A stretch of 64,000 bases of DNA from Methanoculleus formosensis (GTDB lineage: Archaea > Halobacteriota > Methanomicrobia > Methanomicrobiales > Methanoculleaceae). The notes beneath the pieces were generated by a model that was given only the letters and a program-made list of their open reading frames with translations, was not told where the DNA came from and made no database searches. The stretch covers positions 62,001 to 126,000 of the forward strand of contig NZ_VHLL01000002.1 of the NCBI RefSeq assembly GCF_025384765.1, written 5' to 3'. Positions 1 to 64,000 of the stretch are shown in pieces; positions within the stretch are counted from its first letter, which is position 1; each line of letters opens with the position of its first letter. The position numbers were made by a program, and so were the translations under genes.

Positions 1-298
1 CGGTTCCAATCCCGACTGCAATCCGTGCATCCATCCGGAGAGCGCTGTTGTCGCGGTCGAACCCGGCAATGAGCTTGAGGCGCAGGAGAACTGCATCCTC
101 GAGCGCTTCCTCCGGGTTTGAGGAAACGCCCTGAAAGCTGTCTCCGCGGAATATCGAGAACGGCGCTATGTAGTCTTTCCCGATATCTCCCAGTGTATCC
201 TTCAGGCGGCGTATGCACTCTTCACCGTATGCACTTTTGATATCGCGGGAACGGACCAGATCCCCCGTGAGGACTGCGTAAATTTTTCTTTCAGTCAT
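1..298 (-). CDS. SatD-family protein, N-terminal part (cut by window edge)
   Basis: About 99 residues are visible, reading leftward from the ATG at 298 off the window. The N-terminus reads as a strand followed by TGDLVRSRDI, and residues near 58 carry RGDSFQG; both resemble the start and the GD-x-FQG motif of the SatD family, whose function is not established. The DUF3307 membrane gene lies directly upstream on the same strand, a pairing I recall from other genomes. The leader contains a TATA-like box flanked by inverted hexamers, so it probably has its own regulated promoter. The C-terminal half is outside the window, so family assignment rests on the N-terminus. Confidence 0.6.
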   Translation of the reverse strand, partial: MTERKIYAVLTGDLVRSRDIKSAYGEECIRRLKDTLGDIGKDYIAPFSIFRGDSFQGVSSNPEEALEDAVLLRLKLIAGFDRDNSALRMDARIAVGIGT

Positions 299-369
299 GG
301 CGCTACCGTCGCCTCCTCTTCAAGGTTTGTTGTCGGCAATCCGATATGAATATTTTCCCTTATAATATC

Positions 370-421
370 ATAATATGAGTCTTTTAACTTATATATGAAA
401 CTCATGTAGATATTTACTCAT
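370..421 (-). promoter_or_regulatory. Promoter with possible operator upstream of the SatD gene
   Basis: This AT-rich stretch contrasts with its GC-rich surroundings. Read on the minus strand it holds a TATA-like box (389-396), about 90 bases from the start codon at 298. The hexamer ATGAGT at 375-380 and its complement ACTCAT at 400-405 sit on either side of the box, and another ACTCAT lies at 416-421. Such symmetry around a TATA box is what a repressor site would look like; the regulator is unknown. Confidence 0.45.
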
Positions 422-500
422 AAAGGGACGCACAGGTATCTTCATGTATATTCCAGGCATCCGCGCCCGGCGACTCCACGATCAGGTTGAATCGGACAAT

Positions 501-1385
501 TCACATCCTGGACAGTTGAAGGAACTCCGACAAATACCCGATGAGCTGCTCAATCCCGCCCTGGCATACCAGGTAACCGGCAGCCGCCCCGATAAGGACC
601 GCAACCGCGAAGCTCACCATCGTTCCTACGATGATGTACTCCGACCTCTTCGTGTCATTAATCCTGAAAAGCCCCTTTGCTGCTATGAGGAATCCGATGG
701 CCGTGTACTCGTTCACCAGGATGAACGTCACGATCAGGACCCGCTCGACATATCCGATCAGACGGCCCGCGTGATCCAGTCCGTCCTCTCTTGAAGCGTC
801 CATATCTTTTCGCCAGAACCGGATGACGCTGCCGACCAGGATCCCGCCGGGCTGAAGGACCAAAAGGAATGCGGTAACGACGATCCAGATCCGGATAATC
901 TCGACCGGGCTGCCGCACGGGTAGGGGGCTGGAGTCTGTGGAGAGAGCAGCGCCAGAACGATGAAGAGAACCGCCAGGTGGGCGATAAAAAGCCACCCTG
1001 CAGGTTCAGGCATTCCATCCTTATCATCCGGATCTCGCCCGCGGGCCATCCTCTTTCGAATGCCCACCACCAGGTCGGGCAGCATGCCGTCGATGACGAA
1101 ATGCGCTACCGTAACAAGGACAAAGGCGTACAGCAGCGCGTCTCGGAATTGCAGGAGAAGCCCGGGAAGCGACGACGGGTCTCTCAGGACGAATGTGATG
1201 TTCCAGAGGCTGGTAAAGAGGAACGTCAGCAATCCTGCCGTGAAGGCATGGTATGCCAGGGGCCCGGAGCGCCAGCCGTTCCCGGATCGATCCTTCGTCG
1301 GAGGTGCGGGCCGGAGAAGAAACTCCACCACTAAATATGCAAGAAATAGGCGGAGGAACAGCTCGATGCCGTGGGAGATTTCCAT
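501..1385 (-). CDS. DUF3307-type integral membrane protein
   Basis: A 294-residue protein with about seven or eight hydrophobic segments spread over its length. Near the middle a segment reads VTVAHFVIDGMLPDL, resembling the AHF-x-x-D signature of DUF3307 membrane proteins. It has no recognisable enzyme motif. It lies upstream of the SatD-family gene on the same strand, separated by about 200 bases that carry a separate promoter. DUF3307 and SatD neighbours recur in other genomes as far as I recall; their joint role is unknown. The ATG at 1385 gives a membrane-type N-terminus, which supports this start. Confidence 0.6.
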   Translation of the reverse strand: MEISHGIELFLRLFLAYLVVEFLLRPAPPTKDRSGNGWRSGPLAYHAFTAGLLTFLFTSLWNITFVLRDPSSLPGLLLQFRDALLYAFVLVTVAHFVIDGMLPDLVVGIRKRMARGRDPDDKDGMPEPAGWLFIAHLAVLFIVLALLSPQTPAPYPCGSPVEIIRIWIVVTAFLLVLQPGGILVGSVIRFWRKDMDASREDGLDHAGRLIGYVERVLIVTFILVNEYTAIGFLIAAKGLFRINDTKRSEYIIVGTMVSFAVAVLIGAAAGYLVCQGGIEQLIGYLSEFLQLSRM

Positions 1386-1607
1386 TGGAGTCAGGTAGTT
1401 ATTCCTCTGAACTCCTACATTACTTCTCCTATTTGTTCCTGAGGAGAACGAACGTATTTATGCAATTATATCACCAAAATAGAACTACTGCCCGGGTATC
1501 TTGCTTCGGTCGGAGCGCCCGCGTCCGCCGCAACCGCAACTCCACGCTCCGGCAACAGGGCAGGATCCTGAATAATGCAGGGGAATTTTTACACCAGGAC
1601 CCACGCA

Positions 1608-2699
1608 CTATATAGCGACCGATTCCGCCACCCGTACGAGTTCGTCTCTCCCGAGCATGCCGCTCGTGATCCGGTAGGAGTATTCGCCGTCACGCCAGCG
1701 GACCTGGTCCCGCCCGTCGGCGGAGACGTATTCGGCCTCCCGGCCGCCGGCGAGGAGCATCGTCTCAGGCGTGCCGGGGAGGACCGGTTCTTCCCGATAG
1801 GGGTCGTAGAGCCGCTGCATGACCTCCAGGTCGCCCGTGCCGTCCGTGAACCGGAGCACCGTGTAGGCACCGGGGAGGACCGCCCCTTCGTTAAAGACAT
1901 AACCCTCCGGGAGGGAGGACGGCACTTCCACACCGTAACGCCGGGCGTCGTCGATGCTCCATAGGAAGAGCGGCGTGAGCGCGGCCGTCGGCATCGGCCG
2001 GACCTCGACGCCTGCCGGCGGGTCGAAGGTGAAGAGGTCGTCCGGGAGCCCGGTGTTCGCCACGGGATCGGTAAATTCGGCAGAGAGGACCGGGTCGCCC
2101 CCGCTGCCGTACATCTCCACGCCGAGGAGGAGCCAGGTCTCTGCGTCGATCCGTGCCCTGAGGCGGTACACTCCCTCCCGGTTCCGGGTTGGGGCCTCAA
2201 AGATCTTCGCTTCCCCGGCAACCTCCAGGATATGGGCGGTGCGGCCGCCGACAGATTCGCTGCCCCGGTAGGAGGCATTCTGCTCCGCAAGCGACTCCGC
2301 GACTATTCCGGCATACCCCCTGACCTCCTCTGCCCAGCCGGGGTACGGGGGGTCGGAGAAGGCGGATGTCATATACGGTCCGGCGACCGTCAGCGCGGTC
2401 TGCGTCGCCGGGTCGTAGCGCCACTTCCGCGTGCCGTTCGAGAGCGTCACCGTCCCGGCGAGGTCCGCGGGTTTTAGGTATTCCAGCCGGTAACAGTCGG
2501 GACCTTTCCGGAGCAGCCTCGCGGTGACGCTCTCGGAACCGGCCGTTATCGCTACGGTGGCGGTGAACTCCTCCGTCCGCTCCTCCGCCGCGACGAACCG
2601 GGCGGCGATCTCGTCCGCCGCCGGCGGGTCTGCAGCGGTGCCGATGCACCCGGCGGTCCAGGCGAGGAGGAGGAGGAGCGCGAGCGCCAGAGGCTTCAT
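1608..2699 (-). CDS. Predicted lipoprotein with LolA-like and DUF4367-like regions
   Basis: A 363-residue exported protein. The N-terminus is a hydrophobic signal ending in a lipobox-like LAWTAGC, so Cys18 is the probable lipidated residue. Residues about 30-220 resemble the LolA/RseB-type fold seen in outer-membrane-lipoprotein-sorting-like proteins of archaea, and the last 110 residues (LPEGY, then a strand-rich end) resemble DUF4367. It is the last gene of a leftward three-gene operon and overlaps the upstream membrane gene by 4 bases (ATGA). In an archaeon without an outer membrane a LolA sorting role is unlikely; it is probably a cell-surface lipid- or ligand-binding protein. Confidence 0.65.
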   Translation of the reverse strand: MKPLALALLLLLAWTAGCIGTAADPPAADEIAARFVAAEERTEEFTATVAITAGSESVTARLLRKGPDCYRLEYLKPADLAGTVTLSNGTRKWRYDPATQTALTVAGPYMTSAFSDPPYPGWAEEVRGYAGIVAESLAEQNASYRGSESVGGRTAHILEVAGEAKIFEAPTRNREGVYRLRARIDAETWLLLGVEMYGSGGDPVLSAEFTDPVANTGLPDDLFTFDPPAGVEVRPMPTAALTPLFLWSIDDARRYGVEVPSSLPEGYVFNEGAVLPGAYTVLRFTDGTGDLEVMQRLYDPYREEPVLPGTPETMLLAGGREAEYVSADGRDQVRWRDGEYSYRITSGMLGRDELVRVAESVAI

Positions 2700-3238
2700 C
2701 GGCAGGCCACCCCCGCCAGGATAAGGAGCAGCCCGACGAGCGGCATGAGGAGGAGGGCATACAGGGGTCCGACAAACTCCATGACACCCGGTGCGGGCAC
2801 GGGAGGGGGGACGAAGAACGCATTAAAGGCCAGGAAGAGCGAGACCATGCCGAGTACCGCGACGACGATGATCGGCATCCGCACCCCGTCCCGGCAGCCG
2901 TCCGGGAAGGAGGAGAGGAGCAGCGCCGCGGCCGGGGGGAGCAGGAACATCATCAGGAACGCGGGATCCGCGAGATAGTACGGCACAGCCCACGCCACGA
3001 CCCCCGTCCAGAGGACAAGAGCGGCGCAGACGGCGACAAACGGTATGCCCCGGCGCCACCGGGGCGACTCCTGCTGCATCGCCCGCAGGAACTCGACGGA
3101 CCCGGCGAGCGAGATGAGCGATAGCGCGAATACGACGGTCCGTGAACCGACGGCCCCGCGGGTTGCAAGCGTCACCGCCATCGTCGCCCAGAGGAAGAAG
3201 AAGACCGCACTCGAGGCGATGAGCTGGCCGGGCTTCAT
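2696..3238 (-). CDS. Small integral membrane protein of unknown function
   Basis: A 180-residue protein with four to five predicted membrane helices, beginning with a hydrophobic segment at residues 5-30 and ending with a leucine-rich helix. I do not recognise a family. It overlaps its neighbours on both sides by 4 bases (stop/start overlaps at 2696-2699 and 3235-3238), so it is translated together with the PGF-CTERM-like protein upstream and the lipoprotein downstream. The three probably serve the cell envelope, but no specific role can be read from the sequence. Confidence 0.7.
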   Translation of the reverse strand: MKPGQLIASSAVFFFLWATMAVTLATRGAVGSRTVVFALSLISLAGSVEFLRAMQQESPRWRRGIPFVAVCAALVLWTGVVAWAVPYYLADPAFLMMFLLPPAAALLLSSFPDGCRDGVRMPIIVVAVLGMVSLFLAFNAFFVPPPVPAPGVMEFVGPLYALLLMPLVGLLLILAGVACR

Positions 3239-3981
3239 CCCCGCTTCCCCCTCGCACGAATGGCCAGCAGCCCGCCCAATAGCGCAAGCACGCCCGGTCC
3301 GGCGGAGAACCCGGGCACGGTCCGGCCCTCCGGCGGCTCCGGCTCTACCTCAAGGTCGAGCTGGTTGGTGGTGTTCTCGAAGACGACCTCACGGTGCAGG
3401 GGGAGGTAGCCGTCCTTCTCGACCGAGACGGTCTGTCCGTAGCCGAACGCGTTCGCTATAAGGTAGCCGCCGTCGCCGGCGGTCTCGGTCGTCACGGGAT
3501 GCGGGCCGCTGGCGAGCGGGAGGGCGGACTTAAACGTCACCGTTGCGCCGGGGACCGGACGGCCGTCGGCGTCCCTCACCGTCCCGATCACGGAGATCCA
3601 CGGTGGCGGGGGGATGTCGACGTTGACGGAGACGTGCAACACAGCCTCGGAGGTCTTCCCCCGGTTGTCGATCAGGGTCACGGTGATCGTCTCGTTGCCC
3701 TCCGCGACCGGGACGGTGCAGGCGAAATTGGTCGCGTTCCCGCACGAGACCGCCCCGGCGCTGCTCTCGACCACGACGTCCCGTATCCCGTTCGAGGCCT
3801 CGGCCCTGCCGGCGACCGTGACCTCGGGCGGGGCGAGATCGCTCCAGATCGTCTCGTACTGCTTTGGTGAGGTGACGGAGAGGAACGTCGAGGTCTCGAC
3901 TGTCGCATCCGCGGCTGTCGCCGGGGCTGCTGCCGATATCAGCACGAGGATACAGAGGATCACGGGAAGGTTTCGTCTCAT
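3235..3981 (-). CDS. Secreted carboxypeptidase-regulatory-like domain protein with PGF-CTERM-like tail
   Basis: A 248-residue surface protein starting at the ATG at 3981, which is directly followed by a signal peptide (MRRNLPVILCILVLISAAA). An upstream in-frame start at 4077 would add 32 residues without membrane or family features. Residues about 35-125 are strand-rich, and about 130-215 look like a carboxypeptidase regulatory-like fold (GTVRDADGRPVPGATVTF). The C-terminus has a tripartite sorting signal: PGF, a hydrophobic helix and a basic end, as recognised by archaeosortase A. It is the first gene of the envelope operon. Confidence 0.7.
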   Translation of the reverse strand: MRRNLPVILCILVLISAAAPATAADATVETSTFLSVTSPKQYETIWSDLAPPEVTVAGRAEASNGIRDVVVESSAGAVSCGNATNFACTVPVAEGNETITVTLIDNRGKTSEAVLHVSVNVDIPPPPWISVIGTVRDADGRPVPGATVTFKSALPLASGPHPVTTETAGDGGYLIANAFGYGQTVSVEKDGYLPLHREVVFENTTNQLDLEVEPEPPEGRTVPGFSAGPGVLALLGGLLAIRARGKRG

Positions 3982-4112
3982 GGTTCTATTCCATAAAGGT
4001 AGAATGGGAAGGGGTCCTTTATACCCTTTCTGTACCGGGGGGCCGTAGCGTCTCTCCGGGGACCGATCCGCAACCAATAAGAACCACCCCCGTAGATGAT
4101 CGTATTCGGGCT

Positions 4113-4673
4113 GTGACCATCATGAAACCCATCCGCATCCGTACCGAACGCCTGGACCTGGTCCCGGCAACGCTTGAGGTCCTCGAAAGCGATCGTAACG
4201 ACCGCCAGAACCTTGGACGCCTCCTCGATGCCGAGATCCCGGGGTCGTGGCCGCCACCGCTCCTCGACGACGAGACGCTCGTGGCGTTCATCCAGATGCT
4301 GGGCGAAGGCGGCGACCCGCTCTTCGCTGCCTGGTACTGGGTGCTTGACGACCCGGCAGCGGGCGGACGGGTCCTCATCGGCACCGGGGGGACGGCCACG
4401 CCCCCGACGCTCGAGGAGACGGAGGACCGGGTGCTGATCGGCTACTCGGTCCTCGATGAGTTCCAGGAGAAGGGGTATGCAACCGAGGCGGTCCGCCACC
4501 TCGTCCCCGCAATCTTCTCCAATCCGGGCATCCGGCGGATCGAGGCGGCGATCTACCCCGACCTCGCAACAGCCATCCAGGTGCTGGAGGAGAACGGGTT
4601 CGCCCGTGCCGGCGAGGGGTTCGAGGAAGGGACGGTCTCCTACGTCCTGGAGAGGACCGACGCGCCGGTCTGA
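4113..4673 (+). CDS. GNAT-family N-acetyltransferase (RimJ/RimL-like)
   Basis: A 186-residue protein. It begins with the RimJ/RimL-type strand IRTERLDLVPAT and ends with a helix-strand segment (ATAIQVLEENGFARAG) typical of the last part of the GNAT fold. The acetyl-CoA region around residues 105-130 reads IGYSVLDEFQEKGYATEAVR. The start is GTG at 4113 or ATG at 4122; the difference is three residues. It stands alone between the leftward envelope operon and a convergent metallo-beta-lactamase-fold gene. The acceptor substrate cannot be deduced; family members acetylate protein N-termini or small amines. Confidence 0.8.
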   Translation: MTIMKPIRIRTERLDLVPATLEVLESDRNDRQNLGRLLDAEIPGSWPPPLLDDETLVAFIQMLGEGGDPLFAAWYWVLDDPAAGGRVLIGTGGTATPPTLEETEDRVLIGYSVLDEFQEKGYATEAVRHLVPAIFSNPGIRRIEAAIYPDLATAIQVLEENGFARAGEGFEEGTVSYVLERTDAPV

Positions 4674-4746
4674 ACCGGGCTGCCGTGCCCGTCCGCACCG
4701 CCCGATCGTCGCCGATGGCCATCGGTGACGGCCGGAGAATCTTTTC

Positions 4747-5595
4747 TCAGCCCCCGTAGAGGTATCGCCCGCTGATATCCAGCAGCATCTCGCCCCGGTA
4801 GAACGGATACTTCCCGACCAGGTGCTTCTTCAGGCTCTCTACGTCGTTACTCTCCATGAGCGCCGACTTTGCGTCCTCGAGGTATCCCGCCATGTCCGCG
4901 AGCGCCTGCATGTTCGACGGCAGCCCGTGCCCGCCGAGGACGAAGTCGTGCTCCTTCTCCAGGTAGCGGCGGAGGTGGGCGAGCCAGGGGCCCATCTCCT
5001 TCTGCTGCAGGAAGACATGAACCCGGTTGTAGACCATGTCCTGCGCGAGGAGCACCCGGCTCTCCGGGAGTTCGATGACGAGATTGACGCCGGCCTCAGC
5101 CCCCTCGACCTTCTCGTAGGCGAGCGCGACACCGTCGATCGTCTCGGTTCCCGGCCGGATGATATGCTCCGGGGCCGTCACCGTCTCCGTGATCGCGTCG
5201 GAAAAGATCGGGGCGTAGCCCTGGATCATCGCCTCCCCGCCGCCCACGATCCCGTCCGCGACCTCCGCAAGAGCGTGGATGGGGACGTCTCTGAAGTATT
5301 CGCAACCGAACCAGTGGTCCGGGTGGCTGTGCGTGATGATGACGCGCACGATCGGTTTGGCGAGACTCTCGGCGTACCTGCGGAACTCTTCCGCGTGAGG
5401 ACGGAGGAACTGCGTGTCGACGACGATCAGGCTATTCTCCGTCTCAAGGATGTGCGAGTTGACATAGACCGCCATCTCCGGGGCCTCGCAGGTGTGGATC
5501 CTCAGGTTCTCCCGGGGGATGACGGTCACGACGCCGGCAGCCGGCAGCACGACCGCGGTCTTCCGGGCCGTTTCTTCTGCGGTCAGGGAGGTCAT
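4747..5595 (-). CDS. Metallo-beta-lactamase-fold hydrolase
   Basis: A protein of about 282 residues with the MBL signature THSHPDHW around residues 92-99 and a downstream HGLPSN segment that supplies a further metal ligand. The core resembles secreted or cytosolic MBL hydrolases of the CphA/quinoprotein-type group more than RNase or glyoxalase II branches, but the substrate is unclear. The ATG at 5595 is preferred over 5631 because a TATA-like stretch lies about 25 bases upstream, as for a leaderless transcript. It converges on the acetyltransferase gene. Confidence 0.75.
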   Translation of the reverse strand: MTSLTAEETARKTAVVLPAAGVVTVIPRENLRIHTCEAPEMAVYVNSHILETENSLIVVDTQFLRPHAEEFRRYAESLAKPIVRVIITHSHPDHWFGCEYFRDVPIHALAEVADGIVGGGEAMIQGYAPIFSDAITETVTAPEHIIRPGTETIDGVALAYEKVEGAEAGVNLVIELPESRVLLAQDMVYNRVHVFLQQKEMGPWLAHLRRYLEKEHDFVLGGHGLPSNMQALADMAGYLEDAKSALMESNDVESLKKHLVGKYPFYRGEMLLDISGRYLYGG

Positions 5596-5789
5596 GGAAC
5601 CCGAGTGGAGACGCACCCTATACCTATTCATGGGTGCGGAGCCCGGTCCACCGGGAGGCGGGGTGTCGGGTGAGACTCGCAGGTCTCGTCCTCCGTCTTC
5701 ATCAGGATGCGAGGACCCCCGCAGAGGAACCTATATAATCCCGTTCATACCCTGTGAACCTGCCTGAAGACGAGGCAGGAGAAGTAATC

Positions 5790-6479
5790 ATGGCATGGAG
5801 AGGTTCGCCACGCGGGCTCCGGGCCGAGTTTGACGAGATGCTCGGAGAGATGCAGAAGCAGTTCAGCGATGTGATAGGACGGATATCGGGAGGAGCACCG
5901 CAGGGCTCCCCGCTCGGCGGCGCCGGGACGATGGTCGACGTCGTCGAGCGCGAGGACGAGATCATGGTCGTTGCCGACCTCCCCGGCGTCGATCGGGAGG
6001 AGATATCCGTCCGGCTCCTTGATGCGAGGACGATCAGGGTCACCGCCCGGAGGGAGGAGGAGAAGGAGGAGCACGAGGTCGGGTACCATATGCGGGAGCG
6101 GAGATACGGCGCGATATCCCGGACGGTCACCCTCCCCACCGACGTCCTCGAGGAAGGGGCGACCGCCACGTTCAAGAACGGCGTCCTCGAGGTGCGGCTG
6201 AAGAAGGTGGCCGAGGAGCGCGGCAGGGAGATCCGGATAGGCGCGGAGGCCGGAAAGGCCGCCGCAGAGATGCGGCGGGAAACGATCGAGGGGGAGTACC
6301 GCGAGGACCGGGAGAAGGTGAAGTCGTCCGGGTACCTGAGCCCCCGTGAGATACAGGAAGCGGCGCGGAAAGTCCGGATAGAAGACAGGGGGAGCCCCGA
6401 GGAGCAGGAGATGGCCGCGAAACTCCGCGAGCAGAAGGAGCGGTTATACGAGGAGGGGAAGAAGAGGCTCGCGGAGTAA
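5790..6479 (+). CDS. Hsp20 / alpha-crystallin small heat-shock protein with long C-terminal tail
   Basis: A 229-residue ATP-independent holdase-type chaperone. The start at 5790 follows an AGGAGAA ribosome-binding site; an upstream in-frame start at 5754 is less likely. The alpha-crystallin domain spans about residues 45-145 (VADLPGVDREEISVRL, then FKNGVLEVRLKK). Unlike usual Hsp20 proteins of 140-160 residues, it continues with about 75 highly charged, helical residues rich in Glu, Arg and Lys, and no I-x-I tail motif is obvious there. The tail could be a coiled-coil oligomerisation or client-binding extension. Confidence 0.85.
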   Translation: MAWRGSPRGLRAEFDEMLGEMQKQFSDVIGRISGGAPQGSPLGGAGTMVDVVEREDEIMVVADLPGVDREEISVRLLDARTIRVTARREEEKEEHEVGYHMRERRYGAISRTVTLPTDVLEEGATATFKNGVLEVRLKKVAEERGREIRIGAEAGKAAAEMRRETIEGEYREDREKVKSSGYLSPREIQEAARKVRIEDRGSPEEQEMAAKLREQKERLYEEGKKRLAE

Positions 6480-6484
6480 CCCCG

Positions 6485-7207
6485 TCACAGCGCGAGGTCC
6501 CGGAGGATCTCGAACCCCGACTCGATCGAGGCCAGGTACCGCCGGTTGCGCCCGCCCGGGTAGGGGAGGCAGAGGAGACGGTGCTCCTCAAAGATCGCTT
6601 CGGGAAAGGGGGCGGTGACCCTTCCGGCGCCGGAGAGGGCGCTCGCGTAGGGCTCGATCTCCCGGAGCCCGGCGAGCGCCGTGTTCCCGAGGGCGACGAC
6701 ATACTCCGGGGCGAGGGCGGCGATCTCGGGCGCGAGGATATCTCTCGCGCTCATCCGGATGAGGTCGGCCGGGATGGCCGCTTTTCGGTTCTTCCGAAAG
6801 ACGCACCGTACCGTATCGACGAGATAGAGACCCTTCCCGGCGAAGAGGTCGAGGTTCTCCCGGCGCGAGGTGCCGTCGAGTCCGAGCAGCGAGAAGAGGT
6901 TCTCCGCAAGCCCGCGGGAGAGGGGCGCGGCGCCGGGACGGTGCGGCGCGTCGTAGCGGTCGTTCCAGAAGTAGGGATAGCCGGAACCCCGGCAATCGGC
7001 CGGTTCCGCGACCTCGCGCCGGACGGCGGCCCACGGCGGGGACTCGGCGACGAAGAGCACCTTCACGCGGCCGGGTCTCCAGGACGCGGCGGCGCAGGCG
7101 TCGTGGGGCAGGAGGTCCGGCAGGAGGACGCCGGAGAGATCGGGGCGCTTGAGCGCGTAGCGGTGGTACACGTCCCGCATCGCGGGTGAAGAAGGCACTC
7201 GGTCCAT
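6485..7207 (-). CDS. Uracil-DNA glycosylase superfamily-like protein
   Basis: A 240-residue protein (or 231 from the ATG at 7180). Near residue 42 it has VLFVAESPPW, matching the first strand and active-site loop of the uracil-DNA glycosylase superfamily. A second conserved region, YLVDTVRCVFRKN, lies mid-protein, and the C-terminal LLCLPYPGGRN lies where the superfamily has its His/Ser-Pro DNA-intercalating loop. The usual HPSP-type end is altered to PYPGG, so DNA repair activity is uncertain. It is divergent from the DEAD-box gene, and the two share an 85-base intergenic region. Confidence 0.6.
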   Translation of the reverse strand: MDRVPSSPAMRDVYHRYALKRPDLSGVLLPDLLPHDACAAASWRPGRVKVLFVAESPPWAAVRREVAEPADCRGSGYPYFWNDRYDAPHRPGAAPLSRGLAENLFSLLGLDGTSRRENLDLFAGKGLYLVDTVRCVFRKNRKAAIPADLIRMSARDILAPEIAALAPEYVVALGNTALAGLREIEPYASALSGAGRVTAPFPEAIFEEHRLLCLPYPGGRNRRYLASIESGFEILRDLAL

Positions 7208-7256
7208 CACTTGAAGTTCGGCGTGATGAAGGATATCGTTGCGGGTAGGGGATGCG

Positions 7257-7266
7257 ACATATAAAG
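7257..7266 (+). promoter_or_regulatory. TATA box of the DEAD-box helicase gene
   Basis: The sequence ACATATAAAG lies about 27 bases before the ATG at 7293, the distance expected for an archaeal TATA box serving a transcript with little or no leader. A weak purine-rich TTGGAG just before the ATG could still act as a ribosome-binding site. Confidence 0.55.
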
Positions 7267-7292
7267 AGGTAGCAACACCAAGAAGTTGGAGA

Positions 7293-8876
7293 ATGGAGAA
7301 GAATATTACCTTCCAGGAACTCAATATCTCGCCAGAAGCACTCCGTGCAATAGAGGATATGGGGTTTGAAGAGCCCACACCCATCCAGACCAGCACCATA
7401 CCAGCGATACTCGACGGGCGCGATGTGACCGGCCAGGCGCAGACAGGAACCGGAAAGACCGCGGCGTTCGGCATCCCGGCGATCGAGCGCGTCGACCCCG
7501 GGAGCCGGGAGACACAGGTCATCGTCCTCTCCCCCACCCGGGAACTCGCCATCCAGACCGCCGAAGAGTTTGCCCGCCTCGCGAAGTACCACCGGGGCAT
7601 CAACATCCTCCCGATCTACGGCGGCCAGCCGATCGACCGGCAGTTCAGGGCGCTGGAACGCGGCGTCCAGATCGTCGTCGGGACGCCGGGCCGGGTGCTC
7701 GACCACCTCGACCGCGGGACGCTCTCGTTTGGCGGGGTGAAACTCGTCGTCCTGGATGAGGCCGACCAGATGCTCGACATGGGCTTCCGGGAAGACATCG
7801 AGAAGATCCTCGACGAGACCCCGGGGGATCGCCAGACGGTCCTCTTCTCGGCCACCCTCCCGAAACCTATCCTGGAGATCTCGAAGAGGTTCCAGAAGGA
7901 TCCCGAGTTCATATCGGTCGCGCGCCGGGAGGTGACCGTCCCCCAGATCGAGCAACTCTACCTTGAGGTGCGGAGCCGCGACAGGCTCGAGGTCCTCACC
8001 CGGCTGCTCGACATGTACGACCCCGACCTGACATTGATCTTCTCGAACACCAAGAGGGGCGTCGACGACCTGACCACCCACCTTCAGGCCCGCGGCTACT
8101 TCGCCGAGGGGCTCCACGGGGACATGAAACAGATGCTGCGCGACCGGGTGATGGCAAAGTTCCGCGGCGGGAACATCGACATCCTGATCGCGACCGACGT
8201 CGCCGCCCGGGGCATCGATGTCGATGACGTCGACCTGGTCATCAACTACGACGTCCCGCAGGATATCGAGTACTACATCCACCGCATCGGCAGGACGGCG
8301 CGGGCCGGGCGCACCGGACGGGCCGTCACGTTCGTCGGCCCGAAAGAGTACTTCAAACTCCGGACGATCCAGAACTACACGAAGATCAAGATCGGCCGGA
8401 TCCCGCTCCCGACGCAGGGAGACGTCGAGGAGAGCCGGACCCGGAAACTGATCGACCGGGTGCATCAGACCATCGACGAGGGCGATCTCGACAAATATGT
8501 CAACCTCGTCGAGCGGATCGTCGCCGACGACTACACATCGCTCGAGGTCGCTGCCGCCCTCCTGAAACGGGAACTCGGCGGGCTCGGCCAGGGCCAGCCG
8601 CAGGATATCAGGCCGGCCCGGGGGCTCGCCCTCCTCAGGATCCCGGTCGGGAGGGAGGACCAGATCCGGCCGAAGGATATCGTCGGAGCGATCGCGGGGG
8701 AGACCGGGATCCCGGGTAACGTCATCGGCGCGATCAACATCTATGAGACCTACTCCACCGTCGACGTGCCCGCCGAGGCTGCCGAACAGGTCATCGAGGG
8801 GATGAAAGGGAAGACGATCTCGCGGGTCCGGCTGACCCGGCCGATCGAGATCATCGAGCCGTCCGGCGGACGGTAG
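7293..8876 (+). CDS. DEAD-box ATP-dependent RNA helicase with DbpA-type C-terminal domain
   Basis: A 527-residue RNA helicase of the DeaD/CsdA type. Motifs in order: Q motif (GFEEPTPIQ), motif I AQTGTGKT, PTREL, GTPGR, motif II DEAD, motif III SAT, then in the second RecA domain TDVAARGIDV and motif VI HRIGRTARAGR. After a linker, residues about 440-520 form a DbpA-like RNA-binding domain (ARGLALLRIPVGREDQI and following). The ATG at 7293 matches the usual N-terminus; the longer in-frame start at 7239 overlaps the promoter. Members unwind structured RNA, for example in ribosome assembly or cold adaptation. Confidence 0.95.
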   Translation: MEKNITFQELNISPEALRAIEDMGFEEPTPIQTSTIPAILDGRDVTGQAQTGTGKTAAFGIPAIERVDPGSRETQVIVLSPTRELAIQTAEEFARLAKYHRGINILPIYGGQPIDRQFRALERGVQIVVGTPGRVLDHLDRGTLSFGGVKLVVLDEADQMLDMGFREDIEKILDETPGDRQTVLFSATLPKPILEISKRFQKDPEFISVARREVTVPQIEQLYLEVRSRDRLEVLTRLLDMYDPDLTLIFSNTKRGVDDLTTHLQARGYFAEGLHGDMKQMLRDRVMAKFRGGNIDILIATDVAARGIDVDDVDLVINYDVPQDIEYYIHRIGRTARAGRTGRAVTFVGPKEYFKLRTIQNYTKIKIGRIPLPTQGDVEESRTRKLIDRVHQTIDEGDLDKYVNLVERIVADDYTSLEVAAALLKRELGGLGQGQPQDIRPARGLALLRIPVGREDQIRPKDIVGAIAGETGIPGNVIGAINIYETYSTVDVPAEAAEQVIEGMKGKTISRVRLTRPIEIIEPSGGR

Positions 8877-9389
8877 GCCGGCGGAGCCGGTCTTCAGGGC
8901 AGAGCCGTCGTCGAGCCGGGACGGTTCTGCCGAAACCGGTGCATCGTCCGCTACAAACCGGTGGGATCGCCGCAGAGCAACGCGGAAGTGCGGGGAATTC
9001 TCCAGGGTAGCGGCACCCGTCCCGCTCGTGAGAAACGGTTATATACACAGACGCGTATCCTACAGCGTCGGGGGGTGGTGGCGTCAATAGGTTACGGTAC
9101 AATCTCTTGTCTTCCGAAGTCTCATCGCCATCGAAGAAATTTCGAGGATTATCTGCCCTAAGACCCGTAAATACCATACATCAGTAATGGTGTGCTGCAA
9201 ACTCCTGCCCGGGTTCGACCGGCCACCTCTGCTGTCTGCCCTTGCATCGGGGGGCGCGACGGGCAACCCGCCCCAAAGCGCCTCCTCTGAAAAAAAATCG
9301 GATCCCCGGAAATATCCACACGAATCTGCCGGACGGGTGTGGCCGCGTTCACGGCCGCACCCGGAGCAGATGAATGTCCGCTTTTGCGA
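8877..9389. other. 513-base intergenic region without a recognised gene
   Basis: The stretch lies between the 3' ends of the helicase and the convergent glycosyltransferase gene. Short open frames on both strands have no recognisable domain or good ribosome-binding site. A TATA-like GGTTATATACAC at about 9035 and an A-run at about 9291-9298 are the only features; neither can be tied to a gene. A small RNA is possible but cannot be shown. Confidence 0.4.
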
Positions 9390-10649
9390 TCAGGTGTTCT
9401 GAACGCCGAGCTCCGCGCTCAGCATCTCCAGGTAGTCGGAGAGGAGGCGGGTGATCAGGAAGTTCTGCCTGACGTACTCTTTTCCCGCCCGGCCGAGCCG
9501 CTCCCCGAGTTCCGGGTTCTCGAGGACCTCCCGGATCCTCCAGGCAAACCCGTCGATATCGGTCGCTTCGAGGAGGAACCCGGTCTCGCCGTCCTGGATC
9601 TGGAGCGGTATCCCCCCGACCCGGGACGCGATGACCGGCCGCCCCTTCCAGAGCCCTTCGGTGACGGTCAGGCCGAACCCTTCGCGGAGCGACTTCTGGA
9701 GGATGACGCACGAGACCCGCTGCAGGGCGTTGACGAGCAGGTGGTCTTCGGCGGTGATCAGGATGACGTCGCCGGTCTCGATGAACTCCCGCGCCTTCTC
9801 CTCGACGCTGCGGTAGATCTCCCAGCCTTCGGGGTCGTCGGGGGCCATGCTCCCGCAGAGGACCAGCCTGCAGTCGACGTGCTCGCGCACCCGCAGGAAG
9901 ACGTCGACGACGCCTTCGGGGTCCTTCCACTTGTCGAACCGCGAGATCTGGGTGATCAGCGGTTTGTCCGTCGGGACGCCGTACTTCTCAAGGAGGTCTG
10001 CGATCTCCGCGTCGGTGAGGTCGCGGTTCTTCTCCGAGAGAGGGTCGATCGCCGGGCGGCAGATCCACTGCTCCATCGGCATCCCGCGGCGCCGGTACTC
10101 GTCGTGCGAGATGACCATCCGGTCGTAGTCCAGAACGAAGTTCTTAAGGAACTCCCAGAGACCGGGATCGGGGTTCGAGAGATCGACGTGGCACCGCCAG
10201 ACCCAGGGCTGGGTCTTCTCGTAGAACCGGATCAGCGGCAGGGGCTGCGGGTCGTGGATGACCACGAGGTCGTGGTCGATCGTCATCTGCCCGGAGAAGC
10301 ACTCGTTCGTCTTGAGATAGAGATCCTTCTCGGCGTCCGAGAAGTGTATCGCCTGCCCCTGGAGCGCGTTGTGGAAGTTCTTCGTGATGACGAAGAAGTC
10401 CCCCTCGCCGGTCAGGATATTCCACTGCGTCCTGATCCCGACGTCGTTCATGAGCGGAACGAGCGAGAGGATCATCTCCGCCACGCCGCCGCTCTGGTAG
10501 GTCGAGTTCACGTGAAGGATGCGCTTCCCCTGGAGCGCCGCCGCCTTGCGGTAGATCCCGGAGATGACATCGTCGCCGACGATGGGCCGGTGGTCCTCGA
10601 GTGTCCGGCCGTTGTCGCAGATACAGGTTATTCCGTCCATATAGGCCAT
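9390..10649 (-). CDS. GT4 glycosyltransferase, trehalose synthase (TreT)-like
   Basis: A 419-residue retaining glycosyltransferase. The N-terminal Rossmann half contains HVNSTYQSGGVAEMI, the hallmark of trehalose glycosyltransferring synthases, and the C-terminal half has the donor site with EGFGLTVTEGLWKGRPVIA followed by VGGIPLQI. TreT joins NDP-glucose to glucose to make trehalose, a compatible solute. The ATG at 10649 is preferred because GAGGGGGAG lies 7 bases upstream; a TTG start at 10667 overlaps that site. The gene stands alone with an AT-rich upstream promoter region. Confidence 0.8.
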   Translation of the reverse strand: MAYMDGITCICDNGRTLEDHRPIVGDDVISGIYRKAAALQGKRILHVNSTYQSGGVAEMILSLVPLMNDVGIRTQWNILTGEGDFFVITKNFHNALQGQAIHFSDAEKDLYLKTNECFSGQMTIDHDLVVIHDPQPLPLIRFYEKTQPWVWRCHVDLSNPDPGLWEFLKNFVLDYDRMVISHDEYRRRGMPMEQWICRPAIDPLSEKNRDLTDAEIADLLEKYGVPTDKPLITQISRFDKWKDPEGVVDVFLRVREHVDCRLVLCGSMAPDDPEGWEIYRSVEEKAREFIETGDVILITAEDHLLVNALQRVSCVILQKSLREGFGLTVTEGLWKGRPVIASRVGGIPLQIQDGETGFLLEATDIDGFAWRIREVLENPELGERLGRAGKEYVRQNFLITRLLSDYLEMLSAELGVQNT

Positions 10650-10690
10650 CAAAAAACTCCCCCTCAAAGGTAGCGCAGAGACTTACTGCA

Positions 10691-10740
10691 CTGGACATAT
10701 ATACGCGTATAATAATAAATGTATGTTTATAAAAATACTC
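10691..10740 (-). promoter_or_regulatory. AT-rich promoter region of the TreT-like gene
   Basis: About 50 bases of strongly AT-rich sequence with two TATA-like elements on the minus strand (a TTTTATAAAC at about 10725-10734 and an ATATATG-type element nearer the gene). The rest of the intergenic region toward the methyltransferase gene holds no other obvious gene. Which of the two TATA elements is used cannot be told. Confidence 0.4.
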
Positions 10741-10944
10741 TCTCCACCGTGAGATCTCGCCCGTTAAGCGAAATTTTCCGGTGCGATGTGGATTTGCACG
10801 GTGCAGGGCGATGACGGGGGAGCAAAAAAGATTAATAAAATGAGGAGATTCTGAGCCCGGAGGCGATGCGGATCCAGAGAGCGCGCCGCCGGAACAAAAG
10901 AAGAAATGCCCATATAGAGAAGAACCCCAACGTTATCCAGCGCG

Positions 10945-11622
10945 ATGTATCGAGAGCAGAACGGAGGAGACGGCACCGGCCCAAAGACGCCCCTCTTCAC
11001 CACGCACGACGGCATAACCTTCCGGAGGATGCCGCCCGGGGCGGACGCCGTCTACGTCGTCGGCGAGTATCGCTTCGACGACATCCGGCCCGACGACAGA
11101 GTCCTTGACCTCGGGGCCAACGTGGGCGCCTTCTCCATCCGGGCCGCCCGCCGCTCAGGGCACGTGACGGCCATTGAGCCCATCCTCACGGAGGCGCTCC
11201 GGGAGAACGTCGAGCGGAACGGCGGCGGTGTCGAGGTGGTGGACGGGGCGCTCGGGACGGGGGAGAGCGTCCGGATAACCTGGGGGAAAAAGACCCTCGC
11301 CGTGACGACCCGCACCCTCGGCGAGTTCGCCGCAGCGGCCGGGGGATGCGACTTCCTGAAGTGCGACTGCGAGGGCGCGGAGTGGTCGATCAGGCCGGAT
11401 GACCTCGATGGGGTGCGCCGTATCGAGATGGAACTCCACGTGCCCCCGATCGGGGGGCCGGTGAACCGGAGACTCCTCGACTACATCGGGGAGCATTACG
11501 ACTTTGAGATAGAGCGGACGCCCGGATACGACGTGATGGGTGTGATGGGGGTCCTGCACGCCGTCCGCAAGGACGGTCACCGAAGATCCGCAGGCCAACG
11601 CCTGACGCGGCGGTTCAGGTAA
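10945..11622 (+). CDS. FkbM-type SAM-dependent methyltransferase
   Basis: A 225-residue protein with a class I methyltransferase fold. Motif I VLDLGANVGAFSI lies at about residues 53-65, TAIEPI marks the end of strand 2, and FLKCDCEGAEWSI around residue 140 is the FkbM family's characteristic acidic segment. Members O-methylate sugars or small molecules, so a cell-surface glycan or glycolipid role is plausible but not shown. It diverges from the TreT-like gene. The start has no clear ribosome-binding site, so it may be read from a leaderless or short-leader transcript. Confidence 0.75.
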   Translation: MYREQNGGDGTGPKTPLFTTHDGITFRRMPPGADAVYVVGEYRFDDIRPDDRVLDLGANVGAFSIRAARRSGHVTAIEPILTEALRENVERNGGGVEVVDGALGTGESVRITWGKKTLAVTTRTLGEFAAAAGGCDFLKCDCEGAEWSIRPDDLDGVRRIEMELHVPPIGGPVNRRLLDYIGEHYDFEIERTPGYDVMGVMGVLHAVRKDGHRRSAGQRLTRRFR

Positions 11623-11730
11623 TCCCGGCCGGGATACCATCGCCGGTAAATTCTCTGAGATCCGGCTGATCGCAGCCCACCGGCATGAATAAATAGAGAC
11701 CGATAATAACGCACCCGATGGTGATGCAGT

Positions 11731-12186
11731 ATGGCGCAGGCAAAAGCAGGCGACACCGTAAAGGTGCACTACACCGGAAAACTGGAAGACGGGACGGTCT
11801 TTGATACGTCAGAAGAACGGACGCCGCTTGAGTTCACCATCGGCAGCGGCCAGATCATCCCCGGGTTCGAGCGCGCCGTGGTCGGCATGGAGCCGGGAGA
11901 GACGAAGACGGCGACGATCTCGCCCGAAGAGGCATATGGCCAGCACCGCGAGGATATGACCATCACGGTGGAGAGAGGACAGTTCCCCGAGGATATCAAC
12001 CCCGAGCCCGGTCAGCAGCTCCAGGTCCAGCAGCCGGACGGCAGGGCGGCGATCGTCGTCGTCAGCGACGTAACGGAATCGACCGTGACCCTGGACGCAA
12101 ACCACCCCCTCGCCGGACAGCCCCTGACGTTCGATATCGAGCTCGTGGATATCATCGGCGCCAGACAGGAGCAGGTGGCCGGGTGA
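11731..12186 (+). CDS. FKBP-type peptidyl-prolyl isomerase, SlyD-like
   Basis: A 151-residue protein-folding catalyst. It opens with the FKBP strand [18 protein letters not shown], then [14 protein letters not shown], and contains the inserted chaperone flap (residues about 70-130) found in SlyD-type archaeal FKBPs before FDIELVDI closes the fold. It lacks the His-rich metal-binding tail of bacterial SlyD. The ATG at 11731 follows GGTGATGCAGT, a good ribosome-binding site. Its stop lies 2 bases from the stop of the convergent PolX gene. Confidence 0.93.
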
Positions 12187-12188
12187 CC

Positions 12189-13922
12189 TCAAGAGCGCAG
12201 AACTCTTCTTAACTCCGGAAGCGGCCGGGTGTTGGCGATATCGCCGGCCGTTAGCCACCCCCGCCGGGCGGTCGCAACCCCGAGCTCCATACACCGGAGG
12301 TTCTCGCGGCGATGGGCGTCCGAGGCGACGGAGAACCGGACGCCCGCTCCAAGGGCCGAACGGGCGTTGACGTCGGAGAGGTCGAGCCTCCCGGGGAAGG
12401 CGTTGATCTCCATAAGGACCCCGAGCGCTGCTGCGGCGTCGAAGATCGTGGCGAGATCGATCCGGTAGGGTTCGCGGGAGAGGAGGACCCGGCCCGTCGG
12501 GTGGCCGATGATATCGACGTGCTCGTTCTGCATCGCCGCGAGCACCCGTTCGGTCATCTCCTTCTCGGACAGTTTGAACCCCGAGTGGACGCTTGCCACC
12601 ACCACGTCGAGGTCGGCGAGGGTGCTGTCGGGGAGATCGACCGTGCCGTCCATGCCGATGTTGCACTCGGTGCCGGTGAGGATGGTGAACCCATCGTCGC
12701 TCTCCCGATTGATCCGCTCGATCTCCCGCACCTGGTCGGCAAGCCGTTCGGGGGAGAGGCCGCGGGCGACGTGGAGGGTCTCCGCGTGGTCGCAGATGGC
12801 TATGTATTCGTAGCCGAGCGCCCGCGCGGCGTCTGCCATCTCCTCGATGGAGTGAGCGCCCTCGCTCCAGCGGGTATGGACGTGGAGGTCGCCGCGGATC
12901 GCGTCGTAGCCGACGAGGTCGGGGAGCGTCCCCGCCCGGGCGGCCTCAACCTCGCCGCGGTCCTCCCGGAGTTCCGGTTCGATCCAGGCGAGACCGAGAG
13001 CGCGGTAGATCCCGGCCTCGTCCTCTCCCGCGACCGTCCGGCCGGTCTCGAGATCGACGAGCCCGTACTCGTTCAGCCGCCAGCCCCGCGCGATCGCGAG
13101 TCGCCGCAGAGCGATGTTGTGCTCTTTCGAGCCCGTGAAGTACTGGAGGGCGGCCCCGAAATGTTCGTCCTCCACAACCCGGAGATCGACCTGGATGCCG
13201 GTCGAGAGCGCCACCGAGGTCTTCGTCGGCCCCCGGACGAGGACGCGCTCGACCCCGGGGAGGGTGGTGAAGGCCTCCATCACCTCCTCGGGTCGGGGAG
13301 AGGTCGCGAGGATGTCGACGTCCCCGATCGTCTCCTTCCTTCGCCGGATCGACCCGGCGAGGTTCAAGCGGCGGACAGAGGCAAGCGAGGCAAGCCGCCG
13401 CTCGATCTCCCGGGCGACGGGGAGGATCTTCCCGAGAAGGCGGCGCCCCTCTGCCGTCCGGCTCACGTGGATGCTCGCGAGGATGTTTGCCTCGGTCTTC
13501 TCACCGAAACCGGGGAGATCGCGGATCCGGCCGGCCAGCGCTGCCGCCTCCAGGTCGTCGACCGTCCTGACGCCGAGTTCCCGGGAGAGGGCGATCGCCT
13601 TCTTCGGCCCGATCCCCGAAACGCGGGTGAGGTGTTGTGCACCCTCCGGGAGCTCCTCACGGAGAGCGGCAAGGTACCCAAGATCGCCGGTCTCGACGAT
13701 CTCGTGGATCTTCTCGGCGATAGCCCGACCCACCCCGGGGATATCCTCGAGCTCGCCTCGCCGTGCGACGTCGGCGATACGCTCCGGCAGGCCCTCGACC
13801 ACCATCGCCGCCCGCCGGTATGCCTGCGGCCTGAACCGGACGCCCTTGATCTCCAGGAGGGTGGCGACCTCGTAGAGAATAGCCGCGACCTCGACGTTCG
13901 TCACCCTTGAGTGGTTCTCCAT
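12189..13922 (-). CDS. polX: Family X DNA polymerase with PHP domain (PolX)
   Basis: A 577-residue repair polymerase. The N-terminus carries helix-hairpin-helix repeats (LEDIPGVGRAIAEKI; VSGIGPKKA; LPGFGEKT). The palm has AGSIRRRKETIGDVDIL with catalytic Asp201 and Asp203, a third acidic strand QVDLRVV, and TGSKEHN for the nucleotide. The last 250 residues are a PHP phosphoesterase with HVHTRWSEG, CDHAETLH, GHPTGR and SDAH metal ligands, giving 3'-5' exonuclease or end-trimming activity in characterised PolX enzymes. The ATG at 13922 is chosen over 14036, whose extra 38 residues match nothing. A second, damaged paralogue lies at 30764. Confidence 0.93.
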   Translation of the reverse strand: MENHSRVTNVEVAAILYEVATLLEIKGVRFRPQAYRRAAMVVEGLPERIADVARRGELEDIPGVGRAIAEKIHEIVETGDLGYLAALREELPEGAQHLTRVSGIGPKKAIALSRELGVRTVDDLEAAALAGRIRDLPGFGEKTEANILASIHVSRTAEGRRLLGKILPVAREIERRLASLASVRRLNLAGSIRRRKETIGDVDILATSPRPEEVMEAFTTLPGVERVLVRGPTKTSVALSTGIQVDLRVVEDEHFGAALQYFTGSKEHNIALRRLAIARGWRLNEYGLVDLETGRTVAGEDEAGIYRALGLAWIEPELREDRGEVEAARAGTLPDLVGYDAIRGDLHVHTRWSEGAHSIEEMADAARALGYEYIAICDHAETLHVARGLSPERLADQVREIERINRESDDGFTILTGTECNIGMDGTVDLPDSTLADLDVVVASVHSGFKLSEKEMTERVLAAMQNEHVDIIGHPTGRVLLSREPYRIDLATIFDAAAALGVLMEINAFPGRLDLSDVNARSALGAGVRFSVASDAHRRENLRCMELGVATARRGWLTAGDIANTRPLPELRRVLRS

Positions 13923-14071
13923 GACGCTCACCGGAAGGCAGGGACTGTGCGCCCTCCAACCCCGGGTTAATTCATCGTCGGTGCCGACTTGAAGGTTGTG
14001 GTCTTTGACGGAAGAAGCCCCGGCCGGTAACTCCATAAGATTGAAATGCTTTTTACTCCTGGGAGGAACGC

Positions 14072-14506
14072 ATGGCAGGGCACAGGAAGGAGTCGGTTGC
14101 CGAAGTCCTCATATCGGGAGTCATCGGGATCGTCGTCTTCCTGATCGTGCTCGCCATACTGAACATCCTCGCGGGCGCCTACATCCAGGCACCGATCTTC
14201 CTCCAGATCGTCGAGTTCCTCAACGCCAACCTCGGGCTGCTCATCCTGATATCGGCCCTCTTCCTCATCGGCGACCTCTTCGGGGCGCTTCCACTCCCGC
14301 TGAGCCTTCCCGGCCCGGTCTTTTTCGCATCCGGCGCCGTGCTCCTGGTCACCTTTCTCGTCCGGCTCTTTCTGCTCATCGGCGAGATCACCGGCGTCGG
14401 GGTCTTCTCCGTCCTCGAGGGGGCGCTCTCGATCCCGGTCTACCTCTTCGTCTTCGTCGTCGCACTCATCGCGGGGTACATCGGGCTCATTGCAGACCGG
14501 GCATGA
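14072..14506 (+). CDS. Small membrane protein, four transmembrane segments
   Basis: A 144-residue protein with four strongly hydrophobic segments (about residues 10-35, 50-68, 78-100 and 110-138) and almost no polar loops. The ATG at 14072 is preceded by GGGAGGAACGC, a strong ribosome-binding site. No family is recognised. It diverges from PolX and converges on a small soluble protein gene. Transport or envelope roles are possible but nothing points to one. Confidence 0.75.
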   Translation: MAGHRKESVAEVLISGVIGIVVFLIVLAILNILAGAYIQAPIFLQIVEFLNANLGLLILISALFLIGDLFGALPLPLSLPGPVFFASGAVLLVTFLVRLFLLIGEITGVGVFSVLEGALSIPVYLFVFVVALIAGYIGLIADRA

Positions 14507-14513
14507 CCGGGGG

Positions 14514-14780
14514 CTACTCGAACCCCTCCACCTCCTCGAAGGTGCTCACCGCGTAGTCGCGCGGCGTCCCGGTCTTCGGGTCGATGTGCACCAGCACAAA
14601 GAGTTCGTGCTCGCCGTTCTCCCAGAGGGCGAGGGCGGGCCTGTCCTCCTTCGCCTGGAACCCGAGCGTCTCGAGGAACTCCCGGACCTCGTCGTAGGTG
14701 GGGTTCGCCGCGAGACTCTCTCTGATCCTGACCATCATGGCCTCCTGTGCGTCCCGGTTGAGGGGTACCTGTTCCGGCAT
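14514..14780 (-). CDS. Small protein of unknown function, paralogue A of a tandem pair
   Basis: An 88-residue soluble protein. An N-terminal helix containing AMMVRIRESL is followed by PTYDEVREFLETLGF and then strands ending in FVLVHIDPKTG. The neighbour at 14866-15150 on the same strand has the same layout (QAMMVEIEEII, then DYTDVREALRSRNF, then FVLLQINLG), so the two arose by duplication. No known domain is recognised. The ATG at 14780 is used because longer in-frame extensions are low-complexity and overlap the space between the pair. Confidence 0.65.
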   Translation of the reverse strand: MPEQVPLNRDAQEAMMVRIRESLAANPTYDEVREFLETLGFQAKEDRPALALWENGEHELFVLVHIDPKTGTPRDYAVSTFEEVEGFE

Positions 14781-14865
14781 ACGCCGACCATACCGTGTAT
14801 GCCGGGATAAACCTGACCCGCGGGGGTGAAGAAGAGTGAGCCTGCCGGCGGGCCCCGGAAAGAGG

Positions 14866-15150
14866 TTATCGGGCGTTGAACCCGGCAGGCCCACCTTCGC
14901 TCTCTTCCAGGTCGGCGTAGGAGGCCACCCGGTAGCCCGCGTACCCGCCCCCGAGGTTTATCTGCAGGAGGACGAAGATCTCGAGTTCGGGCTGCACCCA
15001 TATCGCGATCTTCTCCTCGTCCCGCTCCGGTATGAAGTTGCGCGACCGGAGCGCCTCCCTGACGTCGGTGTAGTCGGGCGTCGCCTGGATGATCTCCTCG
15101 ATCTCCACCATCATGGCCTGCCGCTGCAGGGTCTCGAACTCGCCAAGCAT
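14866..15150 (-). CDS. Small protein of unknown function, paralogue B of a tandem pair
   Basis: A 94-residue protein with the same helix-helix-strand arrangement as the downstream gene at 14514-14780; shared positions include AMMV, the D/E-VRE pair and FVL. The start at 15150 is preceded by a G-rich stretch that could bind the ribosome. About 85 bases separate the two genes, so they may be co-transcribed. It diverges from the HTH-FHA gene. Function unknown. Confidence 0.65.
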   Translation of the reverse strand: MLGEFETLQRQAMMVEIEEIIQATPDYTDVREALRSRNFIPERDEEKIAIWVQPELEIFVLLQINLGGGYAGYRVASYADLEESEGGPAGFNAR

Positions 15151-15316
15151 GCCGCCCCCGAACACCCCCTTCGTATAAAAGATGATCCGGGATACGGCGG
15201 CGCACCGGACTGCGTCAATCGAAGCGTGCCGGCACGATTCGCCGGTCATCGAGGTGCACAACCTTCATCAGAGACCTCGTTAAACCATACAACAACAGAG
15301 CCCCGCACGAGAGCCT

Positions 15317-16114
15317 ATGACCGACGACGACTCAAGGACACTCATCCTCGATACAGACAACGACGACCTGCAGGAACTCTCCGAATACCTGGACGTGCTG
15401 AGCAGCAGCACGCGCTTAAAGATCCTGAAAGCCATCGAACGAAGCCCGAAAGACGTCCGGCAGATATCGGCCGCGATCGAGACGAGTTACGAGAACACGA
15501 AGAAACACCTCGACAAACTGATGAGCATCGGGGTCGTCCGCAAAGAGGCCGGCCTCTCGCGCCCGACCGCAAAGGGAGTCCACCCGGTCTGGAAATACTC
15601 GCTCGTGCCCGGAGGGCTCGAAGCGATCACGCGGAGCCTCGGGCTGTTTGCGAACCTGAAACTGACCCTCACGGACGCCGTGCTCGCGAAGAAACTCGCC
15701 GCCGTCCGGGAGACGTTCGCGGGGGAGTTCTCCGGGCAGCCCCCGGTCGTCATCCTCCTCGGGGGCGCGGAGGACGGCAGGGTCTTTGCGCTCGCCGAGG
15801 AGAGCATCGCCGTAGGTCGGGCGGACCCGGGAGCGCCCGAACGGGCCGGAGAGGCGATCGTCCTCGGCGAGGAGTACGCGGCGGTCACCCGCGTCTCGAA
15901 GCCGCACGCCCGGATCACCCGCCGCCGAGACGGGGTCCGGCTCATCGAGGACTGCGGCAGCACAGGCGGCACCTTCGTGAACGGTACGCCGCTCAAGCCG
16001 GGCACGCGGCGGGAACTTCACGACGGGGACCTCATCGAACTCGCGAAAGGCGCACCGGGAGCAACCCTCGTCTTTGTCGTTCCCGGGGGGGTGCCGGTGC
16101 CGGATGCCGCCTGA
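15317..16114 (+). CDS. Winged-helix regulator with C-terminal FHA domain
   Basis: A 265-residue fusion. Residues about 20-85 form an ArsR-like winged helix (SSSTRLKILKAIERSPKDV, then ENTKKHLDKLMSIGVV), a DNA-binding module. Residues about 155-255 form an FHA domain: GRADPG, the phosphothreonine-contact SKPHAR and NGTPLKPG. FHA domains bind phospho-Thr peptides, so this regulator is a likely partner of the Ser/Thr kinase encoded next, with which it overlaps by 11 bases. The channel gene follows in the same coupled operon. Inference: the kinase modifies a Thr that the FHA domain reads, altering DNA binding. Confidence 0.85.
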   Translation: MTDDDSRTLILDTDNDDLQELSEYLDVLSSSTRLKILKAIERSPKDVRQISAAIETSYENTKKHLDKLMSIGVVRKEAGLSRPTAKGVHPVWKYSLVPGGLEAITRSLGLFANLKLTLTDAVLAKKLAAVRETFAGEFSGQPPVVILLGGAEDGRVFALAEESIAVGRADPGAPERAGEAIVLGEEYAAVTRVSKPHARITRRRDGVRLIEDCGSTGGTFVNGTPLKPGTRRELHDGDLIELAKGAPGATLVFVVPGGVPVPDAA

Positions 16115-17357
16115 CCGGGCCGGGCGGGCGGCCGTCCTGCTCCTCGCCGCCGCGCTGCTCCTCGCAGCCTTCGTCCCCATCGTCTCGGGCGCCGGAGGCC
16201 CGCCCGAACACGCAAACCCTTCCCCCCAGGGGATCGAGTCCGCCGGAAAGAACCCGAACGAGGATAAAAACGCCGGTCCCGATCAGAACAAAGGAAAAGG
16301 TGCTCCGCAAGAGACGCCCTCGCCTGCCGCGACCGCCACGCCCGACGATACCCCGACAGAAGTGACGGCAACCCCGGCCGAGACCGACCCGTTCCCCTGG
16401 CTCGGGGCCGCCCTGGCTCTCGCCCTCCTCGCCGGCGCCGTCGTTATCGGCGCCCGATACCTGAAGCGGCCGGACGGGGGGGAGGCGGAGCCCGCCGCGA
16501 CCGTCCTCCCCGATGCGTACCGGACGGTGCTCTCCCGCCCGGGAGGGTTCCCGCCCGAACTTGCGGAGCGCTACGACCATGTCGCCCTCGTCGGGAGAGG
16601 GGGGCTCGGGCAGGTCTTCTCGGCGGTCAGGCGCGATGACCGTCGAACCGTAGCGGTGAAGATCCCGGCCGCCTACGACGAGGCGACAGGGAAGACCTTC
16701 ATGAAGGAGATGCGGTTCTGGGAAGACCTGGCTCACCCGAACATCGTGGCGGTTCACTCGGTCAACATCCTCCCGGTGCCGTTCGTCGAGATGGAGTATC
16801 TCCCCCGGACGCTGAATGACCTGGAAAAACCCCTCCCGGCGGAGACCGCCGCCCGCATTGCCGCAGGCATCGCTGCGGGGATCGCCTACGCCCACGAAAA
16901 GGGCGTGATCCACCGGGACATCAAGCCGCGGAACATCCTTCTTGACGACGACCTGACGCCGAAGATCACCGACTGGGGGATGAGCACGACGGTGGCGGCG
17001 AGCCGGGACACCACCATCGCCGGGTTCACCCTCACCTACGCGGCCCCGGAACAGATCGCCCCGGAACGGTTCGGCAGGGCCGATGCACGGACGGACATCT
17101 ACCAGCTCGGCGCCGTCTTCTACGAACTGGTGACGGGGAAGCCGCCCTTTGCCCGCGAGAGTCTCGCCGGGCTGGCCGAAGCGGTCATCCGCGAGCAGCC
17201 CGTCCCCCCATCGGAGATCGACCCGGACCTTGCAGGACTCGACCTGATCATCCTCCGGTGCCTCGCAAAAGATCCTGCCGACCGCTACCAATCCGCCGCC
17301 GAACTCCTCGCGGCGATCGAGGCATTGACGGGCGATGCAGGAGTGGAGAAACCGTGA
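16104..17357 (+). CDS. Transmembrane Hanks-type Ser/Thr protein kinase
   Basis: A 417-residue kinase. A signal or membrane helix (residues about 8-30) is followed by a Pro/Thr-rich segment, a second helix (about 97-117) and a C-terminal kinase domain from about 157: glycine loop GRGGLGQV, catalytic Lys186 in VAVKIP, HRDIKPRN with Asp272, and DWG (Asp290) instead of the usual DFG, then YAAPEQ and DIYQLGAVFYELVTGKPPF. The domain order puts the kinase on the C-terminal side of the second helix, presumably cytoplasmic. The start overlaps the end of the FHA gene, and the stop overlaps the start of the channel gene (GTGA). Confidence 0.9.
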   Translation: MPPDRAGRAAVLLLAAALLLAAFVPIVSGAGGPPEHANPSPQGIESAGKNPNEDKNAGPDQNKGKGAPQETPSPAATATPDDTPTEVTATPAETDPFPWLGAALALALLAGAVVIGARYLKRPDGGEAEPAATVLPDAYRTVLSRPGGFPPELAERYDHVALVGRGGLGQVFSAVRRDDRRTVAVKIPAAYDEATGKTFMKEMRFWEDLAHPNIVAVHSVNILPVPFVEMEYLPRTLNDLEKPLPAETAARIAAGIAAGIAYAHEKGVIHRDIKPRNILLDDDLTPKITDWGMSTTVAASRDTTIAGFTLTYAAPEQIAPERFGRADARTDIYQLGAVFYELVTGKPPFARESLAGLAEAVIREQPVPPSEIDPDLAGLDLIILRCLAKDPADRYQSAAELLAAIEALTGDAGVEKP

Positions 17358-18034
17358 AGAGCCTTCTTTCCCGGTATCTCGCCCGCGCCAGGGCGATGCA
17401 GTTCCACTACCTGCTCGCGTCGCTCGTCCTCCTGCTCGCCGTCTACCCTTACGTGATCGCGGGGCCGAGCGGCCCGGTCGCCCTGAAGGTGCTCACGTCC
17501 TTCATCCTGATCACCGGCGTCTACGCCGTGAGCAACCGCCGAAGGCAGGTCGTGATCGCCGGACTCCTCGCGGTGCCCGCCTTCGGCCTCGGCTGGCTCC
17601 ACGTCATCACGGGCGACCCCGCCACCGGCGCCGTCGAGAGCGTCTTCACGCTCCTCTTCTACGCCTTCACCGCGCTTGTCGGCCTCTCGAGAGTGCTCGG
17701 GACACGACGGATCACCACCGACACCATCTACGGCGCGGTCTCCGTCTACCTCCTCATGGGCCTCACCTGGGCGACGGCCTACGATCTCGTCGAGAGCATC
17801 AACCCCGGATCGTTCTCAGCCGGGTCGGGAGGGGGTACGCTCGCCTTTCCTGCGTTCATCTACTTCAGTTTCGTCACCCTTGCGACGCTCGGCTACGGCG
17901 ACATCACGCCGGTCACCGACCAGGCCAGATCGCTCGCCCTGCTCGAGACCGTCAGCGGGACGCTCTACATCGCCGTCCTGATCGCCCGCCTGGTGGCGGC
18001 GGCCGGATGGCGGAACGATGCCGGGAGCGAGTGA
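17354..18034 (+). CDS. Potassium channel pore-domain membrane protein
   Basis: A 226-residue membrane protein translated from a GTG that overlaps the kinase stop by 4 bases. It has about five or six hydrophobic segments; the last two flank a pore loop containing TLGYGDITP, with the K+ selectivity filter G-Y-G at residues 180-182. No cytoplasmic RCK or cyclic-nucleotide domain follows the last helix. The extra N-terminal helices differ from simple two-helix channels. Its position as third gene of the FHA-kinase operon suggests control by phosphorylation, which is inference. Confidence 0.85.
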   Translation: MKSLLSRYLARARAMQFHYLLASLVLLLAVYPYVIAGPSGPVALKVLTSFILITGVYAVSNRRRQVVIAGLLAVPAFGLGWLHVITGDPATGAVESVFTLLFYAFTALVGLSRVLGTRRITTDTIYGAVSVYLLMGLTWATAYDLVESINPGSFSAGSGGGTLAFPAFIYFSFVTLATLGYGDITPVTDQARSLALLETVSGTLYIAVLIARLVAAAGWRNDAGSE

Positions 18035-18087
18035 ACTGCCCCTCGATTCCGGAGAGGAATGGCGGATTTCTCGATCCGTCCTGTTAA

Positions 18088-18126
18088 AACTACGAAAAAT
18101 CTCGTAGTTAAAGCAAGATATTTATT
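18088..18126 (+). promoter_or_regulatory. Inverted-repeat operator plus TATA box before the SIMPL gene
   Basis: AACTACGA at 18088-18095 and its exact complement TCGTAGTT at 18102-18109 form an 8-base inverted repeat with a 6-base spacer. A TATA-like GATATTTATT follows at about 18117-18126, some 30 bases before the ATG at 18156. The palindrome sits where the TFB-recognition element would be, fitting a repressor or activator site rather than a terminator. Confidence 0.5.
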
Positions 18127-18155
18127 TCGACCGATTCAAGAGATGATTGATACGT

Positions 18156-18893
18156 ATGCGAGGAAAAGCAGCACTTCTGGGGATCGCCCTGATGGTCCTC
18201 TGCGCCGCGGTGATCGGCAGCGTCACCGCACAGTTGCCGCAGGAATCAAAAGACAAACTGATCCACGTCTCCGGCACGGGCAAAGTAACGACCACGCCTG
18301 ATGAGGCCGTCGTCGTCTTCGCGGTCGAGACCGAGAACGCCGACGTCAAGGCGGCACAGCAGCAGAACGCCGAGAGGATGGACGCCGTGGTCAATGCGCT
18401 GAAGAAGGCCGGCATCCCGGAGAAGGATATCAGGACCGCCGGCTACAACATCATCCCGGTGACCGAGACCGACAGCCGGGGCCTGACAACGTCGAAGGTC
18501 AAGTACTACCGGGTCGTCAACAGCCTCGAAGTCACGATGAACGACGTGAACCGCGCCGGCGAGATCGTCGACCTCGCGGTCGCGAACGGTGCAAACAAGG
18601 TCAACCGGTTCGCGTTCACCCTGAGCGACGCAAAGCAGCAGGAGTTCCGGTCGCAGGCCCTGACCGCCGCGGTCGCACAGGCACGGGGTGACGCCGACGC
18701 CGTCGCCGCGGCCATCGGCAAGACCATCCTCGACGTCAAAGAGGTCAACGTCGGCGGCAGCTACGTGCCCATGGCCTACGACACCCGCTACTCGGGCATG
18801 GAGAAGGTGGCAGGCTCAGCCGTCGCAACCCCGCTCGAGGTCGGCGAGATCGACGTGACCGCCACCGTCTCCATCTCCTACATCATCTCCTGA
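18156..18893 (+). CDS. Exported SIMPL-domain (DUF541) protein
   Basis: A 245-residue protein with a signal peptide (MRGKAALLGIALMVLCAAV, cleaved near SVTA). The mature part is a single SIMPL domain: ISVSGTGKV-like opening (HVSGTGKVTTTPDEAVV), AGYNIIPV in the middle and the closing VTATVSISY. The family occurs in bacterial periplasms and archaeal surfaces; some members are linked to oxidative stress or signalling, but no biochemical activity is established. The ATG at 18156 is preferred to an in-frame TTG at 18147. Its promoter carries a clear inverted repeat. Confidence 0.85.
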   Translation: MRGKAALLGIALMVLCAAVIGSVTAQLPQESKDKLIHVSGTGKVTTTPDEAVVVFAVETENADVKAAQQQNAERMDAVVNALKKAGIPEKDIRTAGYNIIPVTETDSRGLTTSKVKYYRVVNSLEVTMNDVNRAGEIVDLAVANGANKVNRFAFTLSDAKQQEFRSQALTAAVAQARGDADAVAAAIGKTILDVKEVNVGGSYVPMAYDTRYSGMEKVAGSAVATPLEVGEIDVTATVSISYIIS

Positions 18894-19000
18894 TCACCTC
18901 TACCACCTCTTTTCGTCTGCGAGATCCGGGGCCTCCGAACCCCGGACTGCCCCATCGGAAAGCATAATCCCCTCAGAGGAGAGACCTGGAAGTCTCTCCT

Positions 19001-19663
19001 ATGTTCACGATAACCGAGGTCTACAACAACATCCCCTGCCGGGAGGGGCTCACGGCAGACTGGGGATTTTCCTGCCTGATAGAAGAGGCGGGGCTGCTCT
19101 TTGACACCGGGGCCAAAGGAGACGTGCTCGTATCCAATATGCGGGTGCTCGGCATCGACCCTGCGGCCATCCGGCGCCTCGTCCTCTCCCACGACCACTG
19201 GGACCATATCGGCGGCATCGAAGCGGTTCTTGCCGCGAACCCGGCGGCAGAGGTCTATGTCCACGACGCATTCTCAGAAAAGACGCTCTCGGAGATACGG
19301 AAGTATACCGAGCCGCGGATCGTGACAGAGTGGACGGAGGTCGCGAACGGTATCGCCGTGACCGGGCCGCTCGGGACGGATACCCGGGAGCAGTCGCTCG
19401 TACTATCGACGCCGGGCGGTCACCTGGTCGTCACCGGGTGCGCACACCCCCATATCGGCCGGATCATCGAGCAGGTCTCGGCGGCCGGGCCGGTTCGGGG
19501 CGTCATCGGTGGGCTCCACACCGTCACGGGCGAGGACATCGACGCGCTCGCAGGGGTGGCCTACCTCGGAACATCGCACTGCACCGACCGGATCGGGGAA
19601 CTCGCGGAGCGCTACCCGGGGTCGTTCGTGCCCGGCGGCGTCGGGAAGACGCACCGGTTGTAA
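19001..19663 (+). CDS. MBL-fold protein of the dihydropterin-ribofuranosylaminobenzene-phosphate synthase-like group
   Basis: A 220-residue metallo-beta-lactamase-fold enzyme. It has LLFDTG at the end of the second strand, SHDHWDHIGG as the metal motif (residues about 65-74), CAHPHIG and a final SHCT. This arrangement matches the COG1237 group, whose methanogen member MJ0301 was reported to act in methanopterin synthesis (7,8-dihydropterin-6-methyl-4-(ribofuranosyl)aminobenzene-phosphate synthase). A methanopterin role would fit a methanogen, but the group is broad. Its stop is 7 bases from the convergent MscS gene's stop. Confidence 0.75.
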   Translation: MFTITEVYNNIPCREGLTADWGFSCLIEEAGLLFDTGAKGDVLVSNMRVLGIDPAAIRRLVLSHDHWDHIGGIEAVLAANPAAEVYVHDAFSEKTLSEIRKYTEPRIVTEWTEVANGIAVTGPLGTDTREQSLVLSTPGGHLVVTGCAHPHIGRIIEQVSAAGPVRGVIGGLHTVTGEDIDALAGVAYLGTSHCTDRIGELAERYPGSFVPGGVGKTHRL

Positions 19664-19670
19664 AATAGGG

Positions 19671-20531
19671 TTACTCTTCCCCTCCGTTCATCTCAACAGC
19701 CCGGTTCTTCCCCTCAAGCCCGTCCACAAACCGGACGGTGCGCTGCGGGATGGGTATCTCGATGCCGTTCTCTTCAAGCGCCTGTTTGATCTTCCAGAGG
19801 AGATCCGTCCGGACGTCCCACCAGTTCCGGGCCGGCGCCCATATATAGGCAGTCAGGTTGACGCTGTGCTCGCCGAAGTTGTCGACGAAGACCGAGGGGG
19901 CCGGGTTCTTGAGTGCGAAGGGGTGCTTCTCGATGACCTCCCTGGCAATCCGGATCGCCGCATCGGCGTCGTCCTCATACCGGATACGGATCTCGTATGT
20001 GAACCGCCGGGCTGCGTTATGGACGTAGTTCGTGATGTTCGAGGTGAAGACCTTCTCGTTCGGGATCCGGACATAGATCCCGTCGTACATCTTGACGACC
20101 GTCGAGAGGATACGGATATCCTCGACGCTGCCGGTGACGTCCGCGACGTTGATGTTGTCGCCGAGCTTGATCGGACGCTCGAACATCAGGAAGAGGCCGG
20201 AGATCAGGTTCGAGACGACGCTCTGGCTGGCAAAACCGATGACCAGACCGGCGACTCCTCCTGCTACCAGGAGTCCGGAGAGGTCGAACTTCAGCTGCGG
20301 GAGCGCGATGACGAAGGCCCATATGATGATGATGTAGTAGACCAGTTTTGCAAACAGTTCGGATTCATTCTTGGGCAGCCGCTCGGCGAGGATTCTGCGG
20401 ACGTTTATCGCGGCAATCTTCGCAATGATCACGCCGACGGTAAGGATGACGGTGAAATACAGGATATTTACGAGGGTGATCTCGCCAATCCCAAGCGGAA
20501 TCTCCAGGATCTCGGTCACGTTGAGTGCCAT
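19671..20531 (-). CDS. Small-conductance mechanosensitive channel, MscS family
   Basis: A 286-residue osmotic-release channel. Three N-terminal membrane helices precede the conserved pore and beta-domain start VIGFASQSVVSNLISGLF and RPIKLGDNINV, then a cytoplasmic domain with YEIRIRYEDD. The ATG at 20531 overlaps the stop of the upstream DUF432 gene (TGATG), so both proteins are translated together. MscS opens under membrane tension to release solutes on hypo-osmotic shock. The coupled DUF432 gene may encode an accessory protein. Confidence 0.9.
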   Translation of the reverse strand: MALNVTEILEIPLGIGEITLVNILYFTVILTVGVIIAKIAAINVRRILAERLPKNESELFAKLVYYIIIIWAFVIALPQLKFDLSGLLVAGGVAGLVIGFASQSVVSNLISGLFLMFERPIKLGDNINVADVTGSVEDIRILSTVVKMYDGIYVRIPNEKVFTSNITNYVHNAARRFTYEIRIRYEDDADAAIRIAREVIEKHPFALKNPAPSVFVDNFGEHSVNLTAYIWAPARNWWDVRTDLLWKIKQALEENGIEIPIPQRTVRFVDGLEGKNRAVEMNGGEE

Positions 20532-21235
20532 CAGTGCCCCCACTCCATCAGGTGGCCCCGGTTGAGCACCGGGATCTTGCGGGCCCTGTTCAACTCCACG
20601 GCCTTCTCCATGCCGGGCCGGAGAGGCGCGTCGACGAAGTCGGTCTCCGCGAGCGTCCTGGAGATGATCCTCATCGTGGCGGAGGTCGCAACGAAATCGC
20701 CGTAGTAGATCTTCATATCGACGCTGTTAAAGACCGCACACGAGACCTCCATCCACTCGAGGGAGAGGTTCTGAACGGAGAGTTCCATCACCCCCTCGCG
20801 GTAGAACTCGACCGGAGGGATATCCGGGTAGATCGCGCTCCGGCAGTACAGGGCAATGACCCCGCCTGCCGGAGGACCATAGAGCGTATACTTCTGGGTG
20901 CCGAGACCGAAGATATCGAGCACCTCGATATCCCTTGCGGACTCTATAAAAACGCCGATCTCGACGGGAAACTTCAGGTAGACTGTCTGGGTGGCGCCGG
21001 GCTCGATCATCATCGGGGGGAACTCCATCAACAGGAAGTCCGTGATGTCCCTGGGGAGACTGCCCGGCTCCACCGGGTTGATGACGATCTCACCCGTCTT
21101 TGAGACCAGGATTCGCTCGAACGTCTGTCCTTCGCACCTGCGCCGGTACGTCAGGAGACCGTCGACGCTCCCGGTTTCCACCATGATATCACCGGATTCC
21201 TGGTGAAATGTGTCCCTGTAACGCCCGAACATCAT
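20531..21235 (-). CDS. DUF432-like protein coupled to MscS
   Basis: A 234-residue soluble protein, mostly beta-strand, with no signal or membrane segment. The content (FPPMMIEPGATQTVYLKFP; FGLGTQKYTLYGPP; a late METVELNRA-like helix) agrees with my recollection of archaeal DUF432 proteins, which are often next to MscS-type channels. The overlap of its stop with the MscS start suggests a partnership. Start at 21235 or the adjacent ATG at 21232. No catalytic residues can be named. Confidence 0.6.
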   Translation of the reverse strand: MMFGRYRDTFHQESGDIMVETGSVDGLLTYRRRCEGQTFERILVSKTGEIVINPVEPGSLPRDITDFLLMEFPPMMIEPGATQTVYLKFPVEIGVFIESARDIEVLDIFGLGTQKYTLYGPPAGGVIALYCRSAIYPDIPPVEFYREGVMELSVQNLSLEWMEVSCAVFNSVDMKIYYGDFVATSATMRIISRTLAETDFVDAPLRPGMEKAVELNRARKIPVLNRGHLMEWGH

Positions 21236-21622
21236 CTATGATCTGCAAATACTCAAATATTAATCTACGCGATAGACGCGATCTCCCGGGTTCGCGTTCC
21301 AGTACTCGATCCCGGCAGACGAATAAATGCGGCCGATTATGGCGATACTCGAACGGAATAGAGCGGTTGTGGGGAATACTTTCCGATTATCAGGAGAACG
21401 AACTGGGAAGGTATAAATAATAAATCTTTTTGATAGTATATTTCGCAGAAGATAAATAGACACTCTTTTAAGCGACCGCTCCAGACATTTTTCCTGTGCG
21501 TTCGCCCCGAAGAGTGATATACGGGGGGCGTAGATCGGCCGGCATGGAGGGCTTACCCGGAGTTCCGGGCGAGAGAGCCTATTCGCGGCGTTGCGGGACG
21601 AGAAGAGTTCCCGGGTGATACG
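21236..21622. other. 387-base divergent intergenic region
   Basis: It separates the leftward DUF432/MscS pair from the rightward sensor gene. The half near the sensor is AT-rich (about 21410-21470) with TATA-like TATAAATAATAAA at about 21413 and GATAAATAG at 21451. The half near DUF432 has a TTGAGTATTTG-type AT stretch on the minus strand. No gene or RNA is recognised. Confidence 0.4.
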
Positions 21623-23089
21623 GTGAAGATAGAACAGAAAAGGGTCAGTGAATCCATGAACCACAGCCAGATACCCGTGAGTATCTTCGCCCACCTCCAG
21701 CAGCCGACGCTCGTCCTCGACTGCGAGGGGCGGGTGATCGTCTGGAACGAGAGCATGGAGCGGTCCACCGGCGTCCCGGCGGAAGAGATCGTGGGAAAAG
21801 GCGGGTACGCTCATGGAAAGGCGTTGTTCGGCGAGGCATACCCCACACTGGCAAACAGCATCCTGACTCACGAGGATGTCGGGAGCGCCCATTACCGCCT
21901 GTTGCAGCACGAAGGTGAAGAACTGCTCGCGGAGTCGCAGATCCCGGCGTTCTCCGGGAGAACGGCCGTCTGCGTGGCAGCCCCGCTCTACGATACCGGC
22001 GGCCGACAGATCGGTGCGGTCGAGACCTTCCGCGAGGCCCCGCACGAGGAGGAGGCCGACGAGTCCCGCGGCGTGCCGGAGGAGCAGGTGCAGATCCTGG
22101 CGAGCGCCCTGCCCGACATGATCTTCACGCTCGATGGGGACGGCATCTTCACCCAGTTCTTCTGGGGCGGCGGCTGGAACCTGGGCGTAAACCCGGATGA
22201 AGTCGTGGGCAAGACGCCCTATGCCCTGTTTCCGCCGGGAGAGGCGGACTTTCTGGCCGGGGCGGCGTGCCGGGTCATCGAGACGGGGGAGAGCGTAGCG
22301 GAGACCCGATCGTTCTCATGGCGCGATGAGGAGCGGTCGGTGCAGATCGCCATCCATCCCCTGCACAACGCTTCCGGGAAGACCGTGGCCGCGACCGGGG
22401 TGGGCCGGGACCTCACCCGGGAGATCGCCTGCGAACAGGCCAGCCGGCTCTCCAGCCTCTACCTCGACCTGCTCGGCACCGATATCTACAACACCAGCAT
22501 GGTTGCGGCAACGATCATCGAGATGCTCCGCGACCGGCTCTCCGGCGAGGAGGCGGAACTCGCCCAGAGGGTCAAGATCACGATCGAGCAGGGGATCAAC
22601 GTCATCAAGAACGTCGAACTGCTGACCACGCTCGACCGGCACAGCATCCGCCTGGAGCCGGTCGACCTCTCCGCCGCCATCCGCGACCAGGTGCAGCGGT
22701 ATGGGGGCATCGATATCAGGTATGAGGGGGGGACCTGCATGGTCTGGGCAACCCCTCTTCTTGAGCACACCATATCGAACCTGATCAGCAACAGCATCAA
22801 GTTCGGCGGCATGAAGGTCAGGATCGACATATCCGTCATGGAGACCGCCGACACCGTGATGCTCACCGTCGCCGACACCGGCATCGGCATACCGGACCAC
22901 GCAAAGCCGAACATCTTCGACCGTTTCAGCCGTGAGGGGAGTAAAAACTCCTCCGGGGGCAGGGGTCTCGGGCTTCACATCGTCAAGACCCTCGTGACCC
23001 GCTACGGCGGACGCGTCTGGGCGGGCGACCGGGTTCCCGGCAAACCGGACGAAGGGGCGGCGATCAAGATGATCCTGCAGAAGTGCTAA
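21623..23089 (+). CDS. PAS-domain histidine-kinase-like sensor lacking the usual phosphoacceptor His
   Basis: A 488-residue soluble protein. Two PAS domains (about 20-135 and 150-265) precede a dimerisation helix and a C-terminal HATPase domain: N box NLISNSIKFG, G1 VADTGIGIPD, F box IFDRFSREG, G2 GRGLGLHIVK. At the position where methanogen kinases of this type have L-x-HDI-x-N, this protein reads LLGTDIYN; Thr286 replaces the His. ATP binding seems intact, so it may be a pseudokinase, a sensor for a partner kinase, or phosphorylate Thr. No response regulator is adjacent. Start is GTG at 21623, or ATG at 21656. Confidence 0.85.
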   Translation: MKIEQKRVSESMNHSQIPVSIFAHLQQPTLVLDCEGRVIVWNESMERSTGVPAEEIVGKGGYAHGKALFGEAYPTLANSILTHEDVGSAHYRLLQHEGEELLAESQIPAFSGRTAVCVAAPLYDTGGRQIGAVETFREAPHEEEADESRGVPEEQVQILASALPDMIFTLDGDGIFTQFFWGGGWNLGVNPDEVVGKTPYALFPPGEADFLAGAACRVIETGESVAETRSFSWRDEERSVQIAIHPLHNASGKTVAATGVGRDLTREIACEQASRLSSLYLDLLGTDIYNTSMVAATIIEMLRDRLSGEEAELAQRVKITIEQGINVIKNVELLTTLDRHSIRLEPVDLSAAIRDQVQRYGGIDIRYEGGTCMVWATPLLEHTISNLISNSIKFGGMKVRIDISVMETADTVMLTVADTGIGIPDHAKPNIFDRFSREGSKNSSGGRGLGLHIVKTLVTRYGGRVWAGDRVPGKPDEGAAIKMILQKC

Positions 23090-23244
23090 TGGGATTTTTC
23101 GCGAATTTGGGTGCGGGCCGCCGTCCTGAGGATGGATCCGGATCGCGGCGCTCCTCCCCTGCCTCCACCGGTCCTGGACATCAGTAGCACCCACCCCGCC
23201 CGGCCTTCGGCCTCCTCCCCCGCCCACGAGGGGCGGGGGCAGTG

Positions 23245-23392
23245 CGTGGCGATAGCCAGTGGGAAGCCGTGTCACGGGAGGGGAACCAGGATTACACCCA
23301 TTCCAGTATCTTCCCATGCAGTGGACCGTGGGGGCATCGCCATTGGGGGCGGGGCCGACGGGGAGGGGGCTTGCCCCCTCCCCTGTCTCTAC
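23245..23392. repeat. Dispersed non-coding repeat, copy 1 (compact form)
   Basis: Two blocks recur at 52043-52357. Block 1 (23245-23280) matches 52043-52078 at about 30 of 36 bases; block 2 (23313-23392) matches 52278-52357 at about 73 of 80. Block 2 ends in a perfect 11-base hairpin (23360-23370 with 23373-23383, 2-base loop). It lies in a 490-base gene-free stretch between the sensor kinase and the KH protein; the rest of that stretch holds only a G/C-rich hairpin near 23215-23240 and a TATA-like element near 23520-23550. Confidence 0.8.
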
Positions 23393-23580
23393 TAACCCCA
23401 CCAGCCGGATATCTATCTCCCGGCCCCGGATCCTCACAGCACCACAAGAGGCACCGTCCGGGTGAAAAATCGGGCGCACTCCTCTCCGCCGGCCTCTTCC
23501 CCCCGGTGCCCGGGGTACTCAGATATATATCCCGCGAGCGACTATATCATACCGCATCATTCCCATTGGGGACCGCTTCA

Positions 23581-24021
23581 ATGATACCAACCATATGCTT
23601 TAAAGAACGAAGATATATCGAAGAGTTGAGAATTCTTACCCGGGCGACCGCGCTCGACTGCATCATCGACGAGCGCTTCGACCGCATAGTATACCTCATA
23701 AAAGAAGGAGACATGGGTCTCGCCATCGGCCGGCAGGGGAGCAATATCAGGAAGATGCAGAGGGTTCTTGGTAAACGCATCGAGATGGTCGAGTACTCGG
23801 CGGAGATCGAGCAGTTCGCGAAGAACGTCTTCAAGCCTGCTGCCGTCATCGGCATTGCGAAGAGAGACGACGGGAAGCTCACGGTGTATGTCAGCGAAAG
23901 CGACCTCGGCATCGCCATAGGAAAAGGCGGATGCACCATCGAGAAGGCACGGGTTCTCCTCTCCCGGTACTTCGATACCGAACTCGGCGAGGTGCTCGCA
24001 GGAGGTGAGGCCCATGCGTGA
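23581..24021 (+). CDS. NusA-like protein with two KH domains
   Basis: A 146-residue archaeal transcription-termination/antitermination factor homologue. It consists of two KH RNA-binding domains with GxxG loops in GLAIGRQGSNIRKM (about residues 45-58) and GIAIGKGGCTIEKA (about 110-123). Unlike bacterial NusA it lacks the N-terminal and S1 domains, as usual in archaea, where the gene normally accompanies RNA polymerase and uL30e genes; here it is next to hisE instead. Its stop overlaps the start of hisE by 8 bases. Confidence 0.9.
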   Translation: MIPTICFKERRYIEELRILTRATALDCIIDERFDRIVYLIKEGDMGLAIGRQGSNIRKMQRVLGKRIEMVEYSAEIEQFAKNVFKPAAVIGIAKRDDGKLTVYVSESDLGIAIGKGGCTIEKARVLLSRYFDTELGEVLAGGEAHA

Positions 24022-24307
24022 CTGGGATATCCTCGAAGAGGTCTGGCAGGTCATCCAGGACCGGGCGGAGCACCCGTCTGCCGAGAGTTACGTCAGTTCC
24101 GTCCTGACCCACCGGAAAGGGGTCGATAAATCCCTCGAAAAGGTCGGTGAAGAAGCGGTCGAGTTCATCCTTGCCGCGAAGAACCAGGTCCCGGAGAGGA
24201 CGGTCTCTGAGGCGGCCGATCTCCTCTTCCACCTGCTTGTGGCGCTCCAGGCATCCGGCACCGATGTCGGCGACGTGCTCGACGAGCTCGCGGCACGCCG
24301 GAAGTGA
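24014..24307 (+). CDS. hisE: Phosphoribosyl-ATP pyrophosphatase
   Basis: A 97-residue enzyme of histidine synthesis that hydrolyses phosphoribosyl-ATP to phosphoribosyl-AMP and pyrophosphate. The all-helical MazG-like fold is recognisable from SYVSSVL, KVGEEAVEFILAAK (metal-binding Glu residues) and SEAADLLFHLLVAL. The ATG at 24014 is inside the end of the KH gene, so the two are translationally coupled. Other his genes are not in the window. It converges on the DUF151 gene with no gap between stops. Confidence 0.95.
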   Translation: MRDWDILEEVWQVIQDRAEHPSAESYVSSVLTHRKGVDKSLEKVGEEAVEFILAAKNQVPERTVSEAADLLFHLLVALQASGTDVGDVLDELAARRK

Positions 24308-24754
24308 TCAGAGATACTCTTTCAGGTCGACCATCCGCGGGAGGTCGTCCTTTTTTACCGCCGCCGTCTCCACGACCGTGTCCTCGATCATGATCGGCGC
24401 CCGGTAACGCAGAGCGATGGCTATCCCGTCGCTCGGCCGGCAGTCCATGATCTCGGTTCGCGACCCCTGCCGCAGATGGAGTTTGGCGTAGAAGACCCCC
24501 TCCTCCAGAGAATCGATGTGCAGAGAATCGAGCGATATCTCAAAGTTCCGAAACATCTCAACGATGAGATCGTGGGTGATGGGCCGGGGGAGCATCTCGC
24601 TGTTGAGCGCATTGCTGATCGAGATCGCTTCCCATAGCCCGACGTAGATGGGTATCGTGCTGTCGCCCCCGGCATCCAGGATGACCGTCGGCGCCGCTCC
24701 CATCTCGCTCACCGACATGAACACGCCCTGCACCCTGCAACTTTGAGTCGTCAT
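24308..24754 (-). CDS. Bifunctional-nuclease-domain (DUF151) protein
   Basis: A 148-residue protein with the BFN/DUF151 fold: PTVILDAGGDSTIPIYVG, EAISISNAL, RPITHDL and the conserved CRPSDGIAIALR near residue 112. Plant and bacterial members have been reported to have nuclease activity, but the archaeal function is unknown. The ATG at 24754 has GGTGA 5 bases upstream and is preferred over one at 24769. It follows the flippase-like gene by about 46 bases on the same strand and may be co-transcribed. Confidence 0.85.
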   Translation of the reverse strand: MTTQSCRVQGVFMSVSEMGAAPTVILDAGGDSTIPIYVGLWEAISISNALNSEMLPRPITHDLIVEMFRNFEISLDSLHIDSLEEGVFYAKLHLRQGSRTEIMDCRPSDGIAIALRYRAPIMIEDTVVETAAVKKDDLPRMVDLKEYL

Positions 24755-24800
24755 GTGATCACCGGACATCAGCCTTCTGATGCTTAAACCTTGGGGTCAA

Positions 24801-25841
24801 TCACCGCTGCTTTCTGGCACGGGCAAGGAACTCGCGCCGGACAATGACGAGACTCGACAGGAGACCGAGGAGGATGTTCAGGTAGTAGAAGATCAGCCGC
24901 CAGAGAAGGACGAAGACACCCACGATCGCCGACGGGACAAAGAGGCTGTAGAGCGACGTGGCGCCGATCTCCGCAACGCCCGAGCCGCCCGGGGTGAGCG
25001 GGATCATCATGATGATGGCGATGACGAGCTGGACGACGAACGACTCGATGAAGTACGGGGGCTGCCCGAGGCCGACGAGCAGCATCGATGCGACGACGAA
25101 CTCCGAGACCCAGAAGAGCAGGGTGAAGAGTATCCCCCACACGAGGCCGCTTCTCCCGTGGTTCACGAACCTGACGAGCCCCCGGTTGAAGTTGTCCACC
25201 TCGCGGTCGATCGCTTCAAGCAGGCTCTCGAGCCGCTTTAAGCGCCAGCGGCGGTCGATCCACCGCGAGATCCCTTTGAGCGCCCGCTTGAGATGGTCCG
25301 GGTTCTTGACGGAGTAGACGAAGACCAGCACGAAGAGGATGACGAAGATCCAGGCAGCGTACATCAGGGCGCTCAGCCCGCTGAACCCCGAGGCGAGGCT
25401 GCTCCAGTAGCTGCCGAGGAAGAGCATGGCGAACGCCCCGAGCACCCCGAGGATGATCCCGTCGAGGATCCGCTCCATGATGACGACGGCGGTGGCGTCC
25501 CCGACCGGAACGCCCGCCCGGTAGAGTTCGTGAACCCTGACCGGTTCCCCGCCCGCCTGGGACGGAGTGATCGCCGCGACGAGCAGGTTCGCCAGAACCA
25601 GGTTCACGCAGTGGGTGAGGTGCACCCGGTAGCCGAGCGACGCCGACATCTTCTGGATACGGAGCGCCCAGAACCCGAGCGAGAGGAGGTGAAGGAGGAC
25701 GGCAAGAACCAGGTAGTACGGGTTGATCCGGCTGAGGTACTCGATCGTCGACTCGTCGACGGTGAAGTAGAGAACGCCCGCCATGACAAGAGCGCTGAAA
25801 CTGAGCGAGACGATCAGCCACTTCCACTGAGACTTCTTCAT
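24801..25841 (-). CDS. Flippase-like integral membrane protein (UPF0104 / LPG-synthase TM region family)
   Basis: A 346-residue protein with about eight membrane helices. The family motifs ITPSQAGGEPVRVHELYRAG (residues about 95-114) and IPLTPGGSGVAEIGA (about 290-304) are clear. Archaeal members of this family are thought to move lipids or lipid-linked compounds, by similarity to the membrane half of MprF, but without the aminoacyl-transferase half; substrate unknown. The ATG at 25841 follows AGAGG; the longer frame to 25931 adds an unrelated Arg/Pro/Gly-rich stretch. Confidence 0.8.
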   Translation of the reverse strand: MKKSQWKWLIVSLSFSALVMAGVLYFTVDESTIEYLSRINPYYLVLAVLLHLLSLGFWALRIQKMSASLGYRVHLTHCVNLVLANLLVAAITPSQAGGEPVRVHELYRAGVPVGDATAVVIMERILDGIILGVLGAFAMLFLGSYWSSLASGFSGLSALMYAAWIFVILFVLVFVYSVKNPDHLKRALKGISRWIDRRWRLKRLESLLEAIDREVDNFNRGLVRFVNHGRSGLVWGILFTLLFWVSEFVVASMLLVGLGQPPYFIESFVVQLVIAIIMMIPLTPGGSGVAEIGATSLYSLFVPSAIVGVFVLLWRLIFYYLNILLGLLSSLVIVRREFLARARKQR

Positions 25842-26017
25842 CCTCTGCGCTCCCGGGCACGGGGACGGCCCCCGGAAAGACCGCCCCTCACCCCCGGGTG
25901 CCGCAGCCGTCCGCAAACGGCCGGGCAGCACCGGGGGGAAACACCCGAATTTTTAGTAATAAATTATCGTGCGGCTACTATTTAACGATGGTTTCATCGA
26001 AAAATCGATAGAACCGG

Positions 26018-26040
26018 GGATCCGCGAAAAAACCGGATCC
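26018..26040. terminator. Hairpin at the end of the leftward FeoB-DphB-DUF357 gene run
   Basis: GGATCCG at 26018-26024 and CGGATCC at 26034-26040 pair perfectly around a 9-base loop containing an A6 run, which reads as U6 in the minus-strand transcript. The right arm abuts the DUF357 stop codon at 26040-26042. It could end the operon's transcript, or stabilise its 3' end. Confidence 0.4.
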
Positions 26041-26609
26041 TAAACGGTGAAGAGGCCCCGCTCCCCGGTTATCCGAAACAGCCCCGCGCGGATACCGGCA
26101 TCAAGCCAGGCGTAGCCGTAGCTGAACCGGGCAAGGGCGGCGGCGCGGTCGCCGGCATCGAGGCACGCCGCACCCTGCGCATACCAGCCGCGTGCCGCCG
26201 AATAAAACTCCCCGGCCGCTGCCTGAAGCGAGCTCGCCTCGTCCGCCGCCGCCTCGACCCCCGCGAGGGCCGCATCAAGCATCCGCCGGTAGCGGTGGGT
26301 CTTCTCGTCAAGATGGGCAGCCTGTGATTCGGGTATGCCCGCATCCACCGTCTCCGGGGGGTGGGCGAGAGAAGGCGCAAGCAGCCCGAGGCGCGAGCCG
26401 GCGTCAAGCCACCCGAGCCCGTAGGCAAACGCGGCGAGGGCATTCACCCGGTCGCCCGCCCGAAGAAACGCAAACCCGTCGCTGTGGTAGGCGGCAGCCA
26501 TCTCGATCACCTCCCCGGCCGCCCGGGAAAGGGAGGTGCCGTCCGGGACAGCGATCCGGGCGAGGGAGAGTGCCTCCCCATACAGAGCGCCGTATTCGTC
26601 GAGATTCAT
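26040..26609 (-). CDS. DUF357 protein with two tandem copies of the domain
   Basis: A 189-residue all-helical protein. Two halves repeat: residues about 40-77 contain [21 protein letters not shown], and about 140-178 contain [20 protein letters not shown], each preceded by a helix and followed by DAG-x-R-x-GL. A single such unit is the DUF357 family, common in archaea and of unknown function. The start overlaps the DphB stop by 4 bases (ATGA), suggesting a coupling with diphthamide synthesis or simple co-expression. Confidence 0.8.
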
Positions 26610-27406
26610 AGGCCGGCGAAGATCTCCAGGTACTCGCGCTCCATCGGGTGGAGGTCCGCCGGCACGGCGAGGATATGGAGCGGGGGGCCGAAATCCGTCT
26701 CCTTGAGGGTCGCACCGGTCCCGGCGGCAACCACGGGGTGCTCCGACCCCGCACGGGCGATCCCCACGTAGAGGGCGGGCGGTTCGATGCCGCGCTTCTC
26801 TGCCATCTCCTCGAGGATGGCGATCGCCTCCGGGACGCGCATGTAGCGATCCTTCTGGATATCCAGGTAGACGAGCGTATGGAGGTTCTGCGCAAGATTC
26901 GCCGCGACCGTCTCGAGGGGGGCCGTCGGGAACCAGCCCTTCGCGGGGAACGGCACCGAGCAGGACTTCCCGAACCGGTAGTTCTGCAGACCCGAGAGGC
27001 CCGAGACCGCGCTCGATATCGACGACGCGTGGATGATGGAGGTCTCGATCCCGGCGGCGGCAGCCCGCAGCCGGAGATCCGCATGCGTCGTCGAGACCAT
27101 AGGATCTCCTCCGGTCAGGAACGCCACCCGGCCGGCAGCGGCGCAGTCGAGGATCTCGCGGGGGTTCTGCTCGACGTCCTCCCGGCCGAGCACCCGGATC
27201 TCCTTCTCGAAGAACGCTTCCATCGCACCGACGTCTGTTCCCATCAACCGCGACGTATACGCCTCCAAAAAGACGACATCGGCGCTCCTGACATACTCAA
27301 GGCCTTTGACCGATATGTCCCCGAGGTCGAAGAGCCCGAGGCCCACGAACGTCAGGATCGATCTTTCACTCCCGGGGGTTATCCGGGTACCGTCATCCCT
27401 GCTCAA
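26606..27406 (-). CDS. dphB: Diphthine synthase
   Basis: A 266-residue SAM-dependent methyltransferase that methylates the modified histidine of elongation factor 2 during diphthamide formation. It shows [19 protein letters not shown], the tetrapyrrole-methylase-type [27 protein letters not shown] and [15 protein letters not shown]. The annotated TTG start at 27406 gives about 15 residues more than usual family members and lies inside the upstream gene after a GGAG; no ATG, GTG or TTG lies closer to the conserved ILTFVGLG, so the true start is uncertain. Confidence 0.93.
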
Positions 27407-28115
27407 ACGTCAGTGCTCCGTCGTCGTAGAAGTACCGGATCCAGGGGGTCGTCCTCCCGCGGATGCCCGTGATGCGGAAGTCCCGCTTCACCGTCCCTCC
27501 CCCGTCCTCGACCCTCACCTCGATGACCGTGTTCATCAACTGCTTGATCGTGGAGATGGTTCGCTCGTCGAACGACTCGCTGTTGAGGGTGTAGATCCCG
27601 ATCCCCTCCAGTTTCTTCACCCGGTTGGTGATCACGTGGAGGAACCTGTAGGTCACCTCCAGCTGCGAGTACATGAGGAGCGTCGAGACCGAGTGGAGGC
27701 AGAACCGGATCGGCGGAGGCATCGGACCCGGAGGTTCCGCCACCACCGCTTCCTTCCACATATCCTCGACCATCCGGGAGAACTTGATCCCCATACTGGT
27801 CAGGTCGAGCGGGCTCGTGACGAACTTCGCCATCGCCGTGTCCCGCAGGGTGGGCACCGAGTTCTTCGTGACCGCATCGATGATCCCGACCCGGTTCCTG
27901 GCCGCCCCGAACCTGCGGAACGAACCGATGACGTCGGAGGCACGCTCGTCGGTCGAGATGGCAACGGCCCATTCTCCGGGCTGGGGAGAGGCAATCCGGC
28001 ATGCCAGGAGCTCAGCATAGGAGAGAGGAGGCGCCAGAAGGAGAATATTTGTCGCGGCCCGCAGGCCCCCATACTCCTTCTCGATGGCCGGGATGCCGGT
28101 TTCGTAGGTGTACAT
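27393..28115 (-). CDS. RecA/KaiC-fold protein without a Walker A motif
   Basis: A 240-residue protein. The pattern [18 protein letters not shown] occupies the place of the phosphate-binding loop of RadA/KaiC-like ATPases but lacks G-x-x-x-x-G-K-T/[22 protein letters not shown] then resembles the Walker B strand and helix of the same fold, and later strands carry EVRVEDGGG and DFRITGIRG. Such proteins occur in Methanomicrobia and haloarchaea without a known role. The ATG at 28115 is 13 bases after the FeoB stop. It probably binds no ATP in the ordinary way. Confidence 0.55.
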
Positions 28116-28128
28116 CTTCTTATACCAG

Positions 28129-29979
28129 TTATGACAGGAGGTAATGAATAAGCCCTCCGACCAGGAGCCCGAGGGCAACCGTGTAGGCCGTGATCGCGAG
28201 CGTGATCCTCGAGCCGACTTCCCGCAGCAAAACCGTGATCGTCGCGAGGCAGGGGACGAAGAGGACGGTCACGATCGCGAATACGTAGAGCTGCAGCGAC
28301 GAGAGCACCGCCCCGAGGTCGGCGGTGCCCGCGAGGATGGCGAGGGTCTCGAACGCCATCTCTTTTCTGAGGATCCCGAAGATGAGCGCCGTCGCCGCAT
28401 AGCCCGGAAGGCCGAGGAGGGCCATGGTGTAGGGTTCCACAAGCCCCTCGAAGTACGCCATGACGCCGAAGAACTCCAGAAGGCCGAGGACGATGCTTCC
28501 CGCGAGGAGGAGCGGCATCGCGATGAAGAGGAACTCCGAGAGGCGCGCCCAGGACTTCTTCATCACCAGTTTCGGGTCCGGCCAGCGGAGCGGGACCATC
28601 TCCATGATCATCCCGAACCGCTCGCCCGGCGTCACCCGGGAGAGGACGAGCCCGGTTATGAGGATCAGGAGAAAGACGATGGCGTATACGCTGAACGCCG
28701 CCGCGATGCCGACGAAACTCGCCACGATCCCGGCGATGATAACCGTCCGGGCCGAGCAGGGAACCATCGTGACCAGGAACGAGGCGATGATCCGCTCGCG
28801 CCGGGAGCGCAGGAGCCGGATGCTCATGATGGCCGGCACGTTGCACCCGAACGCCAGGGTGAAGGGGATGACCGCCCCGCCGTGCATCCCGACCCGGTGC
28901 ATAGCGTTGTCGGCGAGGAACGCCGCCCGGGTCATGTACCCGGAGTCCTCCAGGATGGAGATAATAATGTAGAAGAGGAAGACGTACGGGAACGCTATCC
29001 CGAGGCCCGCCTGGAGCGCGATGAGGACCGATGTCCCGAGCGTCTCGACGAGCGGCGGCAGCCCGAGCGCGACGAAGGGCTGTATCGCAAAGACATCGAA
29101 AAACTCCACGATAATCTCTTCAAGGAACGATCCCGCGATGAAGACGAAGAGGAGCATCCCGATCAGGATACCGATCAGGATCGGCATCCCGGGGATGAGC
29201 CGCGTCAGGATGCTGTCCGGATCGGTCTGGGGGAGGTTGAGTTCCTCCTTCACGGTGAGGTCGGCGATCTCGTGGGCGAAGTTGTGTCGGTTGGCCGCGA
29301 TGATCTGGGCGACCGTCATCCGGTGCCGGGACTCGATCTCGTCGGAGATCGTCCGCGCCGCCTCGATCAGTTCCGGGTTTTCGCCGAACCCGAGGAGCGC
29401 ACGAACGCTCTCTTTTCGGTCGGCACCGAACATCTTCCCGAGGCTCCGGACGGCTGCCTCGATGTGGTGGTCGTAGGGGATCTCGACCACCGACGGGCTC
29501 GAGGCGGCGAGGGCCGCCGGGATGATCCGGTCGATGTTCTTCCCCTGCGACGCCGCCGTCTGGATCACTTCGACGCCGAGAAGGTCGTGAATCGGGCCGG
29601 GATCGACCTCAAGCCCCCGTTTTGCGGCCTCGTCGATCATGTTCAGCACGACGACCATCGGGAGGCCGTACTCCGCCACCTGGAGGAGGAGGTAGAGGTT
29701 GCGTTCCAGGCGGGTGACGTTCGTCACCACGATGACCGCGTCGACGTCCTGCTGCTCCAGGAACCGGCGGACCAGGCCTTCCTCGTCCGAGTTCCCCTCG
29801 AGCGAATAGACCCCGGGCAGGTCGACGAGTTCGACGATCTCGCGCTGGAAACAGGTGTTGCCCCGCTGCAGCTCGACGGTGGTTCCGGGGTAGTTGCTCA
29901 CCTCCACCCCGAGGCCGGTGAGCTGGTTGAAGATGAGGGATTTGCCGACGCTGGGGTTGCCGATCAGCGCGAACTTCAT
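28129..29979 (-). CDS. feoB: Ferrous iron transporter FeoB
   Basis: A 616-residue Fe(II) uptake protein. The cytoplasmic G domain has G1 GNPSVGKS at residues 7-14, the switch region NYPGTTVEL, G3 DLPGVYSL and G4-like VLNMIDEA. After a helical spacer (to about 275) come two Gate motifs within a membrane domain, with IPFTLAFGCNVPAI and MVPCSARTVI carrying the conserved cysteines. The ATG at 29979 overlaps the stop of the DtxR-FeoA gene by 4 bases, so regulator, FeoA domain and channel are made together. Confidence 0.97.
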   Translation of the reverse strand: MKFALIGNPSVGKSLIFNQLTGLGVEVSNYPGTTVELQRGNTCFQREIVELVDLPGVYSLEGNSDEEGLVRRFLEQQDVDAVIVVTNVTRLERNLYLLLQVAEYGLPMVVVLNMIDEAAKRGLEVDPGPIHDLLGVEVIQTAASQGKNIDRIIPAALAASSPSVVEIPYDHHIEAAVRSLGKMFGADRKESVRALLGFGENPELIEAARTISDEIESRHRMTVAQIIAANRHNFAHEIADLTVKEELNLPQTDPDSILTRLIPGMPILIGILIGMLLFVFIAGSFLEEIIVEFFDVFAIQPFVALGLPPLVETLGTSVLIALQAGLGIAFPYVFLFYIIISILEDSGYMTRAAFLADNAMHRVGMHGGAVIPFTLAFGCNVPAIMSIRLLRSRRERIIASFLVTMVPCSARTVIIAGIVASFVGIAAAFSVYAIVFLLILITGLVLSRVTPGERFGMIMEMVPLRWPDPKLVMKKSWARLSEFLFIAMPLLLAGSIVLGLLEFFGVMAYFEGLVEPYTMALLGLPGYAATALIFGILRKEMAFETLAILAGTADLGAVLSSLQLYVFAIVTVLFVPCLATITVLLREVGSRITLAITAYTVALGLLVGGLIHYLLS

Positions 29980-30605
29980 GGACACGACTCCACGACGATC
30001 GATCGCGCGATCTCGGGGCTGATAGCGATGTCGCAACCTTTCACCCTGACGACGACGGAATCGTTGGGGAGTTTGCGCCGGATCTGCACGATCTCTCCGG
30101 GGAAGATGCCGAGATCGAGCAGCCGCCGGTGCCGCCGGGGTCCGCGCATCATCGCCACCCGGACGGTATCGCCTTCCTTGCAGTCGAGCAGCGTGCAGTC
30201 CCGCCCCCGGCAGCGTCCCATACGCCCCCGCGGAGACTGGGCGCCGTCCATGTAGGAGGAGAGCCGGTCGATCGTCTCGTCGGATATCCCGTGCTCGAGG
30301 GTGCAGGCCTCCCTGCTCGCGGCATCCTCATCGACGCCGAGCATCTCCGTCAAAAAACACTGGAGAACGCGGTGTTTCCGGGCCACCATTGACGCCAGCG
30401 ACGAACCCTTCCCGGTAAGCCTGACGGCGTCGCCGTCCGCCCGCTCCAGGTATCCTTCCTCGACCAGAGAGGCGACGGTCGTCCCGGCGGTCTCCTTCCC
30501 GGTATCGAGAGCCGCCGCTATCTCGTCCAGCGTCGCCGCCCGGCCGCCGCTCTCCGTGATCGTGAGGATTGCTTCGAGATAATCCTCAAACGTGGAACGA
30601 AGCAT
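29976..30605 (-). CDS. DtxR/MntR-family metalloregulator fused to a FeoA domain
   Basis: A 209-residue protein in three parts: a winged helix (FEDYLEAILTITESGGRAA, EEGYLERADG; residues 1-60), a helical dimerisation and metal-binding region (ARKHRVLQCFLTEMLG, then ACTLEHGISDE; about 70-125) and a C-terminal SH3-like FeoA domain (RLLDLGIFPGEIVQIRRK; about 140-205). Between them CRGRDCTLLDC adds Cys residues. DtxR-type repressors bind DNA when charged with Fe or Mn; FeoA domains normally contact FeoB. It overlaps feoB by 4 bases and probably represses its own operon. Confidence 0.9.
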   Translation of the reverse strand: MLRSTFEDYLEAILTITESGGRAATLDEIAAALDTGKETAGTTVASLVEEGYLERADGDAVRLTGKGSSLASMVARKHRVLQCFLTEMLGVDEDAASREACTLEHGISDETIDRLSSYMDGAQSPRGRMGRCRGRDCTLLDCKEGDTVRVAMMRGPRRHRRLLDLGIFPGEIVQIRRKLPNDSVVVRVKGCDIAISPEIARSIVVESCP

Positions 30606-30611
30606 CTACAA

Positions 30612-30632
30612 TCAATTTTACTTCTATAAGTT
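30612..30632 (-). promoter_or_regulatory. TATA box and short promoter of the DtxR-FeoA/FeoB operon
   Basis: On the minus strand ACTTATAGAAG lies about 22 bases before the ATG at 30605, so the mRNA would start almost at the initiation codon. The surrounding 30 bases are AT-rich and could hold the regulator's own binding site; no perfect palindrome was found. Confidence 0.45.
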
Positions 30633-30763
30633 TATGGATTTGGGTGGTACCAACAGGGACTAGGGTGCGACGAGGAGCGGATTCACTTCTGCTCCCGGAT
30701 GATCACGGGTTGCCCGGGACCTGCGCGTCAACGTCTATATGGTTTTAGGGACGACCGGTGATC

Positions 30764-32377
30764 ATGAAGGCCCCGGAGCGAGAGGTCACGAACAGGGATG
30801 TCGCCGAACGACTCACGCTGATGGCTCGCCTGCTCGGGATCGCGGGGGAGGATCAGTACCGGATCGCGGCCTACGAGCGGGCGGGGCGGCAGATTGACCG
30901 CCTCTCCCTCCCGGTCGCCGGGCTCGACGAGGAGGAGCTCACCCGTATCCCGGGGATAGGAGAGAGGATTGCCGGCCAGATCCGCGAGATCGCCGCCACG
31001 GGAACGTTCGGGGAGTTACGAGACCTCCAGGAAACCATACCCGGATCGGTCGTCGATCTGCTCGGCGTTGCCGGGGTGGGGCCGAAGACGCTGCACACCC
31101 TCTACAAGAAACTCGGCATCCAGAGCCTGGACGACCTGGAACAGGCGGTGAAGGGGCACCGGCTCAGGGCGCTCTCCGGATTCGGGGCAAAGAGGGAGGA
31201 GACGATCCAGCGGGGTATCGAGCAGTTCCGGCGAAGGCCGAACCGGATGACCCGTCCGCAGGCCGACGCGGTGCTCGCGGCCCTGCCGGACGGGCCGTAC
31301 ACGGTTGCGGGGAGTTACCGACGGGGGTCGAGCACGGTAGCCAGGCTCACGATCGTCGCTATCGAAGACCGGCCGGAGACCCGCGAGGGCGGCGATGACG
31401 GGGTGGACGTCCGGTTCACCGAACCCGGCCGGTGCGGCACGGCGCTCCTCTGCGCCACCGGCTCGGCCGCGTTCCTGGAGAGGCTCGGGGAGGTGGCGGC
31501 GCGACAGGGCTACCGGCTCACGCCTGAGGGGCTCGTGGAGGCCGCGAACGGGCGGCTGCAGGAGTTCGCAAGCGAGGAGGAGGTATTTTTGTTCCTCGGG
31601 ATGGAGACGGTTCCGCCGGAACTGCGGGAGGACCGGGGCGAGATCGAACTCGCCCTCCGGCACGCCCTCCCGGGTCTCGTCGGGATCTCCGACGTGCAAG
31701 GCGATCTCCACGCCCACACCACATGGAGCGACGGGCGCCAGTCGCTTGAGGATGTGGCGGAAGCGGGGGAGAGAAGGGGCTACGAGTACGTCGTGATCAC
31801 CGACCACTCTTCAAGGGTGCGGCCCGAGGCGCTTACGAAGCAGCAGGCCGAGATCGAGCGTGTCAACCGGCACCACGACTGCCGCCTCCTCTCCGGGAGC
31901 GAGGTGGATATCAGGAGCGACGGCACGCTCGGGTACGAGAACAGGATCCTTGCCGACCTCGACCTGGTGATCGCCTCCGTCCACTCGGGGTTCTCCCAGG
32001 ACCAGGACGTCCTGACCCGGCGCATCCTCACCGCGATGGAGAACGAACACGTCGATGTCATCGGCCACCCCACCGGTCGCCTGCTCGGCCGGAGGCCGGC
32101 GTATGGCATCGACCTCGAACGCGTCATCGCACACGCAGCGGCGACGGGGACGGCTCTTGAGATCAACGCGTCCCCGCACCGGCTCGATCTTGAGGATATT
32201 TATATCCGGCAGGCTAAGATGAAAGGAGTGAAACTGGCTATAGGAACGGATGCCCATAGAATCGGCGAGTTTGCAAATATGCGCTACGGTATAACTCTGG
32301 CGCGCCGAGGCTGGTGCACCCCGGACGACGTCCTGAACACCCGCTCCCTGTCCGCGCTGCTGGAGTGGACGTCATGA
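30764..32377 (+). CDS. PolX-like HhH-PHP protein with a degraded polymerase site
   Basis: A 537-residue paralogue of the PolX at 12189. Helix-hairpin-helix repeats (TRIPGIGERIAGQI; LGVAGVGPKTL) and a full PHP domain (HAHTTWSDG, ITDHSS, GHPTGR, GTDAH) are kept. The palm is damaged: where PolX has GDVDIL this protein reads ARLTIV, so two catalytic Asp residues are replaced by Arg and Thr, and TGSKEHN has become TGSAAFL. It should therefore lack DNA synthesis but keep DNA binding and phosphoesterase activity. ATG at 30764 or GTG at 30758. A TATA box lies at about 30734. Its stop overlaps the next gene by 4 bases. Confidence 0.88.
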   Translation: MKAPEREVTNRDVAERLTLMARLLGIAGEDQYRIAAYERAGRQIDRLSLPVAGLDEEELTRIPGIGERIAGQIREIAATGTFGELRDLQETIPGSVVDLLGVAGVGPKTLHTLYKKLGIQSLDDLEQAVKGHRLRALSGFGAKREETIQRGIEQFRRRPNRMTRPQADAVLAALPDGPYTVAGSYRRGSSTVARLTIVAIEDRPETREGGDDGVDVRFTEPGRCGTALLCATGSAAFLERLGEVAARQGYRLTPEGLVEAANGRLQEFASEEEVFLFLGMETVPPELREDRGEIELALRHALPGLVGISDVQGDLHAHTTWSDGRQSLEDVAEAGERRGYEYVVITDHSSRVRPEALTKQQAEIERVNRHHDCRLLSGSEVDIRSDGTLGYENRILADLDLVIASVHSGFSQDQDVLTRRILTAMENEHVDVIGHPTGRLLGRRPAYGIDLERVIAHAAATGTALEINASPHRLDLEDIYIRQAKMKGVKLAIGTDAHRIGEFANMRYGITLARRGWCTPDDVLNTRSLSALLEWTS

Positions 32378-32964
32378 TCTACCGGTTCTACGAGAAGATC
32401 CTCCTTCGCGATCTCCGGACGCTCCCGGAGCACGTCTGCTTCATGATCACCGAGCAGGACATGCTCGACGCCCCCGGTAACCTCGCCCGCGCCGCCGGGT
32501 GGTGCCGCGACCTCGGGATCAAGAGCGCGACGTTCCATATCAGCACCGCCGACCCCGCCCGGCTGGAACGCTGCCTCCCGCGGATCCGCGAGGTCTCGGC
32601 GATCGCGCGCCTGACCCTGCACTACCGCGACGAGAAGGAGGTCAGCGGCGAAGGCATGGACGTGACGGTGGCGATCGGCAAGAGCGGCCGCGAGGAGATC
32701 GCCGGGTGCGTCAGAAGGATGGCCGAGGACGGAGTAGATCCGGAATCGGTCGACGAAGACGTCCTCGAGTCCTACCTCACCTTCAAATACGAGCCGGACC
32801 TCGTCATCAAGACCGGCGGCGACCACCTGACCGACTTCCTCATCTGGCAGTCGGTCTACTCCGAACTCTTCTTCCTCGACGTCAACTGGGCGCTGCTCCG
32901 GAAAGTGGACTTTCTCCGGGCGCTCCGGGACTTTCAGTCGCGGGCGCGGCGGTTCGGGAAGTAA
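32374..32964 (+). CDS. Cis-prenyltransferase-family protein without the DGNRR motif (NgBR-like subunit)
   Basis: A 196-residue protein whose last 80 residues match undecaprenyl diphosphate synthases: DLVIKTGGDHLTDFLIWQSV, YSELFFLDVNW and the C-terminal ARRFGK with the R-x-G motif. At the N-terminus, where active enzymes have HIAVI-x-DGNRR, it reads HVCFMITEQDML, so the catalytic Asp and the Arg pair are missing. This is the pattern of the accessory subunit (NgBR/Nus1) of heteromeric cis-prenyltransferases. The canonical partner is encoded 290 bases away on the opposite strand. Coupled by ATGA to the PolX-like gene. Confidence 0.8.
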   Translation: MIYRFYEKILLRDLRTLPEHVCFMITEQDMLDAPGNLARAAGWCRDLGIKSATFHISTADPARLERCLPRIREVSAIARLTLHYRDEKEVSGEGMDVTVAIGKSGREEIAGCVRRMAEDGVDPESVDEDVLESYLTFKYEPDLVIKTGGDHLTDFLIWQSVYSELFFLDVNWALLRKVDFLRALRDFQSRARRFGK

Positions 32965-33014
32965 GCCGGCGGTGGAGACCGGTAACAACCAATCGGGTTG
33001 AGCACCGAAACAGC

Positions 33015-33095
33015 CTCACGCGAAGAGCGCGAAGCCGCGAAGGGGAGTTGTACGCCATTTTACCGGTCTTCGCGCCCTTCGCGGCTTCGCGTGAG
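33015..33095. repeat. Imperfect inverted pair of a 28-base GCGAAG-rich dispersed repeat
   Basis: The left arm (33015-33042) begins CTCACGCGAAG and the right arm (33068-33095) ends with its complement CTTCGCGTGAG; the outer 11 bases and the inner 7 pair exactly, while the middle differs. A third copy at 52231-52258 matches the left arm at 26 of 28 bases. The pair sits in the 290-base gap between the two convergent cis-prenyltransferase genes; the rest of the gap holds no gene. Confidence 0.75.
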
Positions 33096-33256
33096 ATCGT
33101 AGGGTTAAACACCAGAGGTGTGGAGTACGACTTCCCTGCAGGAAGTAGTTATACCCGCCTCCCGGACTTCACGCTCTTCTCACGTTCGATGCTCAAACTC
33201 CGTTCCTGATGGAACATCGTACTTCGCATGAAACCACATCGACGTGGAGGTGACCG

Positions 33257-34039
33257 TCAGCCCCGCCGGGCCACGCGCTCTTTTAAGCGCATGCGCTGGT
33301 CGTAGACCCGCATCGCACGCAGAAGATCGATCTTCCTGAACGCCGGCCAGTAGGGGGCGCAGAAGTAGACGGCGGACTCGTGGCCGTTCGCGAGCCAGGG
33401 AAGGAAGTTCGAGGTCCGGTAATCGTTGCCGGTCCTGACGATCAGGTCGACGGGTGGGATGGGTGCACTCCGGTTGAGGTGGTTTTCGACGGTGTCGGGG
33501 TCGATGGCCGCGGGGTCGATCTCGCCCCGCCCGACCCCGTCGAGGATCGACCGGGCGGCGTGCACGATCTCGTTCCGGCCCCCGTAGGCGAGCGCGATGT
33601 TGATGCAGTAGTTGTTGTAGTGCCGTGTCGCCTCTTCCGCCGCGTCGATCGTCGCGAGGAGGTCGTCGGAGAGGAGGGAACGGTCGCCGATCATCTGGAC
33701 CCGGATACGGTTCCGGTGCACCCGCTCGTCCTTCATGACCGCGATAAATTTCTCCCGGAAGAGGGTGAAGAGCGATTCGAGCTCGGTGCTGTCCCTGTGG
33801 AAGTTCTCGGTGGAGAAGGTGTAGAGCGTGATGTGCTGCACCCCGAGGTCGCACGCCCAGTCGAGAACCTGCTCGGTCGCATCCGCCCCGAGCCGGTGAC
33901 CGGTCGCCGTATCGAGCCCCTGTTCCCGGGCATAGCGGCGGTTCCCGTCCTGGATCACCGCGATGTGCCGGGGGACGTGCTTCACCTGCCACTGCAGGTA
34001 GCGCTCGTAGAGGGCGTCGATCCCTGATCTGGGCGTCAG
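33257..34039 (-). CDS. uppS: Cis-prenyltransferase (undecaprenyl diphosphate synthase family), catalytic type
   Basis: Makes long Z-prenyl diphosphates from IPP for glycosyl-carrier lipids. It has PRHIAVIQDGNRRYA with the catalytic Asp, TLYTFSTENFHR, and DLIVRTGNDYRTSNFLPWL. The C-terminus (MRLKERVARRG) lacks a clear R-x-G after the last helix, whereas the paralogue at 32374 has it. No ATG, GTG or TTG lies at the expected N-terminus; a CTG at 34039 overlaps the radical SAM stop (CTGA) and has GAGGTGA 7 bases upstream, giving 260 residues. The next GTG would start just before the catalytic motif. The CTG start is inference. Confidence 0.88.
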   Translation of the reverse strand: MTPRSGIDALYERYLQWQVKHVPRHIAVIQDGNRRYAREQGLDTATGHRLGADATEQVLDWACDLGVQHITLYTFSTENFHRDSTELESLFTLFREKFIAVMKDERVHRNRIRVQMIGDRSLLSDDLLATIDAAEEATRHYNNYCINIALAYGGRNEIVHAARSILDGVGRGEIDPAAIDPDTVENHLNRSAPIPPVDLIVRTGNDYRTSNFLPWLANGHESAVYFCAPYWPAFRKIDLLRAMRVYDQRMRLKERVARRG

Positions 34040-35046
34040 AGCGGCGTCACCTCGACCACCATGCCGCCGTTCGGGTAGCGCTCGACGACATACTTCTTCC
34101 CCGGCAGCCCGGCACCGTGCTCGGCAAGCACCCACCACGCCATCTCGATCCGCCCCTCAGAGACGGCATACTCATCGTCATCAAATTCCTCCAGGAATCC
34201 GTCGACGGGACCTTCCGGCTCGAGCACCCCGTAGACGACGGTTCCGTCATCCGTCACCTCCTCGAACGGACGCGCAGTGTTTGCAGCGATCCGCTTTAAC
34301 CGTTCCCGTAGCTGGACCGAGTCCTTGAAGACCGACGAGCAGAAGTGGACTTTCGGGTCGCCGGCGAGTCTCTCCGCCCACTGGCGGGCACCCAACACGG
34401 CGTTGTGCACGCCATCCTCGAGTTCGAGCCCGCGGTCGCGCATGGCGTCGGCGCAGGTCTCGCCCCACTCGAGTTCGTTGATGTTCAAGAAGTCAAGGAG
34501 CGGGAGGGCGGCGCCGAGGTCCTCGATCCCGGGAAGCGCCGGAACCTCGATCCCGATGAGGAAACCCATCTCCCGGGCGAGGACGGCTGATTTGGCGAAC
34601 TCGGTATCGAGAATACAGGGCCAGACCTCATGGGGCGGGTGGAGCCGGATCTCGTCGACCAGCCCCTGCAACCGCCGGAGCGTGATCTCATCGGGGGCGA
34701 GGCCGGTGTAGAGGTGGATTTGGTGTTCCGGGCCGAAGTGCTCCTTGAGAGCCCGGCAGTACTCCACCACCCGGTCGAGCTCGAGGAGCGGTTCGCCGCC
34801 GGTGACCCCGGTCCCGAGAGCGCTCATGCTCTCGGCAACCTCGATGGCCTCACGCGGTGATGCGACCTGCCGTTCGTTTGCAAAGATCACATCCCGCCCT
34901 TTTCGCTCGCGCGAGAGCGGGCAGTACCAGCAGGTGCGGCGACACCGGCCGGTAACGAAGAGAACCATCTTCGCTCCCTGGTGGCAGAGGACGCATCCCG
35001 GAGAGAGGAATCGTCCGCCGGGGGATACTCCCGACTCCTGTGGCAT
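34036..35046 (-). CDS. Radical SAM protein (COG2108-like)
   Basis: A 336-residue enzyme with the radical SAM cluster motif CRRTCWYC (C-x3-C-x2-C) near residue 34 and a GGEP segment near 83 (VTGGEPLLE). A preceding CVLCHQGAKM pair may hold zinc or iron. The C-terminal 90 residues (VVYGVLEPEGPVDG onward) look like a small extra domain. The group is related to pyruvate formate-lyase activating enzymes and is uncharacterised. Its stop overlaps the presumed start of the cis-prenyltransferase gene, suggesting co-expression, though the functional link is unclear. Confidence 0.8.
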   Translation of the reverse strand: MPQESGVSPGGRFLSPGCVLCHQGAKMVLFVTGRCRRTCWYCPLSRERKGRDVIFANERQVASPREAIEVAESMSALGTGVTGGEPLLELDRVVEYCRALKEHFGPEHQIHLYTGLAPDEITLRRLQGLVDEIRLHPPHEVWPCILDTEFAKSAVLAREMGFLIGIEVPALPGIEDLGAALPLLDFLNINELEWGETCADAMRDRGLELEDGVHNAVLGARQWAERLAGDPKVHFCSSVFKDSVQLRERLKRIAANTARPFEEVTDDGTVVYGVLEPEGPVDGFLEEFDDDEYAVSEGRIEMAWWVLAEHGAGLPGKKYVVERYPNGGMVVEVTPL

Positions 35047-35190
35047 ACTGTAGTATTTATGGGCCGGCTGAGGTGAAAAGGTTTGATGGTGGGGGAGATG
35101 AGACGGGAGAGGCCCGGCGCAGGCATTAAATAGCCTGGCCCCTTCCGGATTAAGGTTTGCCCGGCGGAACGCGGATGGCGAGAAACAATA

Positions 35191-35200
35191 GATACATATA
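35191..35200 (+). promoter_or_regulatory. TATA box of the type IV pilin operon
   Basis: GATACATATA lies 28 bases before the ATG at 35228, which suits a leaderless or nearly leaderless transcript; there is no convincing ribosome-binding site in the space between. The three downstream genes are separated by about 10 bases each and are probably one unit. Confidence 0.45.
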
Positions 35201-35227
35201 GCCCCCTGACAGAGAATTACTTTGACT

Positions 35228-36139
35228 ATGCCGTCCCGCGCGCGTGACGACGCTCTCTCGGAAGTCGTCGGATTCGTCCTTATCCTCGCCCTGATCGTCG
35301 CTGCACTCTCGCTCTACCAGTTGTACGGGGTCCCCGCGGCAGGAAGGGAGAAGGAGATCGCGCACATGAACGCGGTGAAGGACCGGTTCGTGGACTATAA
35401 GATTGCTCTGGATTCGCTGTGGGTGAACAACATGGACTACAACAGGAACGGGGTGCTCCTCTCGACGGCCTTCGACCTCGGCACGGACTCGGCAGCGACC
35501 GGGGGCAAGGCGTTTGCGTTCCCGATCTTCTCACCCGCGGGGTCGGGGGGGACGGTCTCGGTGAAGAGCGGCGGGGCAAATCTGACGATTGAGGCTGCAG
35601 GGAAGCCACCGGTGACCATCCCCCTCGGCAACCTCACCTACCGCTCCTCGAACCGTTACTGGGTGGACCAGACCTGGACCTACCAGATGGGCGCGGTCTT
35701 CCTCTCCCAGGAGGGGGGGGCGACGGTGCGGGTCGGGCCGTCCATATCGGTCTACAACACCAGCGGTAACGCCTCGGTCTGCATCACACCGGTGAACATC
35801 ACGGGCTCGGCTTACCTTGCCGGCTCCGGGCCGGTGCGGATCGAGACAAGGCTGCGTGACATGCCGCCCTATGAAAATCTCACGGGAGAGTTCCCCTGGG
35901 TGAACATCTCAATCGATGCAGGCGATGAGGGGTATGCACTGGCGTGGGAGAGAGCGTTCAAGGAGACGGCACGGCGCGATGCAATCAACACTTCATGGTA
36001 CAAGGTCGACAGGGCCTCAAATACGGCATACCTGTACATCGAAGGTCCGTACACTAACACCACACCGGACGTCAGTCTCAGGACCATACGTGCGGACTAC
36101 CGGGTGAGCATCACATCCGCGGCATCACTGATCGAATGA
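35228..36139 (+). CDS. Type IV pilin-like surface protein 1
   Basis: A 303-residue protein with an archaeal class III signal: charged MPSRARDDA, then LSEVVGFVLILALIVAALSLY, a hydrophobic stretch that would be processed by an EppA/PibD-type prepilin peptidase and form the pilus core helix. The rest is a strand-rich ectodomain with many N-x-S/T sequons (for example NLT, NTS, NAS, NIT). No Cys cross-links except one. It is the first of three pilin-like genes. The exact processing site and whether it is the major subunit are not known. Confidence 0.8.
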   Translation: MPSRARDDALSEVVGFVLILALIVAALSLYQLYGVPAAGREKEIAHMNAVKDRFVDYKIALDSLWVNNMDYNRNGVLLSTAFDLGTDSAATGGKAFAFPIFSPAGSGGTVSVKSGGANLTIEAAGKPPVTIPLGNLTYRSSNRYWVDQTWTYQMGAVFLSQEGGATVRVGPSISVYNTSGNASVCITPVNITGSAYLAGSGPVRIETRLRDMPPYENLTGEFPWVNISIDAGDEGYALAWERAFKETARRDAINTSWYKVDRASNTAYLYIEGPYTNTTPDVSLRTIRADYRVSITSAASLIE

Positions 36140-36149
36140 GGGAAGACTG

Positions 36150-37034
36150 ATGAAATCGATGGACGAGAAAGCGGTTTCTGAGGTGATCGGGGTCGTCCTC
36201 CTGATATCGGTGACGGTGCTCGGGGTGGCGCTCGTGGCGGTGACGTACTTCTCCCAGCCGGCGCCCTCCGAGATCCCGCACGTGAGCGTGGTGGCGGGGG
36301 CGACGGCAGATAACGCTACGTTCATCCTCTCCCATGAGGGTGGCGACGCCCTGGCGGAAGGGAGTTACCGCATCTACGTGGAAACCGAGAGCGGGCTTGA
36401 GGATCAGACCGATAAGTTCGCCCTCGAAGGCGACGACGATGTCTGGTCGATAGGTGAGAACCTCACGTATAAGGGTACACCGGGAAGGGTCGTCATCTCG
36501 GTCGTCGACTCAGGCGGTGGAGAGATGATGATCGCCGAACCGGCATACGTGGCCGGGGCGGTGGACGCCGGTGGGTATGTGGATGAGGGGGGATCGGGGA
36601 CGATGCCGGCGGCGGCACCGCCGGCGACGCCCGGAGAGGGTCCATTCGTCAAAAATAAGGATGGGGTTTCACTCTTCGAGGAAGTTAACTTCTATCCAGG
36701 GAAGAACCAGGATCTGAATAATCTGACGTTTTCCGGCAACGGTGGTAACGGTGTTGCAACGCTGGAGGCTAACTTCACATTGCAGAACGTGGACCGGGTT
36801 GACTTTCTTCTCTATCCGCTCAAAAAACCCCCTGGTAATGATGAGAAAAAAGTGGAGATAAACCGGAGTATCGTAAACGGCAGCGATGGAAATTATACCT
36901 GGGACGTCAAGAAGAGTGCATTAAACCCGGTCAATAATGGGGATAAATACGTAATGATTTTAATCGCGTATAACAGCACAGATCATGTGATCGGGGTTAG
37001 CGCACGCGTTGTGCCTGTGATTGGACTAAAATAG
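36150..37034 (+). CDS. Type IV pilin-like surface protein 2
   Basis: A 294-residue protein starting MKSMDEKAVSEVIGVVLLIS, the typical N-terminus of archaeal type IV pilins (DUF1628-type pilin_N), followed by the pilin family's HEGGDAL turn. A Pro/Ala/Gly linker near residues 145-165 (PAAAPPATPGEG) separates the pilin part from a C-terminal strand-rich domain with N-glycosylation sequons. The second half is noticeably more AT-rich than the surrounding sequence, which could mean a transferred domain. Ten bases separate it from pilin 1. Confidence 0.85.
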   Translation: MKSMDEKAVSEVIGVVLLISVTVLGVALVAVTYFSQPAPSEIPHVSVVAGATADNATFILSHEGGDALAEGSYRIYVETESGLEDQTDKFALEGDDDVWSIGENLTYKGTPGRVVISVVDSGGGEMMIAEPAYVAGAVDAGGYVDEGGSGTMPAAAPPATPGEGPFVKNKDGVSLFEEVNFYPGKNQDLNNLTFSGNGGNGVATLEANFTLQNVDRVDFLLYPLKKPPGNDEKKVEINRSIVNGSDGNYTWDVKKSALNPVNNGDKYVMILIAYNSTDHVIGVSARVVPVIGLK

Positions 37035-37043
37035 TGAATAACC

Positions 37044-40000
37044 ATGAAATCCGACACCGCCGTCTCCGACCTCATCGCCGTGATGGCCCTCATCGCCGTC
37101 TTCGTGACAGCGACGGCGATCGCCGGGGTGGCGCTCCTCTCCTACCCGCCCGGCGACGCGGCGCCCGCGATGATCGCCCGCAGCGTGACTGATGAGAGTG
37201 GGAGCACCTACATCTACCACGACGGCGGCGACCCTCTCGAATGCGGGCACTTTGCGATCCTCGTCGACGGTGTCGACCGGACGGAGAACTTCAGCCTCGT
37301 CGATGCTTCCACGGAGGATCCATCCCCCAATACTGACTGGACGTCGTGGAAGACCGGGCAGGCCCTCATCCTCGTCCCCAATGCTGATGTGACCATCTCC
37401 GAGGATCCCCACATCCAGATCGTCGGAGAGGGCATGAGCCGCACCGGCAGCGATTGGCTCCTCCACGACATCGGGAACATAACACCCACACCGACTGCAC
37501 CCACACCGGTGTCCCCGGTTGCGAACTTCATCGCGACGCCGACCTCCGGCGAAGCTCCACTTGCGGTCAACTTTACCGATCTCTCCACCAACGCCCCGAC
37601 CGCGTGGACCTGGGACTTCGGCGACAACGCAACCAGCGACCAGCGGAACCCGATCCACACCTACACCGCGGCCGGCACCTACACCGTCACCCTCACCGCA
37701 ACCAACGCCGCCGGCAGCGATGACGAGGTGAAGACCGGCTACATCACGGTCAGCAGCGGCGGTGGCTCCGGCGGCGGCGAAGCGCCGGTCGCAAACTTCA
37801 CCGCGAACATTACCGAGGGTAACGCTCCGCTCGCCGTCCAGTTCACCGACACCTCCACGGGAGTGCCGACCTCGTGGGCCTGGGATTTCGGAGATGGGAA
37901 CACCGCCACCGAACAGAACCCCATCCACACCTACGAGAGCCCTGGCAACTACTCAGTGACGTTGAACGCAAGCAACGCCTACGGATACAACGTCAGTGCC
38001 CCGACCACGATCACCGTGCTGGAACCCCTGGTGGCGAACTTCACCTATACGCCGAATGAAGGCAATGCGCCCCTAGCCGTAACCTTCAATGACACCTCAA
38101 CCGGGAACGTAACCGCCTGGTCCTGGGACTTCGGCGACGGCAACACCTCGACCGAGAAGAACCCGATCCACACCTACGTGAGCGCCGGCAACTACACCAT
38201 CTCGCTGAACGCGAGCAACGCCTATGGGTTCAACGTCTCCACGGTCACGGATGCCGTCAGGGTGCTGGAGCCCCCGACAGCAGCCTTCACTGCAACCCCG
38301 ACCGAAGGGAACGCTCCCCTGGCCGTAACCTTCAATGACACCTCAACCGGCAACGTCACCGCCTGGCTCTGGAACTTCGGGGACGGCAACACCTCCACCG
38401 AACAGAACCCGATCCACACTTACGCCGCCGAAGGTACCTACACTGTCACCCTGAACGCGAGCAACGCCTATGGATACAACGTCAGCGCTCCGGTCACGAT
38501 CACCGTGCTGGAGCCCCCGGTGGCGAACTTCACCGCAAACGTCACCGAAGGGAACGCTCCCCTCACGGTCCAGTTCACCGACGAGAGCACCGGGAACGTC
38601 ACCGCCTGGCTCTGGAACTTCGGCGACGCCAACACCTCCACTGAACAGAGCCCAAGCCATATCTACGCGAGCCCCGGCACCTACACCGTCTCCCTGAACG
38701 CGAGCAACGCCTATGGATCCTCGACCGAGACCAGGGTTGACTACATCACCGTGCTGGAGCCCCCGACAGCAGCCTTCACTGCAACCCCAACCGAAGGGAA
38801 CGCTCCCCTCACGGTCCAGTTCACCGACGAGAGCACCGGCAACGTCACCGCCTGGCTCTGGGACTTCGGGGACGGCAACACCTCCACTGAACAGAACCCC
38901 GTCCACACTTACGAGAGCCCCGGCAACTACACCGTCTCCCTGAACGCGAGCAACGCTTACGGATACAACGTCAGCGCTCCGGTCACGATCACTGTGCTGG
39001 AGTCCCCGGCGGCAGCCTTCACTGCAAACGTCACCGAAGGGAACGCTCCCCTCACGGTCCAGTTCACCGACGAGAGCACCGGGAACGTCACCGCCTGGCT
39101 CTGGGACTTCGGCGATGGCAACACCTCCACCGATCAGAACCCCGTCCACACTTACGAGAGCCCCGGCAACTACACCGTCTCCCTGAACGCGAGCAACGCC
39201 TATGGGTTCTCGACCGAGACCAGGGTTGACTACATCACTGTGCTGAAGTCCCCGGCGGCAGCCTTCACCGCAACCCCAACCGAAGGGAACGCTCCCCTCA
39301 CGGTCCAGTTCACCGACGAGAGCACCGGCAACGTCACCGCCTGGCTCTGGGACTTCGGGGACGGCAACACCTCCACTGAACAGAACCCGATCCACACCTA
39401 CGCGAGCGCCGGCAACTACACGGTCTTCCTGAACGCGAGCAACGCCTACGGATACAACGTCAGCGCTCCGGTCACGATCACCGTGCTGGAACCCCCGGTG
39501 GCGAACTTCACCTACACGCCGAACGAAGGGAACGCGCCCCTGACCGTAACCTTCAATGACACCTCAACCGGGAACGTCACTGCCTGGATCTGGGACTTCG
39601 GGGACGGAAACACCTCAACCGAACAGAACCCGAGCCACACCTATGCGAGCCCCGGCATCTACACCGTCTCGCTGAACGCAAGCAACGCCTACGGGTTCAA
39701 TGTCTCCACGGTCACAGATGCTGTCAGGGTGCTGGAACCCCCGATAGCAGCGTTCACCGCAACCCCGACCGAAGGGAACGCTCCCCTCACGGTCCAGTTC
39801 ACCGATCAGAGCACCGGCAACGTGACTGCATGGGCCTGGGACTTCGGGGACGGCAACACCTCGACCGGACAGAGCCCGGTGCATATCTACACGAGCGCCG
39901 GCAACTACTCCGTGACGATGAACGCGAGCAACGCCTACGGATACAACGTCAGCGCTCCGGTCACGATCACCGTGCTGGAACCCCCGGCGGCAGCCTTCAC

Positions 40001-41090
40001 TGCAAACGTCACCGAGGGTAATGCGCCTCTGACCGTCCAGTTCACCGACGAGAGCACCGGCAACGTCACCGCCTGGCTCTGGAACTTCGGCGATGGCAAC
40101 ACCTCCACCGAACAGAACCCCGTCCACACCTACGCGAGCCCCGGCAACTACACCGTCACCCTGAACGCAAGCAACGCCTACGGTACGGCCAGCCTTTCGA
40201 AACCGGGTTACATCCGGATTACAGAAGACTCCTTCATCAACTTCATCATCGACGAGAACGTATTCGTCTACGGCAACACCCTCAAATTCAGCGGGAATAA
40301 TATCAACGGGCCGGGCGCAACGGTTGTTATTACCGGAGGGCTGAATACGAACGACCTCAACGGAGGTGCCTCTATCGCCGTATCGGACATCTATTTCGAC
40401 GGAGCTGTTACCCTGGATGGAGGGAGCGCCGACCTCGGGTCGCCGGTGCAACCCGGATCCATATACGTCAACGGCGATCTTGAGTTATGGAAAGGAAGCC
40501 GAGACATCTACGGCGACGTATACGTTAACGGCAACTTCCGCTTGAAAGACGCGAAGATCCATGGGAACGTCTACGTCAACGGGGATCTCACGTTGGATTG
40601 GACGCCCACGGTTGCGGAGAACGCACGCATCTACTACACCGGCACGCTCACGAAACCCGACAACTACGATGCCGGTATCCTTGCAAAGTGCATCCACCAG
40701 GCAACGGTGCCGGGATTCACCATGCCGGATGAGGAGATACCCCCCACAAAACCCGCCGACTGGTATGCGGCAAGAGGGTATGACCCGAGCGGGGACCTGA
40801 CGAGCAACATGAAGATATTTGCCGACAGTTACTCCTCCATATCCAGGAAACCCACTGCAACCAACGTCACCATCATCGCAAGCACAGGCGACATCACCAT
40901 AACGGGAATGGGCGGGAGCGGCGTAACCGGCGTCTTCTTCGCCCCCAACGGGAAGGTGACCTTCAACGGCGGATCTCTCGAAGGGGTCGTCATCGCCCGC
41001 GACGGGTTCTTCGTCACCAGCGGCGGAACGCAGGTCACCTTCAAGAACGTCGAGGAGTACATCAGCAATCCCGCTGACTACCCGTTCTGA
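37044..41090 (+). CDS. Giant pilin-anchored surface protein with 11 PKD domains
   Basis: A 1348-residue protein. The N-terminus has a pilin signal (MKSDTAVSDLIAVMALIAVF) and pilin-like HDGGDPL turn; residues about 157-1055 are 11 PKD domains of about 82 residues (each with VANFTANVTEGNAPL, AWLWDFGDGNTSTEQNP and NYTVSLNASNAYG-type blocks); the last 290 residues form a repetitive beta-helix-like region (IYVNGDLELWKG, VYVNGNFRL) resembling polymer-forming domains. Many N-x-S/T sequons. Such an architecture suggests a tip or stalk adhesin built into a pilus. Near-identical repeats suggest recent expansion or gene conversion. Confidence 0.9.
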   Translation: MKSDTAVSDLIAVMALIAVFVTATAIAGVALLSYPPGDAAPAMIARSVTDESGSTYIYHDGGDPLECGHFAILVDGVDRTENFSLVDASTEDPSPNTDWTSWKTGQALILVPNADVTISEDPHIQIVGEGMSRTGSDWLLHDIGNITPTPTAPTPVSPVANFIATPTSGEAPLAVNFTDLSTNAPTAWTWDFGDNATSDQRNPIHTYTAAGTYTVTLTATNAAGSDDEVKTGYITVSSGGGSGGGEAPVANFTANITEGNAPLAVQFTDTSTGVPTSWAWDFGDGNTATEQNPIHTYESPGNYSVTLNASNAYGYNVSAPTTITVLEPLVANFTYTPNEGNAPLAVTFNDTSTGNVTAWSWDFGDGNTSTEKNPIHTYVSAGNYTISLNASNAYGFNVSTVTDAVRVLEPPTAAFTATPTEGNAPLAVTFNDTSTGNVTAWLWNFGDGNTSTEQNPIHTYAAEGTYTVTLNASNAYGYNVSAPVTITVLEPPVANFTANVTEGNAPLTVQFTDESTGNVTAWLWNFGDANTSTEQSPSHIYASPGTYTVSLNASNAYGSSTETRVDYITVLEPPTAAFTATPTEGNAPLTVQFTDESTGNVTAWLWDFGDGNTSTEQNPVHTYESPGNYTVSLNASNAYGYNVSAPVTITVLESPAAAFTANVTEGNAPLTVQFTDESTGNVTAWLWDFGDGNTSTDQNPVHTYESPGNYTVSLNASNAYGFSTETRVDYITVLKSPAAAFTATPTEGNAPLTVQFTDESTGNVTAWLWDFGDGNTSTEQNPIHTYASAGNYTVFLNASNAYGYNVSAPVTITVLEPPVANFTYTPNEGNAPLTVTFNDTSTGNVTAWIWDFGDGNTSTEQNPSHTYASPGIYTVSLNASNAYGFNVSTVTDAVRVLEPPIAAFTATPTEGNAPLTVQFTDQSTGNVTAWAWDFGDGNTSTGQSPVHIYTSAGNYSVTMNASNAYGYNVSAPVTITVLEPPAAAFTANVTEGNAPLTVQFTDESTGNVTAWLWNFGDGNTSTEQNPVHTYASPGNYTVTLNASNAYGTASLSKPGYIRITEDSFINFIIDENVFVYGNTLKFSGNNINGPGATVVITGGLNTNDLNGGASIAVSDIYFDGAVTLDGGSADLGSPVQPGSIYVNGDLELWKGSRDIYGDVYVNGNFRLKDAKIHGNVYVNGDLTLDWTPTVAENARIYYTGTLTKPDNYDAGILAKCIHQATVPGFTMPDEEIPPTKPADWYAARGYDPSGDLTSNMKIFADSYSSISRKPTATNVTIIASTGDITITGMGGSGVTGVFFAPNGKVTFNGGSLEGVVIARDGFFVTSGGTQVTFKNVEEYISNPADYPF
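37513..40220 (+). repeat. Tandem array of 11 PKD-coding units of about 246 bases
   Basis: Units begin roughly every 246 bases within the 37044 gene. Several blocks are nearly identical at DNA level, for example the stretch encoding EGNAPLTVQFTDESTGNVTA, present in units 5 to 8 and 11. Three variant openings alternate (FTATPTEGN, FTANVTEGN, FTYTPNEGN), as if larger multi-unit blocks had duplicated. This invites copy-number change between strains and assembly collapse. Confidence 0.9.
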
Positions 41091-41334
41091 TAGGTGAAGA
41101 TAAGGATTATAGGGCCAGCGGTCGGCCCATAACCTCCGCCCCACCACATGTACCCCCGGTAGGAGGGACGACCCAGCATCCCGGCAGGACAAAACCCCCA
41201 CTTCCCGCCGGCCTGCGACCGCACGACTGCAACGTCGGGCAATCATAATCGTGCAGAAAACCTTTAGCTCCCTCCAAAAACCGACGCGTACCTCCCCCTC
41301 CGTTTGACGTCGGATTCCCGATCTGACCGTCGAA

Positions 41335-41442
41335 AAACTCTCCCCCGACATCACTGACGGCGAACTCCGGCTCCGGCAGCCCGGCCTCGGTGCAGTGCCG
41401 GATCATGTCCTGCGTTCCCGTGCCCATCCGTTCGCCCGGGCG
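41335..41442 (-). pseudogene. Remnant C-terminus of an AlbA/HATPase_c_4-type ATP-binding regulator
   Basis: On the minus strand the frame reads ERMGTGTQDMIRHCTEAGLP then EPEF, which closely matches the C-terminal signature (RYGSGI-x-R-I ... LPEPEF) of the intact gene at 41682. Only about 35 residues are recognisable, with no start and no N-terminal domains, so it is a decayed fragment of a related gene on the opposite strand. The rest of the 590-base region 41091-41681 shows no other gene; short frames such as 41395-41637 have no recognisable domain. Confidence 0.6.
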
Positions 41443-41632
41443 TCAGAGATCGTGGAAGTGTGTCGCGGGGGGAGTATGGCAACCATGGACATCGAGGTGG
41501 TTGTCCCAGAGCACCACACTCCCGATTACATGCCGGTTACATATCTGGCAAAGCGATGTGCGAGAAGATATGACGATGAAGTGCCCCATCCAGAGTTCCC
41601 CAAACGCCTCGTCCCGGTCGGGGCGGGAAGTC

Positions 41633-41639
41633 TATAAAA
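41633..41639 (+). promoter_or_regulatory. TATA box of the AlbA-domain gene
   Basis: TATAAAA lies about 45 bases before the ATG at 41682, leaving a short leader of about 20 bases. It is the closest match to the archaeal TATA consensus in this part of the window. Confidence 0.5.
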
Positions 41640-41681
41640 GAGTGACCGTCGATGTAGTATCAGTAGTCAACTGCATCCACC

Positions 41682-43040
41682 ATGATTGAGAGCCAGAACA
41701 TCGAATTCAAGGAGTCCTGGAAGGACGAATATCTCAAGACCCTCTGTGCATTTGCAAATACAGACGGAGGAGTGCTCAAGATCGGTGTCGATGATGCCGG
41801 GAGACCGGTCGGCGTCCATCAAGTGAAACGGCTCTTACGAGAGCTGCCCAACAAGATCCGAAACAAACTTGGTATAACCCCCTCCGTTGTTGCTGAGACA
41901 GTCGCAGAGAACGACATTATCAGCATCACGGTCTCCCCTTCCCCCGTCCCGGTCTCGTGCGACGGCCGGTACTACCAGCGTAGCGGAAGCAACACGTTCG
42001 ATCTTGCCGGACAGGAACTTGTTCATTTTCTGATCCGTAAATCCGGGATTACCTGGGATACGCTCACCGGCGATTACTCCATCGACGATATCGATCCCGA
42101 AACCGTCAGAACCTTCGTTCGTCTGGCAAAGCGGTCGAATCGACTTGATACTGCGGATGAAGAGGAACCCGTGGACTCGATTCTGCGCCGCCTGGAGCTT
42201 GCCGTCAATGGAAAATTGACCAATGCCGCCATCATGCTCTTCGGCAAAGAGCCGCAACGGTTCTTCATCAACACCACCACCCGCGTCGGCCGGTTCAAGG
42301 GGAGGGATATCATCATCGGTGATGAGGAGATCTCCGGGAACCTCATCCAGCAGTTCACACGAGCAGAAGAGCGGGTGAAGAGTTTCATCGATGTCCGATA
42401 TGAGATCTCGGCGGACGCAATGCAGGAGTCCTTCCAGCGCAAGGAGATCTGGGACTATCCGCTACTGGCAATTCGTGAAGCGCTCCTCAACGCGCTTATC
42501 CACCGGGACTATTTCAATACCGACATTCAGACGCAGATCCGCATTTACGATGACGCCATACGGTTCCACAACCCCGGATCTCTGCCGCAAGGAATCACGA
42601 TCGAGATGCTCAAGACCGAACACTACTCGTTCCTGCGCAACCCCCTCATAGCAAAGATATTCTACCTCGCAGGGTTTGTCGAGAGGTATGGCTCCGGCAT
42701 CGGGCGCATCGTGGATGCACTCGCAGAGACCGACCTCCCGGAGCCTGAATTTCAAAGCAATTCATTCGGGTTCATCGTGCGCATGAGAAAGGATCTGCGG
42801 TTTACCGAAGATTCCCTGCGAGACGCCGGTCTGAACAAGCGGCAGTTGCAGGCGATGTCCTTTGCCAGAGAAACCGGAGGTATAACTGCTGTGGAGTATG
42901 CAGCAATTGCGCCGGAGGTATCAGAGAAGACCCGGTACCGCGATCTTCTCGATCTCGTCCATCGCGGCTTGCTGGAAGCAGTCGGTGCGAAAAAGGGCAG
43001 AAGGTACGTTTTAGCTCGTTCACGCCCCGGAAACGCCTGA
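41682..43040 (+). CDS. AlbA/Schlafen-like domain ATP-binding transcriptional regulator
   Basis: A 452-residue protein. Residues 1-120 form the AlbA_2 (Schlafen-like) domain: NIEFKESW, CAFANTDGGVLKIGVDD, YYQRSGSNT. Residues about 250-370 form an HATPase_c_4 type ATPase (REALLNALIHRDYF; YGSGIGRIVDAL, then LPEPEF). A winged helix closes the protein (about 385-450). Such proteins occur in prokaryotes as presumed transcription regulators and sometimes as parts of defence loci; the role here is unknown. It is flanked by a remnant of a second copy and a repeat array, and has lower GC than its neighbours. Confidence 0.85.
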   Translation: MIESQNIEFKESWKDEYLKTLCAFANTDGGVLKIGVDDAGRPVGVHQVKRLLRELPNKIRNKLGITPSVVAETVAENDIISITVSPSPVPVSCDGRYYQRSGSNTFDLAGQELVHFLIRKSGITWDTLTGDYSIDDIDPETVRTFVRLAKRSNRLDTADEEEPVDSILRRLELAVNGKLTNAAIMLFGKEPQRFFINTTTRVGRFKGRDIIIGDEEISGNLIQQFTRAEERVKSFIDVRYEISADAMQESFQRKEIWDYPLLAIREALLNALIHRDYFNTDIQTQIRIYDDAIRFHNPGSLPQGITIEMLKTEHYSFLRNPLIAKIFYLAGFVERYGSGIGRIVDALAETDLPEPEFQSNSFGFIVRMRKDLRFTEDSLRDAGLNKRQLQAMSFARETGGITAVEYAAIAPEVSEKTRYRDLLDLVHRGLLEAVGAKKGRRYVLARSRPGNA

Positions 43041-43063
43041 TGTGTTGAGAGTATACCCTGCAA

Positions 43064-43133
43064 GATATCGGACATTTATCGGACATTTATCGGGCATATC
43101 GGACATCTTCTGTTTTTAGGGATGTCCGATATC
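43064..43133. repeat. Array of ATCGGACAT motifs after the AlbA-domain gene
   Basis: ATCGGACAT occurs at 43067-43075 and 43078-43086, as ATCGGGCAT at 43089-43097 and again exactly at 43098-43106, with 11-, 11- and 9-base spacing; the complement ATGTCCGAT is at 43122-43130. The outermost units form a perfect 12-base inverted repeat (43064-43075 with 43122-43133). The 11-base period would place the copies on one face of the DNA helix, as for cooperative protein binding. Confidence 0.7.
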
Positions 43134-43222
43134 TGACGCTCGGGGGATTCTCTCGTCGAGGATTGAAGCGCTACAAGATCCCCCGCAGCCTCACGACGCT
43201 CAAACATCCTGCCCGTTGAGGA

Positions 43223-43329
43223 AGTCGTTGCTCGAAAACCCTCCGGGTTTTCTGGAACTCCGGTTCTACGAACCGTCGCACGTCCCGGCAGTCGCTACTC
43301 GAAAACGCTTCGCATTTTCTCAAACTCCG
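43223..43329. repeat. Direct 40-base repeats, each with a conserved hairpin
   Basis: Copies at 43223-43262 and 43290-43329 agree at 32 of 40 bases. Each carries a small hairpin: GAAAACCC with GGGTTTTC around TCC in the first, GAAAACGC with GCATTTTC around TTC in the second; changes on both arms keep most pairing. They lie in an 840-base stretch after the AlbA gene that otherwise holds only the motif array and a small minus-strand ORF. Confidence 0.65.
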
Positions 43330-43404
43330 CCTGCCTCGCACCTATTGGTGCTCGTGCTCCGGCCCTCCGGCCCATCGCACCCACCGGGGCACGCGTCGTT
43401 CACC

Positions 43405-43590
43405 TCACCCCCTCCCTCGTGTTTCCCCCCGCACCAACCGGGCATAACACCCCTCGCAGAGGCTCGTCTGTGCTTCATGGGAGCGGTAGACTGCTTTTTT
43501 CGTATTGCAGACATCGCACCGGCCGAGCTCGACCTTCACCCGGAGAAACTCCCGGTGATCGAGGACCCCCGATAGGAACTCTTGCGGCAT
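43405..43590 (-). CDS. Small putative zinc-finger protein
   Basis: A 61-residue ORF starting at the ATG at 43590, with GAGGA 3 bases upstream. It contains GRCDVCNTKKAVYRS and then SLCEGCYARLV, a C-x2-C ... C-x2-C arrangement that would bind zinc, as in many short archaeal proteins. The C-terminus is basic. No family can be named, and the gene stands in a region with decayed genes, so it could itself be a fragment. Confidence 0.5.
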   Translation of the reverse strand: MPQEFLSGVLDHREFLRVKVELGRCDVCNTKKAVYRSHEAQTSLCEGCYARLVRGETRGRG

Positions 43591-43674
43591 GGGTCCTCGC
43601 CTTGCATTGCTTTTCAGCGTTCTTCTCCGCCCTCGCCGTCCCGTCGCGGCCTGCCCACGAGAAAATACCCTAGG

Positions 43675-44775
43675 CGATCGAGGCCGATCTTGAAGACGAG
43701 TATGATCTCTGCGCGAGAGCGGGGAGACTGCTCGCAGGAGACTTCCCGGAAGAGGAGTGGGGCATCGCTGCAGACCGGCTTCTGAAAAAGCTGGAAGATA
43801 TCGCCCCGGTACAGGAAGACGGCAGGTTTGCCCCACGATACCGGCGAAATCGCCTCGTAACCATGATCGTGACGGCGCTTGATAAGGCAGGACGAGGCAA
43901 CATGCCTTCGGATGGTGGAGGCCGGCAGAACGAATACCTATCCTGAGCTTGTCGCGCGCCTGCTCCGCGAGGGGCGGCGCGATGAGGCGCTGCAATGGAT
44001 CTATCGGGGCATCCAGGAGACGGAAGAGACGGCTCCCGGCATTGCCGATGAACTCCGGACCATCCTGCGCGAGACATGGGAGAGGGAGGGCGACTGGCCT
44101 GCCGTAACCGCCGTCTGTGCTGAAGCGTTCTTCTACGAACCGACGTACCCGGCCTTCAGGGACCTGGAGGAGGCGGCGCGCCGTGCCGCGGTCCGGGACG
44201 AGGTTAGGGAGGCTGCGATGCGCTACCTGATCAGCGGGGAACGACCCCCGGCAGGAGGTGGTGTAATTTCCGGGGTGCTCCCCGACACGGGTGTGGGGGT
44301 CCGGGCGCCGCGAAGAGGAATCACCGCTCCGGGCGCCGACACGCTTATCGAGATCGCGATTGCAGAGGAGAAACCGGACGAAGTCCTCCGCTGGTACGAC
44401 CAGTGGGAAGAAGTCAAGATTGACCGCTACCTGAGATATAATCTGGAGGACCGAGTCGCGGATGCGGTCGCCGATGCACACCCGGAGCTGGCGATCGCCA
44501 TCTGGAGGAAGAAGGCGGAGAGGCTCATCACCGAAGTCCGCCCGCGGTCGTACGAAGGGTCCCTGCAGTACCTGAGAAAACTGCGGTCAAATACGGAGAC
44601 CCCGGAGTGGGAGGAGTATCTCGGGGAACTGCGGCACAAACACGCGAGAAAAAGGCGGTTCCTTGAGGTGCTCGATCACGCGGAGGACCAGCAGATCGTT
44701 GAAGGATATCCGATTGACCATACGTTAGAAGCACAGGTGTCGTGGTGCCCCCGTAGCGGCGATGTCGAAGGCTGA
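43675..44775 (+). pseudogene. 5'-truncated, frameshifted remnant of a SWIM zinc-finger family-like gene
   Basis: From 43675 the frame reads AIEADLEDEYDLCARAGRLL and on to LVTMIVTALDKAGR at about 43890; there the sequence must change frame to continue as EATCLRMVEAGR and YPELVARLLREGRRDEALQW, which runs to 44775. The helical, TPR-like content and the end YLGELRHKHARKRRFLEVLD resemble the C-terminal half of SWIM zinc-finger family proteins. The SWIM domain itself and any start are missing; a stop (TAG at 43672-43674) closes the frame upstream. The 3' frame alone would give 298 residues from a TTG. Confidence 0.55.
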
Positions 44776-44823
44776 AGCGGATGAGTATTCGAGTGGGGGA
44801 TAGGGCCGAGCCCACGCCTATAT

Positions 44824-44839
44824 AACCTCTGCAGAGGTT
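44824..44839. terminator. 16-base perfect palindrome between convergent genes
   Basis: AACCTCTGCAGAGGTT reads the same on both strands and lies between the end of the rightward SWIM-like pseudogene and the end of the leftward KamA gene. The 3' side continues with a short T-run (GGTTTTG). A bidirectional terminator or a protein site are both possible. Confidence 0.35.
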
Positions 44840-44918
44840 TTGTACCCCGATAACCCCTGCTCCCGCCATCCGCACGGGACAATGACAGATGTGCCGGGCA
44901 TGGCAGGTAAGCTCCCCA

Positions 44919-46124
44919 TCACCCCAGCGTGCACCCCTGTCCCGGCTGCGCCGACGTGTCCGGGGCATCATCTGCCGGCTCCCTCACCCTTCCTTCGTCC
45001 ACCAGCTCCATGTAGTCGTCGAACCAGTAGGCGTCCGGGTTGCTCCGGTAGACCATGAACCGCCCGAGATCCCCCGGGTCTGCCGCCTGGTTGTACTTGA
45101 AGTAGGTGTGCCTGTCCGTCTTCCCGAGCACCTCGATCTTCCCCGTCGCGTGAGAGATCACGAACCGGGCCCGTTTCGCAAGCCCCGAGCATATCGTGCG
45201 GGCCTGCTCGAAGATCCGGTATGACTCCTCCACCGGCACCGCAAACGTCCTGTTGCCGACCGACGGACGACACTGGAAGACGTAGTAAGGGTTCGCGCCG
45301 ATGAACGAGAGTTTGTCGAAGAGCGCCGCAAGCACCTCCGGGTCGTCGTTGATGCCGCGGATGAGCGGCGTCTGGTTCATCACGACCGCCCCGGCTTCCT
45401 GCAGGAGGGCGACCGCCCGGCATGCAGCATCGGTCAGTTCCCTCGGGTGGTTGAACTGCGCCATGATGTAGATACGCTTCTCGTCCATGCTGTAGCCCCG
45501 GATCATGTCGAGCAGCATCGGATCGTTGATGATCCGGAACGGATTGTATGCCGGCATCTTCGTGCCGATCCGGATGATCCCAACATGATCGATCTCGCGG
45601 ATCTGCCGAACGATATCGAGCAGCCGGCCGGTATCGAGGAAGAGGGGATCGCCCCCCGTAAGGAGGACGTTCGTGATCTCCGGATGGTCCCGGATGTAGG
45701 CAAGCCCCGCGGAGATCTCGTTATTCACCTCATGCGCCTCCTCGATGAAGAGGCGCTTGCGGAAACAGTAGCGGCAGAGGCCGCCGCAGACCTCGCTCAC
45801 GAGCAGGAGGGCGGTCTCACGGTATTTATGCTGCAGCCCCGGAGCCCGGGTATACCGGCGCTCTGAGGACGGGTCAAGCTCCCCCCAGGGCTCAAGCTCC
45901 TCGACGGTCGGCACGATCAACCGACGGATAGGGTCGGCCGGATCGTCCCAGTCGATCAGCGAGAGGTAATAGTCGTTCGCACGGAACGCAAAGAGGTCGG
46001 TCACCTCCGCAAGGCGGGCGCGCTCCTCCGGACCGAGACCGGGAACCGAATCGAGCGACGAGAGGTAGATCGGGTTTACGGTCTCCTCCCCGATCGTATT
46101 CTGGATATCGTATGTCGTGTTCAT
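44919..46124 (-). CDS. KamA-family radical SAM aminomutase (lysine 2,3-aminomutase-like)
   Basis: A 401-residue PLP- and SAM-dependent enzyme. It has the radical SAM motif CGGLCRYCFRKR, LLTGGDPLFL, the arm LIRGINDDPEVL, and the C-terminal half with FQCRPSVGNRTF. In methanogens the AblA member converts lysine to beta-lysine for the osmolyte N-epsilon-acetyl-beta-lysine, but the partner acetyltransferase AblB is not in the window, and other KamA-type branches exist, so the substrate is left open. The ATG at 46124 follows AGGAGGT at 5 bases, one of the strongest ribosome-binding sites here, and is preferred to 46145. Confidence 0.85.
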   Translation of the reverse strand: MNTTYDIQNTIGEETVNPIYLSSLDSVPGLGPEERARLAEVTDLFAFRANDYYLSLIDWDDPADPIRRLIVPTVEELEPWGELDPSSERRYTRAPGLQHKYRETALLLVSEVCGGLCRYCFRKRLFIEEAHEVNNEISAGLAYIRDHPEITNVLLTGGDPLFLDTGRLLDIVRQIREIDHVGIIRIGTKMPAYNPFRIINDPMLLDMIRGYSMDEKRIYIMAQFNHPRELTDAACRAVALLQEAGAVVMNQTPLIRGINDDPEVLAALFDKLSFIGANPYYVFQCRPSVGNRTFAVPVEESYRIFEQARTICSGLAKRARFVISHATGKIEVLGKTDRHTYFKYNQAADPGDLGRFMVYRSNPDAYWFDDYMELVDEGRVREPADDAPDTSAQPGQGCTLG

Positions 46125-46404
46125 GGAGTACCTCCTGGCCGACACTCTCCAGTGCAGGAAACAATCCGCTAACTGCCGGGGACAGGTGCACGAGAGCAGA
46201 GATCGTGAATGAAATCCGATCTACGCAAAGGTTCATGAGAGTTTCATGTTCTCATGCAGGAAACCGTCGCTCCGACATGCGTCATTGAGTGTCGGATTAT
46301 GTATTGCAACTCAAAAGGGTTCTGAGAATATTTATAATTTCGGTTGGGGGCGAGATGCTACCGGAGCAGCGTCCGCCTCCCTATTTAAAGCGGCGGGTGC
46401 CGTA

Positions 46405-46779
46405 TCACTTCTTCTTCCTGGCCATGGAGAGGATATCCACAACATATTTACCTTCTTTTTCCAGCCCGACGACGACCTCGTCGGACCGGGCCAATTTATC
46501 GATGTTCAGTTCGTACGAACCGGGACCGAGGATACGGATACTCTCGATCCGCTCAAAGACCTCGATCTCCTCCTTTCGCCGGTCCCGCTGGACCTCAAGC
46601 ACGTTCTCTCCGGTATCCAGGGCGATCTCATCGATGCTCTTCTCCTTCAGCACATCGTCGTGCCGTTCGGCCTCACGGATGTAGAGAAACTTCTTCCCGC
46701 CGCAACTCGGACATCCTTTCAGTATCTTTGTCGAACCGTCCTCGAACTCCCTGCCGCATTGTGTGCACTTGTGAGGCAT
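46405..46779 (-). CDS. Zinc-ribbon protein (DUF2072 / COG3364-like)
   Basis: A 124-residue protein starting with a zinc ribbon: HKCTQCGREF and GCPSCGGKKF hold two C-x2-C pairs. The rest is a helical linker and a C-terminal strand-rich domain (SYELNIDKLARSDEVVVGL). It is the third gene of the conserved archaeal trio Era-like GTPase - DUF2073 - DUF2072. The function is unknown; RNA or ribosome contact is a guess based on the GTPase partner. Confidence 0.8.
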   Translation of the reverse strand: MPHKCTQCGREFEDGSTKILKGCPSCGGKKFLYIREAERHDDVLKEKSIDEIALDTGENVLEVQRDRRKEEIEVFERIESIRILGPGSYELNIDKLARSDEVVVGLEKEGKYVVDILSMARKKK

Positions 46780-46800
46780 CCCTTCACCCCCGCTGTCCGT

Positions 46801-47175
46801 TCATCTCGACGAGGAGACCCATGCACTGATGAGATCCTTCTCCTTCTTGAGTGTCTTGAGCTGGTTCGCCGGCCCGATCACGGTCAAACGGGACTCGGAG
46901 CGTTTCCCGCCAAGAAGTTTCGACAGGAAACCGCCCTGAACATCCTTGATCGGATAGGTCTCCATCTCGATCCCGGAGAACCCGTCCGGCGCGATCTCCC
47001 GCATCGTGATCTCGATGAGCTTGCTCTGCTCCTCCGGCGCAAGGCCCTTCTCCAGGATAACGATGTTTCCTTCCATAACGTCATCGAGGATCAGGCGGAT
47101 CTTCTCCATCGACGTGAGGCGATCGAGACGTTCCGCAGAGATCAGATCGATTTGTACACCCTGTATCATCTCCAT
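46801..47175 (-). CDS. DUF2073 protein
   Basis: A 124-residue soluble protein (GVQIDLISAERLDRL; GNIVILEKGLAPEEQSKLIE; a C-terminal strand-helix with RLTVIGPANQL). It is always found, as far as I know, next to the archaeal Era-like GTPase, and its start overlaps the GTPase stop (TGATG at 47173-47177). Role unknown; it may be a regulatory partner of the GTPase. Confidence 0.85.
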   Translation of the reverse strand: MEMIQGVQIDLISAERLDRLTSMEKIRLILDDVMEGNIVILEKGLAPEEQSKLIEITMREIAPDGFSGIEMETYPIKDVQGGFLSKLLGGKRSESRLTVIGPANQLKTLKKEKDLISAWVSSSR

Positions 47176-47816
47176 CACCCGAAATATGTCGTCATCTTCT
47201 CGTACAACTCATCCACGTTGTTCCCTTCAAGACCCGATATGGAGATGACCGGATGCTGGGGGAACGCACTCTTGATCCGCGCGGCGGACGCATCAGGGAG
47301 ATCGTTCTTGTTCGCGACGATCACGACCGGGAGTTTCCGGCTCTCGATGATCCCGATGAGCATGATGTTCACCTGCTGGAACGGGTCCTGCGTGGAATCG
47401 AGCATATAGATGACGCCGTCGATATCCTCGCGGAGCCAGTGCATCGCCTCGGCAACGCCTTCGGTCGCCTCCCGGGCCCGCTTGACCGCCTCCTCCTTCT
47501 CGATACCGTACTCGACGAACTCGTTGTAATCGATCTTGGTCGTCACGCCGGGGGTATCGACGATGTCGATGGTGACCGAGCCGCCGTTCTGCCCGGTGAT
47601 GGTGATATCCTCTTTACGCCGGACGCGCCGGGTTTCATGCGGCACCTCGCTGACCGGGCCGACCGCATCGCCGACCCAATCCCGCACAATCCGATTCGCA
47701 AGTGTGGTCTTACCGGCATTGGGAGGGCCGTAGATCCCGATGCGAAAGGTTCGCTTCCTAAAGAGCGCCTTCAATAGCCCCGAGATCTTTCTTTTAGTAC
47801 GAACAAAGAACGTCAT
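47175..47816 (-). CDS. Era-like GTP-binding protein
   Basis: A 213-residue P-loop GTPase. G1 YGPPNAGKTTL at about residues 29-39, switch I Thr in ETRRV, G3 DIVDTPGV, G4 ANKND and G5-like SISGLEGNN are visible. An N-terminal basic helix precedes the G domain. It lacks the KH domain of bacterial Era. It heads the operon with the DUF2073 and zinc-ribbon genes. The promoter on the minus strand is AT-rich (about 47870-47895). Confidence 0.92.
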   Translation of the reverse strand: MTFFVRTKRKISGLLKALFRKRTFRIGIYGPPNAGKTTLANRIVRDWVGDAVGPVSEVPHETRRVRRKEDITITGQNGGSVTIDIVDTPGVTTKIDYNEFVEYGIEKEEAVKRAREATEGVAEAMHWLREDIDGVIYMLDSTQDPFQQVNIMLIGIIESRKLPVVIVANKNDLPDASAARIKSAFPQHPVISISGLEGNNVDELYEKMTTYFG

Positions 47817-47954
47817 TAAGCTCCCTCAGGCAGGCAGGAATTGCCTGTACTTAAGTGAGATGTGGCACTCACAAATAAATATAATTATATGTTCCGTCCG
47901 GCTGATTCTCCCTAATTTTTGCAGACAAACAACTTTCCCGGTGCGAGAGAATTC

Positions 47955-47962
47955 TTTTATAC
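47955..47962 (+). promoter_or_regulatory. Promoter of the five-gene CBS operon
   Basis: TTTTATAC lies about 70 bases before the first CBS start at 48030, giving a leader of about 45 bases that ends in AGGAGAATACC. The leader and the divergent GTPase promoter share a 210-base AT-rich region, the most AT-rich stretch near these genes. Confidence 0.5.
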
Positions 47963-48029
47963 TGCTGAAACCTAGATAGACTTGCACCTGGAAAATTAGC
48001 CCTAATTGCGACCAGTTCAGGAGAATACC

Positions 48030-48593
48030 ATGATGAATAATAGTGATACCATCCGCTTCGAGACACGCATACCGGTCAGGGAGGTCATGCAGAGTCATCC
48101 GATAACCATCGATGTCGGTGAGACTGTCGCCCGGGCGGCGCAAGCCATGTGCCGCAACGAGGTAGGGAGTTGCATCGTCCTGCAGAACAACCTGCCCACC
48201 GGGATCGTCACGGAAGAGGATATCAACTGCAAAGTCGTGGCTAAAGATTTAAAACCGGGTGAAGTCCACGTCAGCAAGATCATGAGCACGCCTCTGATCA
48301 CGATCGGTGCCGAGAAGCTGGTCGGGGATGCCGCGGGAATGATGGTGAAGCATCGTGTCCGCAGGCTCCCGGTCGTCGAAGACCAGGTGGTCATCGGGAT
48401 CGTGACCGTTCGGGACATCCTCACCGTCGCGGCCGAAGTAAACGAACTTCTCGCGGATCTCATCGAGATCAACCGCGAAGAAGAGTACGCCATGGGCGTA
48501 TGTGACCGATGCGGGAATCTGTCCGATGACCTGTCAAGGGTCGACAACCTTATGCTCTGCCCCGTCTGTCGGGAAGAGGAGCAGTTGTTATGA
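48030..48593 (+). CDS. CBS-pair protein with C-terminal zinc ribbon (CBS operon gene 1)
   Basis: A 187-residue protein with two CBS domains (residues about 12-68 and 80-138, for example REVMQSHPITIDVGE and SKIMSTPLITIGAE) and a C-terminal zinc ribbon GVCDRCGNLS ... LCPVCREEE. A pair of CBS domains normally forms one adenosyl-nucleotide binding (Bateman) module. The zinc ribbon suggests protein or nucleic-acid contact. The ATG at 48030 follows AGGAG; the longer frame to 48006 lacks this. It overlaps gene 2 by 4 bases. Confidence 0.9.
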   Translation: MMNNSDTIRFETRIPVREVMQSHPITIDVGETVARAAQAMCRNEVGSCIVLQNNLPTGIVTEEDINCKVVAKDLKPGEVHVSKIMSTPLITIGAEKLVGDAAGMMVKHRVRRLPVVEDQVVIGIVTVRDILTVAAEVNELLADLIEINREEEYAMGVCDRCGNLSDDLSRVDNLMLCPVCREEEQLL

Positions 48594-49345
48594 AGGTGGC
48601 CTCAGACCTGATGGTGGACATCCCCACCCTGCATTACGACGATTACGTCACAAAAGCAAGGAGCGTCCTCAGAGACGACGTCTTTCGCGAGGTCTACGTC
48701 GTAGACGAGAAGGGCCGTCTGAAAGGGTATCTTGACATCTCCGACGTCCTGCGAGTCGTGGACACCAAATCGAACGTCACGATCAAGGGGTTCGTCCGGG
48801 AGGCCGCCCGGGTCGGCCCGGGGACCTCCCTTGCGGAGGCGGGCGTCGCGATCCTGAACGCCCGCACAAACAGCGCTGCAGTGGTCGACGAAGACGGCGT
48901 ATACCAGGGAGGGGTGCTCTTCTCCGAACTCTTCCCCGTCCTGATCTCGCGCCGCACCATCCCCGGCAGGGTCGAGGACGCCATGTCGCGAGAGCCCGTC
49001 ACCTCCGCGCCGGACGAGCCCATACACCGCATCTACAGCCTGATCGTCACAAGCGGATTTACTGCATTCCCGGTGGTGCAGAAGAACGAGACTATCGGCG
49101 TAGTCTCCCGCCGCGATCTCCTGCGCGCCGGGAATGTCCGCATATCGGTGAAGAACCAGGCGGACACCACCGTCGAGCGAGTGATGACGACGCCCGTCAT
49201 CTCGGTGACGCCGGACGACACGATAGCGGCGGCGAGCCGGCTGATGGTCGAGCACGATGTCAGCATGCTCCCGGTCGTCGACGAGAAGAAGCGGCTAGCC
49301 GGCGTTATCGACCGGCATGATGTCCTCAGCGGCCGCCTGCCCTGA
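48590..49345 (+). CDS. Four-CBS-domain protein (CBS operon gene 2)
   Basis: A 251-residue protein composed of four CBS units (about 5-55, 62-115, 124-178 and 190-247); the last two carry the usual EDAMSREPVTSAPDEPI and ERVMTTPVISVTPDDTI starts, the first two are more divergent. No catalytic or DNA-binding domain is attached. The ATG lies inside the end of gene 1 (ATGA), so translation is coupled. Probable ligand is AMP, ATP or SAM, as in archaeal CBS proteins; not shown here. Confidence 0.9.
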   Translation: MKVASDLMVDIPTLHYDDYVTKARSVLRDDVFREVYVVDEKGRLKGYLDISDVLRVVDTKSNVTIKGFVREAARVGPGTSLAEAGVAILNARTNSAAVVDEDGVYQGGVLFSELFPVLISRRTIPGRVEDAMSREPVTSAPDEPIHRIYSLIVTSGFTAFPVVQKNETIGVVSRRDLLRAGNVRISVKNQADTTVERVMTTPVISVTPDDTIAAASRLMVEHDVSMLPVVDEKKRLAGVIDRHDVLSGRLP

Positions 49346-49379
49346 GGAAGACTCACCACCCCAATTTCAAAGGAGTGAT

Positions 49380-50330
49380 ATGATGCAACCCAACTCGAAT
49401 AATTCGGATAAGAGACCGGCCGACCGGCTCTTGAAGATGCCGGGCAAACGCGAACGCGGGCCGGTCGACTTCAAGACGAAGATCGCCGAGCACGAAGGCG
49501 AGATCATGGCGATCGCCACAAGGGACGTCGTCGTGGCGCAACAGACGACCACGATCATCCAGGCGGTCGAGATCATGACCCGGGAAGGGTTCCGCAGGCT
49601 GCCGGTCGTCGACGCGGGGACGCGCCATCTCCGGGGGATCGTGACCGTCGGCGACATCATCAACTTCATGGGCGGCGGCGACAAGTTCAACCTCGTGCAG
49701 GTGAAGCACGCCGGGAACTTCCTCGCGGCCATCAACGAGGGGCTCCGCGAGATCATGACGCCGCACCTGGTCACGATGCCTGTAACCGGAACCATCGGCG
49801 ACGCGGTTGATATCATCGTCAACAGAAATATCGGCGGGATCCCCATCACCGACGCCGAAGGGGAGCTGAAGGGGATCGTGACCGAACGCGACGTGATGAA
49901 GGTGCTCGCCACCGAGAACTCGAGCCGCAGGGCGGAAGATATCATGAACGCTTCGGTGCGCGTCACCGCACCCGACACACCTATCGGCAAGGTCTGCCGG
50001 GAGATGGTGAAATGCCGGTTCAGACGCCTTCCGGTTGTTGCCGACGACGTCCTCTGCGGGATCGTCACCGCCACCGACGTCATGAGTTATCTCGGGAAGG
50101 GCAAGGCCTTCGAGCGGCTGACGACCGGGGACTCCGCCGAGGTGATGGGGGTGCCGGTGCGCTCGCTCCTCTCCGGGGAACTGCACACCATCACGCCTGA
50201 GCGGAACATCCACGAGATCGCCCTCGAGATGATCCGGCGGCGGGTCGGGGCGCTCCCGGTCATAGAGGACTCGCACCTTGTCGGTCTCGTAACGGAGTAC
50301 GACCTTGTGAAAGCGTTTTCTGAGGAGTGA
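49380..50330 (+). CDS. Four-CBS-domain protein with basic N-terminal extension (CBS operon gene 3)
   Basis: A 316-residue protein. The first 40 residues are polar and basic (DRLLKMPGKRERGPVDFKTK), then four CBS units follow, with recognisable starts REIMTPHLVTMPVTG and AEDIMNASVRVTAPD and the repeated GIVT-x-x-DV end. AGGAGTGAT precedes two adjacent ATGs at 49380 and 49383. The basic extension might contact nucleic acid. Thirty-four bases separate it from gene 2. Confidence 0.9.
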   Translation: MMQPNSNNSDKRPADRLLKMPGKRERGPVDFKTKIAEHEGEIMAIATRDVVVAQQTTTIIQAVEIMTREGFRRLPVVDAGTRHLRGIVTVGDIINFMGGGDKFNLVQVKHAGNFLAAINEGLREIMTPHLVTMPVTGTIGDAVDIIVNRNIGGIPITDAEGELKGIVTERDVMKVLATENSSRRAEDIMNASVRVTAPDTPIGKVCREMVKCRFRRLPVVADDVLCGIVTATDVMSYLGKGKAFERLTTGDSAEVMGVPVRSLLSGELHTITPERNIHEIALEMIRRRVGALPVIEDSHLVGLVTEYDLVKAFSEE

Positions 50331-50337
50331 TGCGAAG

Positions 50338-51177
50338 ATGCGAGCTATAGACGTGATGGCATCTCCGGTGTACGTCGTTGCACCGACCGACAACGTCGCC
50401 TATGCGCGAAACCTCATGCTCAAACACCGGGTGTCGAGGCTGCCCGTCATGGAAGGGGACGAACTCCGGGGCATCCTCACCAAGAAGGATATCGCGTACC
50501 GGCTCAGGCAGACGGAACCGATGTGGCGGCGGCGCCCGATCGACCGGATCCCGGTCAGTATCCTGATGGCGCCCGACCCGATCACGGTAGCGCCACAGAC
50601 CGGCGTCCGCGATATCGCGGCCATCATGCTGGATAAGGACATCTCCGGGGTCCCCGTCGTCGAAGAGGGCAGGGTGGCCGGCATCGTCACCAAACTGGAC
50701 GTGATGCGTTCTGCCCATATCCGCGGGCTCACCGCCAGGGTCGACGAGGTTATGGAGGATGCGGTCACGGTGAACCGGTATCACTCGCTTGACCACGTCA
50801 TCGACACGATAAAGGGAAAAAACGATAAACTTATTGTCGTTAACGACAATGGAAGCCTTGCCGGCATAATTACGGAGAGCAACCTCGCATTTTACGAGTA
50901 TCTGGACGAGCGGATGAACCTGCCCAGGAAAGATGTTACTCACCTCAGGAAGGAGGCGCCGGCGGGGCAGAAACGCTTCAGATACGTCGTTGAGGTATCG
51001 GCAGTTGCAGAAGACATCATGAGCCGCCCGGTCATCACCGTCTCCCCCGGTGCATCCCTCCAGGATGCTGTCGGGCTGATGCTGGAGCACCAGATCAACA
51101 GCCTCGTCGTCGTGGAGGACGACGATATCCGGGGCGTGCTCAAGAGAGATGATATCATCAAGGAAGTGGCAAAATGA
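50338..51177 (+). CDS. Four-CBS-domain protein (CBS operon gene 4)
   Basis: A 279-residue protein of four CBS units: MRAIDVMASPVYVVAPTD, SILMAPDPITVAPQT, VDEVMEDAVTVNRYH and EDIMSRPVITVSPGA mark their starts; RLPVMEGDELRGIL-type strands mark the ends. A 30-residue charged linker (about 195-225) splits the third and fourth. The gene is 7 bases after gene 3, and its end overlaps gene 5 by 4 bases. Confidence 0.9.
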   Translation: MRAIDVMASPVYVVAPTDNVAYARNLMLKHRVSRLPVMEGDELRGILTKKDIAYRLRQTEPMWRRRPIDRIPVSILMAPDPITVAPQTGVRDIAAIMLDKDISGVPVVEEGRVAGIVTKLDVMRSAHIRGLTARVDEVMEDAVTVNRYHSLDHVIDTIKGKNDKLIVVNDNGSLAGIITESNLAFYEYLDERMNLPRKDVTHLRKEAPAGQKRFRYVVEVSAVAEDIMSRPVITVSPGASLQDAVGLMLEHQINSLVVVEDDDIRGVLKRDDIIKEVAK

Positions 51178-51956
51178 GCGACAGATTTCAGGTACTTGTC
51201 AAAGACGTGATGGCAAAACCGATCACCATCGCGAAGTCCGCCTTTGTCAGCGAAGCGCTCGATAAGATGCTCGGTGAGGGCGTCGATCCGCTTATCGTGA
51301 CCAACAACGGCACGGTCATCGGAACGACGTCCCGCGCAGCAATCGCCGAGACGCTCGGGAGCAGGAAGACCCAGGCGCTGAAGGCCACATCCATTCATGT
51401 CGCGAACACGGTCGAGGAGAACTTCACCTCCGCGTATCCCGACCAGAGCATCGACATCCTGGTACCGTTGCTCCAGCACTACAAGCTGGTCGTGGTCTTC
51501 GATGCCGAGCACCGCCTGATCGGGCAGGTGACGGCGGGTGATCTCTTGAAGGTGCTCCGTCCGGCAGGCGGCACCCTCGAAGTTATGGAACCGGCGTACA
51601 CCATCCAGAGCGAGGAGCGCGCCGTCCACCTCCGCCGCAGGATGCTTGACGGAGAGATCAACCGCTTCATCGTGGAGGACGGGGACACCGTCCTCGGCAT
51701 CGTCACGGAGACCGATGTCGCGAAGGCGCTCCACGCGCTGAAGGATATCGTGGAGGATACCCGGCAGGAGTACCGGATCAGGAACCTGCTCGTGCGGGAC
51801 ATCATGACCACGCCCCTGATCTCGATGGACGCGAATACGGACGTCTCCGAGATCATCGACCTGATGCTCAAGAAGAACATCAGTTCCGTCCCGATCAAGC
51901 AGAACAACAGGATCGCGGGCGTCGTGACCCGGAACTCGCTCGTGCAGGCCCTGTGA
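51174..51956 (+). CDS. Four-CBS-domain protein (CBS operon gene 5)
   Basis: A 260-residue protein with four CBS units; the clearest are the first (VKDVMAKPITIAKSAF) and the last (VRDIMTTPLISMDANTDVS), with the middle two more divergent. It is the last gene of the run, and a 546-base gene-free region follows. Together the five genes encode 18 CBS domains with no attached enzyme, channel or kinase. Confidence 0.9.
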   Translation: MSDRFQVLVKDVMAKPITIAKSAFVSEALDKMLGEGVDPLIVTNNGTVIGTTSRAAIAETLGSRKTQALKATSIHVANTVEENFTSAYPDQSIDILVPLLQHYKLVVVFDAEHRLIGQVTAGDLLKVLRPAGGTLEVMEPAYTIQSEERAVHLRRRMLDGEINRFIVEDGDTVLGIVTETDVAKALHALKDIVEDTRQEYRIRNLLVRDIMTTPLISMDANTDVSEIIDLMLKKNISSVPIKQNNRIAGVVTRNSLVQAL

Positions 51957-52042
51957 AGCGGCCGGATACTACTACACTTTTTTTGCGGGCGCGGGGATTT
52001 TTGGGGCAACGCTATCTCCTGTAGTTGTAAACCAGCCCTGGT

Positions 52043-52357
52043 CGTGACGTTAGCCGGCGGGAAACCGTGTCCCGGGAGCGAATTGTGATTCTGCTCTTCT
52101 TCAGGGCCTCCCCCGTACTCAGCACTTCGCTAAAATGGTTGAGGTAATCTTCAAGAGGTCAAACCATCGACCTCCCTTCGCGTTCTCCCGCGTGCTTCCG
52201 CGTGAGTAAGTTGGAGGATGTCAACAGGACCTCGCGCGAAGGGCGCGAAGCCGCGAAGTTCGGTGCCCGGGTTCTCACCCATGCAGTGGACCGTGGGGGT
52301 ATCGCCACTGGGGGAGGGGCTGACGGGGAGGGGGCACGCCCCCTCCCCTGTCTCTAT
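52043..52357. repeat. Dispersed non-coding repeat, copy 2 (expanded form)
   Basis: Block 1 (52043-52078) and block 2 (52278-52357) match the compact copy at 23245-23392. Here the blocks are 199 bases apart instead of 32, and the extra sequence contains a copy of the 28-base GCGAAG-rich repeat (52231-52258) also seen at 33015. Block 2 has the same 11-base hairpin (52325-52335 with 52338-52348), with only its 2-base loop changed. The remaining gap 51957-52502 shows no gene. Confidence 0.8.
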
Positions 52358-52502
52358 TGCGTAAGGTCCTTCCTTTGTAGCCCCCACCCACTCCTCCCGA
52401 CCCGCCACAATGACAGCCCCAAAACCTCCATCCGCCCCGCTCCACCGGACCGGCACCAACCATTAATACGCCACAATCCGAAATGGGTAACAGGATATTT
52501 CC

Positions 52503-53480
52503 ATGAAACCAACGCAGCCAGTCAAACCAAACAGCGATATAACGGCCCTCCTTGAGTCTATGAGCAAGACCGGTTTTCAGGGGAGAAAACTCGGGGAGTC
52601 GCTCGGCATCTGGACCAGGATGGTCAACGATCCCGACTGCACGATATTCATGGGACTCTCGGGCGCGATGATCCCGGCAGGCATGCAGAACGTGCTCATC
52701 GAACTTGTCAAGCATCGTTACGTCGACGTCATCGTCTCGACGGGCGCAAACATCTTCCACGACACCTGCGAGCACCTCGGTGTCCGGCACTACCTCGGCC
52801 ACCACCACGCCGACGACGAAGCGCTCTTTAACGAGGGGATCGACCGAATCTACGACGTCTTTGCATATGAAGAGGAGTTTCGGAGCATCGACGCGGAGAT
52901 CGCCCGGTTCGCCGACGAGATAGCGCCGTTCCGGGGCTCATCAAGGGAGTTCATCCGCCGTCTCGGGGACTGGCTCCGGGAGAGAAAGCCCGAGGGCCGG
53001 TCGCTCATCGCCACCTGCGCCGAGTACGACGTCCCGATCTTCATCCCCGCCCTCTGCGACTCGTCCATCGGGATCGGCCTCGTGATGGCGCGCCGGAACG
53101 GGGTCGCCGTCGATGTCGACCAGATAGCCGACACCGACGAGATCACCCGTATGGTCGAGGAAGCGCAGAAGACCGGCGTCATCTACGTCGGCGGCGGCGT
53201 CCCGAAGAACTTCATCCAGCAGACCCAGGTCATCGCGTCGATCCATGACCAGAACCTCGGCGGACATGCCTACGCCATCCAGTATACCACCGACGCCCCC
53301 CACTGGGGCGGGCTATCCGGGTGCACGTTCGAGGAGGCGATCAGCTGGGGCAAGGAGGCGCCCGAATCACCCCGGGTCCAGTGCTTCTGCGACGCGACGA
53401 TCGCGCTTCCCATCGTCGCATCGGGGCTGATCGGGAGCGGAGTCGAGCGCGCCCGCCGACCTTCCCGATCACCACAATGA
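52503..53480 (+). CDS. dys: Deoxyhypusine synthase
   Basis: A 325-residue NAD-dependent enzyme that moves the aminobutyl group of spermidine to a lysine of initiation factor aIF5A. It shows FMGLSGAMIPAGMQN, DVIVSTGANIFHD, VPIFIPALCDSSIG and YVGGGVPKNFIQQ, plus the active-site segment AISWGKEA with Lys284 in the place of the catalytic lysine. The ATG at 52503 has no strong ribosome-binding site but fits the family. It is upstream of the tRNA-ribosomal protein cluster; about 100 bases separate it from tRNA-Ser. Confidence 0.95.
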   Translation: MKPTQPVKPNSDITALLESMSKTGFQGRKLGESLGIWTRMVNDPDCTIFMGLSGAMIPAGMQNVLIELVKHRYVDVIVSTGANIFHDTCEHLGVRHYLGHHHADDEALFNEGIDRIYDVFAYEEEFRSIDAEIARFADEIAPFRGSSREFIRRLGDWLRERKPEGRSLIATCAEYDVPIFIPALCDSSIGIGLVMARRNGVAVDVDQIADTDEITRMVEEAQKTGVIYVGGGVPKNFIQQTQVIASIHDQNLGGHAYAIQYTTDAPHWGGLSGCTFEEAISWGKEAPESPRVQCFCDATIALPIVASGLIGSGVERARRPSRSPQ

Positions 53481-53582
53481 TTATTAATCAATGGGGCCAA
53501 AATAAGTAGGCACAAGTCATAGAATGCTGTGTCTGGAGCAGCACATCGCGTGTTGCGAGTGTCGAAAGATGCGAAGTTCTAT

Positions 53583-53667
53583 GTTGAGGTAGCCAAGCCT
53601 GGTATGGCGCAGGTTTGCTAAACCTGTGTCCCCCTGGGACTCGAGGGTTCAAATCCCTCCCTCAGCG
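53583..53667 (+). tRNA. tRNA-Ser (GCU anticodon)
   Basis: An 85-base cloverleaf: acceptor GTTGAGG pairs with CCTCAGC (one G-T), the anticodon stem CAGGT/ACCTG encloses TTGCTAA with anticodon GCT, a long variable arm (about TGTCCCCCTGGGACT) marks a class II tRNA, and the T arm is GAGGG TTCAAAT CCCTC. The discriminator base is G, as for serine. CCA is not encoded. It lies 34 bases before uS13 and is probably part of the same transcript. Confidence 0.93.
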
Positions 53668-53701
53668 CTTTCACCGACAACGTCGATGATGAGGCGATCA
53701 C

Positions 53702-54151
53702 ATGGATGATGAAGAGATAAAGTACTTTGTTCGAGTCAGAAACACTGATCTCGACGGCACCAAGGCGGTGCATATCGCACTGACCGGGATCAAGGGCATT
53801 GGTCCGCACACGGCGCGCACCATCACCGCCCTTGCCAACGTTGACCCCCGTGCCGTGCTCGGCAAACTCGACGACGAATCGGTCGAGCGGATCTCGAGCG
53901 CCGTCGAGACCTACACCGAGAGCGTGCCCGACTGGATGGTCAACCGCCAGAAGGACGTCTACACCGGAGAGGTTCGCCACCTCCTCGGAACCGACCTCAC
54001 GATGATGAACGACGACGACGTCAACCGCATGAGGAAGATGCGGAGTTACCGCGGCATCAGGCACGAGACCGGGCAGAAGGTCCGCGGCCAGCGCACCAAG
54101 TCCACCGGAAGAACCGGCACGACCGTCGGCGTCAAGAGAAAGAAGGATTGA
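53702..54151 (+). CDS. rps13: Small ribosomal subunit protein uS13
   Basis: A 149-residue 30S head protein that contacts the P-site tRNA and the 50S bridge. [16 protein letters not shown] is the helix-two-turn-helix and [16 protein letters not shown] with the basic tail the rRNA-contact region; the archaeal length matches. It heads the conserved order uS13-uS4-uS11-rpoD, with 11 bases to uS4. Confidence 0.98.
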
Positions 54152-54162
54152 GTGGTGATTGA

Positions 54163-54711
54163 ATGGGATATCCCGGAAAGAACTACAAAACATATGCAAC
54201 GCCCAAGCGGCAGTTCGAGAAGACCCGGCTTGAGGACGAAAAGCGGCTCATCATCGATTACGGCCTGCGCAACAAGCGCGAACTCTGGAAAGCCCAGAGC
54301 GTGCTGCGAAAATACCGCACCGCCGGCCGTGAACTGGTGGCGCTGCGCTCGGGCGGGCTCAGCACCGAGGACTACCTGAAGAAGCGGGACGAGCTCGTCA
54401 ACCACCTTTACCGCTACGGTCTCGTCGGCGAGAACGCCGATGTCGGCGACGTCCTCGCGCTCAAGGTCGAGCAGCAACTCGACCGCCGGCTCCAGACGCT
54501 GGTTCTCCGCAAAGGGCTCGCAAGGTCCCCGAAGCAGGCGCGCCAGTTCATCACCCACGGCCACATCGCGATCAGGGGCCGCCGGGTGACCATCCCGAGC
54601 TACCGGGTCGAGAGAGTCGAAGAGGCCGAGATCAGCTACTACGGCCCCTCCCCGCTCACGAACGACGTTCATCCCGAGAGAGGCCGCATCGCCCGCGCAG
54701 GAGTGAGGTAA
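54163..54711 (+). CDS. rps4: Small ribosomal subunit protein uS4
   Basis: A 182-residue protein that initiates 30S assembly by binding 16S rRNA. After a basic N-terminus ([14 protein letters not shown]) the S4-type RNA-binding domain covers about residues 100-165 ([18 protein letters not shown], then [11 protein letters not shown]). Archaeal uS4 proteins lack the bacterial zinc-binding N-terminus, as here. One base separates it from uS11. Confidence 0.98.
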
Positions 54712-54712
54712 C

Positions 54713-55102
54713 ATGGCAGAAGAGAAATGGGGCATCGCGCACATCTTTGCCTCCTTTAACAACACCATCATCACCGTCACCGACCTCTCCGGAGCGGAGA
54801 CAATCACGAAGAGCAGCGGCGGTATGGTCGTGAAGCAGGACAGGAACGAGAGTTCCCCATACGCCGCCATGCAGATGGCGATCCAGGTTGCGCAAAACGC
54901 ACGGGACAAGGGAATCACCGGCGTCCACGTGAAGGTCCGCGCACCCGGCAGGGGCAAACAGAGGAGCCCCGGTCCCGGCGCCCAGGCGGCGATCCGCGCC
55001 CTCGCCCGTGCGGGGATGAGGATCGGCCGCATCGAAGACGTCACCCCGGTGCCTCACGACAGCATCCGCGGCAAGGGCGGCCGGAGAGGAAGGAGAGTGT
55101 AA
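54713..55102 (+). CDS. rps11: Small ribosomal subunit protein uS11
   Basis: A 129-residue protein of the 30S platform. Key blocks are [37 protein letters not shown] and the C-terminal [18 protein letters not shown] typical of archaeal and eukaryotic members. The stop overlaps the rpoD start (TAATG), coupling ribosomal and RNA polymerase subunit synthesis. Confidence 0.98.
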
Positions 55103-55932
55103 TGGAGATAGCGTTTTCTCGACTGGACGAGAGAGTCGCCAAATTCACCTTGAGCGGCGTTTCGATGTCGTTCGCCAATATGTTCCGGCGGGCGATGATC
55201 AGCGAAGTGCCGACGCTCGCCATCGAAGACGTCCGCATCTACGACAACACGAGTGTTCTCTTCGACGAGATGCTGGCACACCGCCTGGGACTCATTCCGC
55301 TCCGGACAGACCTCAAGGTCTACAAGCCGCGCAGCGAGTGTACCTGCGAAGGCGTCGGGTGCTCGGCCTGCACCGCGACCTATACGCTCTCCGTCGAGGG
55401 GCCGAAGACCGTCACCTCGAGCGACCTGATACCGCAGGACCCCGACGCCGCACCGGCGGAAGAGGGCATCCCCATCATCGAGCTCGCGAAAGACCAGAAG
55501 GTCGTGATCGAAGCACATGCGGTCCTCGGCACCGGAAAAGAGCATGCCAAGTGGCAGGCGACGACCGCCTGCGGATACAAGAACTACCCGGTGATCGCCA
55601 TCGACGCGAGGTGCGACGGGTGCGGCATGTGCATCGACGAATGCCCGAGGAACGTGCTCGAGGCGGCACAGGGGAAAGCCCGGGTCGTCCAAGGGCGCCA
55701 GGAACTCTGTTCCCTCTGCAGGCTCTGCGAGCGGGCATGCCTTGCCGGCGGGATCGGCACCGAAGCGGCCATCCACATCGGCACGGACACAGAGAAATAC
55801 ATCTTCGTGGTGGAGAGCGACGGCTCAATGCCTGTCCGCGAGATCATCGAGAGAGCGCTACAGTACATACAGAGATCATCAGACGACCTGGTAGACGTGA
55901 TGAACGAGATTACGGGAGAGGGGACTGAATGA
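55102..55932 (+). CDS. rpoD: RNA polymerase subunit D (Rpo3) with two 4Fe-4S motifs
   Basis: A 276-residue homologue of bacterial alpha and eukaryotic Rpb3, forming the assembly platform with Rpo11. The dimerisation part (FANMFRRAMISEVPTLAIEDV) is at the N-terminus. Residues about 170-225 are a ferredoxin-like insert with two complete clusters: CDGCGMCIDECP and CSLCRLCERAC. Many archaea keep none or one; both are intact here, so the polymerase may carry two [4Fe-4S] clusters for structure or redox sensing. It overlaps eL18 by 4 bases. Confidence 0.97.
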   Translation: MEIAFSRLDERVAKFTLSGVSMSFANMFRRAMISEVPTLAIEDVRIYDNTSVLFDEMLAHRLGLIPLRTDLKVYKPRSECTCEGVGCSACTATYTLSVEGPKTVTSSDLIPQDPDAAPAEEGIPIIELAKDQKVVIEAHAVLGTGKEHAKWQATTACGYKNYPVIAIDARCDGCGMCIDECPRNVLEAAQGKARVVQGRQELCSLCRLCERACLAGGIGTEAAIHIGTDTEKYIFVVESDGSMPVREIIERALQYIQRSSDDLVDVMNEITGEGTE

Positions 55933-56297
55933 AGAAGACAACCGAGAATAAATCGAACCCCCGGCTGACCGCCCTCATCGTGACGCTGAAAGACGCGTCG
56001 CGCGTGCACGAGGCGGGCATCTGGCGCGAGATTGCAAAGAGGCTGGATGCGCCCCGGAAGAACTACGCAGAGGTGAACCTCAGCAAGATCGACCGGTACG
56101 CGAACGAAGGCGAGACGATCCTGGTGCCGGGCAAAGTGCTCGGCAGCGGCGCGCTCAGCCTGCCGGTGAAGATCGCTGCACTGGACTTCTCCGAGGCCGC
56201 GGTGAGCAAGATCACCGGCGCAAACGGGACGTGCATGACTATCGAGGACCTCGTCCGGGACAACCCGACGGGGAGCAGGGTACGGATCCTCAGGTGA
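55929..56297 (+). CDS. rpl18e: Large ribosomal subunit protein eL18
   Basis: A 122-residue archaeal/eukaryotic 50S protein. It begins with a basic stretch and [16 protein letters not shown], followed by [20 protein letters not shown] and [19 protein letters not shown]. The ATG lies in the end of rpoD (ATGA). Five bases separate it from uL13. Confidence 0.95.
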
Positions 56298-56302
56298 GAC
56301 GA

Positions 56303-56725
56303 ATGGTTACAATTATCGACGCAGAAGGATTACTGCTCGGAAGGATGGCCAGCATCGTCGCGCAGCGTGCGCTTGCCGGCGAAGAGATCGCCCTCGTGAA
56401 CGTGGAGAAGGCGATCGTCTCCGGCAGCAAGGCGCAGGTGCTCGCGAACTACACGACGAAGCGCGAGCGCGGATCACGCGAGGGCGGCCCGTTCTTCCCG
56501 CGCAGGCCCGACCACATCGTCAAGCGCACCATCCGCGGGATGCTCCCCTACAAGCGCGAACGCGGTATCGCGGCATTCAAGCGTATCAAGACCTACGTCG
56601 GCGTTCCGATGGAGTTTGTCGGGATGGAGACGGAGACGCTCGATGCAGCCCACGTCGACCGGCTGGGCAACACGAGATACGTGACGATCGGGGCGATAAG
56701 CAACAACCTCGGAGCAAAATACTAA
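56303..56725 (+). CDS. rpl13: Large ribosomal subunit protein uL13
   Basis: A 140-residue 50S protein. The start at 56303 follows GGTGAGAC; the longer in-frame reading to 56231 runs back into eL18. Features are [33 protein letters not shown] and [19 protein letters not shown]. Thirteen bases separate it from uS9. Confidence 0.97.
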
Positions 56726-56738
56726 ATAGGGTGATGAA

Positions 56739-57140
56739 GTGGCAAAGATCATCAATTCAAGCGGTAAGAGAAAGACGGCAATCGCCCGCGCGACCTTGAA
56801 GCCCGGCAACGGCCGGGTCCGCATCAACTCCGTGCCCCTGGACATCTACGGGACGGAACTGATCCGCATGAAGATCGCCGAGCCGCTGCTGCTGGTGCCA
56901 AACGCGCTCGACGGTGTCGACGCAGCGATCGACGTCTCCGGCGGGGGCACGATGGGCCAGGCCGAAGCGGTCCGGACGGCGCTCGCGCGCGGCATCGTGG
57001 AGTGGCACAACGACCCCGCGATAAAGGACGCATTCCTCGCGTACGACCGGACGCTGCTCGTAAACGACTCGCGGCAGAAAGAGACCAAGAAGCCGCACGG
57101 CCCCGGAGCACGCGCACGGTTCCAGAAGTCCTACCGGTGA
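56739..57140 (+). CDS. rps9: Small ribosomal subunit protein uS9
   Basis: A 133-residue protein whose basic C-terminal tail ([15 protein letters not shown]) reaches the P-site tRNA; the terminal KSYR is invariant. The opening [16 protein letters not shown] and [17 protein letters not shown] are also typical. The start is a GTG at 56739 following GGGTGATGAA. Thirty-four bases separate it from rpoN. Confidence 0.98.
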
Positions 57141-57174
57141 ACAAAAGAGATATAAGGGATGCTAGACCATTATT

Positions 57175-57363
57175 ATGATACCCGTACGATGTTTTACATG
57201 CGGTAAGGTCGTCTCTACAGCCTGGAAGGAGTTCAAAGAGCGGCGGGATGCAGGCGAGGATCCAAAACGGATCCTCGACGATCTCGGTCTGGAACGTTAC
57301 TGTTGCAGGCGGATGCTGCTGACGCACAAGGAAACTGTGGAGGACCTGAATCCGTACCAATGA
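57175..57363 (+). CDS. rpoN: RNA polymerase subunit N (Rpo10)
   Basis: A 62-residue zinc-binding subunit, homologue of eukaryotic Rpb10, which holds Rpo3 and Rpo2 together. The signature [13 protein letters not shown] and the atypical zinc pair in [13 protein letters not shown] are complete. The stop codon TGA ends at 57363 and the tRNA-Pro gene begins at the very next base. Confidence 0.98.
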
Positions 57364-57437
57364 GGGGTCGTGGGGTAGCCTGGCCATCCTATGGCGTTCG
57401 GGATGCTGTGACCTGAGTTCAAATCTCAGCGACCCCA
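57364..57437 (+). tRNA. tRNA-Pro (CGG anticodon)
   Basis: A 74-base cloverleaf: acceptor GGGGTCG pairs with CGACCCC, discriminator A, T arm CTGAG TTCAAAT CTCAG. The D stem is GGGT/ATCC with the archaeal proline-like loop AGCCTGGCC. The anticodon loop reads TTCGGGA, anticodon CGG. The anticodon stem TGGCG/TGCTG is weak, with three G-T wobbles beside G-C and C-G pairs. It abuts the rpoN stop with no spacer and is followed by a short T-rich stretch and rpoK, so it must be cut from a common transcript. Confidence 0.85.
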
Positions 57438-57467
57438 TTTTATCATGAATGATTTTGAGGCTGCACG

Positions 57468-57635
57468 ATGGAATCTTATACCCGGTACGAACGGGCGCGA
57501 ATTATAGGGGCGCGCTCTCTTCAGATCTCGATGGGTGCACCTGTTCTGGTCAAAACACCAAATACGGAGCCACTCGAGATCGCACTCGAAGAGTTCGATA
57601 AAGGCGTGATCCCTATAACAGTGAAGAGAAAGTAG
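57468..57635 (+). CDS. rpoK: RNA polymerase subunit K (Rpo6, omega homologue)
   Basis: A 55-residue protein, short but complete. It reads [20 protein letters not shown], then [10 protein letters not shown] and [17 protein letters not shown], ending VKRK; these are the conserved parts of Rpb6/omega that wrap the largest subunit's C-terminus. TTTTGAGG precedes the ATG. It lies between tRNA-Pro and enolase, 7 bases from the latter, as in other euryarchaea. Confidence 0.93.
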
Positions 57636-57642
57636 TGATCTG

Positions 57643-58830
57643 ATGACGACCATCGAACAGATTATCCTGAGAACAATCCTGGATAGCCGCGGGAACGAGA
57701 CCGTCGAGGCTGAGATCTACACTGATTGTGGCTTTGGACGGGCTGCAGCACCCAGTGGTGCCAGCACCGGAACCTATGAAGCAAAGGTGCGGCCGCCGCG
57801 CGAGGCTGTCGAGGACGCAGAGAAAAACCTGATTCCATCGCTCATCGGTGAAGACACCCGTGATCAGATCACGTTCGACGCACTGCTCAGGGAGAACGAC
57901 GGAACGGCCGACTTCAGTTCGATCGGTGCAAACGTCGCCGTAGCGCTCTCGCTTGCGTGTGCCAAGGCGGCTGCGTCGTCTCTCGACCTTGAACTCTTCC
58001 GCTACCTCGGGGGCACGTTCGCCGCCGATACGCCTCTGCCGCTCGGCAACGTCATCGGCGGAGGCGCGCATGCCCCGAATGCCACCTCCATCCAGGAGTT
58101 CCTGGTGGTTCCCACCGGGGCCTGTGGCGCGACGGAAGGCGTCTTTGTGAACGCTGCCGTTCACAAGACCGTGAAGAAGATGCTGCAGGAGCAGGGCAGA
58201 CTCTCCGGGAAAGGGGATGAAGGCGCCTGGGCACCTGCGATCTCCGACATTGAGGCGTTCGAGATCATCGCCGAGGCGATCAACACCGTCTCCGATGAGA
58301 CGAACGTCGAGGTCAGGATGGGGATCGACGTAGCGGCAAGCGAGATGTGGAACGGCGAGCACTACCGCTACAAGGACGCGGTGCGGAGCCGGGAAGACCA
58401 GATCGCCTACATGGCCGACCTCGTCGACCACTACAACCTCATCTACATTGAAGACCCCCTCTTCGAGGAGGACTTTGAGGCATTCGCCGACCTGACCGAA
58501 CAGGTCGGGGACCGGTGCCTCATCTGCGGCGACGACCTCTTCGTGACCAACGTCGAACGGATCACGAAGGGCATCGAGACGGATGCGGCAAACTGCGTCC
58601 TGATCAAACCAAACCAGATAGGGACGCTCACCGACACCTTCGAGGCGATACGCCTCGCGCAGGAGAACGGTATGGAGAGCGTCATGAGCCACCGTTCCGG
58701 AGAGACGACCGACGCGACGATAGCGCACCTTGCAACCGCGTTCGGATGCATCTTCCTCAAGACCGGCGTGGTCGGCGGGGAGCGGATAGCCAAACTGAAC
58801 GAACTGATTCGCATAGAGGAGCTGATCTAA
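57643..58830 (+). CDS. eno: Enolase
   Basis: A 395-residue glycolytic/gluconeogenic enzyme that interconverts 2-phosphoglycerate and phosphoenolpyruvate. Active-site parts are visible: [10 protein letters not shown] loop, GDEGAWAP, Mg ligands in [17 protein letters not shown] and CGDDLFVTN, catalytic Lys in LIKPNQIGT, and SHRSGET. It is about 30 residues shorter than bacterial enolase, mainly at the C-terminus. Its location in the ribosomal superoperon after rpoK is common in euryarchaea. uS2 follows after 1 base. Confidence 0.97.
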
Positions 58831-58831
58831 T

Positions 58832-59449
58832 TTGACAGGAAACGAACTTGAGATTGAACTGAAAGAACCGCTGATGCCCGTCGAGGAGTACCTTGCGGCA
58901 GGTGTGCACATCGGCACCCAGCAGAAGAGCAAGGACATGATGAAGTTCATCTACCGCGTCCGCGGGGATGGGCTCTACATCCTGGACATCCAGGCGACCG
59001 ACGAGCGGATCAAGACCGCAGCGAAGTTCCTTTCGCAGTACGAGCCTTCGAAGATCCTGGTCGTCACCTCCCGGCAGTACGGCCAGTACCCGGCCAAGAA
59101 GTTCGCCAATGCGATCGGCGGCATGGCGGTCGTCGGCCGCTTCATCCCCGGGATGCTCACCAACCAGCGTCTACATGGCTTAAACACCTACATCGAGCCG
59201 GACGTCGTCGTGGTGACCGATCCCATCGGTGATGCCCAGGCGATCAACGAGGCCGTCCAGACCGGTATCCCGATCGTCGCGCTCTGCGACACCAACAACA
59301 CGACGAAGTACGTCGACCTGGTCATTCCGACGAACAACAAGGGTCGGAAGGCGCTCTCGGTGATCTACTACATCCTGACAAAGGAACTGCTCCGTCTACG
59401 CGGTGTGACCACGTCGCTCACGCCCGAAGACTTTGAGACAGAGTTATAA
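58832..59449 (+). CDS. rps2: Small ribosomal subunit protein uS2
   Basis: A 205-residue 30S protein. Typical blocks are [41 protein letters not shown] and [18 protein letters not shown], then NNKGRKAL. The start is a TTG at 58832; the AGAGGAGCTGA of the enolase end lies 12 bases upstream. The next ATG (58874) would drop conserved residues only slightly, so the start is not certain. Confidence 0.97.
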
Positions 59450-59477
59450 GATCCGAAGCACAAGAGCTCGATCGTTG

Positions 59478-60266
59478 ATGGATATGCGCCCATGCAGTGT
59501 AGCGGGAATGTTTTATCCTGCCGAGCCCAGGCATCTGGAGCAACTGCTGGAGACATTCTTCCAGAAAAAGGCCCCGGGGATACTATCCCGGGGGATCGTC
59601 TCTCCCCACGCCGGATACGTCTACTCGGGAGAGACCGGAGCCTGTGCGTTCTCTACCATACCCCCTGATTTTGACGGCACGTTTCTGGTCATCGGCCCGA
59701 GTCACCGTGGATACATGACCTCTGCCTCCGCCGTACCGTGGGAGACCCCGCTCGGGATCGTCGATGTCGATACGGATTTCATCGACGCGATGGATATCGA
59801 GATAGACGAGGCATCGCACCAAAACGAGCACTCGATCGAGGTGCAGATGCCGATCATAAAATACCGGTTCCCGAGAGCAAAGGCCGCACCCATCCTCATG
59901 GGAGAACAGACCTACGAAGCGGCAGAGAACCTTGCCGAGCACCTGCTCCAGGCAGTCGAGCAGACCAGACGGGACGTGCGGATCGTCGCTTCGAGCGACT
60001 TCTCCCATTACGTCCCGGACGATGTGGCCCGGCGGCAGGACCTCTACGCGATCGACGCGCTCAAGACCCTGGACATACCCGAGTTTTATCGGCGGCTCCA
60101 GGAGACCCACGCTACGGTCTGCGGCTACGGACCGATCGCGACCATGTGCATGGCATGCCGGTCGCTCGGTGCGACGAGAGGGGAACTTCTGCGGTATACG
60201 ACGAGCGGCGACGTGACGGAGGATCACAATCAGGTAGTGGGGTATGCAGCGATAGCGGTGGTCTGA
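59478..60266 (+). CDS. MEMO1-family protein
   Basis: A 262-residue protein of the MEMO/AmmeMemoRadiSam superfamily, with a dioxygenase-like fold. RPCSVAGMFYPAEP, SPHAGYVYSG, VIGPSHRGY and FSHYVPDD hold the family's conserved His and Asp residues, and YGPIATMCMA the Gly-Pro-Ile signature. Human MEMO binds copper and reduces radicals; the archaeal role is unknown. In archaea this gene commonly lies next to the mevalonate kinase gene, as here, with 0 bases between. Confidence 0.93.
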   Translation: MDMRPCSVAGMFYPAEPRHLEQLLETFFQKKAPGILSRGIVSPHAGYVYSGETGACAFSTIPPDFDGTFLVIGPSHRGYMTSASAVPWETPLGIVDVDTDFIDAMDIEIDEASHQNEHSIEVQMPIIKYRFPRAKAAPILMGEQTYEAAENLAEHLLQAVEQTRRDVRIVASSDFSHYVPDDVARRQDLYAIDALKTLDIPEFYRRLQETHATVCGYGPIATMCMACRSLGATRGELLRYTTSGDVTEDHNQVVGYAAIAVV

Positions 60267-61136
60267 TTGGCAACATGGAGCGCGCCGGGCAAGGTCTTCC
60301 TCTTCGGCGAGCATGCAGTCGTCTACGGGAAACCGGGAGTCGCGATGGCGATCAAGCCGCGCGTCTTCGTCACGGTGAGGAAAACGCGCAATCCGACCCG
60401 CCCGAAGTCGCCCTACATCGACGAGTGTTTCAGGATGATGGGTGTCCGGGGCAGCGTCTACGTCCACTCCCAGCTCCAGAGTTCGTCGGGGCTCGGGTCG
60501 TCGGCCGCGGTGACGGTGGCGACACTCTCTGCGATCAACGATGAGTTCAATCTCGGGCACGCCCGCGAGTACATCGCCGAGACCGCGTTCGCCATCGAGA
60601 AGAAGGTCCAGAAAGGGCGGGCAAGCCCCACCGACACCTACGTCTCTACAAACGGCGGCATGGTGCTGATCACGGGGAACTCCAAGCGGAGACTGCCGCC
60701 TGAGAACCTGCAGGTCGTCGTGGGGAACACCCTGGTGGCGCACAGCACCGCGAAGATGGTGGAACAGGTCGGGAACCTGCAGCGGAAGCATCCCGATGTC
60801 GCGAACCCGATCCTGGACGCCATCGGGGCCCTGACGCTTGCCGCCCTCCATAACATCGGCAACCCGAAGGAACTCGGGCAGTATATGGATATGAACCACG
60901 CCCTCCTGGAGGCGCTCGGCGTGGGGCACCCGGCGAGCAGCAAACTCGTGCTTGCGGCGCGGGCAAGCGGCGCATACGGTGCGAAGATCACGGGGGCCGG
61001 AGGGGGCGGGTGTATCGTCGCTCTCTGCCCGAGACGTGCAAAGAGCCGGGTTGCCGGGGCGATCGAGGCCTGCGAAGGGCGGGCGATCATCACGACGATA
61101 GACACGGAAGGCGCGAGAAAGGAGAAGCATGACTGA
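60267..61136 (+). CDS. mvk: Mevalonate kinase
   Basis: A 289-residue GHMP kinase that phosphorylates mevalonate in isoprenoid synthesis for archaeal lipids. N-terminal SAPGKVFLFGEHAVVYGKPG, the ATP loop SSSGLGSSAAVTVA, the catalytic Asp in ASPTDTYVST and the C-terminal KITGAGGGGCIVAL are all present. The start is TTG at 60267, directly after the MEMO stop. It overlaps the IPK gene by 8 bases. Confidence 0.97.
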   Translation: MATWSAPGKVFLFGEHAVVYGKPGVAMAIKPRVFVTVRKTRNPTRPKSPYIDECFRMMGVRGSVYVHSQLQSSSGLGSSAAVTVATLSAINDEFNLGHAREYIAETAFAIEKKVQKGRASPTDTYVSTNGGMVLITGNSKRRLPPENLQVVVGNTLVAHSTAKMVEQVGNLQRKHPDVANPILDAIGALTLAALHNIGNPKELGQYMDMNHALLEALGVGHPASSKLVLAARASGAYGAKITGAGGGGCIVALCPRRAKSRVAGAIEACEGRAIITTIDTEGARKEKHD

Positions 61137-61887
61137 GAGCATGGTACTGAAACTGGGGGGGAGCGTGATCACCGACAAGTCGGGGGACTGCGCCATCGAT
61201 CACGCCCGCCTGCGCGAGATTGCGGGGGAACTCGCCGCACACAGAGAGACCGCTCTCGTCCTCGTCCACGGTGCGGGGTCGTGCGGGCATCCCGAGGCCC
61301 GGCGCTACCGGATCAACGACGGTCTCGCCGGAGATAACGTCCCCGGCGTCTACGAGACGCATACCGCCGTATCGAGCCTGAACACGGCGGTCGTCACCGC
61401 CCTGCGGGACGCGGGGGTCGAGGCGATCGGTATCCATCCCCTCGACCTCTGCCTCGCTGAAGACAGACGTCTGGTCTCGTTCGAGACCCGCCATATCGCC
61501 GAAATGACGGAACACGGCATTGTGCCCGTGCTGCACGGCGATGTGGTGATGGACCGTCTCCGGGGCTCTTGCATCGTCTCGGGCGACCAGCTCGTCACCC
61601 GGCTTGCCGTCGCTCTCGGAAGCGGGCGCGTGGGCCTTGCGACCGACGTTCCCGGTGTCCTCGCGAACGGCTCGGTCGTCCCGCGCATCGACCGGACTAC
61701 CGCAGCGACGCTCGATGTCGGCGGATCAGGAAAGACCGACGTGACCGGGGGCATGCGAGGCAAGATCGCGGAACTCCTGGCGCTGGCCGATGCTGGCATC
61801 GAGTCACACATCTTCCATGTCTCGAAGATCGGCCGGTTTCTGGACGGCACCGAGCATGGCGGAACAACGATAACCATAAAGGAGTAA
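61129..61887 (+). CDS. ipk: Isopentenyl phosphate kinase
   Basis: A 252-residue amino-acid-kinase-fold enzyme that converts isopentenyl phosphate to isopentenyl diphosphate in the archaeal mevalonate route. LKLGGSVITDKSG is the phosphate-binding strand; VHGAGSCGHPEA holds the catalytic His that distinguishes IPK; later GLATDVPGVL and GGMRGKIAEL complete the fold. The start lies within mvk. Three bases to the IPP isomerase gene. Confidence 0.96.
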   Translation: MTESMVLKLGGSVITDKSGDCAIDHARLREIAGELAAHRETALVLVHGAGSCGHPEARRYRINDGLAGDNVPGVYETHTAVSSLNTAVVTALRDAGVEAIGIHPLDLCLAEDRRLVSFETRHIAEMTEHGIVPVLHGDVVMDRLRGSCIVSGDQLVTRLAVALGSGRVGLATDVPGVLANGSVVPRIDRTTAATLDVGGSGKTDVTGGMRGKIAELLALADAGIESHIFHVSKIGRFLDGTEHGGTTITIKE

Positions 61888-61890
61888 CCT

Positions 61891-62943
61891 ATGAGAGAAG
61901 AGACCGCCACGTCTTCAAGGAAACGGGAACACCTGCAGATATGCTGCGAGCAGCCCGTCGAGGCCGGCGACGCCGGATTTCAGGACGTGCGCCTGGTTCA
62001 TAACGCCCTCCCCGAGTGCGACATGGACGCGATCGAGACAAAGACGCGGTTCCTCGGCGCGACACTCGACTCCCCGCTCTTCATTGCAGCGATGACCGGA
62101 GGACACCCGGACACCCTGGAGGTGAACCAGCGGCTCGCACGGGCCGCGGAACGGTATAACCTCGGCATGGGTGTCGGTTCTCAGCGAGCGGCATTGGAGA
62201 AGCCCGAACTGGAGGGAAGTTTCACCATCGTGCGAGAGGAGGCGCCACACGCGTTTCTCTGCGCGAACCTGGGGATCATCCAGCTCCGTGACCACGGCAT
62301 CGAGTGGGCGGAACGGGCTGTCGAGATGATCGATGCACAGGCGATCGCCATCCACGTCAATTCGCTCCAGGAAGCGATTCAGCCGGAGGGCGATCACAAC
62401 GCAGAGGGGTGCATCGAAGCGCTGCGAAACCTCTGCCGGGAGTTCTCCTATCCCGTCATCGTGAAGGAGACGGGTTCCGGCATATCGGCCGGAACCGCAA
62501 GGGTCATCCGGGGCGCCGGAGCAAGCGCCATTGATATCGGCGGCTACGGGGGCACGTCGTGGGCGAAGATCGAACGCCTGCGGGCAAGCGGCCCCGAACT
62601 CGCCGATCTCGGGGATGCGTTCCTCTCGTGGGGCATACCGACGGTGGTGAGCCTTCATGAGGTGCGGACGGCAGGCGGGCCGATCATCGCAACGGGCGGA
62701 CTGCGTTCCGGCATCGATATCGCGAAGGCCGTTGCTCTCGGGGCAGACCTCGGGGGCATGGCGCTCCCCCTCTTGAAACCGGCCATGGAGAGCGATGATG
62801 CGCTCTCGCTGGCTATCGAGGCGATGCACCGCGAACTCCGCGTGGCGATGTTCCTGACGGGATCCCGGTCTATAGCGGATCTCCGGCACGCCAGGACGTA
62901 TATAACCGGCCTGACCCGGCAAATGATTGAAAACAGCGAGTAA
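61891..62943 (+). CDS. fni: Type 2 isopentenyl-diphosphate delta-isomerase
   Basis: A 350-residue FMN- and NADPH-dependent enzyme that interconverts IPP and DMAPP. It shows FIAAMTGGHPDTLEVNQRLA, GVGSQRAALE, VIVKETGSGIS and DIGGYGGTSWAKIE, with IATGGLRSGIDIAKA near the C-terminus. It provides DMAPP for the prenyl transferases that feed archaeal ether lipids and, here, the cis-prenyltransferase pair at 32-34 kb. Confidence 0.97.
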   Translation: MREETATSSRKREHLQICCEQPVEAGDAGFQDVRLVHNALPECDMDAIETKTRFLGATLDSPLFIAAMTGGHPDTLEVNQRLARAAERYNLGMGVGSQRAALEKPELEGSFTIVREEAPHAFLCANLGIIQLRDHGIEWAERAVEMIDAQAIAIHVNSLQEAIQPEGDHNAEGCIEALRNLCREFSYPVIVKETGSGISAGTARVIRGAGASAIDIGGYGGTSWAKIERLRASGPELADLGDAFLSWGIPTVVSLHEVRTAGGPIIATGGLRSGIDIAKAVALGADLGGMALPLLKPAMESDDALSLAIEAMHRELRVAMFLTGSRSIADLRHARTYITGLTRQMIENSE

Positions 62944-62971
62944 CCACACAAAATCTCAACAAGGAGACAAC

Positions 62972-64000
62972 ATGGATATTGAGATCATAGCAGTGGGCGG
63001 GTATAACGAAGTCGGCAGAAATATGACCGCCGTCCGCTGCGGAAAGGAGATTGTCATCTTTGATATGGGCCTCCGGCTCGACCAGGTGATGATCCACGAG
63101 GATGCTGATATTGAGAATATGCATTCCCTGGACCTGATCGAGATGAAGGCCATTCCTGATGACACCATCATGAATGGGATCGAGGGGAGTGTCAAGGCTA
63201 TCGTCTGTTCGCACGGACACCTTGACCATATCGGTGCGATACCGAAACTGGCGCACCGATACAACGCCCCGATCATCAGCACGCCGTATACATCGGAACT
63301 GATCCGGCAGCAGATTGCAGGCGAACAGAAGTTCGGGGTGAACAACAAGCTCTTCGCCCTGAAAGCCGGGCAGCGCTACACCATCTCCCCGCACCTGACG
63401 CTCGAGTTCGTGCGCGCCCAGCACTCGATCATTGACACCGTCTTCCCGGTCCTGCATACGCCCCGGGGCGCGGTCGTCTACGCAAACGACTTCAAACTCG
63501 ACCGGACGCCGGTGATCGGGGAACCCCCGGACTTTGCCCGGCTGCGCCAGATCGGGAAGGAGGGCGTCATCGCTCTCATCACGGAGAGCGTCAACATCGC
63601 CGACAACGGGCGGTGTCCGAGCGAGAAGATCGCACGGGATCTCGTGCGGGACACCATCACGAGTTACGAGGACGACAAGAGCGCCCTCTTCGTCTCGACG
63701 TTCTCGTCGCACATCTCCCGTGTGAAGTCGATCGCCGAATGCGCCCATGAGATCGGCAGAAAACCGGTCCTGCTCGGGCGCTCGATGGAGCGCTACAGCT
63801 CGGCGGCGGAACAGTTGAAACTGGTCGGGTTCCCCGAGTCGCTCTCGATGTTCGGCAACCGGCGGACGGTTGACCGGACGCTGCGGCGGATCATGAAGAC
63901 CGGAAAGGACAAGTTCCTCCCGATCGTCACCGGCCACCAGGGAGAGTCGGGCGCCATCCTCACAAGGATCGTGATGGGGGACACCCCCTACAAACTGGAG
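62972..64000 (+). CDS. rnj: Ribonuclease J (cut by window end)
   Basis: The first 343 residues of an archaeal RNase J, a beta-CASP metallo-beta-lactamase nuclease with 5'-3' exonuclease activity. MBL motif SHGHLDHIGA lies near residue 75, with EVGRNMTAVR at the N-terminus, HSIIDTVF and the beta-CASP start ALFVSTFSSHISRVKSI. AAGGAGA lies 6 bases before the ATG. The C-terminal domain lies outside the window. In other methanogens this gene belongs to the same isoprenoid cluster. Confidence 0.96.
   Translation, partial: MDIEIIAVGGYNEVGRNMTAVRCGKEIVIFDMGLRLDQVMIHEDADIENMHSLDLIEMKAIPDDTIMNGIEGSVKAIVCSHGHLDHIGAIPKLAHRYNAPIISTPYTSELIRQQIAGEQKFGVNNKLFALKAGQRYTISPHLTLEFVRAQHSIIDTVFPVLHTPRGAVVYANDFKLDRTPVIGEPPDFARLRQIGKEGVIALITESVNIADNGRCPSEKIARDLVRDTITSYEDDKSALFVSTFSSHISRVKSIAECAHEIGRKPVLLGRSMERYSSAAEQLKLVGFPESLSMFGNRRTVDRTLRRIMKTGKDKFLPIVTGHQGESGAILTRIVMGDTPYKLE

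Follow-up and report, generated by a model that had tools for sequence, protein, structure and literature searches.

The window analysed here, a 64,000-nucleotide stretch of a Methanoculleus genome, carries three overlapping genes on the forward strand (as are all features below), which encode an HTH-FHA regulator with an ArsR-like HTH (P0001, 15317..16114, 265 aa), a predicted membrane Hanks-type Ser/Thr kinase (P0002, 16104..17357, 417 aa from the ATG at 16104), and a predicted K+-type channel with a GYG filter (P0003, 17354..18034, 226 aa from the GTG at 17354). The ORF coordinates agree with an earlier note on this DNA, which had described overlaps of 11 bases (16104..16114) and 4 bases (17354..17357). 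Of 20 distinct Methanoculleus trios, 17 have the 11-base first overlap and 16 the 4-base second one; in the remaining trios the BLAST alignment of one or both proteins stops short of residue 1, which leaves their starts uncertain. Both overlaps are thus conserved beyond chance, and all three genes are under purifying selection. Pfam found no histidine kinase or receiver domain of a two-component system in any of the three products.

Alignment of Methanoculleus upstream regions revealed the element AACCTTCATCA (15260..15270), which is kept in 24 of 25 regions and has one exact copy in the window and two in the genome, the other copy also located just 5' of a gene start. This element is probably the core promoter of the operon. 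It was rejected as a shared operator, given its core-promoter-like behaviour and the absence of a matching or otherwise shared upstream element in other genera. Another candidate operator, the inverted repeat at 18088-18109, was likewise rejected: it persists in genomes lacking the regulator-kinase pair and goes with the SIMPL gene.

Domain content of the three proteins

The winged helix joined to an FHA domain that had been proposed for the first gene is recovered by Pfam, with matches of P0001 to HTH_5/ArsR (E 9.4e-8; residues 30-76, 15404..15544) and FHA (E 4.7e-13). Combining the Pfam core (residues 191-242) with AlphaFold2 and Foldseek results, we placed the FHA domain at about residues 145-255 (15749..16081), including Arg168, Ser194, and His197; its strands span residues 144 to 254 in the AlphaFold2 model. 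EmbR-type regulators combine a SARP/OmpR-like DNA-binding domain, BTAD, and FHA; this architecture is absent from P0001, where the HTH_5-like and FHA domains are the sole Pfam matches above cut-off. P0001 also lies outside the GarA/OdhI family, scoring 14.8 bits against the cut-off of 200 for the curated OdhI model NF041660, and is far under both the OdhI and FhaB NCBIfam cut-offs. The class-level genome search detected HTH-FHA family members in 154 of 232 genomes, in only one order of methanogens, Methanomicrobiales.

FHA domains contact phosphothreonine through a Gly-Arg pair, a Ser, a His, and the Asn of an SxNG motif, as described in part in PMC10470591 and PMC6733907. Gly167, Arg168, and His197 are kept in all 92 unique family proteins and position 194 is Ser or Thr in 91 of them (Ser in 81, Thr in 10). 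The SxNG Asn is replaced by Gly217 in 87 of 92 proteins, and the phosphothreonine affinity of the domain could therefore be altered. A Foldseek search against PDB returned as top match the FHA domain of DgcB with its own phosphorylated N-terminal peptide, followed by matches including GarA bound to PknB, with EmbR at rank 22 and phospho-OdhI at rank 29.

The second gene had been described as a membrane-anchored Hanks kinase with an extracytoplasmic segment, and its activation by an external cue had been proposed. The kinase and membrane parts of this description hold: P0002 contains a first hydrophobic stretch (residues 9-27, 16128..16184), which is either a signal peptide or the first transmembrane helix, a transmembrane helix (residues 99-117, 16398..16454), and a kinase domain (residues 158-400, 16575..17303; Pkinase E 9.2e-43). 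However, the outer segment between the hydrophobic stretches (residues 29-96, 16188..16391) is a low-complexity stub of about 70 residues rich in P, A, T, and G, where Pfam recognised no sensor or other domain, and the external cue thus finds no support in the sequence of this genome. Related kinases carry NosD/beta-helix, PEGA, or multi-helix ectodomains or a bare stub. In an alignment of 78 kinases, the residues Lys186, Glu202, His270/Asp272, Lys274, Asn277, Asp290/Gly292, and Pro315/Glu316 of the Ala-Pro-Glu motif are each at least 95% conserved, and the Phe of the DFG motif is Trp291 throughout, yielding DWG at 16971-16979. P0002 is thereby predicted to be a Hanks-type kinase, having the catalytic Lys, Glu, HRD Asp, Asp-x-Gly, and Ala-Pro-Glu; its nearest solved relative is Mycobacterium tuberculosis PknB. 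A role in defence was rejected, as the matches to PADLOC PD-T4-6 and MAD6 extend across the generic kinase domain only; no defence genes were seen beside the cassette within the stretches read.

P0003 matches Ion_trans_2 (E 5.5e-13; 49.1 bits against a cut-off of 22.5), is similar to KirBac and KcsA, and has six hydrophobic helices plus a pore helix by hydropathy. The GYG selectivity filter noticed earlier is indeed present as TLGYGD at residues 178-183 (17885-17902) and is invariant in 21 orthologues. With two helices flanking a T-x-G-Y-G-D motif, as in the K+ channel pore family, P0003 is a predicted K+ channel; its AlphaFold2 model (pLDDT 52) is too weak for use. Two Thr residues in the S4-S5 linker, Thr121 and Thr124, were rejected as channel phosphosites, being also present in two distant channels aligned and carrying no kinase-linked signal. 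Position 122 of this linker is Thr or Ser in the 21 orthologues only.

Distribution of the regulator-kinase pair and of the channel

Across 61 related genomes, each of the 60 HTH-FHA rows is followed within 3.5 kb by a kinase match on its own strand. Forty-five of these genomes encode the HTH-FHA protein, each together with a kinase match, 13 have neither, and three have the kinase match only. In four cassette-bearing Methanoculleus genomes that were tested, no FHA match other than the regulator and no Pkinase match above cut-off other than the cassette kinase were found; this exclusivity holds for P0001 and P0002 in the source genome, where a further hit is the Kae1-Bud32 fusion. Two cassette-less genomes have no FHA match, and an above-cut-off kinase is missing from these two and a third. 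Regulator and kinase distances correlate across 58 pairs (r 0.86; 33 of 2000 within-genome partner swaps were equal or better). The order-wide linkage and the single FHA protein and single above-cut-off Hanks kinase of the source genome support the regulator and kinase as a real unit, a dedicated pair. It would be very surprising if the two genes were merely co-located, with the FHA domain reading phosphothreonine from atypical kinases (RIO, Bud32, ABC1-like) and P0002 acting on other substrates: bacterial Hanks kinases are mostly promiscuous, according to PMC6213207 (including its Table 1), but the linkage in 60 of 60 cases, the joint absence, and a genome with one FHA protein and one Hanks kinase speak against this reading. 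A PP2C gene lies beside the pair in some relatives and elsewhere in the source genome.

The earlier note had treated the three genes as a one-operon signalling unit. The pair is conserved across the order, whereas the trio is conserved at the level of the genus Methanoculleus only and the channel falls outside the core; the refuting outcome named in that note, a trio that is not conserved, is thus borne out in part. Joint control of regulator and K+ channel by the kinase would agree with the conserved overlaps and with the occurrence of the channel in 20 of 35 Methanoculleus genomes, all pair-bearing, and in none of nine without the pair (Fisher p 7e-5, phylogeny ignored). It would also agree with a genome, G014, in which regulator, kinase, and channel are absent as a block from between the same flanking neighbours. 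The G014 junction contains a 24-base stretch resembling the channel 3' end (19/24, a similarity reached or exceeded by 1% of 1000 segments drawn at random from the window), and another genome, G034, retains a 46-residue kinase match adjoining SIMPL; these observations weakly favour cassette loss over gain in G014. However, the channel follows the pair in only 20 of 26 pair-bearing Methanoculleus genomes, with no channel match in the other six (one of these, G015, is incomplete; at another locus, L257, SIMPL directly follows the kinase), and no adjoining channel was seen beside the pairs outside Methanoculleus. In a genus of another family the channel occurs within a SIMPL/MBL block without the pair, and this right-hand neighbourhood is therefore older than its link to the pair. 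Finally, by Pfam and hydropathy P0003 lacks a regulatory domain and its cytoplasmic tails are short, and two of its three linker Thr residues recur in distant channels, so that the proposed action of the kinase on the channel is not supported by its sequence. We consider three-way control unlikely, rejected the channel as a third core member, and retained it as a genus-level partner.

A candidate phosphothreonine switch

Position 8 of the regulator, in the N-terminal tail, is Thr in all 42 rows of the family alignment (A1) and in all 92 unique family proteins, while the surrounding residues vary. Its codon (ACA, 15338..15340) is not fixed: the family uses ACA 32, ACG 27, ACC 23, and ACT 10 times, i.e., all four Thr codons. 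Position +1 is L, I, or V in 89 of 92 proteins, and +3 is mostly L, V, or I. A conserved phosphorylatable Thr in the N-terminal tail is a feature of the GarA/OdhI family, and the hydrophobic residues after Thr8 resemble the tails of GarA, OdhI, and DgcB, described as hydrophobic at +2 and +3 (PMC6733907). Thr8 is thus a plausible candidate phosphosite, although hydrophobic residues at +2 and +3 would also fit a plain amphipathic start of helix 1. The kinase offers a similar motif: T[VIL][hydrophobic] occurs in the juxtamembrane segment of 50 of 78 kinases, compared with a mean of 10.7 after shuffling, and in P0002 the candidate docking phosphosite is Thr133 (16500..16502).

The invariant Thr8 and the similar juxtamembrane motif together suggest, by analogy, a switch of the GarA/OdhI/DgcB kind, where phosphorylation of the tail by the kinase would let the FHA domain capture it and so change DNA binding. 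Specifically, P0002, with its catalytic domain in the cytoplasm, would autophosphorylate at juxtamembrane Thr133 and/or in the activation loop, recruit the FHA domain of the co-translated P0001, and then phosphorylate Thr8 in its flexible tail. Phospho-Thr8 would then bind to an FHA domain, either that of its own subunit or that of the partner, rearranging the winged-helix dimer and thereby switching DNA binding, and a PP2C phosphatase would reset the system; the Methanoculleus channel would be a co-transcribed passenger or output outside this core. The previously proposed kinase effect on transcription through the FHA regulator thus gains a linked pair and a plausible phosphosite, with the phosphorylation, docking, and DNA-binding steps all inferred. 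Besides the Gly217 replacement in the FHA domain, further observations count against the switch: Thr occupies position 133 in 56 of 78 kinases and so is not universal, upstream comparisons yielded no regulator operator or regulon, and AlphaFold2, in a model without phosphate, left residues 1-13 of P0001 undocked and disordered (pLDDT below 50). The last result is uninformative as a docking test.

Alternatively, the FHA domain might only tether the regulator to the autophosphorylated kinase, as for EmbR, with phosphorylation at another site or membrane release altering DNA binding and Thr8 serving, e.g., as an N-terminal DNA arm or helix cap. The enriched, potentially FHA-bindable juxtamembrane motif, the presence of EmbR among the Foldseek matches, and the increase in EmbR promoter binding upon phosphorylation by PknH (PMC6213207) are compatible with such docking; however, it leaves unexplained an invariant Thr within a variable, predicted-disordered tail, and we regard it as rather improbable. 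A dedicated kinase/transcription-factor pair with a Thr8 tail switch is the explanation that we moderately favour.

Significance and comparison with known systems

Ser/Thr signalling in Euryarchaeota is little studied. Across a methanogen order, this kinase and its transcription factor seem devoted to each other, in genomes so small, with one FHA protein and one Hanks kinase, that causal links could be traced cleanly. If it exists, the tail switch would give Euryarchaeota a simple phosphothreonine path between membrane and promoter, with Thr8 as the single test residue. More tentatively, with chances somewhat below even, most Methanomicrobiales families may possess their own private Ser/Thr equivalent of a two-component system, comprising one membrane kinase and one gene-linked winged-helix factor whose phosphothreonine tail is captured by its own FHA domain, with ectodomains swapped freely, the cytoplasmic switch held constant, and, in Methanoculleus, the channel placed under the same transcript. 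No description of the pair was found among open-licence PMC articles other than preprints, and it may be described elsewhere.

The closest PDB folds to the P0001 FHA domain, those of GarA/OdhI and DgcB, belong to proteins whose N-terminal tail is likewise short and carries a conserved Thr with hydrophobic +2 and +3 positions, and whose FHA domain lies at the far side. In P0001, unlike these proteins, a winged helix sits between tail and FHA; GarA/OdhI are described without a DNA-binding domain and DgcB with a GGDEF enzyme (PMC2784874, PMC6733907). Actinobacterial PknB/PknA-PstP-FHA clusters join kinase, PP2C phosphatase, and FHA genes (C. glutamicum, PMC2784874), without an HTH-FHA fusion as described in that source. 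P0002 resembles actinobacterial PknB, the nearest solved kinase. The ectodomains of its family are a stub, PEGA, or NosD/beta-helix, versus PASTA in PknB.

Archaeal kinase-controlled FHA proteins acting on transcription are represented by ArnA/ArnB and ST0829 of Sulfolobales (PMC6509490, PMC10470591). ArnA joins a Zn-ribbon to an FHA domain, unlike the HTH-FHA regulator P0001. Duan and He 2011 is reportedly a further source on Sulfolobales FHA proteins. The PknH-EmbR system of M. tuberculosis, in which phosphorylation changes promoter binding (PMC6213207), likewise couples a Hanks kinase to a transcription factor with DNA-binding and FHA domains, an action that is only proposed for P0001. EmbR, which is OmpR-like according to PMC6213207, is a larger protein with a C-terminal FHA domain and is targeted by several kinases, whereas P0001 has an ArsR-like HTH, a conserved tail Thr before it, and the single above-cut-off Pkinase of its genome as candidate partner. 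The bacterial kind of kinase-driven FHA transcription factor is thus known from PknH-EmbR, and what is new here is its order-wide, gene-linked archaeal version with a putative tail switch.

Organization and distribution of the regulator-kinase pair

The positions that the earlier note gave for three genes of the window, which comes from a Methanoculleus-type genome of 2.65 Mb, match exactly: they encode, respectively, an ArsR-like HTH-FHA protein (P0001, 15317-16114, +), a membrane Hanks kinase (P0002, 16104-17357, +), and a channel of six helices whose filter reads TLGYGD (P0003, 17354-18034, +). The 11-base and 4-base overlaps between these genes recur in 17/20 and 16/20 distinct Methanoculleus trios, respectively. 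In comparisons with six relatives, the regulator has dN/dS values of 0.15-0.23, the cytoplasmic part of the kinase 0.16-0.27, the channel 0.22-0.43, and the kinase's ectodomain stub 0.18-0.52, as expected of maintained genes throughout. Two adjacent small genes whose products are alike by eye lie beside the operon on the opposite strand (14514-14894 and 14866-15261, -), and both are kept in the cassette-less genome G014.

The trio had been proposed as one signaling unit. Its conservation supports this for the regulator and the kinase, as each of the 60 HTH-FHA entries in the 61 relatives (two genes each being divided between two entries) is followed within 3.5 kb by a kinase match on the same strand, but not for the channel, whose orthologs (at least 77% identity) were found in 20 out of 35 Methanoculleus genomes, each time directly after the kinase. 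Judging from gene content, the core of the system is thus the regulator-kinase pair. HTH-FHA proteins are present in 45 and kinase matches in 48 of the 61 relatives; 13 genomes have neither, and three have a kinase match alone, including G034 with a mere 46-residue match adjoining the SIMPL gene. In broader samples, the HTH-FHA family occurs in 154/232 genomes of the class and in 64/392 genomes of the phylum, all 64 from the window's own order. In the genome of the window (G000) and three other cassette-bearing Methanoculleus tested (G003, G019, and G030), P0001 or its ortholog is the only FHA match, and P0002 or its ortholog is the only Pkinase match above the cut-off; the other kinase hit of G000 is Kae1-Bud32. 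FHA searches of the cassette-less G014 and G031 gave zero matches, and Pkinase searches of G014, G031, and G010 gave none above the cut-off. The distances of regulators and kinase domains correlate across 58 pairs (Pearson 0.86); partner swaps inside multi-pair genomes lower the mean correlation to 0.81, and 33 of 2000 such swaps match or exceed the value of the true partners, which lends modest support to cognate pairing.

The 61 relatives also contain 23 kinase entries without an upstream HTH-FHA gene. One of them, in G015, is the pair's own kinase on a separate contig, and some adjoin PP2C phosphatase genes and are apparently other kinases. At loci L241 (G016:C56), L242 (G009:C29), L239 (G037), and L240 (G041:C42), related membrane kinases that lack an HTH-FHA partner are clustered in twos or threes or adjoin PP2C genes; these look like other kinase modules of the order. 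PP2C genes occur in 54/61 genomes, including some without the pair, and therefore have other work too. They adjoin the pair in G037, G042, G047, and G057 and immediately follow the kinase at locus L059. In G044 and G059, they lie downstream of the regulator at a distance of ~6 kb or less; the single PP2C gene of G000 is on a different contig from the pair. A scan with a single reference protein, which undercounts, found PP2C at 1/46 contig loci with the pair.

The channel gene and its surroundings

The pair is present in all 20 channel-bearing Methanoculleus genomes and occurs without the channel in six further ones, and none of the nine genomes lacking the pair has the channel (Fisher p 7e-5, phylogeny ignored). 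In G014, whose FKBP and SIMPL are 100 and 97% identical to those of the window, the entire cassette is absent between the same neighbors. In genus g6 of another family (G044 and G059), a channel with 44-50% identity adjoins SIMPL and MBL, the window's right-hand neighbors, and the HTH-FHA/kinase pair is located elsewhere in the genome. The simplest history would be that the pair came to sit ahead of a pre-existing channel gene in the Methanoculleus line. Given the overlaps, the channel is likely co-expressed with the pair.

Upstream of the SIMPL/DUF541-like gene, the inverted repeat AACTACGA-N6-TCGTAGTT (18088-18109) immediately precedes a TATA-like ATATTTATTT. Nearly all regions upstream of SIMPL in Methanoculleus have it in recognizable, often perfect form, also in genomes without the kinase pair, and it is likely an operator of another regulator. 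The element AACCTTCATCA, which lies upstream of the operon at 15260-15270, has a single other exact copy in the genome (L291, G000:C2:432579-432589), located 5' of two small genes that together resemble, by eye, a RelB/RelE-type toxin-antitoxin pair. ARAGORN calls a tRNA-Arg(TCT) at 18919-19009 (-), overlapping the region where the next gene begins; Rfam matches no tRNA there above its gathering score, and the call is probably spurious.

Conserved features of the regulator and the kinase

Thr8 is the sole invariant residue ahead of Glu20 in a 42-row alignment of the regulator, and each of the 92 distinct full-length members of the family that were collected has Thr at position 8, encoded by ACA (32), ACG (27), ACC (23), and ACT (10). 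Since all four Thr codons are used, the constraint acts on the amino acid. The commonest residue at tail positions 2-7 and 9-11 reaches 29 to 54 of 92, far below Thr8; the +1 residue is L, I, or V in 89/92 proteins, and +2 and +3 are mostly V, I, or L. The Asn of the FHA motif SxNG is replaced by Gly217 in 87/92. In GarA, OdhI, and DgcB, the FHA domain binds the phosphorylated Thr in the tail of its own protein (PMC6733907; PMC2784874), and the P0001 family tail, with Thr8 and its hydrophobic residues, resembles the tails of these proteins. In a Foldseek search with the P0001 model (pLDDT 75.9, pTM 0.53, disordered tail), the top hit was the structure of the DgcB FHA domain with a phosphopeptide; the complex of GarA with PknB ranked third, EmbR 22nd, and phospho-OdhI 29th.

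Among 78 aligned kinases, the catalytic residues are 95% or more conserved, and DFG is replaced by DWG (residues 290-292) in all of them, as in CK2; the closest solved relative of P0002 is PknB. The juxtamembrane segment contains T[VIL][hydrophobic] in 50/78 kinases compared with a mean of 10.7 and a maximum of 21 in 2000 shuffles. As the shuffles kept composition and ignored relatedness, the excess exaggerates the number of independent events; position 133 is Thr in 56/78. Ectodomains vary among the ten relatives scanned (NosD/beta-helix in five, PEGA in two, none recognized in three). The P0002 ectodomain is a stub of ~70 residues, which may be a reduced form, since the kinase of Methanoculleus sp. 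FWC-SCC1 (L048) retains a NosD domain.

Proposed mechanism and known FHA systems

Linkage, exclusivity, an invariant Thr, a complete kinase, and an FHA pocket with a single altered residue can be read from the sequences themselves. We propose that the kinase would autophosphorylate, the FHA domain would dock onto it, and Thr8 would then be phosphorylated and the tail captured, altering DNA binding. The activation loop of PknB reportedly recruits GarA, providing a precedent for the docking step. Searches of the open-licence PMC literature found no description of an FHA transcription factor combined with a Hanks kinase, an archaeal host, and the tail capture proposed here. Already known are EmbR, an FHA transcription factor under Hanks kinases, ArnA, an archaeal FHA regulator, and the tail-capturing FHA proteins GarA, OdhI, and DgcB.

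Follow-up and report, generated by a model that had tools for sequence, protein, structure and literature searches.

A conserved five-gene CBS-domain cluster of Methanoculleus formosensis encodes predicted orthologues of the ribosome-binding proteins SriA to SriD and a ribbon-bearing CBS protein

Proteins built from CBS domains have been described on archaeal ribosomes in several systems. Three PDB entries of 2026 show, according to their titles, the 70S ribosome of Methanosarcina acetivorans with bound SriA and SriB (9ZNF), with SriD (9ZNG) and with SriC and SriD (9ZNI). Their uS11 and eL18 are identical in sequence to those of 9O17, an M. acetivorans 70S structure (PMC12605026). On the ribosome of M. 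acetivorans, the four Sri proteins most likely shut down translation under stress. A survey of CBS modules (PMC13324472) names a CM-5/4/1/2 cluster, and reports that CM genes are clustered in 10% of archaeal genomes, that some methanogens have lost CM-1 and CM-5, and that CM-1 and CM-4 are found in dormant M. acetivorans ribosomes. The same survey traces the Pyrobaculum calidifontis hibernation factor Dri to a fusion of CM-5 and CM-1 and retains only proteins with two CBS tandems, single-tandem proteins being excluded. Dri binds both ribosomal subunits and blocks the mRNA channel and the peptidyl-transferase centre. For the hibernation factor HibA, AMP was the best-bound ligand of the CBS module, while AMP or ATP had no clear effect on the binding of HibA to the ribosome. 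A further CBS protein, TA0289 of Thermoplasma acidophilum, carries a rubredoxin-like part and was solved with Fe2+.

The window analysed here, a stretch of 64,000 nucleotides of M. formosensis contig NZ_VHLL01000002.1, contains five consecutive open reading frames on the plus strand between 48030 and 51956, with spacings of -4, +34, +7 and -4 bases (Table 1). The coordinates agree with the first-pass annotation, which had described five same-strand genes with overlaps of 4 bases or gaps of 7-34 bases. A purine-rich, ribosome-binding-site-like stretch precedes each start and is clearest for genes 1, 2 and 3. A chance origin of the array can be excluded, because the same gene order is kept in several archaeal phyla.

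Table 1. Features of the five-gene cluster and its surroundings (positions are those of the window)
Feature	Position	Strand	Evidence or remarks
OapC family	46405..46779	-	Pfam PF09845, 6.3e-44
OapB family	46801..47178	-	Pfam PF09846, 4.1e-46
Era-like small GTPase, divergent from gene 1	47175..47816	-	Pfam
Divergent intergenic region, GTPase gene / gene 1	47817..48029	.	Sequence
Gene 1, 187 aa	48030..48593	+	Two CBS domains (one Bateman module) and C-terminal four-cysteine ribbon; TA0289-like
Gene 2, predicted SriA / CM-5 orthologue	48590..49345	+	Four CBS domains, the second degenerate
Gene 3, predicted SriB / CM-4 orthologue	49380..50330	+	Four CBS domains, basic N-terminal extension; MJ1225-like
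Gene 4, predicted SriC / CM-1 orthologue	50338..51177	+	Four CBS domains; basic loop separates CBS3 and CBS4
Gene 5, predicted SriD / CM-2 orthologue	51174..51956	+	Four CBS domains
Deoxyhypusine synthase	52503..53480	+	Pfam PF01916, 1.3e-101

CBS was the sole domain type found by the Pfam search in all five proteins, so that the absence of an attached effector domain could be confirmed. Seventeen CBS domains of the cluster scored above the Pfam cut-off when the whole genome was searched. The eighteenth, at about residues 65-121 of gene 2, falls below Pfam detection owing to its degeneracy and was recovered in the AlphaFold2 model of this protein (mean pLDDT 83.5), which has four CBS-like repeats including this one. 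The distribution of 2+4+4+4+4 domains proposed at first reading is thereby complete, with genes 2 to 5 encoding four CBS domains each and no further domain type. The basic N-terminal extension noted for gene 3 is present as well, and its RGPV(D/E)FK motif recurs in several relatives.

A TATA-like TTTTATAC could be located by sequence inspection about 75 bases upstream of gene 1, within the divergent intergenic region, and this region is a putative common promoter of all five genes. Scans for bacterial promoters and terminators found no more than expected by chance; archaeal promoters lie outside the reach of these scans. The Era-like GTPase gene was found divergent from the cluster in all 40 Methanomicrobiales loci and in 11 of 40 wider loci. 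Downstream of the deoxyhypusine synthase gene lie S13, S4, S11, RpoD and L18e, in that order.

Comparison with the PDB assigned each of genes 2 to 5 to a separate Sri chain. The best match of gene 2 is 9znf_4 (1.7e-37; Z 25.6 in the fold search), that of gene 3 is 9znf_5 (1.6e-72, followed by MJ1225, 3kh5, at 2.6e-56), that of gene 4 is 9zni_6 (3e-59), and gene 5 matches 9zni_7 and 9zng_7 best (7e-41). The order of the genes is thus the order of chains 4, 5, 6 and 7. Since 9ZNG has chain 7 alone, chain 7 must be SriD and chain 6 SriC; chains 4 and 5 are read by us, from the chain order, as SriA and SriB. When the chains were compared with the proteins of the window, chains 4, 6 and 7 returned genes 2, 4 and 5, giving reciprocal best matches for SriA, SriC and SriD, and in a phylogenetic tree these three chains sit inside the matching families with support of 1.0, 1.0 and 0.8. 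The reverse comparison and the tree covered chains 4, 6 and 7, and the orthology of SriB is a one-way PDB match. Based on these results, genes 2 to 5 are one-to-one orthologues of SriA, SriB, SriC and SriD; they very probably encode Sri-type ribosome-binding factors, and their predicted effector is the ribosome. Since identities to the solved chains are about 29-39% for SriA, SriC and SriD, a change of role in Methanoculleus is possible.

The family profiles also connect the locus to Dri and to HibA. The gene 2 family matched Dri over residues 19-291 (1.1e-40) and the CBS module of the HibA-type chain 9sr9_H over residues 4-261, and the gene 4 family matched Dri over residues 433-634 (1.9e-49). 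From this Dri homology and the gene order, genes 2, 3, 4 and 5 appear to correspond to CM-5, CM-4, CM-1 and CM-2, the assignment of CM-4 and CM-2 resting on gene order and on the two Dri-anchored members, CM-5 and CM-1. The HPF/RaiA domain, hallmark of HibA, was absent from all five proteins in the Pfam search. PMC13324472 gives absence of HibA from the genome as an exclusion pattern for Sri/CM clusters; our search of the genome for PF02482 returned 0 matches, as did the Haloferax volcanii control, which does contain the HibA-type protein HVO_2384 and shows that this Pfam model can miss such proteins.

The gene order expected to be conserved across Methanomicrobiales holds in that order and reaches far beyond it. 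Gene 3 was found in 80/80 genomes of the class. Of 80 loci selected through gene 3, the sole set in which gene 1 linkage was measured, 77 have gene 1 at the head of the cluster. Within the same class (40 gene-3-chosen loci from 26 genera) gene 1 leads in 38/40 and the cluster is complete and in order in 24/40, the incomplete clusters being those without SriA and/or SriC. These absences agree with the loss of CM-1 and CM-5 in some methanogens described in PMC13324472. Among 40 gene-3-chosen loci of the wider phylum, gene 1 leads in 39 and all five models were matched in 20.

A second set of 80 loci from named genomes (L161-L240) was retrieved via gene 1 and includes several draft-genome fragments; it shows the extent of the arrangement and, having been found in this way, cannot gauge the strength of gene 1 linkage. 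The full order occurs here in Methanoculleus, Methanoregula, Methanothrix, Methanoperedens, Methanosalsum, Methanohalophilus and Methanohalarchaeum, and also in Hydrothermarchaeum (L186), Hadarchaeum (L209) and a Methanobacteriaceae archaeon (L212). Elsewhere gene 1 is accompanied by fewer Sri genes: by SriB (Archaeoglobi, Methanothermococcus), by SriC and SriD (Methanomethylicota, Culexarchaeum), by SriA and SriB (one Bathyarchaeota genome, L235) or by SriA and SriC as unfused genes (a Crenarchaeote single cell, L220). The last arrangement is what would be expected of the state before the Dri fusion. Fused genes were found for SriA-SriB (L197, 577 aa) and SriB-SriC (L136, 630 aa), which together with Dri are consistent with adjacent members working in pairs. 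The Sri order is thus common to far-apart archaea, with all five genes in Halobacteriota, a Methanobacteriaceae genome, Hadarchaea and Hydrothermarchaea and parts of the cluster in others. This fits an ancient origin, though transfer is possible.

Gene 1 is the member with no counterpart among the Sri chains. The C-terminal ribbon described at first reading is a CxxC-x15-CxxC motif after a linker helix; Cys158, Cys161 and Cys177 are kept in 97/98 sequences and Cys180 in 98/98. The AlphaFold2 model (pLDDT 85.1) has TA0289 as its top fold match, with a Z score of 19.3 over 138-139 residues; model residues 11-151 were aligned and the ribbon lies outside. In its sequence, gene 1 follows the TA0289-type pattern of two CBS domains and then a CxxC-x(n)-CxxC ribbon. 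The ribose-binding Asp is kept in 173/173 sequences at one site and in 172/173 at the other. The closest named relatives belong to Methanoculleus (94% and 92% identity), and across loci the gene often overlaps the next one by 4 bases. No gene 1 orthologue was found in the PDB, the top sequence match being MJ1225 at 63.5 bits, where scores above 100 bits are usual for gene 1 orthologues in the phylum's other families; gene 1 is for this reason not part of the Sri ribosome models. M. acetivorans itself may lack the gene, because in at least one Methanosarcina-like genome (L139) it is absent beside the cluster; another (L140) has it in doubled form.

For the Sri proteins, the following course of action can be proposed. 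SriA to SriD would act as non-catalytic four-CBS modules with the ribosome as effector, docking onto 70S ribosomes as expected from orthology to the M. acetivorans proteins. Because SriA and SriC are homologous to the N-half and C-half of Dri, SriA would block the peptidyl-transferase side of the large subunit and SriC the mRNA channel of the small subunit. SriB would go with SriA and SriD with SriC, in the pairs of 9ZNF and 9ZNI. At low energy, idle Methanoculleus ribosomes would be silenced and protected, and adenylates in intact CBS sites may adjust ribosome binding or release. According to the motif table, the ribose-binding Asp is intact in most sites of SriB and mostly lost in CBS1 and CBS4 of SriD, and the corresponding position in CBS3 of SriC is mostly Asn. 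This step of ligand control is weakened by the result that AMP and ATP did not clearly affect ribosome binding of HibA. Gene 1, with its Bateman module and two intact adenylate-type sites, could sense the energy state and, with its ribbon, the metal or redox state, and could then act on the loading or unloading of the Sri proteins or bind the ribosome transiently.

Other functions can be considered for the cluster. The first-pass annotation had proposed a single hetero-oligomer of all five products, a stand-alone nucleotide sensor controlling a target encoded outside the cluster, either an enzyme or RNA polymerase. Adenylate binding and regulation of a partner are common for CBS modules, the five genes are strictly linked, and RNA polymerase subunit D is encoded downstream; however, orthologues of four of the products have been solved on ribosomes singly or in pairs (the PDB entries fit SriA with SriB, SriC with SriD, or SriD alone), and relatives lose members singly or in pairs, unlike an obligate five-part complex. 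Such a sensor is therefore improbable. What stands of the proposal is that the five genes belong together as one conserved unit and that their predicted partner is an RNA machine, ribosomal proteins having been named among the checks suggested at first reading. The effector is not an unknown one, as the Sri orthologues are solved on the 70S particle. Transcription regulation of the HhpR (CM-3) type would also suit stand-alone CBS modules, HhpR being such a protein and a regulator of transcription according to PMC13324472, and gene 3 scores 79.8 bits with NCBIfam NF053603. The cut-off of this family is 520 bits, far higher than the score of any of the five proteins, and the nearest structures are ribosome-bound Sri chains, which makes this function very unlikely indeed. 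We regard as just as remote a set of AMPK-gamma-like energy sensors serving an unlinked kinase: gene 3 is near to MJ1225, titled a putative archaeal AMPK gamma homologue, and AMPK gamma ranks high in the gene 2 fold search, but the gene 3 match to AMPK gamma is at about 3e-7 against 1.6e-72 for Sri, and Pfam finds no kinase in the cluster.

The Sri assignment of genes 2 to 5 is compatible with gene 1 being merely a conserved neighbour, e.g. a general redox or metal sensor that is transcribed first and has no part in hibernation, and this main alternative for gene 1 is a real possibility, if somewhat short of even. The gene occurs alone in many archaea, 29 of the 80 named loci having no Sri genes nearby, and its lone copies adjoin unrelated genes, so that it is not dedicated to Sri. 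No common partner of the lone copies was found; clustered neighbours vary by lineage and thus point to no single function. The lack of a gene 1 orthologue in the ribosome structures speaks for the same view. Against it, gene 1 directly precedes whichever Sri genes persist in several phyla, and it is present in 72/73 sampled phylum genomes with SriB versus 18/37 without (Fisher p 3e-10, which ignores relatedness and is only indicative). A role as accessory or regulator of Sri action, or as transient ribosome binder, is the one we favour, but it goes beyond fold and linkage and is at best evenly balanced. The stronger form, in which gene 1 is an unrecognised fifth Sri component, an ancestral metal/adenylate sensor that acts as a switch for their attachment to the ribosome or their removal from it, is offered tentatively and seems rather doubtful. 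In the literature on TA0289, zinc-ribbon CBS proteins and SriA/SriB, no description of a role of gene 1 was found, and neither zinc nor an operon is mentioned in the main text of PMC13324472.

With genes 2 to 5 read as Sri proteins, an apparently effector-less sensor operon acquires a concrete target and becomes a predicted operon for ribosome inactivation. It belongs to a known kind, that of ribosome-binding CBS modules, and is already largely explained; the earlier view of such a stand-alone operon as unusual does not agree with PMC13324472, in which 10% of archaeal genomes have clustered CM genes. What is still of interest is gene 1, along with the wide spread of the conserved order. If gene 1 does govern Sri binding, archaeal hibernation would be tied to the metal or redox state and to the energy state.

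Compared with the known systems, the locus is nearest to SriA-SriD of M. acetivorans (9ZNF, 9ZNG, 9ZNI), with which genes 2 to 5 share the domain make-up and one-to-one best matches. M. acetivorans belongs to another methanogen order than Methanoculleus, the identity is roughly 30-50%, and its three entries are without any gene 1 chain. The CM-5/4/1/2 cluster, as described in PMC13324472, has the same families in the same order as genes 2 to 5; gene 1, with one CBS tandem and a ribbon, falls outside that survey, because two-tandem proteins were kept. In Dri of P. calidifontis (9E6Q, 9E7F) the N-half resembles gene 2 and the C-half gene 4. Dri works on both subunits as one fused polypeptide, whereas CM-5 and CM-1 of Methanoculleus are separate genes with SriB between them. 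The HibA-type protein 9sr9_H has a CBS module akin to the gene 2 family. For gene 1, the closest likeness is TA0289 (1PVM, 2QH1), which at 24% identity likewise has two CBS domains and carries a C-terminal rubredoxin-like metal site where gene 1 has its four-cysteine ribbon.

The GTPase gene was found divergent from the Sri operon, the set of five CBS-domain genes, in all 40 Methanomicrobiales loci, and likewise in some distant lineages. In the window, GTPase, OapB and OapC genes together adjoin the operon in this divergent orientation; origin-associated proteins may conceivably be linked with ribosome hibernation. Downstream, a strong, G+C-rich hairpin separates the operon from the deoxyhypusine synthase gene.

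Close to gene 1, a protein with a four-cysteine ribbon of its own, presumably Mut7-C RNase-like, recurs in Bathyarchaeota and related archaea. Gene 1 itself varies among Methanosarcina-like genomes: one ORF holds it twice, and in another genome (L139) its usual position lacks it.

Coordinates of the features (L, compared archaeal loci)
Feature	Position	Detail
GTPase-OapB-OapC	window 46405-47816	
Hairpin	window 52325-52348	10 pairs
Four-cysteine protein	L213:4185-4694; L220:2655-3131	
Double gene 1	L140:6900-8168	422 aa
Gene 1, SriA, SriC	L220:385-2668	Crenarchaeote SCGC AAA261-N23
SriB-SriC (CM-4/CM-1)	L136:5544-7436 (G150:C5)	630 aa
SriA-SriB (CM-5/CM-4)	L197	577 aa; Methanocellales (MAG-838)

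In the crenarchaeote, gene 1, SriA and SriC are adjoining, separate genes, the layout expected prior to the fusion that gave Dri, the Pyrobaculum calidifontis hibernation factor (CM-5/CM-1). Single ORFs join SriA with SriB in a Methanocellales genome, and SriB with SriC in a second copy of the Sri cluster; the latter is a fusion like Dri, but different members are joined.
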